This document shows, piece after piece, positions 1-64,000 of a stretch of 64,000 nucleotides of DNA. Below the pieces are notes generated by a model. The model was not told the DNA's origin. It worked only from the letters and a program-made list of their open reading frames with translations, and did no database searches. Positions within the stretch are counted from its first letter, which is position 1. Each line of letters begins with the position of its first letter. Both the position numbers and the translations under genes were made by a program. Source of the DNA: Terriglobia bacterium (GTDB taxonomy: Bacteria > Acidobacteriota > Terriglobia > Terriglobales > Acidobacteriaceae); contig JAIQFO010000001.1 of assembly GCA_020073215.1 (NCBI GenBank), positions 186,001 to 250,000 of the forward strand, in the 5' to 3' direction.

Positions 1-73
1 CGCCGGCCGCTGATTATGCCGGTGATACTGGAGATTTAGGCCCTGGCTCGGAGGGCTTGCGGAGCCGGGCTAT

Positions 74-1456
74 TCAGGATGGCTTCTTCTTCGCTTTTCT
101 CTGCACCTTCCAGAGGAAGTACAAATCATTCGTCCGCGCTTGCTGCTCGCAGTCGCCGAGAGCCATGGCTTTTTGCAAAATGTTCGAGGCCGCTTGTGTG
201 AAACCCACTGCCGTCGCAAGTCCCGCTAGCTGCGCAGGTATTAGTCCACTATAGATACCGAAGGACATGGCCCCGACCCATCCCACAATGGGTCGATACG
301 CACTCGTGATCAGGTCCCGTTTGGCGCTCTTGATACGTAGCTCAAGGGAGGCCAGTCTTGGCGCGATAACCTCGGAGTACAACAAGCGGGCGTCTCTTTC
401 GGTAAATTCCGATTTTTGAAATCTAAGAGCGTCGATCGCTTGGGTGAGCGCAGCACGATAGGAAATGAAGGATTCTTGTTCCCTTTTTCGGAGTTTTATA
501 AGTTCTTTGAGGGGAATGTCCTCAACAAAAGGAACAATCGATGTAAGGTTTCTGAACGCTACGGAGTTGCGTTTCTCTATATCAGTGTTTTGGGTTAGCG
601 ATTGTAAGAAACGTATGTGAATGTCCTTTTCGGTGAGAAAGAAGGAGTTAAGATCATAGTTCATCATGAGATGGTTGCAGACATTGGCGACCACCGCCGC
701 CGCCAGCTCTTCATGGAAGCCCAAGGTCCTCAAGGCTGCGCGGGACAGCAGTACCTCTCCCTGTTGCTGCACCGCCTTGAACAACTTTGAATCAGGGGAG
801 AGTGGCCGGGTAAACACAAGGCCACCATGGTCGTAATATAATGCCGGCCCTTTAAGAGAGAATTCATGGGTCTTGTCCGAGGACAGAAAACGTACGCTTC
901 CCTTAGTTCGTGAAAGGTACTCGTCCGCCAGTCGTAACTGCGCTCTTCTTAGCTTTTCTCCCGCGCCGGCACCGAGGGCAGCGTCCGCGAGGCATGATCG
1001 GTGAAAATGTTTTGACGGAGAGAAAAGAATAACGTGGCCACTCTTGACAACTGGCTCAAACCTCTCGAGCACGCAAAGATCATCGTAAAAGACCTCTCTT
1101 AGCAAATCTAGGTTTCTAGATGCAAAGCGGGGCTGGCGCGGCGCATAGCTGGCCAGAGGATTGTGAACATAGGTAGCATCACTGTACATCAATGCGAATC
1201 TTGCCAATTCCTCCACTCGCTGTAGCCTGCACCCCAAATAATGGCATTCGCCTCGTCCTCCTGCTAATGACAGAGAGGCTGAGTGCCTAAAGCTGGAAGT
1301 TGCTTTGAAGGATGCAACAGGCAAGGTAGCCTCAGCTACAGCCTCGGCGATGTCAAATATCTTCGGAGCGGAAAGAGAGGTGACGATGTCTCGGCTGACC
1401 TGTCCTTTAGCCAGGAGATCGGCACCTCGAAGAATCTCAAAGATATCCGAGCTCAT
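74..1456 (-). CDS. Unrecognised 460-residue protein, hydrophobic C-terminal segment
   Basis: I do not recognise this family. The ATG at 1456 is preferred; a TTG at 1480 would add eight residues but has no ribosome binding site, whereas AAGG lies 12 bases before the ATG. The body is soluble-looking with several charged helices (around residues 320-400). Near residues 405-440 there is a glycine- and alanine-rich hydrophobic stretch (PIVGWVGAMSFGIYSG...) that could be one or two membrane segments, then a basic tail ending KAKKKPS. Its DNA looks noticeably richer in A+T than the genes to its right, which suggests later acquisition. It lies 82 bases downstream of the antitoxin-like gene at 1539-1841 on the same strand, so the two may be co-transcribed. 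No toxin, nuclease or NTPase motif was seen. That it is a real gene is fairly sure from its length; its function is unknown. Confidence 0.6.
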   Translation of the reverse strand: MSSDIFEILRGADLLAKGQVSRDIVTSLSAPKIFDIAEAVAEATLPVASFKATSSFRHSASLSLAGGRGECHYLGCRLQRVEELARFALMYSDATYVHNPLASYAPRQPRFASRNLDLLREVFYDDLCVLERFEPVVKSGHVILFSPSKHFHRSCLADAALGAGAGEKLRRAQLRLADEYLSRTKGSVRFLSSDKTHEFSLKGPALYYDHGGLVFTRPLSPDSKLFKAVQQQGEVLLSRAALRTLGFHEELAAAVVANVCNHLMMNYDLNSFFLTEKDIHIRFLQSLTQNTDIEKRNSVAFRNLTSIVPFVEDIPLKELIKLRKREQESFISYRAALTQAIDALRFQKSEFTERDARLLYSEVIAPRLASLELRIKSAKRDLITSAYRPIVGWVGAMSFGIYSGLIPAQLAGLATAVGFTQAASNILQKAMALGDCEQQARTNDLYFLWKVQRKAKKKPS

Positions 1457-1538
1457 TTGCAATAATGACCTTGCTATCAATCGTATCTAAAGACCTTGCC
1501 CGAGTCCAAGGACATTGGCGGCCGCCTGGGGCTCCATC

Positions 1539-1841
1539 TCATCCAGCTGTTTCCACCGTAAGCCTCAACCCCACGGCCTTGGTTACCGCGAACAATGTGG
1601 AAAGCCGGGGGTTTCCCCGAGGCGACAAAGCGCGGTACAGGCTCTCGCGCTCAATGCCAGCGGCTTTGGCCACCTTGGCAATGCCCCCCCGCGCTTCGGC
1701 GATGCGGCGCAGGGCGATCAGAAGCACGCTCGGCTCGTCGTCATCCTCCAAGGCAGCGCGGAGGTACTCGGCGGCGAACTCCGGGCTGTCGCGCAGTTCA
1801 CGAACCGTAGCTTCGTCATGGGATATGCTCTTGCGTTTCAT
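1539..1841 (-). CDS. Orphan HigA/HI1420-type addiction-module antitoxin (Xre-like HTH)
   Basis: This 100-residue protein has the pattern of the 'putative addiction module antidote' family: an N-terminal segment (SHDEATVRELRDSPEFAAEYL) followed by a helix-turn-helix of Xre type at about residues 50-85 (GIAKVAKAAGIERESLYRAL, then NPRLSTLFAVTKAVGLRL). Family members normally bind the operator of their own operon and neutralise a RelE/HigB-like toxin encoded just upstream. Here no toxin gene exists: upstream is only a 78-base gap before the divergent threonine dehydratase gene. The downstream neighbour is the unrecognised gene at 74-1456. Either the toxin was lost or the regulator now controls something else. 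The ATG at 1841 has no clear Shine-Dalgarno; an inverted repeat in the gap may be its operator. Confidence 0.75.
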   Translation of the reverse strand: MKRKSISHDEATVRELRDSPEFAAEYLRAALEDDDEPSVLLIALRRIAEARGGIAKVAKAAGIERESLYRALSPRGNPRLSTLFAVTKAVGLRLTVETAG

Positions 1842-1843
1842 TA

Positions 1844-1887
1844 TTTGGCATTGTAACTTATAGATTACTCAATTGCGAGTTGCCAAA
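1844..1887. promoter_or_regulatory. Divergent promoter region with TTTGGCA/TGCCAAA inverted repeat
   Basis: The gap between the antitoxin-like gene (leftward) and the threonine dehydratase gene (rightward) holds TTTGGCA at 1844-1850 and its exact complement TGCCAAA at 1881-1887, 30 bases apart. A TATAAG-like -10 for the leftward gene lies between the arms. Antitoxins of this family usually autorepress, so this is a plausible operator; that is inference. Confidence 0.3.
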
Positions 1888-1919
1888 AATGCCAGCACAG
1901 GGCAGGCTCAAAGAGAACG

Positions 1920-2885
1920 ATGGTTTCACTCGACGACATTCGCGCCGCCCAAACGCTTCTCCACGGCATCGCCGTCCGCACTCCCCTGTTCGAATGGACG
2001 AGCACGTCAGATCAACGCACGCTCTTCCTCAAACTCGAGAACCTGCAGCCCATCGGCGCCTTCAAACTGCGCGGGGCGTACAACAAAGTCGCTTCTCTAA
2101 CGGATGACGAACGCCGCCGCGGAGTCATCTCTTATTCGAGCGGCAATCACGCTCAGGGCGTGGCCTATGCGGCGCGGGCGCTGGGCGTGAAGGCGATCAT
2201 CGTCATGCCCGGCAATGCCCCGAAGAACAAACTCGAAGCCACTGCCGCCCTCGGCGCGGAGATCGTCACCGTCGGTCCCGGCAGTGAAGAGCGTCGCTTG
2301 CGGGCGGAGGAACTGGCCGCTGAGCACGGCTATGCGATCGTGCCTCCCTACAACGACGAAAAGATCATTGCCGGCCAGGGAACCGTGGGCCTCGAAATCC
2401 TCGAGGACCTGCCCAAGGTTGAGACCGTGCTGGTTCCGGTAGGCGGAGGCGGTCTAATCAGCGGCGTCTCAGCTGCCATCAAGCTCAGCAATCCCAAAGT
2501 GAAGGTGATCGGCGTCGAGCCCGAACTTGCGGCCGATGCACAAGCCAGCCTGCGCGCGGGACGTATTGTTTCCTTCCCTGCTGCGCAAGTTTCGCAGACG
2601 CTGGCCGACGGCCTCCGCACCCAAAGCGTCGGAGCCATCAATTTCGAACACATCCGCGCCTATGTGGACGACATCGTCAGCGTGACCGAAAACGAGATTC
2701 GCGAGGCCATGCTCGCTCTAAGCGTGAACGCGAAAACTGTGGCCGAGCCGAGTGGAGCTGTCGCTCCGGCCGCATTTATGTTTCACGCCGACGCGTTGCC
2801 TAACTCGACAATCAACGTCGCCGTGATCAGCGGCGGCAACATCGATCCCATGTTGCTCGCCGAGTTGCGGAAAAGTCAGAAGTGA
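1920..2885 (+). CDS. Threonine/serine dehydratase, short form without ACT domain
   Basis: A fold-type II PLP enzyme that deaminates threonine (and probably serine) to 2-oxobutyrate (or pyruvate), in the cytosol. The PLP lysine is K49 in GAFKLRGA; the substrate loop SSGNHAQG follows at 73-80, and the glycine loop that holds the PLP phosphate (GGGGL) is at 175-179. At 321 residues it matches the catabolic TdcB/serine racemase-like form; the C-terminal ACT regulatory domain of biosynthetic IlvA is absent, so isoleucine feedback control is not expected by that route. It stands alone, with no ilv genes nearby. The last codons (KSQK) and the stop lie inside a dispersed repeat that fills the gap to the next gene. 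Serine racemase is the main alternative. Confidence 0.9.
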   Translation: MVSLDDIRAAQTLLHGIAVRTPLFEWTSTSDQRTLFLKLENLQPIGAFKLRGAYNKVASLTDDERRRGVISYSSGNHAQGVAYAARALGVKAIIVMPGNAPKNKLEATAALGAEIVTVGPGSEERRLRAEELAAEHGYAIVPPYNDEKIIAGQGTVGLEILEDLPKVETVLVPVGGGGLISGVSAAIKLSNPKVKVIGVEPELAADAQASLRAGRIVSFPAAQVSQTLADGLRTQSVGAINFEHIRAYVDDIVSVTENEIREAMLALSVNAKTVAEPSGAVAPAAFMFHADALPNSTINVAVISGGNIDPMLLAELRKSQK

Positions 2886-2965
2886 GAAGTCAAATTGCAG
2901 AAGTAAAACCTGAGTCGTGCCGGCGGTCAGGATACACTTCTGCAATCTAACTTCTGACTTCTTCA
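2874..2965. repeat. Dispersed inverted repeat, 'TTGCAGAAGT' family (copy 1)
   Basis: Left arm, about 2874-2903, contains AGAAGT and ATTGCAGAAGT; right arm, about 2936-2965, contains ACTTCTGCAATC and CTTCTGACTTCT, its approximate complement. A related copy lies at 37094-37217. The left arm overlaps the end of the dehydratase gene. Confidence 0.7.
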
Positions 2966-2995
2966 ATTTTCGACTTATTGCGGAGACTCTGAATC

Positions 2996-4309
2996 GTGAC
3001 TCGCTGGCTCGATCAGTTCTTTGAACTCGCTCACCACCAGACGACCGTGCGCCGCGAAGTCGTCGCCGGACTCACCACGTTCTTCACCATGGCCTACATC
3101 GTAGCCGTTAATCCGGCCATCCTGAAAACGGCCGGAATGCCAGCGGGCGCTTCGCTCACGGCTACCATTCTCACGGCCATTTTCGGAACGCTGCTGATGG
3201 GCTTCTATGCCAACCGCCCCTTCGCCATCGGCCCCTACATGGGCGAAAACGCCTTCATCGCCTTCACCGTGGTTCATGTGCTCGGATACACGTGGCAAAG
3301 CGCTTTGGGCGCGGTGTTTCTGGCTGGAATCCTTTTTATTCTGATGACTCTGTTCCGACTCCGCCAGTGGATGGTCGACGCCATTCCCCCAACGCTCCGT
3401 TACAGTTACGCCGTCGGCATCGGATTGTTCCTCACCTTCATCGGACTAAATCAGACTGGCATCGTTACCATCGGTTCTCCCGGCGCGCCGGTTCGGCCGG
3501 GCCATCTCACCTCGCTTTCGGTGCTGCTTTCCCTCTTCGGGTTCCTGCTGATGACGGTGCTCACCATTCGCCGGTTCCCCGCCGCGATTCTTAGCGGAGT
3601 TCTCGCCACCGCTCTCCTCAGTTTTGTCACCCGGGTCGCTCCCGCCCCGGCCGGTTGGGTCAGCCGTCCGCCCAGTCTTCAGCCTTTATTTTTTCAGTTC
3701 GATCTGCACAGTCTGTTCACCTGGGGATTCTTCCCTGTCGTTCTGACGATTTTTATCATGGCATTTGTGGACACCATGGGCACGCTCATCGGTGTGTCGG
3801 CAAGAGCCGGCTTCCTCGATAAAGACGGCAACCTGCCGCAGATCGAGCGCCCGATGATGGCCGACGCGCTCGCCACCACCTTCGCCGCCGTGGTTGGAAC
3901 CACCACATCAGGCGCCTATATCGAGTCCGCCACCGGAGTCGAGGCCGGTGGCCGAACCGGTCTGACCGCGGTGATCACGGCGCTGTGTTTTGCCGGAACT
4001 TTATTCTTCGCGCCCTTCATCTCCGCCATTCCGCCACAGGCCTACGGACCGGCGCTCATCTTCGTCGGATTGCTGATGCTTACTCCGATCACGCGTATTC
4101 CCTTCGACGACCTCACCGAACTGGTTCCGGCCTTCGGGGTCATCGTCCTGATGGCCTTCACATACAACGTGGGGATTGGCATGACAGCGGGGTTCGTCTT
4201 GTATCCTTTCTGCAAGCTGGTTTCAGGACGCTTGCGCGAGGTTCGTCCGGCCCTCTGGGGTTTGACTGCCTTGTCGCTGCTATTTTTCGTTTTTTATCCA
4301 TACACCTAA
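2996..4309 (+). CDS. NCS2/AzgA-type purine permease
   Basis: A polytopic inner-membrane transporter of 437 residues, with about 12-14 hydrophobic segments, matching the AzgA/PbuG branch of the NCS2 family, which imports adenine, guanine or hypoxanthine by proton symport. Diagnostic stretches are GPYMGENAFIAFTVV near residue 85, FVDTMGTLIGVSARAG near residue 260 and, close to residue 305, TTTSGAYIESATGVEAGGRTGLT; the last corresponds to the signature usually written TVTTYIESAAG. The start is GTG at 2996. The next gene begins 18 bases after its stop, so the two may share a transcript. The exact substrate cannot be told from sequence. Confidence 0.9.
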   Translation: MTRWLDQFFELAHHQTTVRREVVAGLTTFFTMAYIVAVNPAILKTAGMPAGASLTATILTAIFGTLLMGFYANRPFAIGPYMGENAFIAFTVVHVLGYTWQSALGAVFLAGILFILMTLFRLRQWMVDAIPPTLRYSYAVGIGLFLTFIGLNQTGIVTIGSPGAPVRPGHLTSLSVLLSLFGFLLMTVLTIRRFPAAILSGVLATALLSFVTRVAPAPAGWVSRPPSLQPLFFQFDLHSLFTWGFFPVVLTIFIMAFVDTMGTLIGVSARAGFLDKDGNLPQIERPMMADALATTFAAVVGTTTSGAYIESATGVEAGGRTGLTAVITALCFAGTLFFAPFISAIPPQAYGPALIFVGLLMLTPITRIPFDDLTELVPAFGVIVLMAFTYNVGIGMTAGFVLYPFCKLVSGRLREVRPALWGLTALSLLFFVFYPYT

Positions 4310-4327
4310 CGGTTTCGAACCAGTGAA

Positions 4328-5359
4328 ATGAACATGATTCGCTTCGGTATCGCGGGTTTCGGTTTGCATGCCGTGCGGCGTTTGATGCCGGGCTTCGCGC
4401 TCGCTCGAAATTGCAGAGTGGTTGCGCTGTCGCGCCGAGACATTGGCAAAGCACGCGAAGCCGCTGCCCAGTACGGCATCCCGCACGTCTTTGCTTCCAC
4501 CGAAGAACTCTGCCGCTGCTCGGACGTCGAAGCGGTGCTGGTCACCACTCCCAACGCCTGCCATCTGCAGGACGTTCTCACGGCGGTGGCCGCGGGCAAA
4601 CCGGTGCTGTGTGAGAAACCGATGGGCATGGACGCCGACGAATGCCGCCGGATGGTCGAAGCGGCGCGCCACGCCGGCGTTCTCCTCGGTGTGGCCCAGG
4701 TCTTTCGCTTTGAAGAGAGCACGGCGAGATTTCGCGAGCGCGTTGCCCTTGGTGATATTGGCCGCCCGATCTTTGCGCGAGTGGAGTTCTCGTATCCAGG
4801 GTTGGGCCATGCCAGAACCTGGCTCTACAGCCGTTCGATAGCGGGAGGCGGCCCCATTGCCGACGTGGGCGTCCATTGCATCGACGCCTTGCGTTACATC
4901 CTGCAGGATGAGCCCTCGCGGGTGAGCGCAGTCGGCCGGTCAGATGAAGGATCGGGTGACGTCGAAGCGGCGGCCGTACTGACGCTGGAGTTTCGTCGCG
5001 GCACGCTGGCCACGGTACTGGTCTCAACCCGCGCCCAATATCGCACGCCCTTGGAGATTGTCGGCGACGCCGGCGTCCTGCGGGCCGACGATGCCCTGAA
5101 TGTCGAACGGCCGGTTAAGCTGGAGTTGTGGCGTGACGGACAATTCGTAGCTGAAGAAACCGTTTCCAATCAACTTGCCTATGCGAGGCAGGTAGATGCC
5201 TTCGCCGCCGCGGTCGAAGGCCGGAAAATGTTTCCCGCACCCGGTCAGGAAGGCTGGCGGAACCAGATCATATTGGACGCTGCCTACCGCAGCTTGCCCG
5301 CAGGGAAGAGCGAACTGATACCAATCTTCGCAGATGATCCGGGCAGGCAGTCGTTGTGA
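4328..5359 (+). CDS. Gfo/Idh/MocA family NAD(P)-dependent oxidoreductase
   Basis: The 343-residue protein begins with a Rossmann dinucleotide-binding motif (GFGLHA, from G10) and carries the family's EKP motif at residues 96-98 (VLCEKPMGMD), where the lysine takes part in catalysis. The second signature, GGGPIADVGVHCIDALRYI, near residue 180, supplies the conserved Asp and His of the C-terminal domain. The family oxidises or reduces sugars, inositols and related polyols using NAD(P); the substrate here is unknown. It follows the purine permease by 18 bases, but I see no metabolic link between them. Confidence 0.88.
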   Translation: MNMIRFGIAGFGLHAVRRLMPGFALARNCRVVALSRRDIGKAREAAAQYGIPHVFASTEELCRCSDVEAVLVTTPNACHLQDVLTAVAAGKPVLCEKPMGMDADECRRMVEAARHAGVLLGVAQVFRFEESTARFRERVALGDIGRPIFARVEFSYPGLGHARTWLYSRSIAGGGPIADVGVHCIDALRYILQDEPSRVSAVGRSDEGSGDVEAAAVLTLEFRRGTLATVLVSTRAQYRTPLEIVGDAGVLRADDALNVERPVKLELWRDGQFVAEETVSNQLAYARQVDAFAAAVEGRKMFPAPGQEGWRNQIILDAAYRSLPAGKSELIPIFADDPGRQSL

Positions 5360-5810
5360 GTCGGGACAGAAAGCCAGCGCAAATCGCACAGAAGTTCGAT
5401 GCTCCCGGGCCACTTGAGCACCAATTAAGAAGCGCCCCGGACCCAAGAGGATCACGGGACGCCCGAACAGCCCTCCCCAGAACTGCTCAATGCACAGGGT
5501 ATGGCAATCCGCCCCGGAGCGGAATACCACTCTCGAGGGATTGGGATGGCACCGACGGGCCACTTGGCGAACGCCGGGTCCGCTGTAGTATGGTGCCCCT
5601 CGCGACCGGCGATCTGCCAGGCTAGGTTGCGGAAGCGGTCTCCGCTGGGGTTGAGGTGGCTCGTGGGTGAGTACCAGGGCTTGATTCCGACATTGAAGCT
5701 TGGTCCCTTCATGGCCAGCCGGGACTGCCTGCGGGACTGGGCTTTTGGCGGAAGTGATTTGTTGCTAGTGTGCAGCAGTTTGCATCCCTGGATTTGACGC
5801 GTCCGAGGTT
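5360..5810. other. Gene-poor stretch with open frames of doubtful status
   Basis: No recognisable gene. On the minus strand a frame stays open from about 6006 to 5452 and encodes segments rich in W, P, S and G, but its upstream end runs into the well-supported PEP-CTERM gene and it has no ribosome binding site. A 98-codon plus-strand frame at 5501-5797 is equally unsupported. The tract may be a degenerate or repeated element. Confidence 0.35.
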
Positions 5811-5821
5811 TTGGCTTGTAA

Positions 5822-5840
5822 GTTATTGACAAACAATAAC
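5822..5840. promoter_or_regulatory. Perfect inverted repeat GTTATTG-ACAAA-CAATAAC
   Basis: A 7-base perfect inverted repeat with a 5-base centre, 120 bases before the PEP-CTERM start. It also contains TTGACA (5826-5831), a perfect -35 hexamer, although no good -10 follows at 16-18 bases. It is a candidate operator or promoter element. Confidence 0.35.
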
Positions 5841-5859
5841 AACCCGCATGCGGTAGTTT

Positions 5860-5875
5860 TGGAACAGCAAGTGCA
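5860..5875 (+). promoter_or_regulatory. Possible sigma-54 promoter of the PEP-CTERM gene
   Basis: TGGAAC at 5860-5865 and GTGCA at 5871-5875 place GG (5861-5862) and GC (5873-5874) exactly ten bases apart, the hallmark of -24/-12 elements (consensus TGGCAC-N5-TTGCA). PEP-CTERM genes of several bacteria are known to use sigma-54 with PrsK/PrsR. It sits 86 bases before the start codon. Confidence 0.35.
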
Positions 5876-5960
5876 CTGCAAGAGCAGGGCGACCTATACC
5901 TTGGGCAACAGTTCCCGAGGTAATCGTGGGGAAAAGAAGAAGGTTCTGGGAGGAAATCAC

Positions 5961-6593
5961 ATGAGGCGAGTGGTAGTTTTGACGTTACTGGCATTGGCGT
6001 TGCCAATTGTCGCGTGGGCGGACACGTTTGATATTACGAACCAATTCGGCTCGGCTTCGGTTACGACCGCAGGGATTGTCGTGGGGGGAACCCACCGTTC
6101 AACCTTGGAGAGCTGGAACAAGAACACATCCGGAAATCTGGGTAAAGTCAGCTTCTCGACCGGCGCTTTCTCAGGCACTAGCGTATTGAGCAATGGAACC
6201 TTTGCCGGCGGCGCGGGCACAACGTTTATCATCACTGGCATCGGCTCTTGGGCAAAGAAATTAACCGGAGCATCAAACTGCGGCTCAGGTTGCACCCTCT
6301 TCACCGGCAGCTTCGTCGGTCCGATTACCTGGACAAAAACCGGGGGCGGAAGTTTCGGCAGTACTTTTCAGCTGAGCGGGATGGTCACCGGCACGCTATG
6401 GAACGGTCGTGTTGTGAGTGGAATGACCACGCAGAATTTCTTCGCGACCAACGCGCAATTTACGTTGGGCGTCGGGCACATCAGCACGGGCGACACGCAG
6501 TTCCCCGTACCGGAACCCGGAACCTTGGGTCTGTTGGGAACCGGGCTGGTGGGTCTCGCTGGAATGTTCCGACGCAAGCTGATGGGAGCATAA
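5961..6593 (+). CDS. PEP-CTERM sorted extracellular protein
   Basis: The ATG at 5961 is chosen because GGGAGG lies just upstream and because it starts a clean signal peptide (MRRVVVLTLLALALPIVAWA, cleavage near residue 20). The frame stays open further upstream but without support. The mature region, rich in G, T, S and F, has no recognised enzyme domain. The C-terminus has the full PEP-CTERM sorting signal: VPEP, a hydrophobic stretch (GTLGLLGTGLVGLAGMF) and a basic end (RRKLMGA). Such proteins are processed by exosortase and delivered to the cell surface or exopolysaccharide matrix. No exosortase or EPS cluster is visible in this window. A strong terminator follows the stop. Confidence 0.88.
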   Translation: MRRVVVLTLLALALPIVAWADTFDITNQFGSASVTTAGIVVGGTHRSTLESWNKNTSGNLGKVSFSTGAFSGTSVLSNGTFAGGAGTTFIITGIGSWAKKLTGASNCGSGCTLFTGSFVGPITWTKTGGGSFGSTFQLSGMVTGTLWNGRVVSGMTTQNFFATNAQFTLGVGHISTGDTQFPVPEPGTLGLLGTGLVGLAGMFRRKLMGA

Positions 6594-6631
6594 CCTAGAT
6601 TTCTTGGTTCGCCCAAAACACTCAACTCATG

Positions 6632-6662
6632 GCCCCGCCGCAAGGCGGGGCTTTTGATTTTT
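6632..6662 (+). terminator. Rho-independent terminator
   Basis: The stem GCCCCGCC (6632-6639) pairs perfectly with GGCGGGGC (6644-6651) around a GCAA tetraloop, followed by TTTTGATTTTT. It lies about 40 bases after the PEP-CTERM stop codon and closes that single-gene transcript. Confidence 0.88.
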
Positions 6663-6845
6663 GCCATACGCGCTGCTTGATCGCCCTGACGACCAGCGCT
6701 TAGTATCCCAAGCCGAACCGGGGCTCGGACCGCTTTGAGGCACCTCCGCCACACCCTCTTCTTCGGTTACCGCCGTAACGACCCATGATGCCTTTGGCGT
6801 TGACCTTACCGTTGTCCAAACCTACAGTCAGGCGCAGGGGGTTGT

Positions 6846-7106
6846 ATGAAGGATATCCATGAGGTTTTGCGCCGCAAGCAAGCGCAGTATACGCAGTTGG
6901 GAAAGCAGATCGAAATGTTGCAGCAGGCTGCCGAAAAATTGCGCGAAGTCGCGCCTTTACTTGCGGAAAGCGATGGCGAGGACGATAGCGCAGTCCTGAC
7001 GGAAGTGGACGAGGAAAACTCCAACGCGATGGCTGCCAAGGCCGGCGCTCAATCCGCAACGGCCGCGTCGAAACCAGCCCGCAGCACAACTCCGCGCTGG
7101 CCGTAG
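6846..7106 (+). CDS. Small coiled-coil protein of unknown function
   Basis: An 86-residue protein. Residues 1-40 (MKDIHEVLRRKQAQYTQLGK, then QIEMLQQAAEKLREVAPLL) have a clear heptad pattern and should form a single amphipathic coiled coil. The rest is acidic, then rich in alanine, serine and threonine, and probably disordered. It ends 31 bases before the PilZ gene, so the two may be co-transcribed and perhaps act together. I cannot assign a function. Confidence 0.65.
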   Translation: MKDIHEVLRRKQAQYTQLGKQIEMLQQAAEKLREVAPLLAESDGEDDSAVLTEVDEENSNAMAAKAGAQSATAASKPARSTTPRWP

Positions 7107-7137
7107 AGCGCGAACGCGAGGCGGGAGGCTCGGTCGC

Positions 7138-8274
7138 ATGATATTGCAGGCATTGCTGGTGACAAAGGACGAACCGGCGGCGGAAACGCTGATTCAGGTT
7201 TTGTCGCAGTTCGGCGTTGCGGTTGACCGGTCGAACGCGGCGGATGTCGCCGTGGCGCGACTGGGAGAGGAGCGCTTCGATCAGGTCATTGTCGATTTCG
7301 ACGATCCCGAAGCGGCCTCGATACTGCTGGAAGGTTGCCGCCGCCTGGTCGGCCCCGAGCGCAAGCCACCCGTCACCGTAGCCTTGCTGCACGATGCCTC
7401 GCAGATCCGCTCGATCCTGGGCGCGGGAACTCATTTCATCCTCACCAAGCCCGTCACGCCCGAACAGGCTCAAGCCACCTTCCGCGCCGCGACGGCGCTG
7501 CTGAAGCGCGAACGGCGGCAATCACTGCGCGTCGCCGTGCAGGCGGCCGCTTCGATTCAGATGGACGACCACAGTACGGTCGAAGGCATCCTCCTCGACC
7601 TGAGCACCGGCGGCGTGGATGTGCTGGCGGCCAAGACACTGCCCTCTGGGACGATGGTTCGCATCTCCTTTCAACTTCCTGACGGCGTGGGCATTGAAGG
7701 GGACGCGGAAGTTGCCTGGAGTATCGCCAACGGTCAAACCGGCTTGCGCTTTCTCGACATGGACCCCAAGATGCGCGGCGAAATGGGGGAGTGGCTGGCT
7801 GCCCGTTCGCAGGATGCCTTGCCCGAAGAGCCCGACGCGGTCACGCAATGTAAACTCACCGACCTCAGTCTGGGCGGGTGTTACGTGCAAACCGAATCGC
7901 CCTTCCCGCAGTCTTCCGCCGTCGACCTGTGCCTGCGTGCCGCCGGGATGGAGATTCACGCCGAAGGGTTGGTGCGAGTTATGCATCCCGGACATGGGAT
8001 GGGCATTGAATTCCCCGCACGCACCGAAGAGCAGCGCAAGAGCGTCGGTGATTTCATCGAATTCCTCACCGGCCAACCTGGCGCCACTCCGCAACTGGAA
8101 ACTTCTCCGCGTTCTCTGGTCGCCAACGCGGTCGATCTCAGCCGCACCGCCAGTGCTGAAACCGAGGCGGAAGATCCCCTGCTGGGATTGTTGCGGACCG
8201 GATCGGCGCTGGAGGAAGAAGCGTTTCTCTCCGAACTGCAGCGCCAGCGAACTCCCTCCGCGGCGGACCAATAG
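7138..8274 (+). CDS. Receiver-like/twin PilZ domain protein (c-di-GMP responsive)
   Basis: A 378-residue cytoplasmic protein. Residues 1-120 look like a diverged response-regulator receiver: an acidic residue at D11, a phospho-acceptor-like aspartate D53 (VIVDFDD) and lysine K104 (LTKP). Two PilZ domains follow. The first (about 124-222) has the c-di-GMP motif RxxxR in KRERRQSLR and DLSTGG at 154-159. The second (about 232-315) has DLSLGG at 242-247 and ends GMGIEF, but lacks an obvious RxxxR arginine pair. The last 60 residues look disordered. PilZ proteins translate c-di-GMP levels into changes in motility, secretion or exopolysaccharide; no target is identified here. The second PilZ may be a structural, non-binding copy. 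Confidence 0.85.
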   Translation: MILQALLVTKDEPAAETLIQVLSQFGVAVDRSNAADVAVARLGEERFDQVIVDFDDPEAASILLEGCRRLVGPERKPPVTVALLHDASQIRSILGAGTHFILTKPVTPEQAQATFRAATALLKRERRQSLRVAVQAAASIQMDDHSTVEGILLDLSTGGVDVLAAKTLPSGTMVRISFQLPDGVGIEGDAEVAWSIANGQTGLRFLDMDPKMRGEMGEWLAARSQDALPEEPDAVTQCKLTDLSLGGCYVQTESPFPQSSAVDLCLRAAGMEIHAEGLVRVMHPGHGMGIEFPARTEEQRKSVGDFIEFLTGQPGATPQLETSPRSLVANAVDLSRTASAETEAEDPLLGLLRTGSALEEEAFLSELQRQRTPSAADQ

Positions 8275-8339
8275 AACGAACCCATCGCCCGCCCGTCACA
8301 AAGCACTGTCTCTCCAGCGTTTCCTGATCACCACAAAGA

Positions 8340-8389
8340 ACCGGGAACCAGATCGACACCCCGTCTTTGGTGCCGGAACGGTTCCCGGT
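8340..8389. terminator. Long stem-loop after the PilZ gene
   Basis: ACCGGGAACC (8340-8349) pairs perfectly with GGTTCCCGGT (8380-8389); an inner CACC/GGTG pairing extends the helix. It lies 66 bases after the PilZ stop. No T-tract follows, so it may be a processing or mRNA-stability element rather than an intrinsic terminator. Confidence 0.45.
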
Positions 8390-8496
8390 CGTCGGTTCCA
8401 CCTCGTTGATCGGAGACTACCTCGCCCCTCCGTCTGAATGGTTTTGCTTCGGTTAATTTTCCGGACATTCTCTGATGCAATAGAATTGCTCTGCCC

Positions 8497-8557
8497 GTAG
8501 AGACGGGGCTCGCCTCGTCTCCGTTTACGCGGGAGACGCGGCCAGCCGCATCTCTCC
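8497..8557. repeat. Dispersed 'GAGACGGGGC' double-palindrome repeat (copy 1, diverged)
   Basis: It starts GTAGAGACGGGGCT and continues to GGGAGACGCGGCC...CATCTCTCC. It is a diverged copy of the roughly 60-base unit seen more cleanly at 15732, 19101 and 21398. It ends a dozen bases before the start of the membrane-protein gene. Confidence 0.75.
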
Positions 8558-8568
8558 ACGACGTTAAG

Positions 8569-10347
8569 GTGAACTTCACACTGCTCAGAACCCCGATCTC
8601 GCGCGCATTTCTGCTGGCCGGCGTTTGCCTGTTGGCCATCATGCCGTTCTTCTGGTGGGGCAATCCGTCCGGGCATGATTTCGAATTCCACATGTATTCC
8701 TGGATGGAAGTCCTGGGCCAGTGGAAGCACGGCATCGTCTATCCCCGGTGGGCGGCGCTCGGATACTGGGGATACGGCGAGGCTCGCTTCCTGTTTTATC
8801 CGCCCGCTTCCTGGGCTCTGGGCGCCGCGCTCGGGGCAGTTCTGCCTTGGAAGGTGGTACCGGGCGCGTATTGCTGGATTGTGCTCACGCTCGCCGGAGC
8901 GTCAATGTACCGGCTGGCCCGCGAGTGGCTCCCCGCCCCGGACGCTCTCTTTGCCGCCGCTTTCTACGCGCTGAATCCCTACCACTTGTTGGTCGTCTAC
9001 TGGCGAAGCGCCTACGCCGAACTTCTGGCCGCGATCCTGCTGCCTCTCGTACTGCTCTGTCTTCTGCGGATCTTTTCGCGGCAATCGGATCCTGGCTTTC
9101 GCCCGATGCTCTGGTTGAGCTTCGCGCTGGCCGCAGCTTGGCTCACGAACGCACCCGCGGCCGTCATGATTCACTACTCGGTGGCTGGGCTGGCGGTTAT
9201 TCTCGCGGCGCGGAAGCGAACCTGGCGTCCGCTGTGCGATACGGCCCTAGCCATCACAATCGGCGCAGGCTTGGCGTCGTTCTATTTGGTTCCCACCGTT
9301 TATGAAATGCGATGGGTGAATATCGGCGAGGTGCTGTCGCCGGGCGTGCGACCGCAAGACAATTTTCTTTTCACCACCCTCGCCGATCCTGATCACAACC
9401 GTTTCAACTTCCTGGTTTCGACGGTGGCGATTGCGGAGATCGGCGTCCTGGTTCTGGCCATCTGGTTTTCCCGCCGTTGGTGGAAGAAACAGGTAGTGAC
9501 AGCCGCCCCCACCGCGACCCCCAGACCGCGCGCATTTCACGGGCTGGAGTGGTTCGGCCGCCCGGTCGAGCGCGGCGCGACGGGGTTCGAAACGCTGTGG
9601 CTCCCTCTTTCCGCCTGGGGCGCCGCCAGCGCGGCCCTGATGCTTTCTGTGACTGATCTGCTCTGGCAACACTTGCCAAAGCTTCGCTTCGTGCAACTTC
9701 CCTTCCGCTGGCTGCTTTGCATGAATGCCGCGTTGGCGATGCTTCTGACCATGTCCGCTAGGCGCTGGCCGTCGCGCGCACTGGCGTCTGCCCTTCTGTT
9801 GGCCGCGGTAATCGTCGCGGGGTACCGTTTCCAGCCGCCTTGGTGGGAGACAGCCAGCGATATTCGCGAGATGCACGATGCCCTCGCCGACGGGACCGGC
9901 TATGAGGGCACCGACGAATACGTCCCAGCTGGAGCAGACTCCTACGAGTTAAACAAGAATCTGCCCCTCATCAGCGACAACACGGGAACCTCGGTTCCGA
10001 GCCAGGTGTTAATGTGGGGGCCGATCGAAAGACACTTTATGGTCCATGCTGCGACACCGCAAAATCTGACCGTGCGCGTCTTCAACTACCCGGCGTGGGA
10101 AGTCGAGGTAAACGGCAAGCCCGTCAGAACGCGGAGCACCAACGTCACCGGCTTGATGATTATTCCCCTGGCGGCTGGAGCCAGCGATGTGCATATCTAT
10201 TTCCGCCGGACAAACGATCGTGTAATCGGAAACGTCGTCTCGCTGATCAGCTTCGGACTGGTGATTGCAGCGTGGAGCATGACGCAGCCAAAAGCGAGGC
10301 CAGGACACCCAGGTGTAATCCCCCGTGTTCCCCCGTGTACTCTGTGA
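8569..10347 (+). CDS. Large polytopic membrane protein, PTPS-related/YfhO-like
   Basis: A 592-residue integral membrane protein with about 10-12 hydrophobic segments and a C-terminal extracytoplasmic domain (about residues 440-550). The layout resembles the '6-pyruvoyl-tetrahydropterin synthase related' membrane family and YfhO/GT-C-like glycosyltransferases. Near the N-terminus an acidic/aromatic loop (WGNPSGHDFEFHMYSWMEV) recalls the first-loop aspartate of GT-C enzymes, and RSAYAEL near residue 145 is typical of the family. The start is GTG at 8569 with a weak AAGG. The last residues (PRVPPCTL) are encoded by a dispersed repeat, so the native C-terminus has probably been replaced. The substrate is unknown. 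Confidence 0.7.
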   Translation: MNFTLLRTPISRAFLLAGVCLLAIMPFFWWGNPSGHDFEFHMYSWMEVLGQWKHGIVYPRWAALGYWGYGEARFLFYPPASWALGAALGAVLPWKVVPGAYCWIVLTLAGASMYRLAREWLPAPDALFAAAFYALNPYHLLVVYWRSAYAELLAAILLPLVLLCLLRIFSRQSDPGFRPMLWLSFALAAAWLTNAPAAVMIHYSVAGLAVILAARKRTWRPLCDTALAITIGAGLASFYLVPTVYEMRWVNIGEVLSPGVRPQDNFLFTTLADPDHNRFNFLVSTVAIAEIGVLVLAIWFSRRWWKKQVVTAAPTATPRPRAFHGLEWFGRPVERGATGFETLWLPLSAWGAASAALMLSVTDLLWQHLPKLRFVQLPFRWLLCMNAALAMLLTMSARRWPSRALASALLLAAVIVAGYRFQPPWWETASDIREMHDALADGTGYEGTDEYVPAGADSYELNKNLPLISDNTGTSVPSQVLMWGPIERHFMVHAATPQNLTVRVFNYPAWEVEVNGKPVRTRSTNVTGLMIIPLAAGASDVHIYFRRTNDRVIGNVVSLISFGLVIAAWSMTQPKARPGHPGVIPRVPPCTL

Positions 10348-10392
10348 TTATCAGATCTTTGTTTAACCACAGGGTACACGGAGGCGCACAGG
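10327..10392. repeat. Inverted repeat of the 'CACAGGGTACACGG' type
   Basis: CCGTGTACTCTGTG (10333-10346) faces CACAGGGTACACGG (10368-10381) with one mismatch; the flanks (TTCCCC / GGGGAA) extend the similarity. It covers the 3' end of the membrane-protein gene and the whole gap before rdgB. Confidence 0.7.
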
Positions 10393-10416
10393 GGAAAGCC
10401 ACTGTGAGCACATAAG

Positions 10417-11034
10417 ATGCAACGTCGCGTCCTAGTCGCAACCTCGAACGCCGGTAAGCTTCGCGATTTTGGCGGAGCGGCAGCGCCCTACGGCATTACC
10501 ATCGCAAGCATCCCAAATTTCTCGTCTCTGCCCCAGGTTGTCGAAGACGGGAGCACCTTCGAGGAGAACGCGTGCAAGAAAGCAAAAGCCTACAGTCTGG
10601 CCGTACCCGGCGAGCTGGTACTGGCCGACGACTCCGGCCTGGAGATTGACGCGCTCGGTGGAGCGCCCGGCGTGCATTCCGCAAGGTATGCCGCTGATGA
10701 ACCGCACGCGGCCGAGTGCAACACTGAGGACGAAGCCAACAACGCGCGCGTGCTGCGCGAACTTGCGAGCGTAGCCGCGGAAAAACGCACCGCGCGTTTC
10801 GTCTGCGTCCTGGCGGTGGCCCGTGGCGGCGAGACGCTGCAGACGTTCCGCGGGACTGCTGAAGGCGTCCTGCTAGATGTGCCTCGCGGAGAAAACGGTT
10901 TCGGATACGACCCACTGTTTTATTTTCCGCAAATCGGCAAGACCTTTGCCGAACTGAGCGCGGAAGAGAAAGCGCGCTACAGCCACCGGGGCGCGGCTTT
11001 TCGCGCTTTCCTGGAGTGGTGCCGTACGACCTAG
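10417..11034 (+). CDS. rdgB: XTP/dITP diphosphatase (RdgB/HAM1 family)
   Basis: This house-cleaning enzyme hydrolyses non-canonical purine triphosphates (dITP, XTP) to monophosphates and pyrophosphate, keeping hypoxanthine and xanthine out of DNA. The 205-residue length fits. The substrate loop SNAGK is at residues 10-14, the magnesium-binding glutamate lies in FEENA (49-53), the catalytic DDSGLEID begins at 71, and GFGYDPLFY occurs near residue 165. The ATG at 10417 has no evident Shine-Dalgarno because a repeat lies directly upstream. Its 3' end overlaps the convergent small ORF by 4 bases. Confidence 0.93.
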   Translation: MQRRVLVATSNAGKLRDFGGAAAPYGITIASIPNFSSLPQVVEDGSTFEENACKKAKAYSLAVPGELVLADDSGLEIDALGGAPGVHSARYAADEPHAAECNTEDEANNARVLRELASVAAEKRTARFVCVLAVARGGETLQTFRGTAEGVLLDVPRGENGFGYDPLFYFPQIGKTFAELSAEEKARYSHRGAAFRAFLEWCRTT

Positions 11035-11273
11035 CGCCGGATCAGAAAATAGCCTGTACTCATAAGGGCGCCCACATCTTCGGCCTCTACCCATTGTTCA
11101 GGCTGCTTCGGCGAAAATACGTAGACGCGCCGAAAGCACGTTCCTGCAATGATCACAGTTCCCGCGCCCCGGTAAACCAGGTGGGACATGCCCGTTGATC
11201 TCTGCGCCTGCGATTCCGTCAATGGCGCGAGGCCCGGTCGATATGCGGCCCCGACATCATTTTGCTCATTCAT
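11031..11273 (-). CDS. Small conserved-looking protein of unknown function
   Basis: An 80-residue protein if read from ATG 11273 (MNEQNDVGAAYRP); a longer frame opens at 11348. The second half (GAGTVIIAGTCFRRVYVFSP, then QWVEAEDVGALMSTGYFLIR) looks like a compact beta-rich domain of the kind seen in small phage-tail or cell-surface helper proteins, but I cannot name the family. Its stop overlaps the end of rdgB by 4 bases in convergent orientation. No clear ribosome binding site precedes either start. It is included because the composition is protein-like and the space is otherwise empty. Confidence 0.4.
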   Translation of the reverse strand: MNEQNDVGAAYRPGLAPLTESQAQRSTGMSHLVYRGAGTVIIAGTCFRRVYVFSPKQPEQWVEAEDVGALMSTGYFLIRR

Positions 11274-11431
11274 CGGAGGTTCCCATAAATCACGACTGCG
11301 GACCGGACAAGTGTCGGTGAACGGAGACCTTTCGCCCGATGCCGTCAAAAGGATAGTGTTTTCAGTTGGCGAATCGTATCGTCCGTAGTTCTGGTTTCGA
11401 GGTCCCGCGAACCGATCGCCGTGATCTCTTC

Positions 11432-11461
11432 TTGACTTCCCTTCCCGCGGGCGACGATAAT
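11432..11461 (+). promoter_or_regulatory. Sigma-70-type promoter for the sdh operon
   Basis: TTGACT at 11432-11437 and GATAAT at 11456-11461 are separated by 18 bases, each one mismatch from consensus. The pair ends 39 bases before the GTG of sdhC, and no other gene lies between. Confidence 0.55.
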
Positions 11462-11500
11462 CGTTAGTTTTAACTTTGGACCCCGCAAGGAGCAGTCATC

Positions 11501-12235
11501 GTGGCATCAGCTGCTAGTCCCGTCGCTTCCAGAATCAAACCGGGCGTTGCTTCGCTGCGCGCCGGTGAAGGATATTCGTTTCTGCTGCGACGTCTGCATT
11601 CCCTCACCGGCATCGTTCCCATCGGAGCCTTCCTTCTCGAACACTTCATCTCGAACGCCGAAGCTTTCAAGGGCGCTCAGGCCTACGGCGAGCAGGTCAA
11701 GTTTCTCAACAGCCTGCCGTTCGTCGTCGGCCTTGAACTGTTCTTCATCTGGATTCCGATTCTTTACCACGGCCTCTATGGCGTTTATATCTGGTATCAA
11801 GGCGAAACCAACGTCGCCGCCTATCCGTGGCAGGGCAACTGGCTTTATACCTCCCAGCGCTGGACCGGCATCATCGCGCTCGTCTACATGGTGCAACACA
11901 CTTATTACCTGCGCTTCACCGGCGTGCACCTGCCGACGCATCCCATGCAGTCGTTCGCCAAGGTCCAGGGAGAATTTCAGAACCCGTGGATGATCGCCTT
12001 TTACGCGGTTGGCATTATCGCCGCGTCCTGGCACTTCAGCTACGGCCTGTGGCTGTTTGCCGCGAAGTGGGGAATCACCACCGGGGAAAAGGCGCGCCGC
12101 CGCTTTGGCTATCTGTGCCTGGCCCTCGCCCTCGGTTTGGTTTCGATCGGCGCGGCCAGCATGTACGGATTCCTGAGCCGGCCGTACCAGCCTTCGGATT
12201 CGAATGCAGCTTCAGAAAGCATCGTAATGCGGTAG
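11501..12235 (+). CDS. sdhC: Succinate dehydrogenase cytochrome b558 subunit
   Basis: The membrane anchor of complex II, in the single-polypeptide diheme form (244 residues, five predicted membrane helices). Candidate heme histidines sit in LLEHFISN, LYHGLYG, VQHTYYL and SWHFSYGLW, one per helix, as in the Bacillus/Wolinella-type enzymes. It passes electrons from the SdhB iron-sulfur clusters to quinone. The start is GTG 11501 behind AAGGAG. It is the first gene of sdhC-sdhA-...-sdhB. The diheme architecture normally pairs with low-potential quinone chemistry (menaquinone), consistent with this phylum. Confidence 0.92.
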   Translation: MASAASPVASRIKPGVASLRAGEGYSFLLRRLHSLTGIVPIGAFLLEHFISNAEAFKGAQAYGEQVKFLNSLPFVVGLELFFIWIPILYHGLYGVYIWYQGETNVAAYPWQGNWLYTSQRWTGIIALVYMVQHTYYLRFTGVHLPTHPMQSFAKVQGEFQNPWMIAFYAVGIIAASWHFSYGLWLFAAKWGITTGEKARRRFGYLCLALALGLVSIGAASMYGFLSRPYQPSDSNAASESIVMR

Positions 12236-12301
12236 GGATTGTACTTGCAGGCCCGGGCCCAGCTCGGGAACCATATTCACAAAAGATCGGACTCATACAG
12301 C

Positions 12302-14068
12302 ATGGCAGCTCCGAAAATTATCGTAGTCGGAGGGGGTCTCGCAGGTCTCTCCGCCGTGATCAAGATCGCCGAAATGGGCGGTGAGGTTGACCTGTTCTCG
12401 ATCGTCCCCGTAAAACGCTCGCACTCGGTGTGCGCCCAGGGTGGCATCAACGCCGCCAAGAACCTGAAGGGCGAAGGCGATTCCACCTGGATTCACTTCG
12501 ACGACACGATTTACGGTGGCGACTTCCTCGCCAACCAGCCGCCGGTCAAGGCCATGTGCGAGGCCGCGCCCGGCATCATCGATCTGCTCGACCGCATGGG
12601 CGTCCCCTTCAACCGCACTCCCGAAGGTCTGCTCGACTTCCGCCGCTTTGGTGGCACGCTCTACAACCGCACTGCCTTTGCTGGAGCCACGACCGGCCAG
12701 CAACTTCTCTACGCGCTCGACGAGCAAGTCCGCCGTTACGAGTCCGAAGGCAAGGTGAAGAAGTACGAGCATTGGGAGTTCCTCTCCGCCGTGCTCGACG
12801 GAACGCGCGTCTGCCGCGGCATCTGCGCCATGGACCTGCGCACCATGGAAATCCGCACCTTCCCCGCCGATGCCATCATCATCTGCACCGGCGGCGTTGG
12901 CGCCATCTTCGGCAAGTCGACGAATTCCGTCGTCTGCACCGGATCGGCGCAGTCGGCCCTCTATCAGCAAGGCTGCTACTACGCCAACGGCGAGTTCATC
13001 CAGGTTCACCCCACCTGCATCCCCGGCGAAGACAAGCTGCGCCTTATGTCGGAATCGGCGCGCGGTGAAGGCGGGCGCGTCTGGGTGCCCAGAACGCAGG
13101 GCGACAAGCGCGATCCCAAATCCATTCCCGAGAAAGAGCGCTGGTACTTCCTCGAAGAGCGCTATCCAAAATATGGCAATCTGGTCCCGCGCGATGTGGC
13201 CACCCGCGAAATCTTCGAGGTCATCTACAAACACAACCTCGGCATCGACGGCCAGCCGATGGTCTACCTCGACCTCACCCACATTGACCGCAAGACTCTC
13301 GACCGCAAGCTTGGAGGCATTCTCGACATCTACGAAAAGTTTGTCGGCGTCGACCCGCACGACGTGCCCATGAAGATTTTCCCCGGCATGCACTACACCA
13401 TGGGTGGGCTCTGGATCGATTACAAACAGGCGACGAACATCCCCGGAATCTTTGCCGCCGGAGAGGCTGAGTACCAATACCATGGCGCGAACCGCCTGGG
13501 CGCGAACTCGCTGGTGTCATGCATCTTTGGAGGCTTCGTCTCCGGCCCCAACGCCGTGCAGTATGCGAAGAATTTGCAAGCGGCGCCCGGCAACGGCCAC
13601 TTCGACGCCGAGCGCAAGCGCCAGGAAGAAATTAACGCCATGCTGATGAAAGCCGACGGCAACGAGAATCCGTTCCTGCTCTGGCGCGAACTCGGCGCGG
13701 TCATGACCGAGAACTGCACCGTCATCCGCTACAGCAAAAAGTGTGCGGAGGCGGACGCCAAAGTGGTAGAGCTGCTGAATCGCTTCCAGAAGATCAACCT
13801 GAGCGATCGCGCGCAGTGGGCGAATACGACCATCGCCTTCGCGCGCCAGCTCTACAACATGCTGCAGTTGTCACGGGTCATCGCGCAGGGAGCGGTCATG
13901 CGCGACGAGTCCCGCGGCTCGCACTACAAACCGGATTTCCCGGAGCGCGACGACAAGAACTGGATGAAGACCACGAAGGCGACGTTTGCGCCCGATCTGG
14001 ACGAGCCGAAGTTTGAGTTCGAACCGATCGATGCGGCGCTGATTCCGCCGCGGCCGAGGAAGTACTGA
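12302..14068 (+). CDS. sdhA: Succinate dehydrogenase flavoprotein subunit
   Basis: The catalytic subunit that oxidises succinate to fumarate with covalently bound FAD. The start at ATG 12302 gives MAAPKIIVVGGGLAGLSAV with the Rossmann GGGLAG at once; the frame is open 63 bases further up but adds only an unrelated tail. The FAD-linking histidine is H41 (RSHSVCAQGGI). The active-site region runs HPTCIPG (236-242) to ARGEGG, with catalytic Arg254. The FAD-binding C-terminal motif is GANRLGANSLVS. The 588 residues and tight spacing to sdhC indicate the SdhCAB type. The next frame starts on the last base of its stop codon. Confidence 0.95.
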   Translation: MAAPKIIVVGGGLAGLSAVIKIAEMGGEVDLFSIVPVKRSHSVCAQGGINAAKNLKGEGDSTWIHFDDTIYGGDFLANQPPVKAMCEAAPGIIDLLDRMGVPFNRTPEGLLDFRRFGGTLYNRTAFAGATTGQQLLYALDEQVRRYESEGKVKKYEHWEFLSAVLDGTRVCRGICAMDLRTMEIRTFPADAIIICTGGVGAIFGKSTNSVVCTGSAQSALYQQGCYYANGEFIQVHPTCIPGEDKLRLMSESARGEGGRVWVPRTQGDKRDPKSIPEKERWYFLEERYPKYGNLVPRDVATREIFEVIYKHNLGIDGQPMVYLDLTHIDRKTLDRKLGGILDIYEKFVGVDPHDVPMKIFPGMHYTMGGLWIDYKQATNIPGIFAAGEAEYQYHGANRLGANSLVSCIFGGFVSGPNAVQYAKNLQAAPGNGHFDAERKRQEEINAMLMKADGNENPFLLWRELGAVMTENCTVIRYSKKCAEADAKVVELLNRFQKINLSDRAQWANTTIAFARQLYNMLQLSRVIAQGAVMRDESRGSHYKPDFPERDDKNWMKTTKATFAPDLDEPKFEFEPIDAALIPPRPRKY

Positions 14069-14238
14069 TGCCGTCAAGCACGTCCATGAACCGCATCCTC
14101 ACGTTCAAACGGGTTCGCGGTTTCATCTTCGCGGCGTTGGGCGTTGTAATCATGGCCAACGGAATTATCGAACGGCAGTGGCTGACTGTCATTTTAGGCG
14201 CCGCAATCGTGGCTTATGGCGCATTTGCTCCCGGTTGA
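14068..14238 (+). CDS. Small two-helix membrane protein between sdhA and sdhB
   Basis: A 56-residue frame whose ATG shares a base with the sdhA stop (TGATG), which suggests translational coupling. After a basic start (MPSSTSMNRILTFKRVRG) come two hydrophobic helices (FIFAALGVVIMANGI and WLTVILGAAIVAYGAFA). It ends PG. It does not resemble SdhD or SdhE. Position and coupling suggest either a small accessory subunit of complex II or a passenger gene. Confidence 0.55.
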   Translation: MPSSTSMNRILTFKRVRGFIFAALGVVIMANGIIERQWLTVILGAAIVAYGAFAPG

Positions 14239-14713
14239 GGCGATAGCTGCGCGCTGCCACGTGCTGGCGGTAAACCAGAAACTGATAGCGATCCAGAGGC
14301 TAGGAATTAATGGCAAAGCTGTGAATAATCGACAAAAGGCCGCACTCAACCGACTTCAAAACGAGTTGTCAATGAAGCACGGAATAGTCCAAGAGCTGCC
14401 TATTAGGGGTGAAGACGACGGCTTTGTTTTCACGGAAGTGGATGGAGTCACGGTGGTGATCGGGCCTGGAGGCGGATTTCAACTTCCTGCGGTTCGTACC
14501 TACCCCGGAACAGGCAAGCCCGGCGAAAAGGCCATTGATGCAGCGCTGGATCCCAACTATTTTTTCAGAAAGCAGTCGAAGGACGCTATTTTCAAAACGG
14601 GACATCTCGGCCCGACTATCGGCGTCAACTGGACATGTGGAATCGAGAGTTGCCCTTGCAACCACGAAAGCATTGATGTTCGAAAGAAACGCAGCCTCAT
14701 CGGACACCGATAG
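14216..14713 (+). CDS. Hypothetical protein inside the sdh operon
   Basis: A 165-residue frame overlapping the preceding small gene by 23 bases. An alternative internal ATG is at 14372. The C-terminal half contains an unusual FKTGHLGPTIGVNWTCGIES followed by CPCNHE, so four candidate metal-binding residues (C, C, C, H) lie close together near residues 143-153. I cannot assign a family. It is codirectional with sdhA and sdhB and sits where sdhB would be expected to follow directly. The true start is uncertain. Confidence 0.45.
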   Translation: MAHLLPVEAIAARCHVLAVNQKLIAIQRLGINGKAVNNRQKAALNRLQNELSMKHGIVQELPIRGEDDGFVFTEVDGVTVVIGPGGGFQLPAVRTYPGTGKPGEKAIDAALDPNYFFRKQSKDAIFKTGHLGPTIGVNWTCGIESCPCNHESIDVRKKRSLIGHR

Positions 14714-14728
14714 CGGCAGGAGCAGACA

Positions 14729-14935
14729 ATGGTTAATGAAGGCCTAAGCACTTTGCTGTTGCTTGTCGTCTGTGTTGTTTCTGTCTGGCTCGTCGTTTTA
14801 TTCGTGCGGCTATGCAACCGGGTTAAGGAAATTAAAGCAATCCTGATTGCGGCATACGATTTGGAAGAGTTTAAGGAATACGGGCCCTTCGGAGGATACT
14901 CCTTCCGTAAGAGAAAACCGCAGGCGCAGGTTTGA
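14729..14935 (+). CDS. Small single-pass membrane protein
   Basis: A 68-residue protein with a strong membrane segment at about residues 8-28 (STLLLLVVCVVSVWLVVLFV), then an amphipathic helix (RLCNRVKEIKAIL) and a basic tail. It starts 16 bases after the previous frame, behind a GGCAGGAG-like ribosome binding site, and ends 31 bases before sdhB. Function unknown. Confidence 0.5.
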   Translation: MVNEGLSTLLLLVVCVVSVWLVVLFVRLCNRVKEIKAILIAAYDLEEFKEYGPFGGYSFRKRKPQAQV

Positions 14936-14965
14936 TTTTCAAGCGAGGTTAAGGCTAAGAGCTAA

Positions 14966-15718
14966 ATGGCAAACAATAAGACCGTAATCATAAAGATCAA
15001 ACGCCAACTCACCCCCGAGGCCAAGCCGTCGTGGGAGGAGTTCGAGATTCCCTACAAACCGAACATGAACGTCACTTCGGCGCTGATGGAAATCGCGGCC
15101 CGCCCCATCACCCGCGACGGCAAGCAGACCACGCCCGTCGCCTACGACTCGAACTGTCTCGAGGAGATCTGTGGCTCCTGCGCCATGTTGATCAATGGAC
15201 GTGCCCGCATGGCCTGCTCCGCGCTGCTCGACCACCTCGATCAGCCGATCAAGCTCGAGCCGCTCTCGAAGTTTCCCATCATTCGCGACCTCGCCGTTGA
15301 TCGCAGCGTGCTCTTCGAGAATTTGAAGAAGGTCAAAGCCTGGGTGCCGGTCGATGGAACCTACGACCTCGGTCCCGGCCCGCGCATGACCATGGATGAC
15401 CAGGAAAAGGCCTATCCTCTGTCGAACTGCATTTCGTGTTGCTGCTGCATGGAAGCCTGTCCGCAATTCAATGAAGACACCGGATTCGTAGGCGCAGCCA
15501 CCATTTCGCAAGTCCGCCTGTTCAACACGCATCCCACCGGCGCGGCCCTGAAGCGCGAGCGGCTGTCAGCGCTCATGGGAGACGGCGGCATCCAGGAATG
15601 CGGCTACGCCCAAAACTGCGTTGAGATTTGCCCAAAGAGTATTCCGCTGACCACGTCGATTGCCGAAGTCGGCGGCCAGGTCACGAAGCAGGCCCTCGGC
15701 GACCTCCTGCGGAAGTGA
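14966..15718 (+). CDS. sdhB: Succinate dehydrogenase iron-sulfur subunit
   Basis: The electron-transfer subunit of complex II. The 2Fe-2S ligands are C64, C69, C72 and C84 (SNCLEEICGSC ... RMAC). The second half has ferredoxin-type motifs: C155-x2-C158 ... C165-P, and C212 ... C218-x3-C222-P, holding the 4Fe-4S and 3Fe-4S clusters. The stretch SNCISCCCCMEACP carries two more consecutive cysteines than usual. The 250-residue length is standard. The RBS is weak, and the gene lies 0.9 kb downstream of sdhA, separated by three small frames. Confidence 0.94.
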   Translation: MANNKTVIIKIKRQLTPEAKPSWEEFEIPYKPNMNVTSALMEIAARPITRDGKQTTPVAYDSNCLEEICGSCAMLINGRARMACSALLDHLDQPIKLEPLSKFPIIRDLAVDRSVLFENLKKVKAWVPVDGTYDLGPGPRMTMDDQEKAYPLSNCISCCCCMEACPQFNEDTGFVGAATISQVRLFNTHPTGAALKRERLSALMGDGGIQECGYAQNCVEICPKSIPLTTSIAEVGGQVTKQALGDLLRK

Positions 15719-15731
15719 ACCTGCTTCCTCC

Positions 15732-15790
15732 TGTAGAGACGGGGCTTGCCCGTCTCCGCCGCGGGAGACGCGGCAAGCCGCGTCTCTACA
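15732..15790. repeat. Dispersed 'GAGACGGGGC' double-palindrome repeat (copy 2)
   Basis: A 59-base unit running TGTAGAGACG...CGTCTCTACA, so its ends are mutual complements. Inside are a GACGGGGCTTGCCCGTC-like hairpin and a GACGCGGCAAGCCGCGTC hairpin. Near-identical copies lie at 19101 and 21398. Confidence 0.9.
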
Positions 15791-16030
15791 GGGGAATCAG
15801 AAGGCATTCTCACTCGCCAAACGGACTTTTTCCGACGTTTGGTACAACAAACCGGCAAAATACCGCCGGTAACCACCCGCAACTTCCTTAGGTAATGTGA
15901 GTTCACACGAATTGCTTCACACAATTATTGATCTCTCATTTACAATTCGAGAGCCTGTAGGGAAATGGATACTTTTCTACCCCGGAAAAGTTCCAAGGCC
16001 GGAGCTGTCTAAGGTAACGATACCGTCGCA
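15791..16030. other. AT-richer upstream region of the DUF5715-like gene
   Basis: About 240 bases without a frame, lower in GC than the surroundings. It contains short inverted repeats such as CCGGCAAAATACCGCCGG and a purine-rich tract before the start. A structured leader is possible, but I could not match it to a known riboswitch. Confidence 0.3.
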
Positions 16031-16825
16031 ATGATGAGAAGCTACAAGCTGCCGAGAACGCTGCTCAGAGCGCTGATGGCCTTCGCGATTTCGGTCACCG
16101 CCCTGGCGCCGGGAACCGCTTTTGCTCTGCACCGCGTTGACCATCGCTACCACCGGACACATTCGCATCGCTTCCGTTTCCATCGCGGATTGCTCTGGAA
16201 CCCGATGTTCCGTCCCTCGCACGATTCCCTGGTCCGGCAAAACGAAGAGATTAACCGCCTCGAACTGCCACGAATTCAGGACGACGCGGAACTGGAAGCA
16301 CTCAAGGCGTCGGGCGCACTGGTACCCATCGAGGAGAGCGAGTCGCTGAAAATTGAGCGCAGTCTTGATCCCTCACGCCGCTATTGCCGTCCCTGGACTC
16401 GCGATTTCGTCGCCGACCTGTCCGAAGTTTATTACCGCCAATTCCACGATCAGATCCAGGTAAACTCCGCTGTCCGCACCGTCAAGGTGCAGAAGAAGCT
16501 GCGTCGGCGCAATCGCAACGCGGCTCCGGCCGAAGGCGACACGGCTTCGTCTCATCTCGCCGGCATTACCGTCGATCTCCAGCGCCGCGGCTTGACGAAA
16601 GACGAGATTCGCTTCGTCGAACACTACTTGTTCTATTTGAAGGCGCTCGGTCTGGTCGAACCCGAGGAAGAGCGCCGCCACTGGTGTTTCCACGTGATGG
16701 TTTCCGACCGCTACAACGAGTGGCGCCAGAGCCAGACGATTTTTCAACGTCCGCCCCTGGAAGAACCTTCTACGCCGCCGGTCACTGTCACCTCCACCGC
16801 CGCGGGAATGGGCGCCTCCAACTGA
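16031..16825 (+). CDS. Exported DUF5715-like protein with DD-peptidase-type metal triad
   Basis: A 264-residue protein with a signal peptide (basic start, hydrophobic 14-31, cleavage near ALAPGTAFA) followed by a His/Arg-rich segment. In the C-terminal half, SSHLAGITVDL (H175, D182) and HWCFHV (H221) reproduce the H...D...H zinc pattern of the M15/hedgehog-type peptidoglycan hydrolase fold. VNSAVRTVKVQ upstream corresponds to the substrate-binding SxxR strand. This supports a periplasmic cell-wall peptidase or binding role. The assignment to DUF5715 is by recollection of similar acidobacterial proteins. It stands alone between sdhB and the dipeptidase gene. Confidence 0.65.
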   Translation: MMRSYKLPRTLLRALMAFAISVTALAPGTAFALHRVDHRYHRTHSHRFRFHRGLLWNPMFRPSHDSLVRQNEEINRLELPRIQDDAELEALKASGALVPIEESESLKIERSLDPSRRYCRPWTRDFVADLSEVYYRQFHDQIQVNSAVRTVKVQKKLRRRNRNAAPAEGDTASSHLAGITVDLQRRGLTKDEIRFVEHYLFYLKALGLVEPEEERRHWCFHVMVSDRYNEWRQSQTIFQRPPLEEPSTPPVTVTSTAAGMGASN

Positions 16826-16914
16826 GGCTCCAGCTGAACCCCGACCTGGCATTCGAACTGAACTCCGCCTCCGCCAAGTGAGAACCTGCGATCGCCGCTT
16901 GATTTACAAAATTG

Positions 16915-16945
16915 TTGTCATCCTCAGCGAAGCGAAGGATGACAA
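16915..16945. repeat. Dispersed 'TGTCATCCT' inverted repeat (copy 1)
   Basis: TTGTCATCCT (16915-16924) and AGGATGACAA (16936-16945) form a perfect 10-base stem around CAGCGAAGCGA. Related units are at 25659-25739 and 38949-39006. Here it could act as a hairpin between the two flanking genes. Confidence 0.8.
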
Positions 16946-17068
16946 TTCATGAGTGATGACAATGGTTGGTGTGGCTCGCGCGCAAACATTCGCCACGAAC
17001 TCTTGGCTCGCTGGTTGCCGCTTCCCTCGCTTCGTATAGAATCTTGCTTCACCATGATGAAGGCCGCC

Positions 17069-18301
17069 ATGAACAAGAGAATCCTTGCCGTCGCCGTTGC
17101 ACTCGCCTTTGCCGTTCCCCTCAACGCGCAAACCATCAGCGCCAAAGCTCGTGAGATTCACAACTCCGCCATCGTCATCGATACGCATGCCGATACTCCT
17201 CAGCGTTTCCTCGACGAAAATTACGACATTGGATCGACCGATCCCAAGGACCTCGGCCATATCAGTCTCGACAAGGCCAAGGCCGGCAACCTCGGCGCCG
17301 AGTTCTTTTCCATCTGGGTGGAGCCGGAAACCAACCAGGGCCACTTCGCCCGCCACACGCTCGATCTCATCGATTCCGTCTACGAACAGGCGACCCGCCA
17401 TTCCGACCGGATGATGATGGCCTTCAGCGTCGCCGACATCGAACGCGCTCACCGCGAGCACAAACTCGCTGCCTTACTCGGCATTGAAGGCGGGCACTCC
17501 ATTGAAAACGATGTTCATGTCCTCCGTGATTTCTACCGGCTCGGCGCGCGCTACATGACCCTGAGCTGGTCGAACACCAACGAGTGGGCCGACTCTTCGG
17601 GCGACATTGACAATCCCAAAATCGAGCACCACAACGGCCTCACCGAGGGAGGAAAGCAGATCGTTCTAGAAATGAACCGCCTTGGCATGCTGGTCGATAT
17701 CTCCCACGTTGCCGACAAGACGTTCTACGACGCCCTCGCCGTCACCAAGGCGCCCCTGATCGCCTCGCACTCTTCCGCCCGCGCCCTCACCAACCATCCG
17801 CGCAACATGACCGACGACATGCTGCGCGCCATCGCCAAGAACGGTGGCGTCGTCCAGGTCAACTTCTTCAACGCCTTCATCGACGAGAACTACCGCAAAG
17901 CGGATGAAGCGCAGGCAAAAGACCGCGATGCCGCCGTCAAAGCCTACACCGACCAACTCAAGGCCGCCGGAAAAACCGTTACGTATCTCGACGCGGACCG
18001 CATCGAGCGCGAGTGGGCGGCCAAGATCCCACGGCCTCCCTTGAAGTCGCTCATCGATCACATCGACTACATCGCCAAAGTCGCGGGCGTGGATCACGTC
18101 GGCCTGGGCTCGGATTTTGACGGCGTCAGCGGCGCGACTCCCGCGGGCATTGACTCCGCCGCCGACCTCCCCAAGATCACACAGGCCCTCGTCGACCGCG
18201 GTTATAGCGCCAGCGATATCCGCAAGATTCTGGGAGGCAATGTGCTCCGCGTATTCCGTGAAGCGGAACGAGTCAGCCGGGAAATGGAAGCCGGAAAATA
18301 A
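17069..18301 (+). CDS. Exported membrane-dipeptidase family peptidase (M19)
   Basis: A zinc dipeptidase of the renal-dipeptidase family. I choose ATG 17069 (MNKRILAVAVALAFAVPLNA) because AAGG lies seven bases upstream and it yields a standard signal peptide; ATG 17054 and an upstream open frame are alternatives. The first metal motif is DTHADTP. The bridging glutamate is in GIEGGHS, with downstream histidines in ISHVADKTF and ASHSSARAL, and the terminal signature is GLGSDFDG. Targets are probably dipeptides, or D-amino-acid dipeptides from peptidoglycan, in the periplasm. It precedes two cyclophilin genes. Confidence 0.9.
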   Translation: MNKRILAVAVALAFAVPLNAQTISAKAREIHNSAIVIDTHADTPQRFLDENYDIGSTDPKDLGHISLDKAKAGNLGAEFFSIWVEPETNQGHFARHTLDLIDSVYEQATRHSDRMMMAFSVADIERAHREHKLAALLGIEGGHSIENDVHVLRDFYRLGARYMTLSWSNTNEWADSSGDIDNPKIEHHNGLTEGGKQIVLEMNRLGMLVDISHVADKTFYDALAVTKAPLIASHSSARALTNHPRNMTDDMLRAIAKNGGVVQVNFFNAFIDENYRKADEAQAKDRDAAVKAYTDQLKAAGKTVTYLDADRIEREWAAKIPRPPLKSLIDHIDYIAKVAGVDHVGLGSDFDGVSGATPAGIDSAADLPKITQALVDRGYSASDIRKILGGNVLRVFREAERVSREMEAGK

Positions 18302-18304
18302 TGA

Positions 18305-18388
18305 AGAGACGGGCGCCTCGCCCGTCCGCAGTGCGCCTGCAGCCGCATCGCGGCCGGGCGGGGGCGCCCGGCTCTCCACCGACAAGGT
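18305..18388. repeat. Dispersed 'GACGGGCG..CGCCCGTC' repeat (variant B)
   Basis: It contains AGACGGGCGCCTCGCCCGTC and GCCGGGCGGGGGCGCCCGGC, two adjacent hairpins related in layout to the 'GAGACGGGGC' family. It fills the gap between the dipeptidase and the first cyclophilin. Confidence 0.75.
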
Positions 18389-18440
18389 GGAATGGCCTGT
18401 CGTACAATTGGAAATTGCAAAATACCCTACAGGAGCCTCC

Positions 18441-19091
18441 ATGCGAACTCTAATTCATACGCTCGTTCTGATCGTCTCCACCTCCCTGCTCGTCGCCGCA
18501 CAGGCAGCCTCAACTCCGCCCCCGAACAAAGCTGCCGCCACTGCCGAGCCCACCGCCATCATCCACACCACCGCCGGCGACCTCCATTGCACGCTGCTTC
18601 CGAAAGTGGCTCCGATCGGAGTCGAGAATTTCATCGGTCTTGCTAACGGCACCAAGGACTGGACCAGCCCCGTCACTCATGCCAAGAAGACCGGTGTCGC
18701 ACTTTACGACGGCACCATTTTCCATCGCGTGATCCCTGAATTCATGATTCAGGGTGGCGACCCGAAGGGCGACGGAACGGGTGATCCCGGCTACAAATTC
18801 AAGAATGAGACTACTTCCGCCGTCAAGTTCGATCGCCCCGGCCGTCTCGCCTACGCCAACGCCGGACCCAACACCAACGGCTCGCAGTTCTTCATCACGG
18901 AAGTTCCCTACCCCAGCCTTAACGGCGGCTATACCATCTTCGGCCAGTGCGATCCGGCCGCCGTCGAACTGGTCAAGAAAATCGCTCGTATGGCCAAGGA
19001 CGGTGAACGCCCGCTTCGTCCGGTCAAGATCACAGACATCGAAATCCAAAATGCTTCGGCGGCGCCCAAGACACCGACCGGCGTGAAGTAA
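18441..19091 (+). CDS. Exported cyclophilin-type peptidyl-prolyl isomerase
   Basis: It catalyses cis-trans isomerisation at proline during folding of exported proteins. The start at 18441 follows AGGAG and gives a signal peptide (MRTLIHTLVLIVSTSLLVAA, then QAA). The upstream open frame is only read-through of a repeat. The cyclophilin core shows IFHRVIPEFMIQGGDPKGDG (catalytic Arg in FHRV), ANAGPNTNGSQFFIT and IFGQC. A 15-residue insert before YDGTIFHRV (WTSPVTHAKK...) is shared with the next gene, so the two look like tandem duplicates that were given different cellular locations. Confidence 0.92.
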   Translation: MRTLIHTLVLIVSTSLLVAAQAASTPPPNKAAATAEPTAIIHTTAGDLHCTLLPKVAPIGVENFIGLANGTKDWTSPVTHAKKTGVALYDGTIFHRVIPEFMIQGGDPKGDGTGDPGYKFKNETTSAVKFDRPGRLAYANAGPNTNGSQFFITEVPYPSLNGGYTIFGQCDPAAVELVKKIARMAKDGERPLRPVKITDIEIQNASAAPKTPTGVK

Positions 19092-19100
19092 TCGATGGGG

Positions 19101-19157
19101 TAGAGACGGGCTTGCCCCGTCTCCGCCGCGGGAGACGCGGCAAGCCGCGTCTCTACA
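19101..19157. repeat. Dispersed 'GAGACGGGGC' double-palindrome repeat (copy 3)
   Basis: TAGAGACGGGCTTGCCCCGTC, then GGGAGACGCGGCAAGCCGCGTCTCTA. Almost identical to the copies at 15732 and 21398. It lies between the two cyclophilin genes. Confidence 0.9.
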
Positions 19158-19189
19158 GAAATAACCATTTACGAATTTGAAGGGAACCT

Positions 19190-19714
19190 ATGACCCGCAC
19201 ACCCGGAACCTATGCCGTGTTCGAAACCAGCGAGGGCATCATCGTTTGCCGCTTGTTTGAGAAGGATGCCCCCAAGACGGTCGCCAACTTCGTCGACCTC
19301 AGTGAAGGCAAGCGCGAGTGGACGCATCCCACCACCCGCAAGAAGACCACCGATCCCCTTTATCACGGAACCGTTTTCCATCGGGTGATTCCCGGCTTCA
19401 TGATTCAGGGCGGCGATCCCATGGGCACCGGTTTCGGCGGTCCCGGCTACCAGTTCGAAGACGAAACCAAGGGCTCGCCGCATCGTTTCGACAAAGCTGG
19501 CAAGCTGGCCATGGCCAATGCCGGCCCCAACACCAACGGATCGCAGTTTTTCATCACCGTCGGCAACACTGACTGGCTTACCGGCAAACACACGATTTTC
19601 GGCGAGGTAGTCGAAGGATACGAGGTGGTGGAGACAATCTCGAAAGTAGCGCGCAACCGCCAGGACCGTCCCAACAAAGACGTGGTGGTGAAGTCAGTGA
19701 AGATCGAGCGCTAG
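19190..19714 (+). CDS. Cytoplasmic cyclophilin-type peptidyl-prolyl isomerase
   Basis: A 174-residue single-domain cyclophilin without a signal peptide; AAGGGA precedes the ATG. The motifs VFHRVIPGFMIQGGDPMGTG, NAGPNTNGSQFFIT and HTIFGEV are intact. It shares with its upstream neighbour the WTHPTTRKKT insert before the FHRV strand. The pair therefore offers one exported and one cytosolic proline isomerase from adjacent genes, separated by a repeat unit. Confidence 0.93.
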   Translation: MTRTPGTYAVFETSEGIIVCRLFEKDAPKTVANFVDLSEGKREWTHPTTRKKTTDPLYHGTVFHRVIPGFMIQGGDPMGTGFGGPGYQFEDETKGSPHRFDKAGKLAMANAGPNTNGSQFFITVGNTDWLTGKHTIFGEVVEGYEVVETISKVARNRQDRPNKDVVVKSVKIER

Positions 19715-19722
19715 CAATCCGT

Positions 19723-19772
19723 GGAGAGACGGGCGCCCTCGCCCGCCCTCAGTGCGCCCAATCCGCGCCGGG
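19723..19772. repeat. Dispersed variant-B repeat remnant
   Basis: GAGAGACGGGCGCCCTCGCCCGCCC plus a degenerate second half. It is a decayed copy of the unit at 18305. The rest of the roughly 250-base gap before icd holds only the promoter-like palindrome below. Confidence 0.55.
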
Positions 19773-19917
19773 TGCCCTACTCATCACGCATTCTGCAATG
19801 AGTGGGATTCCATAGAGTTGAACTGAGCGGCGAGGCGACACCGCAATTCTAATTCGGCAGCTCTTCGCTGTGAGGTGCGTCACACGCTCCTGTGCGTGCG
19901 GGCCTACTATCCCCACC

Positions 19918-19938
19918 CTCATTATTCTTTATAATGAG
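19918..19938 (+). promoter_or_regulatory. Perfect palindrome CTCATTAT-TCTTT-ATAATGAG overlapping a TATAAT box
   Basis: An 8-base perfect inverted repeat (19918-19925 / 19931-19938) ending 27 bases before the icd start. Its right arm contains TATAAT (19930-19935), a consensus -10 hexamer. This is the layout expected of a repressor operator over a promoter; the regulator is unknown. Confidence 0.5.
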
Positions 19939-19965
19939 TGTTTGTTCCCACCTTCTGGAGGTTTC

Positions 19966-21384
19966 ATGGCGTCATTCAACGGAGTTCCCATTCCCCCTAA
20001 CGGACAGAGAATCGAATACAGCAACGGCAAGTACACCGTCCCCAATCATCCCATCATCCCTTTCATTGAGGGGGACGGCACCGGCCGCGACATCTGGAAG
20101 GCCTCCGTCCGCGTCTTCGACGCGGCAGTCGAAAAGGCTTACGAAGGCAAGCGCGCCGTGGTCTGGTACGAAGTCTTTGCCGGCGAGAAAGCCAAGTCCC
20201 GCTTTCAGAACTGGCTTCCCGACGACACCGTCAGTGCCATCCGCGAATTTCGCGTTGCCATCAAAGGACCGCTGACCACGCCCATCGGCGGCGGCATCCG
20301 CTCGCTCAACGTCGCCCTGCGCCAGATCCTCGATCTCTACGGCTGCGTGCGTCCCGTGAAGTACTACGCCGGTGTTCCCTCGCCCGTGAAGCATCCCGAG
20401 CGCATGAATATCGTCATCTTCCGCGAAAACACGGAAGACGTTTACGCCGGCATCGAATGGGAACAAGGCACGCCCGAGGTCGCCCGCCTGATCGAATTCC
20501 TCAACAAAGAGATGCTGAAAGGCGGAAAGAAGCAAATCCGCCTCGATTCCGGCATTGGTATCAAGCCCATGTCCGTGACCGGCACCAAGCGCCTGGTGCG
20601 CATGGCGATCAAGCATGCTCTCGAAAACAAATGCAAGGCCGTCACTCTCGTCCACAAAGGCAACATTCAGAAGTTTACCGAAGGCGCGTTCCGCAAGTGG
20701 GGATACGAACTCGCCACCGAAGAATTCCGAGCCCAGGTCGTCACCGAGCGCGAGAGCTGGATTCTCGGCAACAAAGACAAGAATCCCGATCTCAGCATCG
20801 AAGAAAACGCAAATCTGATCGAACCCGGCCTCGAGTTCGCGCAAGAGGAGTTCCGCCAGGGAATCTACAAAGAAGTGAAGGCCTGTCTCGATTCCATCTA
20901 CGCCACGCACGGAAAGGGTGCGTGGAAGAAGAAGCTCATGATCAACGACCGCATCGCCGATTCCATCTTCCAGCAGGTTGTGACCCGAGCCGATGAATAC
21001 AGCGTGCTGGCCACTCCCAACCTGAACGGCGACTACATTTCCGATGCGTGCGCCGCGCAGGTCGGCGGCCTCGGCATCGCGCCCGGAGCGAACATCGGCG
21101 ACGGTTACGCCATTTTCGAAGCCACGCACGGCACCGCTCCCAAGTATGCCGACAAAGACGTCATCAATCCCGGCTCCGTCATTCTTTCAGGCGTCATGAT
21201 GTTCCGCTTCCTCGGATGGACCGAAGCCGCCGATCTGATTGAGCACAGCCTGGAGCGCACCATCGAACAGAAGAAGGTCACCTACGACTTCGAGCGCCTG
21301 ATGGAAGGCGCAACGAAAGTAAAAACCAGCGAGTTTGCCACCTGCATGATCGACAACATGACCGTCGCAGTAGCAGCCGACTAA
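19966..21384 (+). CDS. icd: NADP-dependent isocitrate dehydrogenase
   Basis: It oxidatively decarboxylates isocitrate to 2-oxoglutarate in the TCA cycle. The start at ATG 19966 is fixed by TGGAGG eight bases upstream; the open frame before it is not coding. The 472-residue protein has [11 protein letters not shown] at the N-terminus, the substrate/phosphorylation loop [13 protein letters not shown] (the serine that IDH kinase modifies in enterics), [17 protein letters not shown], and the coenzyme region near [19 protein letters not shown]. It is followed by mdh after one repeat unit, so two TCA genes are clustered. Confidence 0.95.
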
Positions 21385-21397
21385 GTTGCAACTTAGC

Positions 21398-21457
21398 TGT
21401 AGAGACGGGGCTAGCCCCGTCTCCGCCGCGGGAGACGCGGCAAGCCGCGTCTCTACA
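21398..21457. repeat. Dispersed 'GAGACGGGGC' double-palindrome repeat (copy 4)
   Basis: TGTAGAGACGGGGCTAGCCCC..., ending CCGCGTCTCTACA. It is the cleanest copy in the window, with complementary ends, and sits between icd and mdh. Confidence 0.92.
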
Positions 21458-21487
21458 GGAAATTACTAAATATCAGGAGGAAACTTC

Positions 21488-22414
21488 ATGCGCAATAAAG
21501 TAACGATCGTCGGTTCCGGAAACGTAGGCGCCACTGCTGCTCATTGGATCGCTTCGAAAGAACTCGCCGATGTCGTCCTCATCGACATCATCGAGGGCGT
21601 TCCGCAAGGCAAAGGCCTTGATCTGCTCGAAGCTATGCCCATCGAGAAGCGCGACTGCGCAATTCTCGGGACGAACGATTACGCCGACACCGCCAACTCC
21701 AACATTGTCATCATCACCGCCGGAATTCCACGCAAGCCCGGCATGAGCCGCGACGACCTCCTCAATACCAACTACAAAATCATGAGCGACGTTGTCGGCA
21801 AGGTCGTGCACCACTCGCCGAACTGCATCCTCATCATCGTCTCCAATCCGCTCGACGCCATGGCGCAGGCCGCCTACAAGATCAGCGGCTTCCCGCGTGA
21901 GCGCGTCATCGGAATGGCTGGCGTGCTCGACTCCGCCCGCTTCCGCGCTTTCATCGCGCAGCACCTCAACGTCAGCGTCGAAAACGTAACCGCCTTCGTC
22001 CTCGGCGGACACGGCGACACCATGGTCCCGCTGCCCCGCTATTCCACCGTTGCAGGCATTCCGATCACCGAACTGATCGACAAGGCCACGCTCGATCGCA
22101 TCGTGCAGCGCACCCGCGACGGCGGCGCCGAGATCGTCAAATATCTCAAGACCGGATCGGCGTATTACGCCCCGTCGGCCGCCGCCACCGAAATGGTCGA
22201 GGCTATCCTCAAAGATAAGAAAAAGATTCTCCCGTGCGCCGCGTACCTCAACGGAGAGTACGGCATCCACGGACTCTTCGTCGGCGTCCCGGCGAAACTT
22301 GGCTCCAAGGGGATCGAGCAGATCATTGAGATTAAGCTCACGGCGGAAGAGAAAGCTGCCCTCGACAAGAGCGCGGCGGCGGTGAAAGAACTCGTCGGTG
22401 TGATCAACGTCTAG
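21488..22414 (+). CDS. mdh: Malate dehydrogenase (LDH-like type)
   Basis: It interconverts malate and oxaloacetate with NAD. It has a perfect AGGAGG eight bases before the ATG. The 308-residue protein shows [12 protein letters not shown] (NAD-binding), VLIDIIEG with an acidic residue at the end of strand 2 (NAD preference), [14 protein letters not shown] (substrate arginines in the mobile loop, where RKPGMSR marks malate rather than lactate specificity) and the catalytic histidine in [11 protein letters not shown]. It belongs to the tetrameric LDH-like MDH group. Confidence 0.95.
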
Positions 22415-22425
22415 GCAAGGCCATT

Positions 22426-22455
22426 TGTAGAGACGGGGCTTGCCCCGTCTCTGCC
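22426..22455. repeat. Half copy of the 'GAGACGGGGC' repeat
   Basis: TGTAGAGACGGGGCTTGCCCC followed by GTCTC, a single hairpin; the second half is lost. It lies 12 bases after the mdh stop and could serve as its 3' hairpin. Confidence 0.75.
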
Positions 22456-22565
22456 GAGGGGGCGCCGTAAGCCGGTTTCCACAACAGCAATGTACCACCG
22501 GCGACGCGCTGGCTCTGGAGTTGCGACGGAGGGAAGAACCCGTACCTCAGAGTAGTGAGGCGAAT

Positions 22566-22805
22566 ATGGTCTATGTCAAGAGCCTGCTCGCAGGGCTTGC
22601 GACGCTGATCGTCGCTACGGTCCTGTCGCCGCTGATTATTGTTATCTATCTTTATGTCGTCCAAAAACCGGCAGCTCATGAGTCGATAGGCTGGGACCCG
22701 GTTTCGTTTGCGAAACTTGCGAATCGGCCGCTGTGTTGGCTGATCGCTACATTGATATTCTTGGCTGGATTTATGTGGGAGTTTCGCCGCGCAGCCTCAA
22801 AGTAG
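22566..22805 (+). CDS. Small two-helix membrane protein
   Basis: A 79-residue protein starting MVYVKSLLAGLATLIVATVL behind GTGAGG. It has two membrane helices (about 6-30 and 56-75) and a short, likely extracytoplasmic loop (QKPAAHESIGWDPVSFAKLA). A basic C-terminus (EFRRAASK) predicts both ends in the cytoplasm. The frame is open further upstream, but that part is repeat-derived. Function unknown. Confidence 0.6.
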   Translation: MVYVKSLLAGLATLIVATVLSPLIIVIYLYVVQKPAAHESIGWDPVSFAKLANRPLCWLIATLIFLAGFMWEFRRAASK

Positions 22806-22877
22806 CCCATTACCATTCCGCTAATTTCTCTTTCGTGATCGCCCCAGGCTCGCTATAGTGTCTGAGACCAGCACACG

Positions 22878-23798
22878 ATGGACTTTGATCAGCTCGAAAT
22901 CTTTCTGGAAGTAGCGCGCCTCTCCAGCTTCTCGCGCGCGGCGGAGAAACGCTTTCGCACCCAGCCCGCCGTCTCCTCTCAGATCCGGGCACTGGAAGAA
23001 GAAGTGGGCGCGCGTCTGCTCGACCGTTCCGGAGGCCGCGTCTCGCTCACCGCGTCCGGCAAATTGTTTTTCAAGTACGCCGAGGAGACCCTCGACCGGC
23101 GCAAGACCATCCTTACCGAAATCGCCGAGACCGAGCGCGTACCCCGCGGCGAAATAGTTGTGGGAGCAAACGAGGGCACCTGCCTGCACATCCTGCCCGA
23201 GGTGTTCGCGCAATTCAAGCGCGACTATCCCAATGTCGCGGTAAGCATCCGGCGCTCCGACTACGCCCGGATTCTCGAGTCGATCCTCGAAAATGTAGTG
23301 GACTTCGGTGTGGTCTCGCTGCCCGTGAACGACAACCGGCTCGAGGCGCAAATGATTCATCGCGACGAACTCGTCGTGATTACGGCCCCGGGTCATGCGC
23401 TCGCAGCGAAGTCGAGCGTCACGCTGGCGGAAGTCTCGGCCTATCCGCTCGTCGTGCCCAAACTCGGCCACACCCGCGACGCACTCGACGCCCTGTTCTA
23501 TGACCATCACTTGAAGCCGAACCTGGCCATGGAACTCGATTCCAGCGAACTGCTGAAGCGTTTTGTCGCGGCCGATGTCGGCGTGGGATTCATCGCCCGC
23601 TCCAATATCGAGGAAGACATCCGGGCGAAGGCGCTGGTGGCGATCACGCTTGCCGACGCGCAAATCCGCCGCGACCTCGCGCTCGTCTTCCGCAAAGATA
23701 AGTCGCTCAGCCGCGCCGCCAAAGCCTTCATGGATATCGCCGTCAAACAGAGGAATTTCTCGACGTCGGTGGCTGGGGCTGGGAAGCGATCCAAATGA
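22878..23798 (+). CDS. LysR-family transcriptional regulator
   Basis: A 306-residue regulator. The winged helix-turn-helix is at residues 1-62 (FLEVARLSSFSRAAEKRF, then TQPAVSSQIRALEEEVGARL), followed by the two-lobed effector domain (about 90-295; IVVGANEGTCLHILPEVFAQF opens it). LysR regulators usually control a neighbouring gene in response to a small molecule. Its stop overlaps the next start (ATGA), so it is translationally coupled to the POTRA protein, an unusual partner. The effector is unknown. Confidence 0.9.
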   Translation: MDFDQLEIFLEVARLSSFSRAAEKRFRTQPAVSSQIRALEEEVGARLLDRSGGRVSLTASGKLFFKYAEETLDRRKTILTEIAETERVPRGEIVVGANEGTCLHILPEVFAQFKRDYPNVAVSIRRSDYARILESILENVVDFGVVSLPVNDNRLEAQMIHRDELVVITAPGHALAAKSSVTLAEVSAYPLVVPKLGHTRDALDALFYDHHLKPNLAMELDSSELLKRFVAADVGVGFIARSNIEEDIRAKALVAITLADAQIRRDLALVFRKDKSLSRAAKAFMDIAVKQRNFSTSVAGAGKRSK

Positions 23799-25159
23799 TG
23801 CAGGTTGTAGTGAACCAGGTTGTAATGAACCGGGCCGCGCGTTTTGCGCTCTGCTTGTTGGTGCTCACACAGGCTGGTGTGGCCCAAAAGCATCCCGCCA
23901 GCAAAGTTTCCCCGGCCAGCGCCTCCAAGCTCATCGCGCTGAAGGCAACGGGAACGGCGCGTTACACCGACCAGGAAATTCTTGCCGCAAGCGGACTGCA
24001 GTTGGGTCAGGACGCCGCCGACGGCGATTTCAAAGAAGCCGTGCGCCGCCTGGGCGATTCCGGCTTGTTCGGCGAGATCGTCTATTCGTATTCCTCTTCC
24101 AGCGCCGGCGTGAAACTCGAACTGCAGCTCACCGATACCGATAAGAACAAGCTGGTTCCCGCGCAGTTCGAAAACTTTGTCTGGTTTACCGACGACCAAC
24201 TGCGCACTTTCGTCGAACGCCGCGTTCCGTTGTTCAAGCAACTGTTGCCGCTCAACGGCAATCTTCCCGACCAAGTCTCCGAGGCCCTGCAAGCCATCCT
24301 CACCGAAAAGCGCTTTCCCGGACGGGTCAATTACCTGAGTGAGGGAGACGAATCCGGGGGGCCTTTGCACGCCATCGTGTATCGGGTCGAGGAAGTCAGC
24401 ATACGGATTCGCGGCTTCGAATTCCCGGGAGCTTCGCCTGAGCAGGCGGCCCTGCTCGCAACCGCAGCGCGCCGGTCCATCGCAGCAAGCTACGAACGGT
24501 CCGGTCTCGCGGCCGTTGCCAAGTTCGACCTGCTCCCGGTATATCTGCAGCGCGGATATCTGAAGGCCGCGTTCGGGCCTTCCGACGCACGCGTTGTGCC
24601 CCACCCGTCTTCTGTGGAGGGTGCGCAAGGCCCTGCCGACGTTGAAGTGGATGCGATCATGCGAGTGACTCCGGGCAAGGTATATTCAACCTCCGGCTTC
24701 GTCTGGAAGGGCAATTCTGCCCTCAAGACAAGCGAAGTCGCGCCTCTCATCCATCTGCCGCCCGGCCAACCCGCCGATGCCGTGCGCTTGCTCCGCGACA
24801 TTGAAGCCGTCGGCAAGCTTTACCGCAGCCACGGCTACATGACGGTTCAAGTCAAGCCCGAAGCCCAGTTCGACGACGAGAAAAGCACCGTGCACTATGC
24901 CCTCAACGTCACTGAAGGCGATCTCTACAAAATGGGAGAGCTGGAAATCCTGGGACTCGACACGCAGGCGGCAGCACGCATGCACGAAGCCTGGACGTTG
25001 CGCGAAGGTCAGCCTTACGACGCCGATTATCCAAAGAAATATCTGGACGATACCCGGCAAATCGTTCCCCGTGGCGTTCAGTGGGCTACCAGTATTCATG
25101 AGTCCCTGGATTCGAAGGACAAGACCGTGGACGTAGAGATCCGCTTCCAGCAGCAGTAG
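23795..25159 (+). CDS. Exported POTRA-repeat protein, BamA/TamA-like without a barrel
   Basis: 454 residues. An N-terminal signal peptide (MNRAARFALCLLVLTQAGVA) begins at an internal ATG (23825) that may be the true start; ATG 23795 overlaps the LysR stop. The rest reads as consecutive POTRA-like units: LKATGTARYTDQEILAASGL, then VEEVSIRIRGFEFPG, then YSTSGFVWKGNSALKTSEV, and finally LYKMGELEILGLDTQAA. BamA/Omp85 proteins continue into a 16-stranded barrel, but this one stops after VDVEIRFQQQ. It is therefore probably a periplasmic chaperone-like POTRA protein. The coupled regulator upstream may control it. Confidence 0.7.
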   Translation: MMQVVVNQVVMNRAARFALCLLVLTQAGVAQKHPASKVSPASASKLIALKATGTARYTDQEILAASGLQLGQDAADGDFKEAVRRLGDSGLFGEIVYSYSSSSAGVKLELQLTDTDKNKLVPAQFENFVWFTDDQLRTFVERRVPLFKQLLPLNGNLPDQVSEALQAILTEKRFPGRVNYLSEGDESGGPLHAIVYRVEEVSIRIRGFEFPGASPEQAALLATAARRSIAASYERSGLAAVAKFDLLPVYLQRGYLKAAFGPSDARVVPHPSSVEGAQGPADVEVDAIMRVTPGKVYSTSGFVWKGNSALKTSEVAPLIHLPPGQPADAVRLLRDIEAVGKLYRSHGYMTVQVKPEAQFDDEKSTVHYALNVTEGDLYKMGELEILGLDTQAAARMHEAWTLREGQPYDADYPKKYLDDTRQIVPRGVQWATSIHESLDSKDKTVDVEIRFQQQ

Positions 25160-25283
25160 CGCTGAGAACCCGTGATTCTAAAGGGGAAAATATTTCTGTA
25201 ACGCAGCGCTGAAATGAGAATCCTATAGTAGGTTGGGATCTTCACCTTGAACGATCATGCTTTTCACAGGAGATGAAAGCAGA

Positions 25284-25634
25284 ATGAAGATAAATCGAAT
25301 TGCGACTGCGGTTCTTGGAATGCAGATGTTGGCCGGTTTGGCGGTGTTTCCGGCGCTGGCGGCCGGTAAGAGCCAGACCTTGACGGGCGAAGTGAGCGAC
25401 GCCATGTGCGGTGCGAAACATCAAATGCCCGGCAACCCAGCGGAATGCACGCGCGCGTGCATCAAGCATGGGTCGAAGTACGCGCTGGTGGTTGGGGACA
25501 AGGTTTACACCCTGGAAACCACCGATAAGGCTGAGCTCGACAAACTGAACGATCTGGCGGGAGCGAAGGCCAAGGTGACCGGAGAAGTGGACGGCACCAC
25601 CGTCGCCGTAAAGTCGGTGGCCGCGGGATCGTAA
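25284..25634 (+). CDS. Small exported DUF5818-like (OB-type) protein
   Basis: The ATG at 25284 gives a signal peptide (MKINRIATAVLGMQMLAGLA, cleavage near ALAAG); AGGAG lies about 11 bases upstream, and an ATG at 25257 is an alternative. The mature ~90 residues contain GEVSDAMCGAKH and CTRACIKHGSKYALVV (three cysteines) and then VYTLETTDKAELDKLNDLAG followed by KVTGEVDGTTVAVKSV. That last pattern (gktY.l.....l..l.G..VkVtG.ld..ti.V..i) matches the second such gene at 42629-42991, and I infer the same small beta-barrel fold. Function unknown. Confidence 0.7.
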   Translation: MKINRIATAVLGMQMLAGLAVFPALAAGKSQTLTGEVSDAMCGAKHQMPGNPAECTRACIKHGSKYALVVGDKVYTLETTDKAELDKLNDLAGAKAKVTGEVDGTTVAVKSVAAGS

Positions 25635-25658
25635 GCGGGATGGCAACCAAAACAACTT

Positions 25659-25739
25659 GTCATCCTGAGCAAAGCGAATGACCTGAGGTCTCGTGCACTG
25701 ATAAGAAAGCAGGTCCTTCGCTTCGCTCAGGATGACAAG
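25659..25739. repeat. Dispersed 'TGTCATCCT' inverted repeat (copy 2, long form)
   Basis: CTTGTCATCCTGAGCAAAGCGAA on the left and TTCGCTTCGCTCAGGATGACAAG on the right are near-perfect complements about 35 bases apart, with ACCTGAGG...CAGGTCC nested inside. It is a larger relative of the element at 16915. Confidence 0.85.
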
Positions 25740-25761
25740 TACAATTTAACCCCCAATAAAG

Positions 25762-25792
25762 AACCGGCGGGCAGGCCCGCCGGTTTCTTGTT
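25762..25792. terminator. Bidirectional Rho-independent terminator
   Basis: AACCGGCGGGC (25762-25772) pairs perfectly with GCCCGCCGGTT (25775-25785). TTTCTTGTT follows on the plus side and a run of A (AATAAAG) precedes, giving U-rich tails in both directions. It separates the convergent DUF5818-like and M48 genes. Confidence 0.8.
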
Positions 25793-25812
25793 ATCTCCAT
25801 CTCTTGTTCGTG

Positions 25813-27072
25813 TTAGTTCTGGTTCGGATTATCGTCCCGCCGCTTCAGCGTCGGCCGATCGTCGTCGCTCTTGTCCGAACCGTTCGACGTCTTGTCGTTG
25901 GTGGAAGTACGCCGCAGGCTAGGCTTGTTCCCATCCTTCTCTTCGATCACCTTGTGCCGGTTCTCGATGACGGCCAGCCGCGACTTCACGTCGTCAAACT
26001 CCGAGGTGGAAACGACGTATTGCGCTCGCGCGGGCAGGATCGTCGCGATCTCCTGTTGCGACTTCTCGATGCGGTCAGGCGTCTGGGGGTGCGATGCAAA
26101 CGCCTTGGCGAGGGTGCCCGGCTTCTTCTTCTCTTTTGCCTGCAGCTTTTCAAAGAAGCTGACGAAAGCTTGCGGATCATATCCGGTTTTGTACATGTAT
26201 TGCAAGCCGAGGTAGTCGGCTTCCGCTTCGAAACTGCGCTGGAATTTCATGAACGTCAGCGGCAAAGCCAGGCCACTGGCTTCGTAAATTCCGTAACCTA
26301 TCCCACCCCCGACGAAAATCAGCGGAATGGTGCCGATTTGCGCCCAATTCCCGCGCGTCATCTGCCGGGTTCCGTGGCGGGCGGCTACGTGCGCGATCTC
26401 ATGTGCCATCACCCCGGCTAGTTCAGCCTCTTCGTCCGCTGCCAGGATCAAGCCCGAGTTCACGTAGAAGAATCCACCGGGGAGCGCAAACGCGTTCACC
26501 TCGTCGGAGTCGATCACCTTGATGGTGAAAGGCACTTGCGCGTCGGAATTGCGCACCAGGTTCTGACCGATGCGGTTGACGTACTCGGTGACCACCGGGT
26601 CCTGAACCAGTTTCACACTCTGCTCGACCTGCATCGCATATTGCTGACCCATCTTGATCTCGGTTTCGAGCGAGTACCAGTTGCCCATGCCGCGCCCGCC
26701 GACCTTGCGGTTGCCAATGGCATCCACGTCCTTCTTACTTCCGTCGTGCTTGACCTTGCTGTCGTCTGGCTCCTGAATGGGAGGTGGTTCCGTGGGAGCC
26801 GCCTCACCGCTGGTCGCAGAGGAGTCCGCAGGTGGTGCCGGAGTTTGACTGGGGGTTGCCGTGGGATCCTGCGGCTGAGCCGGCGTCGAGCCCGTGGTTG
26901 AACCGGCTGTGGGCTGCGGGTTCTGCGGCGGCGCGGTCTGGTCTGATGATGTCTGCGGCTGCGTTGCTGGCGGTTGCGGGTTAGAAGTCTGCGAGGTTTG
27001 ATTCTGCGCCAGCGCGGGCACCGCCATCAGCGCGAGTAAACTCAGGGAAATCAGCACCTTACGGAAGTTCAT
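25813..27072 (-). CDS. Exported M48-family zinc metalloprotease (BepA/LoiP-like)
   Basis: 419 residues. A signal peptide (MNFRKVLISLSLLALMAVPA, cleavage after LAQ) is followed by an unusual linker of about 75 residues (25-100) made almost only of P, Q, T, S and A. The protease domain has HEIAH at 224-228 and the third zinc ligand E282 in the ExxxD motif (FEAEADYLG). LPGGFFYVNSGLI is typical of BepA, a periplasmic quality-control protease for outer-membrane proteins, but BepA's C-terminal TPR repeats are missing; instead the protein ends in a charged, disordered tail. Alone and convergent with the upstream gene. Confidence 0.88.
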   Translation of the reverse strand: MNFRKVLISLSLLALMAVPALAQNQTSQTSNPQPPATQPQTSSDQTAPPQNPQPTAGSTTGSTPAQPQDPTATPSQTPAPPADSSATSGEAAPTEPPPIQEPDDSKVKHDGSKKDVDAIGNRKVGGRGMGNWYSLETEIKMGQQYAMQVEQSVKLVQDPVVTEYVNRIGQNLVRNSDAQVPFTIKVIDSDEVNAFALPGGFFYVNSGLILAADEEAELAGVMAHEIAHVAARHGTRQMTRGNWAQIGTIPLIFVGGGIGYGIYEASGLALPLTFMKFQRSFEAEADYLGLQYMYKTGYDPQAFVSFFEKLQAKEKKKPGTLAKAFASHPQTPDRIEKSQQEIATILPARAQYVVSTSEFDDVKSRLAVIENRHKVIEEKDGNKPSLRRTSTNDKTSNGSDKSDDDRPTLKRRDDNPNQN

Positions 27073-27367
27073 TTGAGCACCCCGTGGAAGCTCAGTCGGC
27101 TCAGACGATTATACCTCCGAATAGCAAGGCGGGCTCGACGGAGTTTCCCACCTAGTTGGACGCCGCCTCGCGCTGGAAAGTTACCCGTTATTTTCACGGA
27201 ACGCGGCAGTTGGGGTTCTTTTCGAAGACGCTGGTGCAACGGGTGCCTAAGATCGCCTTTGCGGTTGTTCCCTTCCTGATTGATTTCGTCACTTCGCGGG
27301 CCAGCGCCCTTTGCGTTTTTCGGCCGCCGGTGTACCATAGCGCGTTTTCGGAAAGAGGAACCCAGTT

Positions 27368-28663
27368 ATGTTGGACCGTCGCAGCTTCCTCTCGTCGGCT
27401 TTCACATCATCGCTCGCCGTAAGCGCCGGCCTGGCTTGGCGCGGAAATTTGTGGGCGCAACTTGAGTCATTGCCGTCCAAGCTGCCCGAGCGCTCCCTTT
27501 TCGACCACGACGAAGACGCCTACTGGCGCGAACTCCGCCAGCAGTTCCTGATTCCCGCAGACGAGATCTACCTCAATAACGGCACCGTCGGCTCCAGCCC
27601 CGCGCCCGTACTGCGCGCGGTATTTGAGGGCTATGAAGCGTGCGAAAAGCTAAACGAGGCCGATCCTGAGGATTATCCCATCTGGGGATATGCCTCGTGG
27701 AACCAGTTCCGCGATCCGTTGGCAGCGTTTGTTGGCTGCAACCGCGACGAGATCGCGCTTCTCAGAAATGCCACCGAGGCCAACAGCTACATTGCGAACG
27801 GCGTCGATCTGAAGCCTGGCGACGAAGTGCTGATGACCGACCAGGAGCATCCCGGAGGCGAGCACCCTTGGAATTTGCGGGCAAAACGTTACGGGATCGT
27901 GGTGAAGAAGGTCGCGCTGCCGAAACCGGTAGAGAATCCCGCGCAGGCGCTGAACCTGTTCCGCGACGCCATTACGCCGCGCACCCGCGTTTTGTTCTTC
28001 AGCCACATCAGTACGTTTTCCGGAGTCGTGCTGCCTGCCAGAGAACTTTGTGCACTCGCTCGCAGCAAAGGAATTATTTCCGCTGTGGATGGAGCCCACG
28101 TTCCGGGAATGTTGCGGTTGAACCTGCACGGACTCGGGTGCGACATGTATTCCTCAAGCCCACACAAATGGTTGCAGGCTCCCAAGGGCTCGGGATTTCT
28201 TTATGTGCGCGACGAGATGATTGACCGCGTGTGGAACACAATCGCAACCGAGGGTTGGGACGACGTAAAGCTCCGCGCCGAACGGTTCCAGCGCATCGGC
28301 AGCTCGAACGTGCCCGCACTGTGGGGACTGCGAGCCTCGATTCAACTGGCCAACGACATCGGAATGGACCGGATCGAACGCCGCCACCGCCAGCTCTGCG
28401 ACTACGTTCTAGCAGCCATGATCAAGCGCGGCGCGGTGTCGTGGACCTCTCCGGATCCCTCGATGCGCTGCGCGATAGCAACTGTAAACGTGCCGCCGCT
28501 CGTTCGGATGGACCTCGAAAACTGGATGTGGAAGGAGAAGAAGATTCGCATTCGCGGCGCCGAACCACACAAGCTGCGGCTATCCACTCCTTACTATCTG
28601 TCGAAGCAAGACATTGACCGGTTTTTGGATGCCTTTGACGAGTACAAGAAGTCGAAGGGTTAG
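27368..28663 (+). CDS. Tat-exported class V aminotransferase/IPN-epimerase-like enzyme
   Basis: 431 residues. The N-terminus MLDRRSFLSSAFTSSLAVSAG has the twin-arginine pattern (RRSFL plus hydrophobic stretch), so a PLP enzyme is folded in the cytoplasm and exported. The fold-type I core shows DEIYLNNGTVGSSP (N-terminal substrate loop), DGAHVPG with D241 pairing with the PLP nitrogen, and the PLP lysine K267 in SSSPHKWLQAPKGSGFL. The closest families are isopenicillin N epimerase-like and cysteine desulfurase-like proteins; it lacks the catalytic cysteine loop expected of a desulfurase. The substrate is unknown. Confidence 0.87.
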   Translation: MLDRRSFLSSAFTSSLAVSAGLAWRGNLWAQLESLPSKLPERSLFDHDEDAYWRELRQQFLIPADEIYLNNGTVGSSPAPVLRAVFEGYEACEKLNEADPEDYPIWGYASWNQFRDPLAAFVGCNRDEIALLRNATEANSYIANGVDLKPGDEVLMTDQEHPGGEHPWNLRAKRYGIVVKKVALPKPVENPAQALNLFRDAITPRTRVLFFSHISTFSGVVLPARELCALARSKGIISAVDGAHVPGMLRLNLHGLGCDMYSSSPHKWLQAPKGSGFLYVRDEMIDRVWNTIATEGWDDVKLRAERFQRIGSSNVPALWGLRASIQLANDIGMDRIERRHRQLCDYVLAAMIKRGAVSWTSPDPSMRCAIATVNVPPLVRMDLENWMWKEKKIRIRGAEPHKLRLSTPYYLSKQDIDRFLDAFDEYKKSKG

Positions 28664-28720
28664 CTCGCGACCTCGGCGTCCCACCTTGGGTGGCTGACGG
28701 CTGAGAGCCCATCTGCGTGT

Positions 28721-31600
28721 TCAGCGGTGGCGCTCCATGGTTGGCATTGGAACGCTGCCTTTTGCATCCTGCCACAGGATCGCATTCAGCTTCCTGGCAT
28801 CGATCGCATCGGGCCGGGAAAAATTCATCCGCGAGGATTCCTTCGCTCCGGCAGCTTTCTTTTCGTTCACCTGATAGATCAGCCCGCTGCGCAGATTCTT
28901 GTCGTCGGCGGTATAGGGCGGCTGCGTTCCCGGACCCGCGAACAGCAGCGCCATGAGCGGCGCGTGCGCGTCGAACAGATTCATCGGGGACAATCCGAGC
29001 AGCGATTCCATCGTGTGGATCACGCTCACCGTGGTGTAGAAGTTATGGTCGACAAACGGCTGGGTCGCGCGCGGCGAATACTTGCTGATGACCAAGGCGA
29101 TCGACCGATGAGCGTCAACGTGGTCGGCGCCGTCCTGTGCATCGTCTTCGACTACGAAGATGGCGGTGTCGTCCCAATAGGAACTATGGGAGACGGCATC
29201 GACCACGCGGCCGAGCGCCAGGTCATTATCGGCGACCGAGGCCCGCGGCGTCGGCTTGCCGGAGCGCGTGCCTCCGGTGTGATCGTCGGGGAGGTAGAGC
29301 AGGGTGAACCGGGGCAGCTCCTTGGCGGTTCCCTGCGCTTTCACAAATTCGTCGAACTCGCGCAGAAATTCGGCGGCGCGGAGCTGGTCGGGATAGTCGA
29401 CATTGAAGTCAGGAAATTGCGGATCGTAGTGGTCGCGCAGGGCGGCCTTGGTCGGGCGCATGCGCTTCAGCTGCGGGATCGGCCACGGCCACGGGCTCGG
29501 CCCGCCGTGCGGGTTGCCGACATTCTTAGGTAAAGGATCCCCCTGCTTGATTTCGGCCACCGGGCAGGTCGCTGACGAGGGAGACGGCGTGCCTTCCTTC
29601 GGCGAACCCATCGTCATTTTCGGCGACTTCTTATTCTTGCACCACACGGCGGCGATGAATTCTCCATAGATGCGATAAGTGAGGTTGCTGCGGGCGAGGT
29701 TGTCCCAGAGGAAGCCGGTGCCGGGATCGTCCACGTCGGGGATCCCCTGCTCGAGCGGAAATTCTTCGGCAACGCTGCCGCCGGAATCGTAGGTGCGCTC
29801 CTTGCTGCGATAGCCGATGGGCCAGGTCTTCTCGTTGTAGTCCGAGGTGGTCGAGGCGGTGGACCAGAGGTGGCCGTCGCCGGAAACTTCGCCGCTGTCG
29901 TAGAAGTTGTCGAGCACTCCGAACTGTAGCGCGAGTTTGTGCTCGTTCGGAGTGATGTCGGCGCCGTACATGGTGAGCGAAGGGTCGCCGTCGCCTGCGG
30001 GCAGGTCGCCGAGAATCTGATCGTAGGTGCGATTTTCTTTCAGTACATAGATCACGTGTCGGATGGGATTGCTTCCGCCGGCAAATGCAAACTTGAACTT
30101 GCCACCGTCGGAATGGATGAGATTGTCTTGCTCGACCTGGTGCGTGTAGGCAGCTAGATTCTTGTCGATGTCGGCGAGCCTCAGGCGCTGGATGGAACCG
30201 CCGATCAGAGTTGGGATGTAGGGATGCTCTTTTCGCTTGCGCTCACCTTTTAGCGTGCTCTGCATGTTGTTGGGGCCGCTGCCCTGGCCTTTGGCGGTGG
30301 CGATGACGAGGTCGTTGCCCGCGATCGCTAGCGCGCTGGGATACCACTCGGTGGGGATAAGACCGAGGGGCACAGGACTGACATCAGGCGCAATGAATGT
30401 GGAGCGGCCCGAGAGTCGCTTTCTCTCTTGTTCCACCGTACTCAGATCAAATACGGCGACCGCGTCGAGCGCGGCCATGGCGGCGTACAAGCGCTCTCCG
30501 TCCGCTGAAAGGGCTATTGCCTCCGGAACTGTACCTACGGCAACTTCGGACCCTACGTGAATTCGGGAGTAAATCTGAAAAAACCTTCCCTGTTGAAGGT
30601 CGATGGCGACGACGCTGTCAACATTGCTCAAGGCAACGTACAGGATGTCCTCCTTTCGGCCCAGAACCATCGCGGTCGGATGCAAGCTGGGTGCCACCGG
30701 ATCTTTCCGCTGCCCCCAATCGGGCAGCACGGGAATCCAACGCGTGACCTTGCCAGTCTCAAGACTGAGTTCCGCCAGGGCGCCTCCGTTCCACAGGCTG
30801 ACCCAGGCTTTGGTTCCAGCTCTGTTGGCAATCACCGTGTACGGATACGCGCTCGGAATATAGCGGCTGCGGCTGAGATCGAACGACTGCACGATTTCGC
30901 CGGAACTTGCGTCGAGGACGATGACGTTGTCGGAAAGATTGTTGGCGATGAGCAGGCGGTCGCCCTTGGGGCCTGGGAGAACGGCGAGGCCGGCGGGATA
31001 TGGGAGCGCGGTTCCGGCGGGAGTTTTGCGCACGCCGAACGCGACTTCTTTCCCTTCGGCGATGGGCTGGGGCGGGATCTTGATAAAGCGTTCGGGCGTG
31101 ACTTTTCCGTCCGCGAATCTGTAGACCGCGATGCCGTTGCCGGTGCTCTTTGGCTTTTCGCCGGTGGGGTCGGTGATCGAGCCCATCGAGGCATAGAGAT
31201 GCTTGCCATCGCTCGAAAAAGCGAGACCGATGAAGTAGCTTTGGCGCGTGGAATACTCGTCGCTCAGGCGGTCGTCGGGAAAGTCGTGCAGTTGATTGTT
31301 GCTGAGATCGAGGATGGCGATCGACTGGCGCGCGCCCGCTTCCTGCGTGCCGTAGCCCTGGTTGAGCAGCGCGGCGTAGCGGCCATCGGGGCTGAGCGCG
31401 ATGGTCGTGGGAAAGCTGTTGGTGCGGGCGAGGTATCCCGGAACGGGGAGCGTCAGCTTCTTGCTGGTCGGAAGATTAATTAGGCGATGACGATCGGCGG
31501 CGCGTGCGACCACAAACACCGCAATAAGCGACGAAAGAGCGAGAACGGAGACAAGGGCGATTCTCTTCACGAGCGGTGGCCTCGGAAAGGTTTGTACCAT
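28721..31600 (-). CDS. Exported YncE-type beta-propeller fused to a phosphoesterase
   Basis: 959 residues. A membrane-spanning signal (about 12-34) leads to an N-terminal seven-bladed, lactonase/YncE-like propeller (about 55-480) with blade patterns such as RQSIAILDLSNN, NVIVLDASSGEIVQSF and DAVAVFDLSTVE. From residue 510 a phosphoesterase of the acid phosphatase/phospholipase C superfamily begins with the metal-binding ENRTYDQ (522-528); it continues through SGDGHLWST and ends with an LPDDHTGG / VEDDAQDGADHVDAHRS metal centre. It is probably periplasmic or cell-surface. The substrate is unknown; phosphate or phospholipid release is a guess from the family. Confidence 0.87.
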   Translation of the reverse strand: MVQTFPRPPLVKRIALVSVLALSSLIAVFVVARAADRHRLINLPTSKKLTLPVPGYLARTNSFPTTIALSPDGRYAALLNQGYGTQEAGARQSIAILDLSNNQLHDFPDDRLSDEYSTRQSYFIGLAFSSDGKHLYASMGSITDPTGEKPKSTGNGIAVYRFADGKVTPERFIKIPPQPIAEGKEVAFGVRKTPAGTALPYPAGLAVLPGPKGDRLLIANNLSDNVIVLDASSGEIVQSFDLSRSRYIPSAYPYTVIANRAGTKAWVSLWNGGALAELSLETGKVTRWIPVLPDWGQRKDPVAPSLHPTAMVLGRKEDILYVALSNVDSVVAIDLQQGRFFQIYSRIHVGSEVAVGTVPEAIALSADGERLYAAMAALDAVAVFDLSTVEQERKRLSGRSTFIAPDVSPVPLGLIPTEWYPSALAIAGNDLVIATAKGQGSGPNNMQSTLKGERKRKEHPYIPTLIGGSIQRLRLADIDKNLAAYTHQVEQDNLIHSDGGKFKFAFAGGSNPIRHVIYVLKENRTYDQILGDLPAGDGDPSLTMYGADITPNEHKLALQFGVLDNFYDSGEVSGDGHLWSTASTTSDYNEKTWPIGYRSKERTYDSGGSVAEEFPLEQGIPDVDDPGTGFLWDNLARSNLTYRIYGEFIAAVWCKNKKSPKMTMGSPKEGTPSPSSATCPVAEIKQGDPLPKNVGNPHGGPSPWPWPIPQLKRMRPTKAALRDHYDPQFPDFNVDYPDQLRAAEFLREFDEFVKAQGTAKELPRFTLLYLPDDHTGGTRSGKPTPRASVADNDLALGRVVDAVSHSSYWDDTAIFVVEDDAQDGADHVDAHRSIALVISKYSPRATQPFVDHNFYTTVSVIHTMESLLGLSPMNLFDAHAPLMALLFAGPGTQPPYTADDKNLRSGLIYQVNEKKAAGAKESSRMNFSRPDAIDARKLNAILWQDAKGSVPMPTMERHR

Positions 31601-31636
31601 TCGCAGCGTGAGGGAGGCAAACGGTCACTTCGTCTT

Positions 31637-31978
31637 TCAGCGCAGGCCGAGCAGAACCGCGACATACTGCCGTACTTTGTTGACTAACGCAGGCGCAGCC
31701 TTAGAGTGGAATTTCGCCTTGCGACCAGCCCAATCCATGCTCTTCAACTGATCGACGAGAACCGCTCCCTCTACCTGGTCAACGGTGACGGGGAGAGCGA
31801 AGGGATAGGGTTTGCGCTTGCTCGTGAGCGGACAAACCACGGCAAGGCCGCTGGCGCGATTGTAGCTTTGATCCGTCAGCACCAATGCCGGGCGTCGCTT
31901 GGCTTGTTTGCGGCCAATTTGCGGATCGAAATCCATCATCACGATATCGCCAGCTTCCGGAGCGTAAGAAGTCACCAT
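31637..31978 (-). CDS. mazF: MazF/PemK-type endoribonuclease toxin
   Basis: 113 residues. The MazF fold is shown by GDIVMMDFDPQIGRKQAKRRPALVL, the conserved PLTSK at strand 3, and VLVDQLKSMDW, which supplies the conserved DQ...S region. MazF toxins cleave mRNA at short motifs and stop translation until neutralised. The start (31978) overlaps the end of the antitoxin gene by 7 bases, so the pair is coupled, with antitoxin first. The catalytic arginine (RRPALVL) and the threonine in PLTS are both present, so it looks active. Confidence 0.92.
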   Translation of the reverse strand: MVTSYAPEAGDIVMMDFDPQIGRKQAKRRPALVLTDQSYNRASGLAVVCPLTSKRKPYPFALPVTVDQVEGAVLVDQLKSMDWAGRKAKFHSKAAPALVNKVRQYVAVLLGLR

Positions 31979-32217
31979 TCCACAGCTTCCTTCCCCACTT
32001 CCGCGCCGACCGCGATCTCGGTGTAGCGGTTCTCGGGCGTGATCTGGGAAACAAGTTGCGCGAGCGTGGGAATCTGTGTTGGCCGGCGCAGTTCGACGTG
32101 GCCCTCAGTGGCTTCGATCTCCAGGGAATCACCTTCCTTCAACCTGGCTTCCTCAACCACGGGCTTGGGAATGCGTACAGCCAGGCTGTTGCCCCACTTG
32201 ACCATCTGCGTCTTCAT
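31972..32217 (-). CDS. mazE: MazE/AbrB-type antitoxin
   Basis: An 81-residue swapped-hairpin AbrB DNA-binding protein: MKTQMVKWGNSLAVRIPKPV, then EEARLKEGDSLEIEATEGHVEL. The C-terminal tail (LVSQITPENRYTEIAVGAE) is the usual toxin-binding strand. The ATG at 32217 is chosen because GGAAGGAG lies nine bases upstream; an ATG at 32241 adds eight unrelated residues. As in other mazEF loci it should neutralise MazF and repress its own promoter; a perfect palindrome lies 40 bases upstream. Confidence 0.92.
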   Translation of the reverse strand: MKTQMVKWGNSLAVRIPKPVVEEARLKEGDSLEIEATEGHVELRRPTQIPTLAQLVSQITPENRYTEIAVGAEVGKEAVEW

Positions 32218-32243
32218 ATCCTCGCTCCTTCCCCATAACACAT

Positions 32244-32275
32244 AGTATATCCCACTGTATCTACGTTATAGATAC
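32244..32275 (-). promoter_or_regulatory. mazEF promoter with perfect GTATCTA-N5-TAGATAC operator
   Basis: GTATCTA (32257-32263) and TAGATAC (32269-32275) are perfect complements around CGTTA. Just downstream in the mazE direction is TATACT (32249-32244), a good -10, and the palindrome covers the -35 zone. This is the classical layout for MazE autorepression; the binding itself is inferred. Confidence 0.65.
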
Positions 32276-32331
32276 CCACGAATGAAGCCAGATTTCCCAA
32301 GCCCGAGCAAGCCAGTGTTGTTCAGCGATCT

Positions 32332-32358
32332 GAGACGGGGCGAGCCCCGTCTCTACGA
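32332..32358. repeat. Single hairpin of the 'GAGACGGGGC' family
   Basis: GAGACGGGGCGAGCCCCGTC followed by TCTAC: one half-unit of the repeat, between mazEF and the end of the transketolase gene. Confidence 0.75.
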
Positions 32359-32426
32359 GAACCAGGCTTCTTTCCGCTGGCTGCGAAGCCTTGCTCCACC
32401 TGAGATTTGTGCCATGGCTGCTGGCC

Positions 32427-34493
32427 TTACTTCGTCCCCACCAAGTGCACTTCCGACACCGGCGGCCCGGTTTGCGACTTCTTTACCCCGATCAGCTCAA
32501 CTGCTTTGGCGGCAATGTGTTCGGCGGATACTTCAAACTCTTTAATTAACTCCCAGGGGGCCCCGGAATCTCCAAAACGGTCTTTCACGCCGATGGCGCC
32601 GGTGATGACGGGGATGCCGTAGAGCGCGGGCGATTGCGTGATGGCGCACGCAACCGGCCACGCCAGCGCACCGATCTGATGTTCTTCGGCAGTCAGCACG
32701 ACGCCGGTATCGCGGGCGGCGCGGACGACGGCTTCGGTGTCGAGCGGCTTGAGGGTGTGCAGGTTGAGGATGCGGGTTTCGTATCCGAAGTCTTGCTTCA
32801 GGATCCAGGCGGCGCGCATGGCTTCGGGAACCATAGGACCGCAGGCGGCGATGGTCAGATCTTCGCACTCGTCACGGTAGTCGGACTCGAGCTTCGTCTC
32901 GAAGGCTTCGATGAAGTTCGCGGCCTCGCGACGCAGGCGAATCGCGTTGGCTTTTCCGAAAACGAACGGCGTCTTTTCGTCGGTGACGATGGGCGTCGCC
33001 TCGCGGGCAAAACGGATGTACTTCGGGCCAACGTGCTTCAGCAGCAGGTAGTCGGTGGCCTTGCGGGTCTCGATGATGTCGCAGGGGACGACCACGCTCA
33101 TGTTGGGCAGTCCGCACATGGCGAAACAATCTTCGAGCGCCTGGTGGGTCGCGCCATCGGGGCCGACGCTGACTCCGCCGTGGGCTCCAGCGACCAGGAC
33201 GTTGAAATTGCCATAACAGATCGAGGTGCGAATCTGGTCGAGATTGCGGGCGGCGGCAAAGGTTGCGTAGGTGCCGAAGACGGGAAGCTTCCCTTCCCGG
33301 GCGAGTCCGGCGGCGGCTGAGGTGGCGGACTGCTCGGCGATGCCCATGCTGATCCAGCGCGCCTTGCGCTCGGGCTTACCGGCGTAGAATTCGCTGATGG
33401 TGATGGAGCCGGAAATGTCGAGCCCGAAGCAGACTACACGCGGATCGTCGCCATTGGCGGCGAGCGACTGGCCGAAGCCGAGGCGGGTCGGCTTCATCTG
33501 GACCTTCATGTTTTCGGTGGCGTTCCACCAGTAATTGCGGTGAAACTTTGGCATCTTGGCGTCGAGTTTGCGCTCGACCTCGGCTTGATATTTCTTGGCG
33601 TGGGCAAAAAGCTGCTCGACGGGAACCTGGCCTTCGAGCCCGAGTTCCTTCAACCCTTTGTTTAACTCTTCCAGGTTGGGCACTTTGCCGTGCCAGCCGG
33701 CAACGTCTTCCATGAAGCTGACGCCTTTGCCTTTGACCGTATTCGCAATGATGACGGTGGGCTTGCCCGATCCAGCTTTCGCTTTGGCATTCTCCAGGGC
33801 CTCGACGACCTGCTTCATGTCGTGTCCGTTGATGGTGACGACTTCCCATCCGAAGCTGCGATATTTATCTTCGAGCGGCTCGACGTTCATCACGTCTTTC
33901 ACCCAGCCGTCGATCTGCAGCCGGTTGCGGTCGACAATGCCGATGAGGTTGTCGAGCTTGAAATGGCCCGCTTCCATCGCGGCTTCCCAGATCTGGCCTT
34001 CCTGCTGTTCGCCGTCTCCCATGATGCAGAAGACGTGGTGATTTCTCTTGTCCAGCCGCGCGGCGAGCGCCATGCCGACGGCGATGCTCAGGCCCTGGCC
34101 GAGCGATCCGGTAGATACTTCAACGCCCGGCAGCTTGAGCCAGTGCGGGTGCCCCTGAAATTGCGAATAGAGCTTGCGCAGGAGAGCGACGTCTTCTTTC
34201 GGGCAGAACCCGGCGAAGGCGAGGCCGAGGTAGAGACTCGGCGCCTTGTGGCCCGTGGACCAGACGATGCGGTCGCGGTCGGGCCAGTTGGGATTCTTGG
34301 GATCGTGGTCGGCAACGCGAAGGTAGAGCGCGGCGGCGATATCCATGATGGAGAGCGTTCCGCCGGCGTGTCCGGAGGTGGCTGCGCACAGAACGGCCAG
34401 GTTGTAGCCGCGCATCAAGTTGGCCTGCTGTTTCAGTTCGTCAATGCTGTAGGAACGCAGAACTTCGCCGGTGTTTGAATTCTGAATAGACAT
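32427..34493 (-). CDS. tkt: Transketolase
   Basis: A thiamine-diphosphate enzyme that moves two-carbon units between sugar phosphates in the pentose phosphate pathway. The start at 34493 follows AAGGAG; the open frame above it lacks support. 688 residues: TSGHAGGTLSIMDIAAALYL opens the catalytic domain, VSTGSLGQGLSIAVGMAL and GDGEQQEGQIWEAAMEAGHF form the ThDP/magnesium motif (GDG...N, with N in VDRNRLQIDG), MGIAEQSATSAAAGLA holds the catalytic glutamate, and HGGVSVGPDGATHQALED is the substrate loop. The order resembles the archaeal/Thermotoga-like tandem form fused into one chain. Confidence 0.94.
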   Translation of the reverse strand: MSIQNSNTGEVLRSYSIDELKQQANLMRGYNLAVLCAATSGHAGGTLSIMDIAAALYLRVADHDPKNPNWPDRDRIVWSTGHKAPSLYLGLAFAGFCPKEDVALLRKLYSQFQGHPHWLKLPGVEVSTGSLGQGLSIAVGMALAARLDKRNHHVFCIMGDGEQQEGQIWEAAMEAGHFKLDNLIGIVDRNRLQIDGWVKDVMNVEPLEDKYRSFGWEVVTINGHDMKQVVEALENAKAKAGSGKPTVIIANTVKGKGVSFMEDVAGWHGKVPNLEELNKGLKELGLEGQVPVEQLFAHAKKYQAEVERKLDAKMPKFHRNYWWNATENMKVQMKPTRLGFGQSLAANGDDPRVVCFGLDISGSITISEFYAGKPERKARWISMGIAEQSATSAAAGLAREGKLPVFGTYATFAAARNLDQIRTSICYGNFNVLVAGAHGGVSVGPDGATHQALEDCFAMCGLPNMSVVVPCDIIETRKATDYLLLKHVGPKYIRFAREATPIVTDEKTPFVFGKANAIRLRREAANFIEAFETKLESDYRDECEDLTIAACGPMVPEAMRAAWILKQDFGYETRILNLHTLKPLDTEAVVRAARDTGVVLTAEEHQIGALAWPVACAITQSPALYGIPVITGAIGVKDRFGDSGAPWELIKEFEVSAEHIAAKAVELIGVKKSQTGPPVSEVHLVGTK

Positions 34494-34893
34494 GGGGTTG
34501 CTCCTTCGCGTACGCCGGGCGTCGGACAGGGCAAAAGACGGCGCATAGACTTGCAGATTGAGCGTAGACGGAGCGGTCGCAGCCATCAGTGAGCGAGATC
34601 ACAGGCGGGCGTGACACATGACAAAAACTCCCGTCCGGTCGGTCGGTTTTTCACCGCCGAGTCGCGGAGCACTCCGAGAGAATTCATGCAGAAACGCAGA
34701 TATGAATTGTGGGGTTAGGCTGCGCGCTCTCACGACATCACACTACCGCGCCCTGATCGCTTGCTGATTACGGCCCGGAAAACAAATAGCGCCGGCATCT
34801 TGCCGGCTGTCCCGAGGGCGTCTCGCCCTCGGCGCGGCGGGCGAGGACGCCCGCCGGACAGCCGCCGGGACGGCGGCGCTACCCTCAACCGCA
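34494..34893. other. 400-base intergenic region with a large GC-rich variant-B repeat
   Basis: No gene. Next to the transketolase start is an ordinary upstream tract. At 34788-34881 lies a symmetric repeat, with TAGCGCCG at its left end and CGGCGCTA at its right end, enclosing GAGGGCGTCTCGCCCTC and GGCGGGCGAGGACGCCCGCC hairpins. This is a long form of the variant-B repeat. Confidence 0.7.
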
Positions 34894-35676
34894 CTAGCGC
34901 GCCGATTTGAAGATGGCGAATACCGCGCCTTGCGGGTCCGCGATCACCGAAAAGCGGCCGACCCCTTCCATCGTCATAGGTGCGAGATAGAGATTGGCGC
35001 CCATCTGTTTGGCCTTCGATGCGCAGGCATCCACGTCATCGACCGAGAAGTAGGCTAGCCAATGCGGCGGCACTCCAGGCTCGCGAGTGGCCGCGGGGGG
35101 AGTGCCTCCGATGAAATGCTCGCCGTTTTTGATGTGCAGGTAGCCGGAGGGATCTTTGGGGTCGATGATGAACTGCCAGCCGAGAAGGGCCGCGTAAAAA
35201 TCAGAGGCGCGTTTTGCATCCGGTGTGCTCAGATCGGCCCAGCAGAGCGTTCCGGCGACGTGCGCGATTTGGATGCCATTGCTCTGGTTGGGCTGCCACA
35301 GGCAAAAAACAGCGCCGGTGGGATCCTGGATGACCGCCATGCGCCCGGCATCCATCACGTCGAACGCCGGGGCCAGAATCTTGCCGCCCAGTTGCTGCGC
35401 CTTGGCGACGGCTGCGTCGGTCTTGTCGACAGTAACGTAAATCATCCAGTAGGGAGGAACGCCCTGCGAGCGCTCGTCGGGACGCAGCGTGCATCCGGCG
35501 GCGGCATCGCGGTTCTGGAGTTTGAACATGGTGTAGAAATCGTTCGGACCCATCGGCATGTCGTGGGCTTCCCAGCCGAAGAGCGCGTTGTAGAAGCTCT
35601 TGGCGGCGTTCTGGTCGGTGGTGTGGAGTTCAATCCAGCAGAAGGAGCCGGCGGGATGCTGATCGACGTTCGTCAT
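34894..35676 (-). CDS. Two-domain VOC (glyoxalase/bleomycin-resistance fold) protein
   Basis: 260 residues in two VOC modules (about 5-125 and 135-255). Each has the characteristic start (GSFCWIELHTTDQNAAKSFYNALFGW; GTLCWADLSTPDAKRASDFYAALLGW) and end (MAVIQDPTGAVFCLWQ; FSVIADPQGAVFAIFK). The start at 35676 is chosen because the extra upstream residues come from a repeat. The set resembles the 'hydroxylase-like' VOC group, often of unknown function, which can bind a metal or small molecule. A glyoxalase activity is not supported: a clear His/Glu metal quartet is not visible. Confidence 0.85.
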   Translation of the reverse strand: MTNVDQHPAGSFCWIELHTTDQNAAKSFYNALFGWEAHDMPMGPNDFYTMFKLQNRDAAAGCTLRPDERSQGVPPYWMIYVTVDKTDAAVAKAQQLGGKILAPAFDVMDAGRMAVIQDPTGAVFCLWQPNQSNGIQIAHVAGTLCWADLSTPDAKRASDFYAALLGWQFIIDPKDPSGYLHIKNGEHFIGGTPPAATREPGVPPHWLAYFSVDDVDACASKAKQMGANLYLAPMTMEGVGRFSVIADPQGAVFAIFKSAR

Positions 35677-35698
35677 CGCGGGCAGAAGTTTACACCAA

Positions 35699-35763
35699 TG
35701 GAGCGACGGGCGTCTCGCCCGTCCTGCGGTTCGGCGGCCGGGCGGGGACGCCCGGCGCTCCAC
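35699..35763. repeat. Dispersed variant-B repeat
   Basis: GGAGCGACGGGCGTCTCGCCC...GCGGCCGGGCGGGGACGCCC, ending CGGCGCTCC; its ends (GGAGCG / CGCTCC) are complementary. It fills the gap between the aminotransferase and the VOC gene. Confidence 0.85.
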
Positions 35764-35769
35764 GTCACT

Positions 35770-36981
35770 TTAGCGCAGATTCTTCCCCACCCAGTCTTCA
35801 ATTCGAGTCAGGGCTTTGTTCAGATTCTCCAGCGAGTTGGCGACGCTGAAGCGGAGATAGCCTTCTCCGTATGCGCCGAAGGCAGTGCCGGAGAGAGCGG
35901 CGACACCGGCTTGCTCGAGCAGCGCATCAGCCAGCTTCTTTGAAGACCAGCCCGTCTTCGTGATGTTGGGGAAGGTGTAGAACGCGCCTTTGGGCGTGCG
36001 GCAGGAGAAGCCTTTGATCTTGTTCAGGCCGGCAACGAAGACGTCGCGGCGGCGCTTGAATTCCGCGCTCATCTTGTCAACCGACGACTGGTCGCCGCGC
36101 AGCGCTTCGATTCCGGCCATCTGCGTGAAGCTGGCGGTGCAGGAAATCGAGTTCGTATTCAGCCGCGCGATGTGTGTGGCCAGGTCGGGCCGCATTACAC
36201 CGTATCCCATGCGCCATCCGGTCATGGCGTAGGTTTTCGAGAAGCCGTCGAGCAGAATGGTCCGCTCCTTGAAACCGGGCACGCTCATGATGGAAAAATG
36301 TTCGTGGCCGTCGTAGATGAGGCGGCTGTAAATTTCGTCCGACAGAATCAGGATGTTGCGGTCGCCGATGGCGTCGGCGATGGCGAGAACGTCTTTCCTG
36401 GTAAGCACGCCGCCGGTCGGGTTCTGCGGCGAGTTCAGAATGATCAGCCTGGTGCGGTCGTTAATCAGAGAGGCAAACTCGTTGACATCGAAGCAAAAAT
36501 CGCGCTCCTCGCGCAAGGGGATAGGAACCGCGCGTCCGCCAACATAGTTGATCATCGACTCGTAGATGGGAAAGCCGGGATTGGGATAGATGACTTCGTC
36601 TCCCTCATCGATCAGGGCGAGGATGGTATGGAAAATGATCGGCTTGCCGCCGGGAACGACGACCACTTCCTCGCTCGCCACCGGGACATTGCGAGTGCGA
36701 CTCACGTAGTCGGCAATGGTCTGGCGCAGGTCGGGCAGGCCGGCGGAGGGGCCGTAGTGGGTCCATCCCTTGTGGAGCGCGTCGACTCCGGCCTCGATGA
36801 CATTGGCAGGCGTGTCGAAGTCGGGCTCGCCGATTTCCAGGTGAATGATCTGTTTGCCCTGTTTTTCCAGGGCGCGGGCGCGGACGAGGACTTCAAAGGC
36901 GGTTTCAGTGCCCAGGCGGGACATCCGGCTGGCGAGGCGCAGGTCGAATTGTGTGCTGGTTGGCATAGCGGCGGTTGGCAT
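35770..36981 (-). CDS. Class I/II PLP aminotransferase (aspartate/aromatic type)
   Basis: 403 residues, fold-type I. LEIGEPDFDTPANVIEAG and THYGPSAGLPDLRQTIADY are the usual N-terminal motifs, NSPQNPTGGVL the PLP-aspartate region, LSDEIYSRLIYDG the conserved Asp/Tyr pair, and the PLP lysine lies in LDGFSKTYAMTGWRMGY. The C-terminal arginine that binds the substrate carboxylate is in GYLRFSVANS. It probably transfers amino groups between aspartate, alanine or aromatic amino acids and 2-oxoglutarate. The start is ATG 36981, with ATG 36966 an alternative. Substrate preference cannot be read from sequence. Confidence 0.9.
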   Translation of the reverse strand: MPTAAMPTSTQFDLRLASRMSRLGTETAFEVLVRARALEKQGKQIIHLEIGEPDFDTPANVIEAGVDALHKGWTHYGPSAGLPDLRQTIADYVSRTRNVPVASEEVVVVPGGKPIIFHTILALIDEGDEVIYPNPGFPIYESMINYVGGRAVPIPLREERDFCFDVNEFASLINDRTRLIILNSPQNPTGGVLTRKDVLAIADAIGDRNILILSDEIYSRLIYDGHEHFSIMSVPGFKERTILLDGFSKTYAMTGWRMGYGVMRPDLATHIARLNTNSISCTASFTQMAGIEALRGDQSSVDKMSAEFKRRRDVFVAGLNKIKGFSCRTPKGAFYTFPNITKTGWSSKKLADALLEQAGVAALSGTAFGAYGEGYLRFSVANSLENLNKALTRIEDWVGKNLR

Positions 36982-37093
36982 TATAGCGCCTCAAGGCTGG
37001 CTTGGCCTGATTGGATTGTCACGCCAGCAACGGTGATGGGTCAATCGCAAAGATCACCACGGCTTGTGACGAGCTGACAAGGGCAGGGGTAAG

Positions 37094-37217
37094 AGGTCAG
37101 ATTGCAGAGGTATAAAAAATCAAAGGTCAGAGGTGAGAGGTCAGATTGCAGAGATAATAACCAGCAGTCATGTGCAGATCTTCACCTCTGCAATCTGACT
37201 TCTGACCTCTGCAATTA
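37094..37217. repeat. Dispersed 'TTGCAGAAGT' family repeat (copy 2, triplicated)
   Basis: AGGTCAGATTGCAGAGG at 37094 is followed by a second direct copy near 37133 and by the complement (CCTCTGCAATCTGACTTCTGACCTCTGCAAT) at about 37184-37214, ending on the glycosyltransferase stop. It is related to the copy at 2874-2965. Confidence 0.8.
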
Positions 37218-38192
37218 TTCCGAGATGGTGCTCTCTTCGTTCGGCGCCCGCAGGACGCGATCGACGGAGTAGGGCGCGCGCTGGGTGGGTTCGTGGTAGT
37301 GGCGGACCTGCATTTCTCCCAGCAAACCAACGGCGAGCATGTTCAGCCCCGCCAGAAGAAGGACGGCCGAGAAGATCATCAAGGGGCCGTGCTGGTACAT
37401 GATGTCGGTGCCATGCAGGAGCTTCTGCAGAATGAGCCAACTGGAGGCGGCGCAGCCCGCCAGAATGCTGAGCATCCCCACCGTGCCGAAGAAGTGTAAC
37501 GGCCGGGAAAGATACTTGAGCAGGAAGCGGATGGTGATGAGATCGAAGAAGACGCGGAAGGTGCGGGAGATGCCGTAATGCGAAACCCCGCGTTCGCGGA
37601 CGATGTTCTTGATGGGAACTTCGATGATGGTCGCGCCATACCAGGAAGCCAGCGCCGGGATGAAGCGGTGAAGCTCTCCATAAAGCGGAACCTGCCCCAG
37701 AATTTCGCGGCGGTAGGCTTTAAACGTGGTGCCAAAGTCGTGGATGTCGACGCCGCTCAACTTGGCCATCAGCCAGTTGGCGCAGCGCGAAGGAATGCGG
37801 CGCAACCAGAAATTGTCGACGCGATTCTTGCGCCAGCCGCTGACGATGTCGTAGCCCTCGGCAATTTTTTCGAGGAACAGAGGAATGTCGGCGGGATCGT
37901 GCTGCAGGTCGCCGTCCATGGCGATGATATATTCTCCGCGGGCATGGTCGAATCCGGCGGCGAGGCCGGCGGTCTGTCCAAAATTACGGCGCAGCTTGAC
38001 CACGGTCACGCGGCTGTCGACGGCGGCAATCTCACCGAGCAGCGCGAACGTGCCGTCGATGGAGCCGTCATCGACCAGCACCATCTCGAAAGTCTCGCCG
38101 CTTGCTTCCATCACGGCTTTAAGCCGCGCGTACAGGTCGGTGACGTTCTCCTGCTCGTTGTGGAGAGGAACTACGATGGAGTATTTGAGCAC
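37215..38192 (-). CDS. Family 2 glycosyltransferase, polyprenyl-phosphate sugar synthase type
   Basis: 325 residues. The N-terminal GT-A domain has VVPLHNEQENV, the nucleotide-binding VDDGSIDGT and the metal motif MDGDLQHDP; SGWRKNRVDNFWLRRIPSR follows. Two C-terminal membrane helices (about 230-260 and 265-290) match the ArnC/DPM1 group, which charges undecaprenyl phosphate with a sugar on the cytoplasmic face. It would feed a glycan or protein-glycosylation pathway; the polytopic GT-C-like protein at 8569 could be an acceptor enzyme, but that is speculative. It lies just downstream (leftward) of the stem-loop region, which could form part of its leader. Confidence 0.9.
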   Translation of the reverse strand: MLKYSIVVPLHNEQENVTDLYARLKAVMEASGETFEMVLVDDGSIDGTFALLGEIAAVDSRVTVVKLRRNFGQTAGLAAGFDHARGEYIIAMDGDLQHDPADIPLFLEKIAEGYDIVSGWRKNRVDNFWLRRIPSRCANWLMAKLSGVDIHDFGTTFKAYRREILGQVPLYGELHRFIPALASWYGATIIEVPIKNIVRERGVSHYGISRTFRVFFDLITIRFLLKYLSRPLHFFGTVGMLSILAGCAASSWLILQKLLHGTDIMYQHGPLMIFSAVLLLAGLNMLAVGLLGEMQVRHYHEPTQRAPYSVDRVLRAPNEESTISE

Positions 38193-38398
38193 AGTGTTTT
38201 TGATTATACGGCAGCGGGACGCAGCCTTCGAAGTAACTTCCGTGAGACGTTGCTTCGGCGAGCTTTCAGTGAAACGCTCAAGCGGAACGAACCGGCAAAA
38301 CTGATTCGCTGACGTTGGCGTTGTTCTCAGGTATCAGTATCAGGTCTTAGGTGTTTGCCGAGAACGAAGCACGTCGGTACTCTGCGCGCTCAAACCTT

Positions 38399-38426
38399 TA
38401 TATTTACTCTTCTATATTTACTCTTC
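38399..38426. repeat. Perfect tandem direct repeat, 2 x 14 bases
   Basis: TATATTTACTCTTC at 38399-38412 and again at 38413-38426. It is AT-rich against a GC-rich background. Confidence 0.9.
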
Positions 38427-38483
38427 GGGTATTAACCTATACGTTATCGTACCCCTACCCCCCCTTTTTTCGGTCTTTTGGAA

Positions 38484-38520
38484 TCAAAGACTTGGGAGGT
38501 GGATCCAGCTAGGTCTTTGA
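38484..38520. other. Stem-loop 1 of the structured region
   Basis: TCAAAGAC (38484-38491) pairs perfectly with GTCTTTGA (38513-38520); the loop contains TGGATCCA, itself a palindrome. Confidence 0.65.
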
Positions 38521-38555
38521 ATTTAAAGGACTTGTTGGTAAAGTATTTAAGAACC

Positions 38556-38571
38556 AACGAGTTAACTTGTT
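38556..38571 (+). promoter_or_regulatory. Near-palindrome AACGAGTTAACTTGTT before a short frame
   Basis: A 16-base sequence that is self-complementary except for one pair, with GTTAAC at its centre. It abuts the AAGGAG ribosome-binding-like site at 38572-38577 and could be an operator. Confidence 0.35.
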
Positions 38572-38585
38572 AAGGAGCGCTGAAA

Positions 38586-38618
38586 ATGGGTTTGGGGCAG
38601 TTTCGAGGGCCGTCTTGA
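38586..38618 (+). CDS. Possible 10-codon leader peptide
   Basis: AAGGAG at 38572-38577 is followed eight bases later by ATG and the frame MGLGQFRGPS, ending TGA. The coding bases overlap the left arm of stem-loop 2, so translation would unfold that hairpin. No larger downstream gene on this strand is known, so the assignment is tentative. Confidence 0.25.
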   Translation: MGLGQFRGPS

Positions 38619-38648
38619 TTGACGGATAACACCTCAGAACTGCCCCAA
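38592..38648. ncRNA. Stem-loop 2: 11-bp perfect stem with nested hairpins
   Basis: TTGGGGCAGTT (38592-38602) pairs perfectly with AACTGCCCCAA (38638-38648). Inside, GAGG/CCTC (38605-38608/38632-38635) and CCGTC/GACGG (38610-38614/38621-38625) continue the helix to a TTGATT loop. No U-tract follows, so it is not a simple terminator. This may be part of a non-coding RNA. Confidence 0.5.
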
Positions 38649-38668
38649 TCAGATCTCTATCGTTGCGC

Positions 38669-38744
38669 ACAGCGGCGCTTAAGTCAATGGATTTCGATCA
38701 GGGTGATTGTGATGAGAAAATTGACGAGGTCTCAGCGCCGCTGT
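38669..38744. ncRNA. Stem-loop 3: 11-bp perfect stem with inner stem
   Basis: ACAGCGGCGCT (38669-38679) pairs perfectly with AGCGCCGCTGT (38734-38744). The inner GTCAAT/ATTGAC (38683-38688/38720-38725) is also perfect. It begins 21 bases after stem-loop 2. Confidence 0.5.
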
Positions 38745-38767
38745 CAAATCGAATTCTTATGACTGAC

Positions 38768-38796
38768 ACGGCGCGAGCGGGAACTGCTCGCGCCGT
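38768..38796. ncRNA. Stem-loop 4: 11-bp perfect hairpin
   Basis: ACGGCGCGAGC (38768-38778), loop GGGAACT, GCTCGCGCCGT (38786-38796). It is the third consecutive hairpin with an 11-base-pair perfect stem. Confidence 0.55.
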
Positions 38797-38948
38797 CCGA
38801 CTGCGCGCTAAGAGCCCCGCCCTTCGCTTCGCGATAGGACGGGCTACCCTCGTTCTTTCCGAGTTCAAAATTTCCAGGAGGAGTTGCGTGCCGGCGCCGG
38901 AGAAGTCGGCCACCCGCCGTACTTGGTCCGCGAGCGAGAGATGTAGGG

Positions 38949-39006
38949 GTCCTTCGACTCCGCAGAAACTTCACTTCGTGAAGTTCCTGCTCCGCTCAGG
39001 ATGACA
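38949..39006. repeat. Dispersed 'TGTCATCCT' repeat (copy 3)
   Basis: GGTCCTTCGACTCCGCAGAA, then ACTTCACTTCGTGAAGTTC (a small hairpin), then GCTCAGGATGACAG. It corresponds to the right half of the element at 25659-25739, here with an inserted hairpin. Confidence 0.7.
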
Positions 39007-39177
39007 GATTGGATAGGGTCGCGGACGGCAACAATCCTTCAAGGCATCCACTTCCGCAGCAGTATCCGCAGCAGCAGCCAGAGCCTGATGTTCGTTGTGA
39101 TCAGGAAGTTTTCTTTGACATGTTCGTGACCGCTCCGGCCTGGTTCCGCGGCGTATTCGGTAACTGCGCTGCGGTCG

Positions 39178-40071
39178 TCATCCATTCACGGCGGCGGCGG
39201 CGCCGCCTTCCAAGGCTTGGTGTTCGGAGCAGGCTTTCAACCATAAACCGAGGAAGTCGAGGAGTTCGCCGGGAGGCTTCAGCCAGAACTGCGCCGCCGT
39301 CTCTCGCCAGATAGGACGAACCAGCGCGCTGATGCCAGTGCCCTGCTCGATGCGCTCCTGCATGACCAGGAACGCCGACTCATCGGTGTTGTCGTCGCCC
39401 AGATAGGCGACCGGCGTGTCGGGACCGATTTCACCGAGAAATGCGCGAACGGCATCGCCTTTGTCGGCCTGGTACGCGCGGATTTCCACGCCACCGTCGA
39501 ATTCCAGCAGGTTGAGCCCGCTGTGTTCCGCGATCGGCCGCCACCCAAGCAAGGCGCGAGCCCGCAGCTCCTCCGCCGCGTTTTGGCTCAGGCCGCGCCA
39601 GTGAACGGCGATGCTTCCGGCCTTGAATTCCGCCATATGGCGCAGTTGCTGGTAGCCGAGCCACCGGTCGGCATCGGACAAGCCTTTGAGCGTGCGCTCA
39701 TCCAGGCGCGGCATCTCCGTACTTCCGTCTGTGTTCATGCGCTGCAGCCCGTGAACTCCCCAAATTTCGGGACGGGGGTGAACGTTGAGAAGCGGGAGAA
39801 CGTCATCCGCATCGCGCCCGGAGATGACCACCACTCGCGTGCGGCCATTGCGTACGATCTCCTGCAGCAGCAGCGCGACTCCGGGATACGGGTAAGCCTG
39901 GTCGCGCCGGGTGTGGAATGGCGCCAGGGTTCCGTCGTAATCGAGCAGCAATACCGCGTGCGATGCGTGGGCAACACTTTGCAGAAACGGCGTGACTTGG
40001 GATTGCACTTCTGGCCTCAAAACGCGTTGCTCCTTCGTTCTGCCTTTTTGAACCGCTCGCTCGCCGTGCAT
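39178..40071 (-). CDS. otsB: Trehalose-6-phosphate phosphatase
   Basis: It removes phosphate from trehalose-6-phosphate, the second step of trehalose synthesis. This HAD-type phosphatase of 297 residues has its nucleophile motif DYDGT at 44-48 (LLLDYDGTLAPF), VVISGRDADD as motif II, and GDDNTDESAFL as motif IV with the metal-binding aspartates. Its first base overlaps the otsA stop (TGATG), so the two proteins are made in a fixed ratio. The N-terminal 30 residues are basic and not part of the domain. Confidence 0.93.
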   Translation of the reverse strand: MHGERAVQKGRTKEQRVLRPEVQSQVTPFLQSVAHASHAVLLLDYDGTLAPFHTRRDQAYPYPGVALLLQEIVRNGRTRVVVISGRDADDVLPLLNVHPRPEIWGVHGLQRMNTDGSTEMPRLDERTLKGLSDADRWLGYQQLRHMAEFKAGSIAVHWRGLSQNAAEELRARALLGWRPIAEHSGLNLLEFDGGVEIRAYQADKGDAVRAFLGEIGPDTPVAYLGDDNTDESAFLVMQERIEQGTGISALVRPIWRETAAQFWLKPPGELLDFLGLWLKACSEHQALEGGAAAAVNG

Positions 40072-42371
40072 CAGGCTACGGACACGCTGGCGCGAGATTT
40101 CTCGTGCACTTCCTCGGGCGCGTCCAAGCGCAGTTCACAAAGTTCGGTGATCAATTTGCCGGCCCAGCGGTAAATGTTGTGCTCCTTGATCTCCTTGCGC
40201 ATCCGGCGTACGCGCAACTGCTTGTCTTCGGGTTCCATCTCCAACGCGGCGCGGATGGCTTCGGCAGTCTGATCAATGTCGTAGGGATTGACCAGCAGGG
40301 CGTCACGCAGTTCCCGGGCCGCTCCGGTGAACTGGCTGAGAATCAGCACACCACTCTCATCGACCCGTGAGGCGAGGAATTCCTTGGCCACCAGGTTCAT
40401 GCCGTCATGGAGCGAGGTCACCAGGCAGAGATCGGCGGCGCGGTAATAAGGCTCTATCTCCCGGTGGCTATGGTTGCGCACGAGGAGCACGATGGGCTTC
40501 CACTTTCCGCCCTGGAAGCGCCAATTGATACGATCGGCCTCCGCCTCCACTTCGGCGACCAGGTCGTGATAGCGCTTGATGTGGGTACGGCTGGGCGCTC
40601 CGATCTGGACGAACGTGAATTTGCCCTGATAGCTCGGATATTTCTCTAGAAACCGTTCAATCGCGAGGAAGCGCTCCAGAATTCCCTTGGTGTAGTCGAT
40701 GCGATCGACGCCGATCCCCATGAAGGTTGCCTCGACACCCAGACTTCGCATTAGAGCTGTGCGCTCGAGGTAGTGGAGGCCATGATTATTGTTTTCGGCC
40801 GGTTGGTCGTCGTGAAAGGCAACGCTGATCGGGAAGGGCCGGACCAGCGTGCGGTGGTCCTGGCGCTGCACGGAAAAATGTTCCCAGTCGACGCGCGACT
40901 CGACTACGCGGTCGACGGTCTGGAGGAAATTGTTGCAGTGCGACTGGATGTGAAATCCGATCAGGTCGGCGCCGAGCAAACCATCCACCAATTGGCGCTG
41001 CCAGGGACAAATGCCAAAGGCTTCCGGATTCGGCCAGGGGATGTGCCAGAAGATGGCCACGCGCGCGTCAGGCCGCTTTTCCTTGATCAGCCGAGGCAGC
41101 AGGGCAAAGTGATAGTCCTGGACGAGCACGACGGGCTTGGCGACATTCTTGATTTCCTCGAGCACGGCAGCCATGAACTTGCGGTTGACGTCCTGATAGT
41201 GCTGCCAGTCGGAAGCACGAAACAGCGGGCGGGTGTGCGCAATGTGGCAAAGGGGCCACAGGCCTTCGTTGGCAAAGCCGTAGTAGTAACCCTGTTCTTC
41301 CTCTTTGGTTAACCACACGCGGCGCAAACTATAGCGGGGATCATCGGGAGGAACACGGAGCCGGTCGTAGGCGTCCACGGTTTCGGCGTCGGCATTGCCG
41401 TTGCCGTGAGCGATCCAGGTGCCGTCGCAGGCGTTGAGCACGGGTTCGAGCGCGGTGACCAGGCCGCTCGGGGGAACGACCACGTCGAGCGTCTTGCCGT
41501 CACGCCAATGCATGTAGGGCTCGCGGTTGGAGACGACAAACAGGTGGCTGTCGCCGAGTCGGGTGCGGAGTTGTACCGAGAGACGATCCGCGGTCCAGAG
41601 CGATTCCGCGGCATCGCGTAAACGCGCCTCAGTTTCGGCGGCGCTACGGGCGTGGCTGAGGCTCTCGGCCATGGTGGCCACTTCGCGAGCCAAGGGGCGA
41701 AACATCGCGAGGTCGGGCACTTCCTGGAAAGAAATCTTCCCGGTGCGGAGCGCGCGCATCCAGAGTGCTGCCCGCGCGATCGGACCGGTGATGCTCCAAC
41801 GGACAATCAACAGAGTAATCAGGACAATGAAGAAGACCTGCACCACAACACGGAAGAAGGACTGGCGCCAGACGAGAAGGCTCTGGGCGCGGATGTAGCT
41901 CACATCGTAGACTACGGCCAAGCCACCCAACACTTCATCCTTACGGCGAATCGGCAGCGCCAGAATATGAACCGGAACTTTTCCCAGCTTCAGAAACGCA
42001 CTCTGTTCGTGATTCTGCGCAATGGCTTGCGTTACCACCAGAGGACTCACGGTGAGCGTCTTCGCCAGTTCCGGGGTCGTGGCCACCAACGCGCCCTGCT
42101 GGTCGTAAATGACCACACCCATCAGGTGCTCCCGGTTTCCGAAGCGCTGCACCAGTCGCTGCAGATCCCTGTCCGACCGTTCTTTGTCCCCTGCATTCCA
42201 CGACCGTTCAACATTACCGGCGAGACTTTCGCCCAGCAATGCGGCGCGGCGCTCCAAGTCGCTGCGCAGAGTGCGCTTTTCACCCAGCACTTCGTAGTAG
42301 GAAAAGCCAGAAGAGACCAGCGTGATCCCGACAATCAGGGAAATGATGAGGCGAAGACTCAACAATCGCAT
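40071..42371 (-). CDS. otsA: Trehalose-6-phosphate synthase fused to a membrane sensor and HAMP module
   Basis: 766 residues. The C-terminal 490 (about 275-760) form a GT20 glycosyltransferase making trehalose-6-phosphate from UDP-glucose and glucose-6-phosphate: VVSNREPY (279-286), [10 protein letters not shown] near 441-450, RIDYTKGI at 557-564 and [14 protein letters not shown] at 655-668. Unusually, the first 245 residues are a receptor-like unit: membrane helix 7-27, an extracytoplasmic domain (about 30-170) with a sensor-like helix and beta pattern, a second helix (173-193), and a HAMP segment (193-245). The enzyme is therefore membrane-bound and may be switched by an external signal. 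otsB follows with a one-base overlap. Confidence 0.92.
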
Positions 42372-42561
42372 GGCGTAGCCCTCCTCCCGGGAACTTGACC
42401 GTCAAGCCGATCGAGACAAAGTGGCAGCGCTCAGACAGGCCTTAGTTTAGCGCAAAATGTCAGTTCAAGATGTAAAGATCGAGAATCATGAATGCTTAAG
42501 AATGGTGTTGCCGTCCCAGGACCGGTTTGTTGTTTAAGGATTGCATTGAAACTTGGAAAGA

Positions 42562-42583
42562 GGGGACGGCTATACACCGCCCC
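42562..42583 (-). terminator. Weak hairpin after the DUF5818-like gene
   Basis: In the minus direction GGGGCGG (42583-42577) pairs with CCGTCCCC (42569-42562) with one bulged base, around TGTATAG; a short T-containing tract follows. It is about 45 bases after the stop codon. Confidence 0.3.
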
Positions 42584-42628
42584 CTTCCCCAGGAATACCC
42601 CTGCTCAAGGCACCCTATCCATGGGGGA

Positions 42629-42991
42629 TCAGAGCGGGTCAATTGCCGTGACGCGAATCGTTCCGGTGGAGGCATCCAGAACTCCAGTTACCTTCACACT
42701 CTTGTTCAGGAAGTCTTGGGCTTTTTCCTGGTCGTCGATCTGATAGGTGGTCTTGCGGTCGGCCGCCTTCAGGACTAACTTGCCACCGGATTTCACAATC
42801 TTCCCGCTGAAAGCCTTCTCCGAGGACGCAGTCGCCGGGTTCTGATTGTCAGGTTGCACGGGCTGTTGTTGCGCTGATGGATCGCTCGTTTGGGTGCGCT
42901 GAGCGAAGGCCGGCTGGCTTTGGAAACACAGTACGGCCGTCAGCGCCATTACGGGCAACATCATGGACAAACCGAATCGTGCTTTGTGCAT
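42629..42991 (-). CDS. Exported DUF5818-like protein
   Basis: 120 residues. A signal peptide (MHKARFGLSMMLPVMALTAV, cleavage near QPAFAQ), then a Q/P/S-rich linker (about 32-55), and a C-terminal domain: AFSGKIVKSGGKLVLKAADR, then KTTYQIDDQEKAQDFLNKSV and KVTGVLDASTGTIRVTAIDP. That pattern is a small OB-like beta-barrel, the same type as in the gene at 25284, with which it shares the order gkTY.id....l..k.VkVtG.ld..tirV. I know such proteins from Acidobacteria but not their function. The 250-base region to its left holds nothing but the weak hairpin. Confidence 0.7.
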   Translation of the reverse strand: MHKARFGLSMMLPVMALTAVLCFQSQPAFAQRTQTSDPSAQQQPVQPDNQNPATASSEKAFSGKIVKSGGKLVLKAADRKTTYQIDDQEKAQDFLNKSVKVTGVLDASTGTIRVTAIDPL

Positions 42992-43203
42992 CGCACTCTC
43001 CTTGAGGGAGGGATTGCTATTTTTGACCTGGGAGTTGCAACTCCGCTGCCAACAGATGGCGCGAGCCTTAAGTTGTTGATATGGGATTCCTTACAGGCGA
43101 ACCGAGAGAATTGGCACAGTGCAAGGATGACCGATGGGGAGCAAATTGTTCCGCGTCGAGGTCTTGGTGGGAAGAAGCCGGATTTCGGAGAATCACGAAG
43201 CGC

Positions 43204-43278
43204 TGGTAGCCCCGGCAGGAATCGAACCTGCATATTCAGTTTAGGAAACTGAAGTCCTATCCGTTGAACGACGGGGCC
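43204..43278 (-). tRNA. tRNA-Arg (anticodon CCU), 3' CCA encoded
   Basis: The 75-base cloverleaf folds completely: acceptor stem GGCCCCG/CGGGGCU (first pair G-U), D stem GTTC/GGAC, anticodon stem TCAGT/ACTGA with loop TTCCTAA, T stem GCAGG/CCTGC with TTCGATT, and encoded CCA (43206-43204). The CCU anticodon reads AGG. No integrase or att-like duplication lies beside it. Confidence 0.96.
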
Positions 43279-43335
43279 ACAAGAAATCAGGTTAGCAGGT
43301 CGCGAAACCGGTTGCCAAACCAGAGTGAGCCGGCT

Positions 43336-43533
43336 TCATCCGCCCCCGACGAAATGGACGATCTCCAGGCGATCTCCATCGTGCAGTCGAGTCTGTGGCC
43401 ATTGCTCACGCGAGACGATCTGGCGGTTCAGTTCAATCGCCACGCGGTCGGCCTTCATGCCGAGTTGCTCGACGAGCGCGCTCAGAGTTTCGGCGGAAAA
43501 AATCTGGCTCTCGCCATTGATGGTTAGGTTCAT
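43336..43533 (-). CDS. thiS: Sulfur-carrier protein ThiS-like
   Basis: A 65-residue ubiquitin-like protein (MNLTINGESQIFSAETLSAL...) ending in the required Gly-Gly (VHFVGGG), which is adenylated and loaded with sulfur for thiazole synthesis. The middle VAIELNRQIVSREQW, then LHDGDRLEIV, is the standard ThiS pattern. The start at 43533 is preferred over 43563 because the extra ten residues are not family-like. No other thi genes are adjacent. Confidence 0.88.
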   Translation of the reverse strand: MNLTINGESQIFSAETLSALVEQLGMKADRVAIELNRQIVSREQWPQTRLHDGDRLEIVHFVGGG

Positions 43534-43653
43534 GACGTCAATTCTCGCATTTCGTATTCGCATTTTGCAGCCTCTGGAGCCCCGGGAAAAGCGGAAACAA
43601 TGGCGAATCGAGAGTTGCGGCCAGCGCAGGCACTGCCGAGCAGCGCTCGGCTT

Positions 43654-43680
43654 GGACGGGCGAGGGCGCCCGTCCCCACA
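43654..43680. repeat. Short variant-B repeat hairpin
   Basis: GACGGGCGAGGGCGCCCGTC: one hairpin of the variant-B family between thiS and the hypothetical gene to its right. Confidence 0.6.
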
Positions 43681-43689
43681 CGGGCAACT

Positions 43690-44301
43690 CTAGCTGGCGG
43701 CGCGCAACTGGAACTTGCGAGTGGCGGTTCGTCCGGCAAAACTTGCTTGCACGATGACCGAAGAATCGTGGAGCGACTTCTCATCCACCTGAACGCCCAT
43801 TTCGGCGTTGCCGTTGGCGTCAGTGAGGACCTGCGCGTAGTAAGGCGCAGCGTCGGGCCGGGTGAAGCGGAGCGTGAGGCGCGCGCCTGCGGCGGTGGCG
43901 CCTCCGTCGGTGACTCGGATCTGCATGGTCAGAGCGCCGCCGGAATGCACGGACCCGGCGTTGACCCACTCGAGGTCAAGCTCCTTCACGGCCGCCAGCG
44001 TTTCCGGCGTTTCGCGCTTATCGAAGATGGAATCGAGCTTGCCGTCGCGGATGGCGTCCAGCACCTCGCGATGCAGTTCGCGCAGCATCTTCTCTCGATC
44101 CTGATCGTTATTGTTAGATCGGTTCGGAGAACCCGCTTCGCTGTCGGCCGCGCCCGAGCCATAGGGGATCGCGCGTTTCCCAATGCATCGTCCGCGCACG
44201 AAGACTTGCGTCTGCAGCAACTGCTCGCCTTCGCGCGCCTCGCTTTGCACGTGGTAGACGGTGTCTTCGTGTCGGATATCAGTATTAAAGCCAAAAATCA
44301 T
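43690..44301 (-). CDS. Hypothetical protein with Ig-like C-terminal domain
   Basis: 203 residues, no signal peptide. The N-terminal part (MIFGFNTDIRHEDTVYHVQS, EAREGEQLLQTQVFVRGRCI) is beta-rich and begins with a pattern common in acidobacterial proteins of this type. Residues 85-115 form a helix (LRELHREVLDAIRDGKLDSIF). The last 80 residues (LTMQIRVTDGGATAAGARLT ... VLTDANGNAEMGVQV) resemble an Ig/carboxypeptidase-regulatory-like beta-sandwich. It is divergent from nuoA. Function unknown. Confidence 0.65.
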   Translation of the reverse strand: MIFGFNTDIRHEDTVYHVQSEAREGEQLLQTQVFVRGRCIGKRAIPYGSGAADSEAGSPNRSNNNDQDREKMLRELHREVLDAIRDGKLDSIFDKRETPETLAAVKELDLEWVNAGSVHSGGALTMQIRVTDGGATAAGARLTLRFTRPDAAPYYAQVLTDANGNAEMGVQVDEKSLHDSSVIVQASFAGRTATRKFQLRAAS

Positions 44302-44374
44302 GCGGTTCAGGTTCTCCCCGGCCTGTCGAGAGGCTCCACAACATGAAACAGCTTGTTAAGAGACGCGCTTCGCC

Positions 44375-44403
44375 TTGACACTTCCGCCAGCCAAAACTAA
44401 TCT
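44375..44403 (+). promoter_or_regulatory. Sigma-70-type promoter of the nuo operon
   Basis: A perfect TTGACA (44375-44380), 17-base spacer, TAATCT (44398-44403). It ends 48 bases before the nuoA start and is the only good promoter in this divergent gap. Confidence 0.6.
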
Positions 44404-44451
44404 AGAACGTTTACTGTTGTGCTTGCCGCAAGATTATATATAGCTCCTCCT

Positions 44452-44847
44452 ATGCCGGACAATTACTTCGCTCGCTACCTGCCCCTTCTGATGCATTTCG
44501 GCATCGCCACGGCCCTGGCGAGCGCGATTGTGATCCTTTCGCAGCTCGTGGGCCAGCATAAGCCGGGTCGAGCTAAGGTTTCGCCCTACGAGTGCGGGGT
44601 TCAACCGATCGGCGACGCGCAGGGACGATTCTCCGTCAAGTTCTACCTGGTGGCCATGCTTTTCATCTTGTTCGACGTGGAAGCCGTTTTTCTTTACCCT
44701 TGGGCGGTCATCCTGCGGGAACTCAAGATGTTTGGTTTCTGGGAAATGATGGTGTACATCGGCATCGTGCTGGTCGGCCTCTTCTATGTGTGGAAAAAAG
44801 GCGTGCTCGACTGGGGACTGACCGCCGCCAAGCGGAGTGATTTCTGA
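44452..44847 (+). CDS. nuoA: NADH-quinone oxidoreductase subunit A
   Basis: A 131-residue membrane subunit of complex I with three helices. YECGVQPIGDAQGRFSVKFY and FDVEAVFLYPWAV carry the conserved loop and the acidic residues lining the quinone-site entry. ATG 44452 (MPDNYFARYL) is chosen; an alternative GTG at 44419 adds 11 residues. Its stop overlaps the nuoC start (TGATG). In typical operons nuoB follows nuoA; here it does not. Confidence 0.95.
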   Translation: MPDNYFARYLPLLMHFGIATALASAIVILSQLVGQHKPGRAKVSPYECGVQPIGDAQGRFSVKFYLVAMLFILFDVEAVFLYPWAVILRELKMFGFWEMMVYIGIVLVGLFYVWKKGVLDWGLTAAKRSDF

Positions 44848-45344
44848 TGCCGCTCGCTCCCCCCATCACCGATATCGAGCAGTTGAAGTCGCATCCCGCC
44901 CTGGGCCGATTGGTGGGATGGAATGCCTCGGTGGTCGAGGCGGTGAAGTTCGATCGCGACGAGCTTACGATCTGGATCGCGAAGGAATCGATTCGCGAGG
45001 CCTGCGCGATATTACGCGACTCCAGCGATTGCCCGTTCAACTATCTGGCCGACCTCACTTGCGTGGATTGGCATCCCTCGGAGCCGCGGTTTGAGGTCGT
45101 CTATCATCTGCTTTCGATTCCGACCAAGGAGCGGGTTCGGTTGAAAGTCCGCCTTGACGGGTCGAGCCCTGCGATTGAATCGGTCACATCGGTCTGGCCC
45201 TCGGCCAATTTCTATGAGCGCGAGGTGTTCGATTTGTTTGGCGTGCGCTTCACCGGACATCCCAACTTGAAACGGATCATGATGCCCGATGACTGGGAAG
45301 GCCATCCGCTGCGGAAGGACTACCCGGTGGAAGGTTACCGATAG
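44847..45344 (+). CDS. nuoC: NADH-quinone oxidoreductase subunit C
   Basis: The 30-kDa peripheral subunit of the Q-module, 165 residues. The signature near the C-terminus is FYEREVFDLFGVRFTGHPNL, then KRIMMPDDWEGHPLRKDYP. It docks on NuoD. It follows nuoA without a gap and precedes nuoD by three bases. Confidence 0.95.
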   Translation: MPLAPPITDIEQLKSHPALGRLVGWNASVVEAVKFDRDELTIWIAKESIREACAILRDSSDCPFNYLADLTCVDWHPSEPRFEVVYHLLSIPTKERVRLKVRLDGSSPAIESVTSVWPSANFYEREVFDLFGVRFTGHPNLKRIMMPDDWEGHPLRKDYPVEGYR

Positions 45345-45347
45345 CGC

Positions 45348-46565
45348 ATGACGCAATTCCGCCCTACTGTCGCTGAGCCTGGCCGGGAAACTACCTCGGG
45401 TGACCGCACTGTCGTCCTGAACATGGGGCCGCAACATCCCTCGACGCATGGGGTGCTGCGGCTGGTGCTCGAAATCGACGGCGAGACTATTGTGCGGCTT
45501 AGGCCAGAGGTCGGCTACCTGCACACCGGCATCGAGAAGACCTGCGAAGCCAAGTTCTACCAGCAAGTTGTTCCGCTCACGGACCGCATCGACTACCTCT
45601 GCCCCTTGACCAACAATCTCGCCTACTGCCTGGCAGTGGAGAAGCTGTTGGGGCTGGAGATTCCTCCGAAAGCGCAGTGGATGCGGGTTCTGATGAATGA
45701 ACTGACCCGCATCAATTCGCACCTGGTCTGGCTGGGAACGCACGCCATGGACCTGGGCGCGATGACGGTTTTCCTTTATTGCTTCCGCGAGCGCGAAGAT
45801 GTTCTGCGCTTTTTTGAGATGGTCAGCGGACAGCGGATGATGACGTCGTATTTCCGCATTGGCGGGCTGGCGCTGGAGCCGCCCCTGGGATTTTTCGAGA
45901 AAGTTAAGAAGTTCGCCGACCGCTTCCTTGGGAACGTGGATGAATATGAAGGGCTGCTGACCGGGAATCCGATTTTCGTGATGCGCACCAAGGGCGTCGC
46001 CCGCCTGGGGGCGGAGGATGCCATTGCTCTCGGCGCATGCGGTCCGACGCTGCGCGGCAGCGGGGTTGACATTGACCTTCGGCGCGATGCTCCCTACACG
46101 GGCTACGAAAATTTCAAGTTCAAGGTGCCGGTCCGCACCGAAGGCGACGTGTTCGCGCGATACATCTGCCGCGTCGAGGAGTTGCGCGAATCGATTGGCA
46201 TGGTGCAGCAGGCGCTCGCGGGAATGCCGGAAGGACCGATTAAAGCTGACGCGCCCAAGGTCGTGCTGCCTGACCGCGAGAAGATGAAGACCCAGATGGA
46301 AGCCCTGATCTACCACTTTAAGATCATCACCGAGGGCTTCACGGTTCCGGCGGGCGAGGTTTACCAGGCGATCGAATCGCCGCGCGGCGAGATGGGATAC
46401 TACATCGTCAGCGACGGAACGGCGAAACCATATCGCGTGCACATGCGCGGGCCGTCGTACGCGAATTTGCAGACGCTGGCCAAAATGTGCGAAGGGCAAC
46501 TGATTGCCGACGTGGTTGCGGCCATCGGTAGCATTGATGTGGTGCTAGGAGATATTGATCGCTAA
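45348..46565 (+). CDS. nuoD: NADH-quinone oxidoreductase subunit D
   Basis: The 49-kDa subunit, 405 residues, which with NuoB forms the quinone-reduction chamber. NMGPQHPSTHGVLRLVLEID near residue 25 contains the conserved histidines beside the quinone head group; GYLHTGIEK and RINSHLVWLG are further family motifs, and VVLGDIDR ends the chain as usual. It is separate from NuoC (not fused). It overlaps nuoE by one base (TAATG). Confidence 0.95.
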   Translation: MTQFRPTVAEPGRETTSGDRTVVLNMGPQHPSTHGVLRLVLEIDGETIVRLRPEVGYLHTGIEKTCEAKFYQQVVPLTDRIDYLCPLTNNLAYCLAVEKLLGLEIPPKAQWMRVLMNELTRINSHLVWLGTHAMDLGAMTVFLYCFREREDVLRFFEMVSGQRMMTSYFRIGGLALEPPLGFFEKVKKFADRFLGNVDEYEGLLTGNPIFVMRTKGVARLGAEDAIALGACGPTLRGSGVDIDLRRDAPYTGYENFKFKVPVRTEGDVFARYICRVEELRESIGMVQQALAGMPEGPIKADAPKVVLPDREKMKTQMEALIYHFKIITEGFTVPAGEVYQAIESPRGEMGYYIVSDGTAKPYRVHMRGPSYANLQTLAKMCEGQLIADVVAAIGSIDVVLGDIDR

Positions 46566-47047
46566 TGCGTTTCTCCGAAGAATTCGAGGCTCGGTTCAAC
46601 GAGATGCTTTCGCACTATCCGACTAAGCGCTCGGCGCTCGTCCCCACGCTGCTCTACGCGCAGGATGAGATCGGCAGTCTAAGCGATGAAGTGATCGCGG
46701 AACTGGCCGGGCGGCTGGATCTGACCGAACTCGAAGTCCGCAATGTGATCAGTTACTACTCCATGCTGACCACGAAGCCGCGCGGTAAGTACAACGTGCA
46801 GGTTTGCACCAACATCGCGTGCATGCTGCGGGGCGGGGAAGAAATTCTCCACCACTGCAAGAAGAAGCTGGGGATCGGCCACAAGGGCACAACGCAAGAT
46901 GGCTTGTTCTCGCTGGAAGAAGTGGAGTGCATCGGCGCGTGCAGTTGGGCTCCGGCGGTGCAGGTGAACTACGATTTTCATGAGAACCTCACCATCGAGA
47001 AAATGGACAAGGTTCTCGACGAGTACAAGAAGAAGGGAACGCAGTAA
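46565..47047 (+). CDS. nuoE: NADH-quinone oxidoreductase subunit E
   Basis: The thioredoxin-like 24-kDa subunit, 160 residues, holding one 2Fe-2S cluster through C81, C86, C122 and C126 (CTNIAC and CIGAC). It belongs to the NADH-oxidising N-module with NuoF. The helical N-terminus (residues 1-70) is standard. An 87-base gap with a perfect 20-base inverted repeat separates it from nuoF. Confidence 0.95.
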   Translation: MRFSEEFEARFNEMLSHYPTKRSALVPTLLYAQDEIGSLSDEVIAELAGRLDLTELEVRNVISYYSMLTTKPRGKYNVQVCTNIACMLRGGEEILHHCKKKLGIGHKGTTQDGLFSLEEVECIGACSWAPAVQVNYDFHENLTIEKMDKVLDEYKKKGTQ

Positions 47048-47068
47048 AAACGATTGAATCATTGAAAG

Positions 47069-47120
47069 ATTGAGTCATTGAATCATTTGGTGCCAGGTTC
47101 AAATGATTCAATGACTCAAT
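47069..47120. repeat. Perfect 20-bp inverted repeat between nuoE and nuoF
   Basis: ATTGAGTCATTGAATCATTT (47069-47088) faces its exact complement (47101-47120) across a 12-base loop. A degenerate direct copy (ATTGAATCATTGAA) lies at 47053. In the mRNA it would form a very stable AU-rich hairpin. It ends 14 bases before the nuoF start. Confidence 0.92.
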
Positions 47121-47134
47121 GGATAAATCACTCA

Positions 47135-48448
47135 ATGGCCGATTTGGTTTCCCATCCCGACGAGGTACGCGTGATCTCGAAGCGCTTTGGCCAGGGCGCT
47201 GCGAATATCGATCGTTATCTCGAACTGGACGGCTACAAGGCCGTGCAGAAGGCGCTCCCCATGCAACCGGACGCCATCATCGCCGAGGTGAAGAACTCCG
47301 GCTTGCGCGGACGGGGCGGCGCCGGGTTCAGCACGGGGATGAAGTGGTCGTTTGTTCCGAAACAATCGGCCAAGCCAAAGTATGTGCTCTGCAACGGCGA
47401 TGAGAGCGAACCCGGCACCTGCAAGGACCGCCTGATTTTCGAGCACGATCCACACACCGTGATTGAAGGCGCGATGATCGCCGCGCTCGCCGTCGGCTCG
47501 CACACGGCGTACATCTACATTCGCGGCGAGTATCGTTACCTGTCGGTGATCATGCAGAAGGCGATCAAGGACGCCTACGCCAAAGGATTCCTCGGCAAAA
47601 ACATTTTCGGTAGCGGATACGATCTTGACGTTTACTGGCACGGCGGCGCGGGGGCTTACGAAGTTGGCGAAGAATCGGCCCTCATGGAATCGCTCGAAGG
47701 CAAGCGCGGCATTCCCCGCATCCGGCCTCCCTTCCCCGCTGTAGTTGGACTGTGGGGCGGGCCGACGGTCATTAACAATGCGGAGACGCTCGCGGCTGTG
47801 CCGCACATCATTTTGGGTGGCGCGGATTGGTACGCGAAACTTGGTACGCCGAAGAACGGCGGAACGCGGTTGTTCTGCCTATCCGGAAACCTCAACAAGC
47901 CGGGCGTCTACGAACTTCCTATGGGCTACAACCTCAAGAAGATGATTTATGAGGTGGGCGGCGGCATTCCCAACGGACGCGGTTTGAAAGCGGTGGTTCC
48001 GGGTGGATCGTCCACGCCGGTGCTGCTGCCGGGGGAAATTGATATCGCCATGGACTTCGACTCGGTGGCTAAGGCGGGATCGATGCTTGGCTCCGGAGGC
48101 GTGGTGGTGCTCGACGATACGACTTGCATCGTCAAGTTTGCCCTGCGCACCATGAAGTTCTACCAGCATGAAAGCTGCGGCTGGTGCATCCCGTGCCGGG
48201 AGGGCACGGACTGGCTGAAGAAGACGCTGACACGCTTCCATGCCGGCGCGGGCGTGAAGAAAGATATCGACAACATCTACTACCTCGCGGAGAACATGCT
48301 GGGGAAAACATTCTGTCCGCTGGGAGACGCGGCGGCGATGCCCACTATGGCATTCGTGAAAAAGTTTCGAAAAGAATTTGAAGACCATTTGGATGGCAAG
48401 CCGTGCCGGTTCGAAAAGGTGGAAGCGGCAGAGCCAGCGCTAGTTTGA
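47135..48448 (+). CDS. nuoF: NADH-quinone oxidoreductase subunit F
   Basis: The 51-kDa NADH- and FMN-binding subunit, 437 residues from ATG 47135; upstream codons in frame are part of the repeat. NADH/FMN loops: SGLRGRGGAGFSTGMKWSF and YVLCNGDESEPGTCKDR. The N3 4Fe-4S cluster is held by ESCGWCIPCREGT (C-x2-C-x2-C) and a distal cysteine in KTFCPLGDAA. The RBS is not evident because of the repeat. A DinB-like gene, not nuoG, follows. Confidence 0.95.
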   Translation: MADLVSHPDEVRVISKRFGQGAANIDRYLELDGYKAVQKALPMQPDAIIAEVKNSGLRGRGGAGFSTGMKWSFVPKQSAKPKYVLCNGDESEPGTCKDRLIFEHDPHTVIEGAMIAALAVGSHTAYIYIRGEYRYLSVIMQKAIKDAYAKGFLGKNIFGSGYDLDVYWHGGAGAYEVGEESALMESLEGKRGIPRIRPPFPAVVGLWGGPTVINNAETLAAVPHIILGGADWYAKLGTPKNGGTRLFCLSGNLNKPGVYELPMGYNLKKMIYEVGGGIPNGRGLKAVVPGGSSTPVLLPGEIDIAMDFDSVAKAGSMLGSGGVVVLDDTTCIVKFALRTMKFYQHESCGWCIPCREGTDWLKKTLTRFHAGAGVKKDIDNIYYLAENMLGKTFCPLGDAAAMPTMAFVKKFRKEFEDHLDGKPCRFEKVEAAEPALV

Positions 48449-48467
48449 CGGAGATCGTACGGAGAGC

Positions 48468-49025
48468 ATGAACGCAATTCTACAAATGGCGAATGAGCAG
48501 ACAGTCGAGCGGCAGCTTCTGATCCGCCGTCTGCGGCAGAGTCGAGATTGCTTTGTCGGCTCGTTGGCCGATGTGCCAGAGGAGCTATGTCGCGTTCGGC
48601 CTTCCGACGATCGCTGGTCTGCGATCGATTGCGTGGAACATATAGTGATCGCGGAAATCGCCTGGCATGTCCGTCTCCAAGGTCGCCAACCCGTAATTGA
48701 ACCGATTGATCGAGCTAAGGACGAGTTTGTTAACCGGGTTGCGGATAGAACTGAGAAACGCTCTGCGCCAGAGCGAGCATGGCCCAAAGGCAGATACGCA
48801 ACGCTAGCAAAGGCAGCTCAGGAGTTCCGCGCAGCCCGGGCACGAACCATTGCCTTCGCTGAGCACACGAACGAAAACTTCCGCGGCTTTTCGGTGGAAC
48901 ATGCTTTGGGAGTACTCGACATTCACCAATTCCTGCTGCTGGCGGCGGCACACGCGGAATGTCATGCGAAGCAAATCGAAGAGATCAAAGCGAGTGCAGC
49001 CTATCGCGCCGCACTCAGGAAGTAA
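48468..49025 (+). CDS. DinB-superfamily protein inserted in the nuo operon
   Basis: 185 residues with the DinB four-helix-bundle pattern: LIRRLRQSRDCFVGSLADVP, WSAIDCVEHIVIAEIAWHVR, and HQFLLLAAAHAECHAKQIEE. Candidate metal-binding histidines are in CVEHI (helix 2) and AAAHAECHA (helix 4). DinB-like proteins are often thiol-dependent metal enzymes (bacillithiol/mycothiol transferases) or of unknown role. It sits, codirectional, between nuoF (19 bases before) and nuoG (10 bases after), so it is co-transcribed, but it is no known part of complex I. ATG at 48468; an internal ATG at 48486 is possible. Confidence 0.83.
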   Translation: MNAILQMANEQTVERQLLIRRLRQSRDCFVGSLADVPEELCRVRPSDDRWSAIDCVEHIVIAEIAWHVRLQGRQPVIEPIDRAKDEFVNRVADRTEKRSAPERAWPKGRYATLAKAAQEFRAARARTIAFAEHTNENFRGFSVEHALGVLDIHQFLLLAAAHAECHAKQIEEIKASAAYRAALRK

Positions 49026-49035
49026 TTAAGGATTC

Positions 49036-51402
49036 ATGGCGGACGTAAATCTTACTGTCGACGGAAAAAAGATCACGGCCCCCGCGGGCTCGCTGCTGAT
49101 CGAAGCCTGCAAGAGCGTGGGCATTGAAATCCCCTCGTTCTGCTATTACCCCGGACTCTCGCTGCAGGGCGCTTGCCGCATGTGCGTCGTGAAGATCGAA
49201 AAGATGCCCAAGCTGCAGACCGCCTGCACCACGACGGTTACCGAGGGCATGATCGTTGCGACCGACAGCGACGAGGTGCGCCAGGCGCGGAAGGCGATGC
49301 TCGAGTTGGTGCTTGGCAACCATCCTCTGGATTGCCCGGTGTGCGACGCCGGCGGCGAATGCGAACTACAGGACATGACGTTTGCCTACGGCGCCTCCGA
49401 ATCGAAATTCGCGGAGGCCAAGAACCACAAAGAAGAACAGCAGTGGTCTCCGGTGGTGTATTTCGATCGTCCGCGCTGCATCCTGTGCTACCGCTGTGTG
49501 CGCGTCTGCGGCGAAGGCATGGACGTTTGGGCGCTCGGCGTGCAGAACCGCGGTGTGAGTTCGATCATCGCGCCCAACCAGGACGACCATCTCGAGTGCG
49601 AAGAATGCGGCATGTGCATCGACATTTGCCCGGTCGGCGCGCTTACTTCCGGGGCTTACCGCTACAAGACGCGTCCGTGGGAAATGAACCACGTGGGCAC
49701 GATCTGCACGCACTGCGGGGACGGATGCAAGACCACGCTCGGCGTCCGACGTTGCGACACGGGCATGGAAATTGTGCGCGGCGACAATCGGGACAAGAGC
49801 GGCATCAATAACGACTTTCTCTGCATCAAGGGCCGCTATGCTTTCGACTTCGCGCATCACAAAGACCGCCTTACCGAGCCGCTGATCCGGAAGAACGGCA
49901 AGCTGACGCCGGCGACTTGGGAAGAAGCTTTTGAACTGATCGGCAAGCGGTTTCGGGAAGTTCGCGATCGCGATGGCGGGAGCGCGATCGGCGTGGTTGG
50001 GTCGAATCGCACGACCAACGAAGAAAATTATCTTCTGTCAAAATTTGCGCGGGTCGTGCTCCAGACCCATAACGTCGATCATAACCGCACCGCCGACTTC
50101 CCTGCCCTCGCGGCTGCGCTGCACGGCAAGCCTGGAAAAACGGCTGCTATGCGTGACGTGTTGACCGCACCCGCGATTCTGCTGATCGGCAACGACCCCA
50201 CGAATCAGCATCCGCTTCTGGCTTGGCAGATACGAACGAATGTCCGGTTGCGGCGCGCGAAACTTTACGTCATCAACTCCGCGCCTATCAAGTTGCGACG
50301 GCAGGCTGCGGGGTTCGGCTTGCTTCCAGCCGGCGCTGAAGCGAAAGCGGTCGCCTTCCTTGGCGGCGACGATTCCCTGCTCGATTCGCTGGTCGACTCC
50401 AAAACCAGCGGCAGTACAAACCGCGAAGCCTGGATCGCTCTGCGCGACAAAATCCGCGGCGAGCAGAACCTGGTCATCGCCTTCGGCTCCGAGCTGCGTG
50501 GTCCTGACATCGAGAAGCTGGTGAGTTTCGCTTCGACCTTGACCGGAGCGAAGCTGATCTGCCTGGGCGATTACGCGAATTCGCGCGGAGCCAGTGAAAT
50601 GGGGCTTTATCCCGACCTTCTTCCGGGATTCGAGCCCGTCGCCGGCGCGGCTAGATTCCAGCAGGAATGGGGCAAGTTGCCGTCTGAAAAAGGCCTGAGC
50701 CTTCCGGAGATGGTGGAAGCGGCGAAGGCCGGCAAACTCAAAGCACTTTATGTCGTGGGCTCCAATCCTGTGGGCCGCTTGGGCATTGATCCTTTTGTGT
50801 TCTCGAAGAGCTTTGTGGTGGTTCAGGATATGTTCCTCACCGAAACCGCCGCGCTCGCCGACGTGGTTTTGCCTGCGGCCAACGCGTACGAAAAAACGGG
50901 AACTTATACCAACACCTGCGGCGATCTGCAGCTGGTGAAGAAGGCGGGCGAAGTCACGAATACGAAGTCAGACTTCGAAATGATCGTCCGCATCGGCGAC
51001 GCCATGGGCTTCGACGTGCGCAGCCTGGTGCCCTTCGGGAGCGGCACGCATTCCGATATGGGGCAGACTCGCGGCGCGCAATCGGGCGAGGCGGATCGCC
51101 ACGCGGTGTGGCTCGAATCGCACAATCTGGAGCCGAAAATGACTCCGTTCGACCCCATGGCGATTCTGGATGAAATCCAGCGCGTGGTCGCGGGGTATGA
51201 CATTTCGCGGGTCAATCTGCTGGCGGGCAATGATCAGCATCTCGAAATTGCCAAGAGCGGTACGGGCGCGATCCAGAACCCCGAGCTGATTCTCCCGGCC
51301 AACGATGATTTGTTCAGCTCGGGCACGCTTGGAAGGTATTCAAAGACTTTAAATTCGGTTTACGAAAATAAATCCTCGGAATCTGAAGTTGCGGCTGACT
51401 GA
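49036..51402 (+). CDS. nuoG: NADH-quinone oxidoreductase subunit G
   Basis: The 75-kDa subunit, 788 residues. The N-terminal ferredoxin module (PSFCYYPGLSLQGACRMCVV) binds 2Fe-2S, then HPLDCPVCDAGGECELQD, CILCYRCVRVC and CEECGMCIDICPVGAL bind 4Fe-4S clusters. From residue 220 a molybdopterin-oxidoreductase-like region starts with ICTHCGDGCKTTLG, an extra C-x2-C-x3-C site found in some bacterial NuoG. The C-terminal catalytic part is non-enzymatic in complex I. Standard NuoG cluster motifs are complete, so it does not replace NuoI. Confidence 0.94.
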   Translation: MADVNLTVDGKKITAPAGSLLIEACKSVGIEIPSFCYYPGLSLQGACRMCVVKIEKMPKLQTACTTTVTEGMIVATDSDEVRQARKAMLELVLGNHPLDCPVCDAGGECELQDMTFAYGASESKFAEAKNHKEEQQWSPVVYFDRPRCILCYRCVRVCGEGMDVWALGVQNRGVSSIIAPNQDDHLECEECGMCIDICPVGALTSGAYRYKTRPWEMNHVGTICTHCGDGCKTTLGVRRCDTGMEIVRGDNRDKSGINNDFLCIKGRYAFDFAHHKDRLTEPLIRKNGKLTPATWEEAFELIGKRFREVRDRDGGSAIGVVGSNRTTNEENYLLSKFARVVLQTHNVDHNRTADFPALAAALHGKPGKTAAMRDVLTAPAILLIGNDPTNQHPLLAWQIRTNVRLRRAKLYVINSAPIKLRRQAAGFGLLPAGAEAKAVAFLGGDDSLLDSLVDSKTSGSTNREAWIALRDKIRGEQNLVIAFGSELRGPDIEKLVSFASTLTGAKLICLGDYANSRGASEMGLYPDLLPGFEPVAGAARFQQEWGKLPSEKGLSLPEMVEAAKAGKLKALYVVGSNPVGRLGIDPFVFSKSFVVVQDMFLTETAALADVVLPAANAYEKTGTYTNTCGDLQLVKKAGEVTNTKSDFEMIVRIGDAMGFDVRSLVPFGSGTHSDMGQTRGAQSGEADRHAVWLESHNLEPKMTPFDPMAILDEIQRVVAGYDISRVNLLAGNDQHLEIAKSGTGAIQNPELILPANDDLFSSGTLGRYSKTLNSVYENKSSESEVAAD

Positions 51403-51414
51403 GAACCTACGATC

Positions 51415-51448
51415 AACACCACGCGGACAAGAGTGTCCGCGCCACATG
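51415..51448. repeat. GCGGACA-AGAG-TGTCCGC repeat at the nuoG-nuoH junction
   Basis: A perfect 7-base inverted repeat (51423-51429 / 51434-51440) with flanks CACGC and GCCACAT. It ends in, or just inside, the start of nuoH, so the first NuoH codons may be repeat-derived. Confidence 0.6.
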
Positions 51449-52485
51449 AGCACACGAAAGACATTTCGTTGAGCATAACGACGTTCATCATCATTTCGAT
51501 CGTCAAGTCGCTGGCCGTCATCGGCGTTCTGCTGACGGCGGTGGCGTACAGCGTCTGGCTGGAGCGCAAAGTGTCGGCGCGCATCCAGAACCGCTGGGGG
51601 CCAACGCGGGTCGGGCCTTTCGGCCTGCTGCAGCCGCTGGCCGATGGCGCCAAATTCATTTTCAAGGAAGACTTGACCCAGCCGCATGTGTACAAGCGGC
51701 TCTACATCGCGGCGCCGATGATCGCGCTGGTTTTCGCCATCACGTCTATTTCGGTGATCCCGTTCGGCAATATGGTTTCCGTCGGCCCCTGGGACACGTA
51801 TCTGCAGATCACCGATTTGAATATCGGACTGCTGGTCGTGCTTGGCATCACGTCGATGGGCGTGTACGGTGTGGCGCTGGCCGGATGGTCCTCGAACAGT
51901 AAGTACTCGCTGCTCGGCGGACTGCGGGCCAGCGCGCAGATGATCAGCTACGAAGTTTCGCTGGGCCTGTCGCTGGTGGGAGTGCTGATCGTGACGGGCA
52001 GCCTTAGCCTGCGCGACATCGTGGAGGCGCAGCGACACTTACACTGGAACATTCTTTTTCAGCCAGTCGCTTTCTTCATATATTTGATCTCCGCCTATGC
52101 GGAAACCAACCGCACGCCGTTTGATCTGCCGGAAGCCGAGTCGGAGCTGGTGGCCGGATATCACACTGAGTACAGCGCCATGAAGTTCGCCATGTTTTTC
52201 ATGGCCGAGTACGCGAACATGGTGACGGTGGCTTGCCTGGCGACGCTGATGTTTTTCGGGGGCTGGCTGGGTCCGGTGTTCGGACCGCCGATCCTGCAAA
52301 TGGTTTTGCCCGTCGTCTGGTTCTGTCTGAAAGTTTTCTTTTTCATGTTTCTGTACGTCTGGGTGCGCTGGACTCTTCCCCGCTTCCGCTATGACCAACT
52401 GATGGCGTTCGGGTGGAAGATACTGCTTCCCCTGGCGGTTGCGAACATCGTGGTTACCGCGCTGATTGTGGCGTGGAGAGCTTAA
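51433..52485 (+). CDS. nuoH: NADH-quinone oxidoreductase subunit H
   Basis: The membrane subunit that joins the Q-module to the proton-pumping arm, 350 residues with about eight helices. The conserved loop LERKVSARIQNRWGPTRVGP and the SAYAETNRTPFDLPEAESELVAGY quinone-path motif are intact. The start is read as GTG 51433 because the frame must include the N-terminal helix; TTG at 51469 is an alternative that would drop the repeat-encoded residues. It is followed by 85 bases of direct repeats where nuoI would be expected. Confidence 0.93.
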   Translation: MSAPHEHTKDISLSITTFIIISIVKSLAVIGVLLTAVAYSVWLERKVSARIQNRWGPTRVGPFGLLQPLADGAKFIFKEDLTQPHVYKRLYIAAPMIALVFAITSISVIPFGNMVSVGPWDTYLQITDLNIGLLVVLGITSMGVYGVALAGWSSNSKYSLLGGLRASAQMISYEVSLGLSLVGVLIVTGSLSLRDIVEAQRHLHWNILFQPVAFFIYLISAYAETNRTPFDLPEAESELVAGYHTEYSAMKFAMFFMAEYANMVTVACLATLMFFGGWLGPVFGPPILQMVLPVVWFCLKVFFFMFLYVWVRWTLPRFRYDQLMAFGWKILLPLAVANIVVTALIVAWRA

Positions 52486-52488
52486 GGG

Positions 52489-52562
52489 CAGTACCCAGTA
52501 CTCAGTACCCAGTGTTGTGGTGTGGTTTTGCTGAGAACTGACAACTGAAGACTGACAACTTA
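52489..52562. repeat. Direct-repeat element in place of nuoI
   Basis: CAGTACCCAGTACTCAGTACCCAGT (two copies of CAGTACCCAGT, 52489-52513) followed by ACTGACAACT twice (52537-52546 and 52551-52560). It fills the whole nuoH-nuoJ gap. Confidence 0.8.
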
Positions 52563-52569
52563 AAGCAAA

Positions 52570-53142
52570 ATGCTTCACTTAATTCTATTTCTATTCTTCG
52601 GCTTGATCTGCGTGGCGGGGGCCATCAACCTGCTGGCGCAGAGCCATCCCATTAACAGCGCGCTGTCGCTGATCGTGGTGATGGCCTCGCTGGCGGCCGA
52701 GTATCTTCTGCTGGGCGCGGAATTTGTCGCCGCCGTACAAGTGATCGTCTACGCCGGCGCGATCATGGTGTTGTTTGTGATTACCATCATGCTGCTGAAC
52801 GCTGGCAAGGAAGAGCGCACCAAGGGGAGCAGGGTCGCGATTCTGCTCGGTGTTCCCGGCGTGCTGATCGGGGCAGTGCTCGTGGCCTGGACGCTCGTCG
52901 GACGGTCATCCACAACGCAGTCGGTCTCGATCGGCGCGTTATGGGGATCACCCAAGGATATTGCCCGGCTTCTGTTCCACGATTTTCTGTTGCCCTTTGA
53001 AGTCACGTCGATTCTGATCCTGATCGCCATCATGGGCGCGGTCGTGCTCGCCAGTCGGCCCAAGGCGGTCGCGCGGTCTCATGACAGCAGTCCGGCGCCG
53101 CCAGAAGCTCGCGATCTGGTTGCGGCAGGAAAGGATCACTGA
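52570..53142 (+). CDS. nuoJ: NADH-quinone oxidoreductase subunit J
   Basis: A membrane subunit of the pump arm, 190 residues with five helices. [11 protein letters not shown]-like and [20 protein letters not shown], containing the pi-bulge helix TM3 that moves during turnover, are typical. The C-terminal 25 residues are polar and rich in A, P and S. A clear ribosome binding site is missing because the repeat lies directly upstream. It overlaps nuoK by one base. Confidence 0.93.
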
Positions 53143-53444
53143 TGGTTCCTCTCTCCTACTATTTGCTGCTGAGCGGAATCCTGTTCGTCTGTGGAGTGCT
53201 GGGGTTCCTGATCAAGCGCAACATCATCACCATTTTCATGTCGATCGAGCTGATGCTGAACGGGGTGAATCTTTCGTTCGTGGCTTTCGCGGCACACTGG
53301 CACGCGCTCAGCGGACAGGTCTTCGTTTTCTTCGTGATGGTGGTGGCCGCCGCTGAAGCCGCTGTCGGACTCGCGATCATCATTGCCGTCTATCGCACGC
53401 GTGAAACTTTGAATGTGGACCAGGTGAACCTGCTCAAGCTATGA
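53142..53444 (+). CDS. nuoK: NADH-quinone oxidoreductase subunit K
   Basis: A 100-residue subunit with three helices, homologous to Mrp[17 protein letters not shown] contains the conserved membrane glutamate of helix 2, and [20 protein letters not shown] the second. It ends with the [10 protein letters not shown] tail. The stop overlaps nuoL (ATGA). Confidence 0.95.
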
Positions 53445-55447
53445 CGCCGCAGACTCTTAGTCCGTTACTCTGCACGATTCCGCTTCTCCCGCTTGCCGGG
53501 GCGGCGATCAATGGCTTTTTTGGCCGCCGATCGTCTAAGAAGGCAATCACGGCGGTTGCGCTGCTTTTTTGTGGCGCGGCGTTCTTCGTGGCGCTGCTTA
53601 TAGCGACGAATTTTTCATCCGCATCCGCGCCCTATTCGTTCCGCCTCGCCCACTGGCTCCGCTCCGGAAGCTTTAGCGTCGATTTTGAGTTCTATCTCGA
53701 TCAGCTTTCGCTGGTGATGCTGATGGTGGTTACCGGCGTCGGCTTCCTGATTCATATTTATTCCGTCGGCTACATGTGGGATGACGACGGGTACTACCGC
53801 TTCATGTCGTACATGAACCTGTTCATGTTCTTCATGCTGACGCTGGTGCTGGCGAAGAACTACCTGGTCATGTTCATCGGCTGGGAGGGCGTGGGGCTGG
53901 CGTCGTATCTGCTGATCGGCTACTGGTTCACCAAAGACTCGGCGGCGGCGGCCGGCAAGAAAGCTTTCATCGTCAACCGCATCGGGGACTTTGGATTTCT
54001 GATTGCGCTTTTCCTGATCATCAAGCATTTTCATTCGCTGGATTTCACGAAGGTATTTGAGCAGGTCAGCACGCGGCCTGCGGAAGCTGCCGGAGTCGGG
54101 CTACTCACGGCAATTGGTGTGTTGCTGATGGTGGGCGCGGCGGGTAAGTCGGCGCAGATTCCACTCTATGTGTGGCTGCCCGACGCCATGGAAGGCCCGA
54201 CTCCTGTTTCAGCCTTGATCCACGCCGCGACCATGGTGACGGCGGGCGTTTACATGGTGGCGCGGTCATCTGCGATCTTCGAGCGCGCGCCTATGGCGAT
54301 GACGGTGGTCGCCATCGTTGGAACGCTCACTGCTCTGTTTGCCGCGACCATCGGCATTGCCCAGACCGACATTAAGAAGGTGCTGGCCTACTCCACCGTC
54401 TCGCAGCTCGGCTATATGTTTATGGCCTGCGGCGTGGGAGCGTTTTCAGCGGGCATCTTCCACCTGATGACCCACGCGTTCTTCAAGGGCCTGTTGTTCC
54501 TCGCGGCAGGTTCGGTGATTCACGGCATTGGCGGCGAGCAGGACATGCGAAAAATGGGCGGGCTGCGGCAGTACATGCCCTGGACGTTTGCGACGATGAC
54601 GATCGCCACATTCACGATTGCCGGCTTCCCGCCGCTGGCTGCTTTCTTCTCGAAAGACGAAATTCTCTGGAAGGCCTACTCCAGTCCCAACGGAAGTTGG
54701 GTGTACTGGCTGTTCGGAGTAACCACAGCTTTCATCACCTCGTTCTACATGTTCCGGCTGTGGTTTTTGACCTTCTTCGGTGATTACCGCGGGGCAATCG
54801 CTCATGAGGGTCACGACTCGCCGCGGGCGGGGGCGCCCGCGCCACACGGACATGGGCATGGTCATGATCACGGCGAACCCCACGAGAGCCCGTGGGTGAT
54901 GCTGAGCCCGCTGGTCATCCTGGCGCTCCTGTCGGTTGTGGGAGGCTGGGTTGGGATCGGTGGCCGCTTCGAGCACTTCCTTGCTCCGGTTTTCCAGACT
55001 GGAGCCTCCGCAGAACTGGCGCGCGAAACCGCAGGGGAAGCTGCGGGCCAAGGAACGGAAACACTTCTCACGCTGATCTCCGTCGCTGCGGCCATTCTTG
55101 GCCTGCTGCTCGCTTGGACCCTGTATCTCCGGCGCCCACAACTTCCGGCTCGCATCGCGGCTTCTCTCGGTGCGTTCTACCAGGCGGTCGCCAACAAGTA
55201 CTATGTCGATGAACTTTATGCCGTCCTTTTCATCAAGCCGCTGGTGGACGGCTCGACCGAGATTCTCTGGCACGGCGTCGACCAGGGAGCGATTGACGGC
55301 ACGGTGAATAACTCCGCCACGGCCGCGCGGCATGTATCGGACAACGTGCGCCAGATGCAGTCGGGCAATCTGCGCTCGTATGCAGGCTGGGTCGCCGCCG
55401 GAGCGGCAGTCGTGATCGCCTACATGGTCTGGATGGGAGTGCGATGA
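53441..55447 (+). CDS. nuoL: NADH-quinone oxidoreductase subunit L with His-rich insert
   Basis: An antiporter-like proton pump, 668 residues with about 16 helices plus the lateral helix near the C-terminus. [18 protein letters not shown] holds the conserved glutamate, [35 protein letters not shown] the pumping lysine and histidines. Between helices, near residues 450-480, is an insert rich in His, Gly, Ala and Pro ([19 protein letters not shown]...); its bases resemble the variant-B repeat. Such His clusters can bind metals. It overlaps nuoM by ATGA. Confidence 0.94.
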
Positions 55448-56979
55448 ATATGGGTTCGGTGAATATGGAGAGCCTCAGTCCCATCGTTCTTTCGCTGGTG
55501 ACCTTCATCCCAGCCGCGGGCGGGCTGCTGATTCTGCTGATTCCCCGCCGCGATCGCGATATCAAGCTGTTTGCGCTGGTCGTCTCCATCCTGGCATTTG
55601 TGGCCTCGCTTCATTTGCCGGTGCACCTGCATCGTGAAATCGGCACCTTCAGGTTCGAGATCGATAAAGTCTGGATCACGACTCCCAACATTCATTACCA
55701 CATGGGCGTGGACGGGATTTCTGTCTGGCTGGTGGTGTTGACCACGTTCCTCACGCCGCTGTGCGTGCTGATTTCGTGGACTTCGATTCACGAACGGGTC
55801 AAGGAATTCTTCATCCTGCTGCTGATCCTGGAAACGGCCCTGATCGGCGTTTTCACCTCGCTCGACCTGTTCCTGTTCTACTTCTTCTGGGAAGCTACGC
55901 TGATTCCGATGGCGCTGCTGATCGGGATGTACGGCCACGGTCGGCGGGTTTACGCCGCGGTGAAGTTTTTCCTGTTCACCATGATCGGGTCCATGTTCAT
56001 GCTGGCGGCGATCATCTGGCTGTATGCCAAGACAGGCAGCTTCGACTTTGCCGTCATTCAGAACGCGATTCGAAGCGGCAGCGTGCCCGGGTTCGAACAC
56101 GCCTCGCTGTGGCTCTTCCTCGGCTTCTTCATCGCCTTTGCGGTTAAGGTTCCGATCTTCCCTCTGCACACGTGGCTGCCCGACGCGCACGTGGAGGCGC
56201 CCACCGCCGGCTCGGTGCTGCTGGCGGGCGTTCTGCTGAAGATGGGAACTTACGGCCTGTTGCGCTTCGACGTCGGCCTGTTTCCAGAGCAGGCCCACCG
56301 CAATGCCTCTTGGATCATGGTGCTGGCTCTGATCGGCATTATTTACGGTGCGCTGGTTTCGCTCGTGCAGCCGAATATGAAAAAGCTGATCGCCTATTCG
56401 TCGGTCAGCCACCTCGGGTTCGTCGTCCTCGGGATTTTCAGTTTCACCGCGGCCGGCTTGAACGGAGCCGTCTTCGTCATGCTGGCGCACGGCGTCGCTA
56501 CGGGTGGGCTTTTCATGCTGGCGGGCATCCTCTACGAACGCCGCCACACCTACGAGATCACCGACTTTGGCGGATTGGCGACCCCCATGCCCAAGTACGC
56601 CACCCTCTTTCTGGTCACCGTACTGGCCTCGGTCGGATTGCCTTTGCTGAATGGTTTCATCGGCGAATTCCTGGTTCTCAGCGGAGCGTTCCAGGCTCGT
56701 CCGATCTATGGAATCCTGGCAGCTACGGGTGTGATCTGGAGCGCGTGTTATTTGCTGTGGATGTATCAGCGAGTTTTTTTCGGCAAGGTTACGCATGACG
56801 TCAATAACGCGCTGCCCGACCTCAACCTGCGGGAGAAGGCTGCACTTTGGCCGATTGCGGTTGCCGCCCTGGTGATGGGCGTTGCGCCCCTGCTGTGGCT
56901 CAGCGCGATTGACCCGGCGGTCGAACGATACGCTCTCGCCCCCTTCACACAGTTGGCCAGCAAGCTGGTGGGCCAATGA
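55444..56979 (+). CDS. nuoM: NADH-quinone oxidoreductase subunit M
   Basis: The second antiporter-like pump, 511 residues with about 14 helices. FFYFFWEATLIPMALLIGMYG has the essential glutamate; VKVPIFPLHTWLPDAHVEAPTAGSVLLAGVLLKMG the lysine and histidine line; MKKLIAYSSVSHLGFVVLG is typical. ATG 55444 overlaps the nuoL stop. It overlaps nuoN by ATGA. Confidence 0.95.
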   Translation: MNMGSVNMESLSPIVLSLVTFIPAAGGLLILLIPRRDRDIKLFALVVSILAFVASLHLPVHLHREIGTFRFEIDKVWITTPNIHYHMGVDGISVWLVVLTTFLTPLCVLISWTSIHERVKEFFILLLILETALIGVFTSLDLFLFYFFWEATLIPMALLIGMYGHGRRVYAAVKFFLFTMIGSMFMLAAIIWLYAKTGSFDFAVIQNAIRSGSVPGFEHASLWLFLGFFIAFAVKVPIFPLHTWLPDAHVEAPTAGSVLLAGVLLKMGTYGLLRFDVGLFPEQAHRNASWIMVLALIGIIYGALVSLVQPNMKKLIAYSSVSHLGFVVLGIFSFTAAGLNGAVFVMLAHGVATGGLFMLAGILYERRHTYEITDFGGLATPMPKYATLFLVTVLASVGLPLLNGFIGEFLVLSGAFQARPIYGILAATGVIWSACYLLWMYQRVFFGKVTHDVNNALPDLNLREKAALWPIAVAALVMGVAPLLWLSAIDPAVERYALAPFTQLASKLVGQ

Positions 56980-58550
56980 TAATGACAATGACAATGATTG
57001 GGACCGCGATGATGACGGCGGTATTTTCGCACTCATTGCCGGGCCTGCTGGCACAGGTGCAGACTTCCCTGCCGCAAAGTGCCGACTACATGCGCATTCT
57101 ACCGGAGATGGTGCTCTCGATCTTCGGCATGTTGATCATGATCGTCGATCCGCTGCTCGACGAAGAAAACAGCCACCAGTCGCTGGGGACGATCGCACTG
57201 ATCGGTGCTTTTGCCGCGCTTGCGTCGACGTTCTGGATGGCGCGGTATCCCGGAACCGCTTTCTGGAACATGGTTCGGGTGGAGGGCTTCAGCGTCTTCT
57301 TTCACGTCCTTGTGATCGCGATCGCGGCGGTGGTCATCCTTTCTTCTTACGAGTATTTGGCGGTACAGCGCATTCGCGCCGGGGAGTATTACGGGCTCAT
57401 CCTGTTCGGCACGGTGGGGATGTGCCTGATGTCGTCGGCAATCGAACTTGTACTTATTTTCATTGCCCTGGAAATCTCATCGATCTCGACGTACGTACTG
57501 GCAGGATTTCGCCGGCACGACGCAGCCAGCAGTGAATCGTCGCTGAAGTACTTTCTGCTGGGATCGTTCGCCACGGCATTCTTTCTCTACGGTGTTGCGC
57601 TCATGTTCGGCGCGACCGGATCCACCAACATTGATGCGATCAGCCACGCGCTGGGCTCCGGCAACGTGCCGGTGCTGGCATATGTAGCGACGGCGCTCAT
57701 GTTCGTGGGCCTGGGCTTCAAGGTCGCATCCGCGCCGTTCCATGTGTGGACTCCCGACGTCTACGAAGGAGCCCCGGCACCGATCGTGGGACTGATGTCG
57801 ACCGGCCCCAAGGCGGCGGCTTTCGCGGTCCTGCTGCGCGTTTTGTTCGAGGCGAATGCACCCGGGCGGTTCTGGTTGATCTGGGCCTCGGCTGCGCTTT
57901 CCATGACTTTGGGAAATCTGGGTGCGCTGGTGCAGGGGAACGTCAAGCGCCTGCTCGCGTATTCCTCGATTGCCCACGCCGGATACTTGCTGGCCGCGTT
58001 CGCGACCCAGCCGGACCTGGGCGCGTCCGCGGCTATGTTCTACACCGCGGCCTATGCCGCCATGAACGTGGGAGCGTTTGCCGTCGTCAGTCACTTTGCG
58101 AACGCGGGCGAGAAGTATGTCGCGGTCGAAGATTACGCCGGCCTGGGCAAGCGGTCTCCGGTACTGGCCGCGACCCTGACATTTTTCCTGATGTCATTGA
58201 TCGGCATCCCGATCACGGGTGGCTTCTTTGCGAAGTTCTACGTGCTGACCGCCGCGCTGCATTCGAACCTAGTTGGCCTGGCGATCATTCTGGTGTTGAA
58301 TAGCGCAATAGGCGCCTATTATTACCTGCGGATTATCGTAATGATGTACATGCGGGAGCCACGGGGCGAGGTCCCGGTTGCTCCGGTGCCCGCTGCGGCA
58401 GGGCTCGCCATTGCGGTTTGCGTACTGGCTACGCTTTACCTCGGGGTGCTGCCGGGACGCGTGCTCGATTACGGCGCTCGTTCCGCCCGGCAACTTGTGC
58501 ATGTCACAGCGCCCACGGCATCGGCGAGCGCTCTTGCCGCCGAAAAATAA
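56976..58550 (+). CDS. nuoN: NADH-quinone oxidoreductase subunit N
   Basis: The third antiporter-like pump, 524 residues. IALEISSISTYVLAGFRR holds the glutamate, LGFKVASAPFHVWTPDVYEGAPAPIVGLMS the lysine, and NVKRLLAYSSIAHAGYLL the later half-channel lysine. The start is a microrepeat: ATGATAATGACAATGACAATG encodes M at four positions (MIMTMTMIG), so the exact start is ambiguous; ATG 56976 overlaps the nuoM stop. It is the last gene of the operon. Confidence 0.94.
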   Translation: MIMTMTMIGTAMMTAVFSHSLPGLLAQVQTSLPQSADYMRILPEMVLSIFGMLIMIVDPLLDEENSHQSLGTIALIGAFAALASTFWMARYPGTAFWNMVRVEGFSVFFHVLVIAIAAVVILSSYEYLAVQRIRAGEYYGLILFGTVGMCLMSSAIELVLIFIALEISSISTYVLAGFRRHDAASSESSLKYFLLGSFATAFFLYGVALMFGATGSTNIDAISHALGSGNVPVLAYVATALMFVGLGFKVASAPFHVWTPDVYEGAPAPIVGLMSTGPKAAAFAVLLRVLFEANAPGRFWLIWASAALSMTLGNLGALVQGNVKRLLAYSSIAHAGYLLAAFATQPDLGASAAMFYTAAYAAMNVGAFAVVSHFANAGEKYVAVEDYAGLGKRSPVLAATLTFFLMSLIGIPITGGFFAKFYVLTAALHSNLVGLAIILVLNSAIGAYYYLRIIVMMYMREPRGEVPVAPVPAAAGLAIAVCVLATLYLGVLPGRVLDYGARSARQLVHVTAPTASASALAAEK

Positions 58551-58745
58551 GCCGCACAGGCACCGCGAACACCGACTGATGGCCAATCGGGTTAAACCTC
58601 GCTCGGAGATTGGGTTCTGATGCGGCAGGGGACGCCGCCGTCCGCAAAAAACAGTTCCCCAGCGATTGACAAGCGCCTTCCGAGTCGGCATTATTAGCTA
58701 CACAAGTTTGCCGGGAAACTTATCCCGGGTAGGCCCGGAGGATCT

Positions 58746-58910
58746 ATGGTTGAGTTTTTACGCAACATTTGCAGGGACGAACAGGGGCAAGACATCGCCG
58801 AATATGCGGTCATGCTCGCGGTCATCCTGGTATTGGTGATCGGCACCGTGCGCCTGATCGGGACCAATGCCAACACCGCATTCTCCAGTGTGGCCAGTTC
58901 TCTGCAGTAG
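58746..58910 (+). CDS. Flp/Fap-type pilin, isolated gene
   Basis: A 54-residue prepilin: MVEFLRNICRDEQGQDIAEY, then a hydrophobic helix (AVMLAVILVLVIGTVRLIG) and NANTAFSSVASSLQ. The Gly-Gln/Glu-Tyr pattern of Flp (type IVb) pilins, cleaved before the helix, is clear. GGAG lies five bases upstream of ATG 58746. Flp pilins need a Tad/Rcp secretion system, but none is in this window, so this is a stand-alone copy. Confidence 0.88.
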   Translation: MVEFLRNICRDEQGQDIAEYAVMLAVILVLVIGTVRLIGTNANTAFSSVASSLQ

Positions 58911-59069
58911 CGCCGGTTTCACAAGTTTTGGAAGACATCGGGATTTGCCTCTATGACACGATTTAGCAACTTCCGCTTTTTTAGCCGCTTTGGATTTCCA
59001 TTCGCGGCGGAGGTGCAGAATCGGAGCCATTCAGCAGCGTAAGAAACCAGCTCAAGAGATTCCGCCAAA
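58911..59069. other. Pilin 3' region
   Basis: No gene. The region carries a moderately T-rich tract and leads to the terminator below. Confidence 0.4.
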
Positions 59070-59103
59070 GCCGCGATAGAATCGCGGCTTTTGTTTTTGG
59101 CGG
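59062..59103 (+). terminator. Nested terminator: perfect hairpin inside an outer stem
   Basis: Inner stem GCCGCGAT (59070-59077), loop AGA, ATCGCGGC (59081-59088), then TTTTGTTTTT. An outer stem CCGCCAAA (59062-59069) pairs with TTTGGCGG (59096-59103), sequestering part of the T-tract. It separates the pilin gene from aroF. Confidence 0.85.
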
Positions 59104-59123
59104 CAAATAGAAAGGTCATCGCC

Positions 59124-60158
59124 GTGATCGTGAATATGTCCGACAACGCCACCGAAGAACAGATCGACCACATCATTCAACGTATCCGGGAAGCCGGATT
59201 CCAACCGCACGTCACCCGGGGCACGGAGCGCACCATCGTTGCGGCGGTTGGCAGCGGCGGGCGCCGCCATGAAATCGAGGCGCTTTCGGTCGCGCCCGGG
59301 GTGGACAACGTGGTCGCGATCGCGCAGCCCTTTAAGCTGGTCAGCCGTCAAACGCGGCCGCAAGCTTCGGTGGTCGACGTCGGCGGAGTAAAGATCGGCG
59401 GCCCCGAAGTGGTCGTCATTGCCGGCCCCTGCTCGGTGGAGTCGCGCGAGCAAATGCTGGAGACGGCTCAAGGAGTAAAGCGCGCGGGCGCCGCCATGCT
59501 GCGCGGCGGAGCCTATAAACCGCGCACCTCGCCCTATGAGTTCCAGGGCCTGGGAATAGAAGCGCTGAAGATTTTGCGCGAAGCTCGCGAACTCACGGGT
59601 CTGCCGATTGTCACCGAGGTCATGAGTACCGAAGACGTTGATTTGATCTGCGAGTACGCCGATATGCTCCAGGTGGGCGCCCGCAATATGCAGAACTTTG
59701 CGCTGCTGCGAAGGCTGGCTACGATCAAGAAGCCGATTCTGCTCAAGCGCGGTCCTTCGGCCACGGTGAAGGAGTGGCTGCTGGCGGCCGAATACCTGCT
59801 TTCTGGCGGGAACGACCAGGTTGTACTTTGCGAACGCGGCATCAAGACCTTCGAAACCGCCACGCGCAACACATTTGACCTGGCCGCCGTCGCCCTTGCC
59901 AAGGAGCTCTCGCACCTGCCAGTGGTGGCCGACCCCTCGCATGGCACGGGCAAACAGAGCCTGATTGGGCCGGTTTCACGAGCTGCGATTGCCGTCGGAG
60001 CCGACGGCATCATCATCGAGGTGCATCCTTGTCCAGAGCGCGCGCTTTCCGACGGGCCGCAGTCTCTCGACCTTGCGCAGTTCGAGCGCGTGATGCGCGG
60101 ACTGAGTGCCCCACTACGCCCCGTGCTCGCTCTCAGACGTGACCCCGTGCAGGCATAA
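59124..60158 (+). CDS. aroF: 3-Deoxy-7-phosphoheptulonate synthase (DAHP synthase)
   Basis: The first enzyme of the shikimate pathway (phosphoenolpyruvate + erythrose 4-phosphate). 344 residues from GTG 59124, giving [18 protein letters not shown]; an ATG at 59091 adds 11 residues and overlaps the terminator stem. The N-terminal ferredoxin-like ACT-type domain (about 1-75) is the regulatory module of the AroA/type I-beta group, usually inhibited by aromatic amino acids or chorismate/prephenate. Catalytic motifs: [44 protein letters not shown], and [13 protein letters not shown]. Confidence 0.93.
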
Positions 60159-60269
60159 CCGAGGTCAAGCGGACGCATGCGCCACTGGAGCCGGTTAAAC
60201 CCGGCCCCGACTACTTCCCTCTGGGAAGGGAACGTGGCGCGATCTCCCGGCATGGCCTAGCTAGAGGCT

Positions 60270-60800
60270 CTACTTGACGTCTCCACACGCCGGGCTGAGA
60301 TACCTGGAACTGAAGGTGAAATTCATGTTCATGGTTCGACCGTTGGCGTTCGTAACCGCATCCATCTTCCCTTTGACGTGATCGGAACCGATCGCCTCCA
60401 CGAAGAGAGTTCCATCCATCGACCCCAGCTCGCCACTTTTTTCGCAATGAATCTTGATTTCGAGCTTGCTGCCCGTGGAATTCAAGACGGTGCGGGTACA
60501 TTCTTTGCGGTCATCACTGAAGGCCGATTGCTTTTCGAGTTTTTCCTTGGTGACGCATTCCTTGCGAACGTCGGTGGTTGGCCCGCCCTTCATCATGGCT
60601 TCGATGCGGGCCCTCTGCTCGGGAGGCATTTTGGCGAGAGCGTCGGGAGGAATGGACGGCATAGCGGGCATGCCGGTCATGGAATGAGTCACGGTCATTT
60701 CCCAGAGACCTTCCTTGATGTTGAGTGGCGCGATCTTGTCGGCGGCGAATAGCGTCAGCGAGAAAAAGACGATCGCAGCAAGAGTAATGTTGGTTCGCAT
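60270..60800 (-). CDS. Exported DUF3617-like protein
   Basis: 176 residues. A signal peptide (MRTNITLAAIVFFSLTLFAA) is followed by IKEGLWEMTVTHSMTGMPAM, the typical DUF3617 opening (lkpGlWe.t....), a Pro/Met-rich loop (PSIPPDALAKMPPEQRARI), and a domain with KECVTKEKL, RKECTRTVLNS and EIKIHCEKSG (paired cysteines), ending PACGDVK. The family is periplasmic and of unknown function. ATG 60800 lies 8 bases after GGGAGAG; the frame is open upstream without support. Confidence 0.85.
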   Translation of the reverse strand: MRTNITLAAIVFFSLTLFAADKIAPLNIKEGLWEMTVTHSMTGMPAMPSIPPDALAKMPPEQRARIEAMMKGGPTTDVRKECVTKEKLEKQSAFSDDRKECTRTVLNSTGSKLEIKIHCEKSGELGSMDGTLFVEAIGSDHVKGKMDAVTNANGRTMNMNFTFSSRYLSPACGDVK

Positions 60801-61003
60801 CAGGACTCTCCCAGTACTTTTGGATTGTTTGCGCCGACAGGATTGCACGGAGCGCATTGCAGCGCAATGGATTTGTAGGCGATTGGCGTCGGCTTGAGTA
60901 TGGCCTGCTGCGTGTGGCCCTGAAACCTGCGATGCGCATTCTCCACGCGCAATCGCCGTCACCGAGTGCCCGTGGGCATCGAATATAGTAGAGAAGAGCA
61001 ACT

Positions 61004-61690
61004 GTGAGCCAAGCTTTGGCGGCCGTCGAAGGATCCATCCGAGGCATCGAAATGACGGGGTGTGGAATGCAATCTCGTGATTACGTTTTTTGGGAAGTGG
61101 ATGTGCAGGCCGATTTTATGCTTCCTGGCGGCAAGCTCTACGTTCCCGGAGCCGAGAAACTTTTGCCCAATATCCGCAGGCTGACGGACGCGGCGCGGCG
61201 CAGCGATGTGTTTCTGGTGTCGCATGGAGACTTTCATGCGGCGAACGACCCTGAGTTCAGACAGTTTCCGCCGCACTGCCTGAGGGGAACGCCTGGCGCA
61301 GAGCTGGTTCCGGAAGCGCTGACGGACAATTTCGTTCGGGTAGAAAACACTGCCGATGCGAAATTGCCGGAGGATCTTTCCAAGTATCAGCAAATCATCC
61401 TGGAAAAGCAGACGCTGGATATCTTCGAGTCCCGCCACGTGGACGGATTGGTCGAACGTTTGGGGGACGACGCGGAATTTGTGGTGTTTGGAGTGGTGAC
61501 CGAGTACTGCGTCAGTTGCGCTGTTAAAGGTTTGCTGAGGCGAAAGCGGCGCGTGGCGGTGGTCCGTGACGCGATTGAAACCCTGACCCCGCAAGCTGGA
61601 GAGAAGACGCTGGCCGAGTTTCGGGATCTCGGGGCCCGTCTGGTAACCACCGACGAGGTACTCGCGCAAATGGCGAGAGCACGTAACTAG
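61004..61690 (+). CDS. Isochorismatase-fold cysteine hydrolase, nicotinamidase-like
   Basis: 228 residues. The catalytic triad of this fold is present: D33 (EVDVQADF), K135 (LEKQTLDIF) and C169 (VTEYCVSCAV). The metal-binding region SHGDFHAANDPEFRQFPPHC and then LRGTPGAEL is like that of nicotinamidases, which deamidate nicotinamide for NAD recycling. The start is GTG 61004; an ATG at 61052 is possible. The preferred reading is nicotinamidase-like, with other amidases (peroxyureidoacrylate, pyrazinamide-type) as alternatives. Confidence 0.83.
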   Translation: MSQALAAVEGSIRGIEMTGCGMQSRDYVFWEVDVQADFMLPGGKLYVPGAEKLLPNIRRLTDAARRSDVFLVSHGDFHAANDPEFRQFPPHCLRGTPGAELVPEALTDNFVRVENTADAKLPEDLSKYQQIILEKQTLDIFESRHVDGLVERLGDDAEFVVFGVVTEYCVSCAVKGLLRRKRRVAVVRDAIETLTPQAGEKTLAEFRDLGARLVTTDEVLAQMARARN

Positions 61691-61742
61691 CAACTGCAGA
61701 TCCCTCACTCCGTTCGGGATCACAAGTCTTTGGGTCGGGCTT

Positions 61743-62978
61743 CTACAGCAGCATGCCGGCAATCGACGCCGACATCAGGTTGGCCATGGTGCCGGCCAGC
61801 ATGGCGCGAATGCCCAGTTTTGCCAGTTCCCCTCGTTTGTTGGGAGCGAGCGCTCCGATGCCGCCTAACTGAATTCCGATCGAGCTCAGATTGGCGAAAC
61901 CGCAGAGCGCGAAGGTCGCGATGGTAAACGACCGCGGGTCGAGCATGGCCTTCTGCGGTCCCAGCATGGAGAAGGCGACAAGCTCGTTCAACACCATGCG
62001 CGTGCCCAGCAGATTGCCGATTGCGGTGCAATCGTGCCAGGGGATTCCGATGACCCAGGCGACGGGCGCAAACAATACTCCGAATATCTGCTGCAGGCTG
62101 GAAGGAAACCAAGTGAGTCCGAGCCAGCTATGAATGCCGCCGAGGATGCCGTTGGCAAGCGCGATCAGGGCGAGGAATGAAATCAGCATGGCGGCGATGT
62201 TGAGCGCCAGTCCTAACCCGTCCGTGGTTCCGCGCGCAATCGCGCCCAGCAAGTTTTCCTTTTTCTCGGCATCCACTTCTTCCTCGCTCATCACGACACG
62301 ACCCGCAGTTTTCGCAACCTCCGTCTCAGGCACCAGCATTTTCGACATCAGGATCGTGCCGGGCGCAGTCATGATGACCGCGCTTAGCAGATGTTTGGGT
62401 TCGATGCCGAAGGCAATGTAGGCGGCCATAATGCCGCCGGAAACGTGGGCCATACCGCTGGTCATTACCGTCATCAACTCAGACCGAGTAAGGTCGGGAA
62501 GAAATGGGCGGATGGTGAGCGGAGCTTCGGTCTGGCCCATGAAAATACTCGCCGCCACATTCAACGACTCGGCGCCGCTCGCACCCATGAAGCGCGTCAT
62601 CACCTTGGCGGCGAGTTTGATGATGAACTGCATGATTCCGTAGTGATAGAGCACGGCGAAGAAGGCGGCGATAAAAATGACCGTTGGCAGCACCTGGAAG
62701 GCGAAGAAGAATCCCATCGACGAACCTTTTGCACCCAGCGCGCCGAACACAAATGAAGATCCTTCGAAGGCATAGCTCAGCAAGCGATTGACCGCGTCTC
62801 CTGCCTTTTGGAAGAGCACTCTGCCGATTTCAATCTTCAGCACAAAGATGGCAAACACTACTTGCAGGCCCAGGCCCCAAACAACCGTCTTCTTGTTGAT
62901 TGCGCGGCGGTTGGTGGAAAAGGCGTAGGCGAGCCCCAACATGGTGAGCAGCCCGAGAATGCCAGTGAAACGTCCCAT
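61743..62978 (-). CDS. nupC: Concentrative nucleoside transporter (NupC/CNT family)
   Basis: 411 residues with about 10 membrane helices. The CNT signatures include GQTEAPLTIRPFLPDLTRSEL (substrate/sodium site), SGMAHVSGGIMAAYIAFG and ALCGFANLSSIGIQLGGIG. It imports nucleosides with sodium or protons. It begins 18 bases after the end of the upstream phosphorylase gene, so uptake and cleavage are co-expressed. Confidence 0.93.
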   Translation of the reverse strand: MGRFTGILGLLTMLGLAYAFSTNRRAINKKTVVWGLGLQVVFAIFVLKIEIGRVLFQKAGDAVNRLLSYAFEGSSFVFGALGAKGSSMGFFFAFQVLPTVIFIAAFFAVLYHYGIMQFIIKLAAKVMTRFMGASGAESLNVAASIFMGQTEAPLTIRPFLPDLTRSELMTVMTSGMAHVSGGIMAAYIAFGIEPKHLLSAVIMTAPGTILMSKMLVPETEVAKTAGRVVMSEEEVDAEKKENLLGAIARGTTDGLGLALNIAAMLISFLALIALANGILGGIHSWLGLTWFPSSLQQIFGVLFAPVAWVIGIPWHDCTAIGNLLGTRMVLNELVAFSMLGPQKAMLDPRSFTIATFALCGFANLSSIGIQLGGIGALAPNKRGELAKLGIRAMLAGTMANLMSASIAGMLL

Positions 62979-62996
62979 CTTTATCCCCTTTATGAA

Positions 62997-64000
62997 TCAG
63001 TGTTGCTCTTTATAGATCGCGCGATGGACCAAGGACGGTTTGTGCGCGGGCGCGGCTTCGGCGATTTGATAACTCTCTTCCAGCAGCGTTTTAGCGCGCG
63101 CGGCTTGTGCGTCGGAGTGGCAGTGAATGGTGCAGAGCGACTCGCCAGCCGAGACTTTGTCGCCGATCTTTTTATGAACCGCGATGCCTACGGCGGGATC
63201 GACAGAATCTTCTTTGCGTTCGCGGCCTCCGCCGAGAATCACGCAGGCTGTGCCGACCTGCTCGCAGGCGATGGCGGTCACATACCCGGATCGGGAACTG
63301 GGCACTTCTACGCGGTGCTCGGTGCCGGGCAGTCGGGTCGGATCGTCGATCGCGCTGATGTCGCCGCCCTGCAACTCGACCATCTGGCGGAACCTCTCGA
63401 AGGCCTTGCCGGAGGCGATCATTTCCGTCGAAAGTTGCTTGCCTTGAGTCACCGTCTTTGAGGCGCCGCCAAGGTAGAACATCCAAGCCGCCAACTGTAA
63501 ACACAGGTCGCGCAGATCCGACGGACCACCGCCGTGCAAGACCTCGATGCACTCCTGCACTTCGAGCGCGTTGCCCACCATGCGGCCGAGGGGCTGGTTC
63601 ATGTCGGTGATGAGCGCGACCATCTGCTTGCCCATGCGTTCGCCGGTTTCGACCATGAGCTCGGCGAGGAAGATCGCGTCTTCCTCTTTTTTCATGAAGG
63701 CGCCGGAGCCGGTCTTCACGTCGAGCACGAGCGCGTCGGTGCCCTCGGCCAGCTTCTTGCTCATGATGGAGGCGCAGATGAGATACGGACTCTCGACCGT
63801 GCCGGTGACGTCGCGCAATGCGTACAACTTGCGATCCGCGGGAGCGACTTTTTCGGTCTGTCCAATCATCGAGCATCCGCAGGCTTTGAGCACGCGGTGG
63901 AATTCGGGGACGGTGAGACCGACGCGAAATCCGAGAATGGATTCGAGCTTGTCGAGCGTGCCTCCGGTATGCCCTAACCCGCGGCCGCTAATCATGGGGA
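62997..64000 (-). CDS. Pyrimidine-nucleoside/thymidine phosphorylase (5' end outside window)
   Basis: It cleaves uridine and/or thymidine with phosphate to base and pentose-1-phosphate. At least 334 C-terminal residues are present, starting MISGRGLGHTGGTLDKLESI, the phosphate-loop region that lies near residue 110 of the family, so about 110 residues are missing to the right. Further motifs: SKKLAEGTDALVLDVKTGSGAF and ALITDMNQPLGRMVGNALEV. The C-terminal barrel-sandwich hybrid domain is complete. It shares a transcript with nupC. Confidence 0.93.
   Translation of the reverse strand, partial: PMISGRGLGHTGGTLDKLESILGFRVGLTVPEFHRVLKACGCSMIGQTEKVAPADRKLYALRDVTGTVESPYLICASIMSKKLAEGTDALVLDVKTGSGAFMKKEEDAIFLAELMVETGERMGKQMVALITDMNQPLGRMVGNALEVQECIEVLHGGGPSDLRDLCLQLAAWMFYLGGASKTVTQGKQLSTEMIASGKAFERFRQMVELQGGDISAIDDPTRLPGTEHRVEVPSSRSGYVTAIACEQVGTACVILGGGRERKEDSVDPAVGIAVHKKIGDKVSAGESLCTIHCHSDAQAARAKTLLEESYQIAEAAPAHKPSLVHRAIYKEQH

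Follow-up and report, generated by a model that had tools for sequence, protein, structure and literature searches.

The intergenic interval between a family-2 glycosyltransferase gene (37215-38192) and a trehalose-phosphatase gene (otsB, 39178-40071), both on the minus strand of the window (the whole 64,000-nucleotide stretch of DNA analysed here), is rich in repeats and stem-loops, raising the question of whether it holds a non-coding RNA, an attenuator-like leader, or the relic of a mobile element, as proposed in turn by the first-pass annotation. The features behind these proposals are all found in the sequence, with a 2x14 repeat on the plus strand (TATATTTACTCTTC, 38399-38412 and 38413-38426), a near-palindrome (38556-38571) abutting an AAGGAG (38572-38577), a 10-codon ATG...TGA frame encoding MGLGQFRGPS on the plus strand (starting at 38586), and three perfect 11-bp stems at 38592-38602/38638-38648 (within a 17-nt pair, 88%), 38669-38679/38734-38744, and 38768-38778/38786-38796. 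The stretch was described as AT-rich, and its GC content, measured in 100-base windows, is indeed 0.40-0.43 over 38350-38599 compared with 0.50-0.70 before 38.35 kb and after 38.70 kb. The annotation described it as not a simple terminator, and the sole terminator-like site in 38150-39200 lies outside the finding at 38307-38320; the same scan found no promoter-like site. The plus-strand fold of 361 nt reaches -145.4 kcal/mol, compared with -106.9 +/- 5.8 for shuffled sequences (z -6.7), and because it beats all 100 shuffles the hairpin content of this stretch is above chance.

These features are shared with other loci, as parts of a repeat family. A repeat match, the result that the annotation itself had listed as speaking against it, was obtained, with no name found for the repeat, and its suggestion of a mobile-element relic came close, in that the stretch holds one copy of a dispersed repeat family. 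We consider it probable that the feature is one copy of a non-autonomous, mobile, intergenic DNA repeat dispersed in Terriglobia. The core of the repeat recurs at many unrelated, mostly intergenic sites, and its copy number differs strongly between species.

The window copy of the repeat spans 38413-38720 and is composed, on the plus strand, of a left-end motif, a C-tract, three related units of ~24 nt, and a stem-loop tail. Part of the left-end segment (TATATTTACTCTTCGGGTATTAACC..., 38413-38451) matches a copy upstream of the same glycosyltransferase in genome G004, with 84% identity over 38428-38533. The aligned left ends of many copies read TGTTTACTCyGAAGGTATTAACC, and the 2x14-nt tandem repeat (38399-38426) is read as a tandem duplication of this left-end motif (T-TTTACTC...). 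The core, of ~110 bp (38452-38565), starts with the C-tract (CCCCTACCCCCCC, 38452-38464) and continues with unit 1 (GGTCTTTTGGAATCAAAGACTTG, 38472-38494), which has 32 full copies in its own genome and is kept in other genera, unit 2 (GGTCTTTGAATTTAAAGGACTTG, 38512-38534), and unit 3 (GTAAAGTATTTAAGAACCAACGAGTTAA, 38538-38565). A linker follows (CTTGTTAAGGAGCGCTGAAAATGGGT, 38566-38591), the consensus of which is GTTGTCAAAGAGCGCTGAAAATGGG, making AAGGAG a rare variant found in 2 of 45 long copies. Beyond the linker lie the stem-loop tail (38592-38648), whose strings TTGGGGCAG and CTGCCCCAA are retained together, without change, by 35 of 45 long copies, and the right part of the long form, ending ...GTGATGAGAAAA (38649-38720). 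An extra 3' tail (38721-38776) is common to some long copies (L009, L012, L041, and L057), and the third hairpin, again with a perfect 11-bp stem, occupies 38768-38796.

All three hairpins thus exist as annotated, however only the first lies wholly within the conserved element. The second stem has one arm in the extra tail and pairs the element with it; this stem is not kept in L009, L012, L041, and L057, where the best pairing is 8-10 of 11, with shuffled sequences averaging 9.2 pairs and at least one of 200 reaching 11. The third hairpin has no match among the other loci compared.

Allowing for variation, the long copies of alignment A1 (45 of 56 near-full copies) run from the left-end motif through the C-tract, three units, GTTGTCAAAGAGCGCTGAAAATGGG, and TTGGGGCAG...CTGCCCCAA to an end reading GTGATGAAAAA, while alignment A2 holds 65 of 75 core copies. 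Three of 33 long copies (L016, L055, and the second L062 copy) were set aside before modelling. At L016 (1806-2108) the element is apparently interrupted by other sequence between the core and the stem-loop tail, and the long copies at L126, L127, L131, and L136, which form one clade on the tree, carry an A-rich stretch in place of the C-tract. The core is followed by the ~160-bp stem-loop tail seen in the window, by one of two other shared short tails, or by a gene encoding a helix-turn-helix (HTH) protein, with at least two shared tails besides the stem-loop tail present in the own genome.

The stretch 38350-38850 has 38 matches in its own genome, counting itself, of which six involve only a neighbouring REP-like element, and a model of the shared part identifies 32 full own-genome copies in the loci examined. 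A core profile, R1, made from 65 copies, returns at least 51 own-genome matches at E<=0.001, from the 150 candidates scored out of 626; all profile counts are lower bounds. Read in this way, six genomes of the same genus hold 85 (G004), 62 (G020), 59 (G008), 16 (G010), 7 (G022), and 0 (G015, rated 100% complete) matches, and four genomes of three other genera hold 21-28. Using blastn, matches were obtained in 16 of 23 other same-genus genomes and in 0 of 37 genomes of other genera, with the profile being the more sensitive of the two; G022, without matches by blastn, has 7 by the profile. An even draw of the class gave matches in 13 of 299 genomes at E<=1e-5 under stricter filters, 11 of the same family (own genome included) and two of another family. 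The pattern of C-tract plus unit 1 is present in at least 120 stretches in a collection of 84,980 species genomes and, among the matches listed, 80 of 80 belong to Acidobacteriota MAGs, labelled Acidobacteriaceae, Terriglobia, Terriglobales, Acidobacteria, Candidatus Sulfotelmatobacter, or Candidatus Acidiferrales. No match was found to this exact pattern in viral contigs, or to the window copy by blastn in plasmid and phage records. A literature search, with most subscription journals outside its coverage, returned no description of the present repeat, and the string CAAAGGACTTA appeared in four papers unrelated by title. Diverged cores at L155 (G272) and L158 (G169) lie in one-contig genomes, making them useful for complete-genome copy maps.

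Lineage-specific clustering of dispersed copies, by which MITEs and other non-autonomous mobile elements are recognised, is evident in a tree of all 45 copies of A1 (columns 115-436), with genome labels requiring 22 changes compared with 30.5 when shuffled (0 of 200 shuffles as low). Supported clades extend across loci, one of them holding three G001 copies and another seven G000/G004 copies; taken singly, G017, G000, and G003 are not clustered on this tree. The end branches are long (median 0.14), so that no fresh copy is caught, which counts against the mobile reading. Among the glycosyltransferase loci of 21 other genomes, compared over flanks of up to 1500 bp, some of them cut by contig ends, a copy is present only in G004, where it has the same orientation as that of the window and lies further from the glycosyltransferase, at a contig end. 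In G020, G011, and G007, which lack the element at this locus, another gene ends close to the start of the glycosyltransferase; the window retains a remnant of the 3' end of that gene at ~39.05-39.17 kb, separated by about 800 bp in which the element and other repeats lie. Only about 110 bp lie between the glycosyltransferase and otsB in G022.

The alignment beside the element is too poor to give borders in the candidate empty-site pairs L151/L206 and L067/L197. Three further results count against the mobile reading. A target-site duplication test on 18 long copies, the right ends of which are uncertain, gave a mean shared string of 4.2 nt compared with 4.1 nt for mismatched pairs. The two ends of the window copy are not linked by any inverted pair, with none seen by eye in other copies, and no transposase is consistently linked to the repeat. 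A TnpB/omega-RNA element was considered and rejected, with PF07282 having no match in the own genome and being found in 6 of 14 control genomes. None of the 32 own-genome copies overlaps a called ORF, as is also the case for 196 of 207 non-redundant copies (taken from 267 merged hits, minus duplicates and hits without a core), with the other 11 overlapping an ORF. We propose that the repeat would spread as DNA via a putative enzyme acting in trans, for which the core may serve as the recognised left end, with the tails being possible cargo or relics, and that selection would remove insertions within genes. On this view, the stem-loop would act as a hairpin in DNA or as a protein site, and not as an RNA.

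A possible, if unlikely, alternative is that the core is a cis site of benefit to the host, with a conserved DNA-binding protein occupying its three spaced units in regulation, nucleoid structure, or transcription insulation, and with its copies selected and multiplied by duplication. This would fit the unit grammar, since the C-tract and the units ending ...ACTTA are recognisable at similar spacing across genera despite differing spacers. It would also fit the behaviour of copies that lie at matching sites in several species, with the identity of the element exceeding that of both 80-bp flanks in 10 of 13 site-matched pairs, a non-independent set that shares loci (a 14th pair, L151/L206, is not counted, its second locus having no element at the site). 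This counts against simple movement and suggests constraint or gene conversion; the 80-200 bp to the left of the element, probably coding, are as alike as the element or more so in several of these pairs, and some pairs may represent separate insertions of a conserved sequence. Additionally, the left edge of the element is nearer to the upstream gene where that gene has its 3' end facing the element (median 87 bp) than where it has its start there (162 bp). Distances to gene starts are rough, as ORFs were called crudely, by length and codon-position GC.

Orientation and copy number argue against such a cis site. Among 153 copies with both neighbours called, 93 lie between co-directional genes (43 ->-> and 50 <-<-), 31 between convergent genes, and 29 between divergent genes, showing no orientation preference, and copy number ranges from 0 to 85 within one genus, with none detected in the complete-rated G015. 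A directional role at gene 3' ends, as a terminator, had been hinted at by the own-genome copies, 19 of 32 of which have the upstream gene pointing towards the element, mostly 13-113 bp off, with 9 convergent, 7 and 10 co-directional, and only 3 divergent arrangements among the 29 copies flanked by two called neighbours. This idea is not borne out by the larger set of 187 copies with an upstream neighbour called, in which the upstream gene points towards the element in 94 and away from it in 93.

The coding form of the repeat bears on the cis-site reading from both sides. At five loci in G000, G009, and G004, the core lies ~50 bp upstream of the start of the HTH gene and in the same orientation. 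All three own-genome matches of this winged-HTH gene of ~142-145 aa have the core in this position, and it is also found ahead of a close G009 homologue and a cut G004 homologue; a sixth case, a fragment at a G004 contig end, has the core further off, at about 120 bp. No core accompanies the remaining 8 of 14 matches to the HTH gene in the genus in the sequence examined, each of them more distant or partial, these being L291, L293, L294, and L297 (<=51% identity), and L292, L295, L296, and L298 (partial or weak). The dispersed unit of core and winged-HTH gene was seen at L287, L288, L289, L290, and L300, with the gene cut in L300. In the uncut L287-L290, homology starts near the left edge of the core and runs for 556-684 bp depending on the pair, indicating that the core is the common left part of the coding and non-coding forms.

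The product of this gene matches Pfam HTH_29/HTH_33, which we take to be the N-terminal HTH of IS630-type transposases. Whilst the coding form resembles such transposases in carrying an HTH gene of this type, it differs in that its ORF is ~142-145 aa long and is assigned HTH domains only by Pfam. A bolder reading, which we regard as decidedly improbable, is that the core is at once an operator array and the mobile head of an element of a new kind. Its tails would be interchangeable, with one of them coding for an HTH DNA-binding protein of the element itself, such that a family of acidobacterial genomes would carry dispersed binding sites, a mobile regulon, for proteins derived from transposase HTH domains.

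A family of structured non-coding RNA genes transcribed from the plus strand is very unlikely. The strong predicted fold of the window copy and the intact TTGGGGCAG and CTGCCCCAA of most long copies would be consistent with it, as would the 24-pair core hairpin of the window, which is on average 75% paired (0.41-0.96) in 40 long copies from other genomes, as would follow from units 1 and 2 being imperfect inverted copies. The compensatory changes that the first-pass annotation had put forward as a check are not supported, with a covariation term of 0.04 among the 45 long copies. Each of the eight predicted pairs of the main stem is the same in 43-45 of 45 copies; a single change on one side was seen, and none on both sides. 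The main stem is thus conserved through identity of sequence and shows no covariation. Of the 15 predicted pairs, 3, all outside the main stem, have one sequence each changed on both sides. Furthermore, no consensus fold was found for the core in 65 copies, and that of the long copies is weak, with the fold z of the core averaging -1.7 among 31 copies of the own genome, 11 of which fall below -2, and -0.05 among 34 copies from relatives, 4 of which do so.

The Rfam covariance search, likewise suggested as a check, placed nothing above cut-off on the element in the window region, where two chance-level hits (E 2.6 and 4.6, to a microRNA model and an lncRNA model) fall far below it. In 16 related loci, no hit at E<=1 lies over the element, with three hits all outside it. 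The Acido-1 and Acido-Lenti-1 RNAs, raised as candidates and similar to the repeat in lineage, by name only, do not appear among the hits to the window region at E<=5 or to the 16 loci of relatives at E<=1. The scan for promoter-like sites, which found none, also argues against an RNA gene.

Attenuator or leader-peptide control of a neighbouring gene, which the AAGGAG and 10-codon frame followed by hairpins had suggested, is extremely unlikely, as these features are on the plus strand and both neighbouring genes on the minus strand, the repeat copies have no orientation preference, and neither feature is conserved, with AAGGAG as rare as noted above and the ATG present in 37 of 45 long copies but opening frames of 6 to 97 codons. 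With a stem lacking covariation, cores lacking a consensus fold, and AAGGAG and frame not conserved, neither a structured RNA nor a leader peptide is supported.

Acidobacteriota rank among the major bacteria of soil, and experimental genetics in them is limited. A repeat whose grammar can be recognised, and which occupies tens of intergenic sites in each genome, has consequences for assembly and annotation, and may affect gene expression. A single copy of such a repeat can pass for a new structured RNA. The HTH-coding form offers a concrete lead to how repeats of this type move or become bound, and if a host protein binds these sites, they would constitute an unrecognised genome-wide set of binding sites.

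MITEs and enterobacterial repeats such as ERIC/RU-1 are intergenic repeats of roughly 100-300 bp without a gene for their own movement, with MITEs defined by terminal inverted repeats and target duplications. The present repeat is similarly intergenic and without its own movement gene, however it differs from MITEs in that neither terminal inverted repeats nor a target duplication were found in the copies compared. We rate it as belonging to a known kind, the dispersed bacterial intergenic repeats. It does not fit, or does not clearly fit, the definitions of GTAG/CGTC REPs, MITEs bearing terminal inverted repeats, TnpB-type elements, and Rfam RNAs.

REPs are palindromes of 20-40 bp tagged by GTAG or CGTC, according to Di Nocera et al. 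2013 (PMC3733652), and tyrosine-transposase genes flanked by inverted repeats are described there in Acidobacteria, including a repeated family in Koribacter versatilis. The present repeat resembles the REP/GTAG and RAYT/TIRYT-linked repeats of that study (PMC3733652) in being short, present in many copies, and proposed to be mobilised in trans, but its core of ~110 bp has three units and no palindrome fold shared among 65 copies. RAYTs were also rejected as its mover, with the core not flanking Y1 genes on both sides in the own genome; one of eight own-genome Y1_Tnp loci (1500-bp flanks) has a core, on one side (L076, below the Pfam cut-off).

A separate REP-like palindrome is found beside the window copy at 38805-38852 (GGGTAGCCCGTCCTATCGCGAAG... 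on the minus strand), and is of the type described in that study (PMC3733652). At L073, relatives of this element stand in inverted orientation to either side of a Y1-transposase gene, the arrangement typical of RAYTs; the two matches there, opposite in orientation, measure 43 nt (93%) and 35 nt (94%). With respect to a possible GTAG tag, the window copy of this element reads GGGTAGCCCG, and the two L073 copies read GGGTGGCCCG. Further along, 38940-39006 holds another dispersed repeat (GGTCCTTCGACTC...GCTCAGGATGACA), with matches of 91-97% in at least eight other loci, including the Y1-transposase loci L071 and L073.
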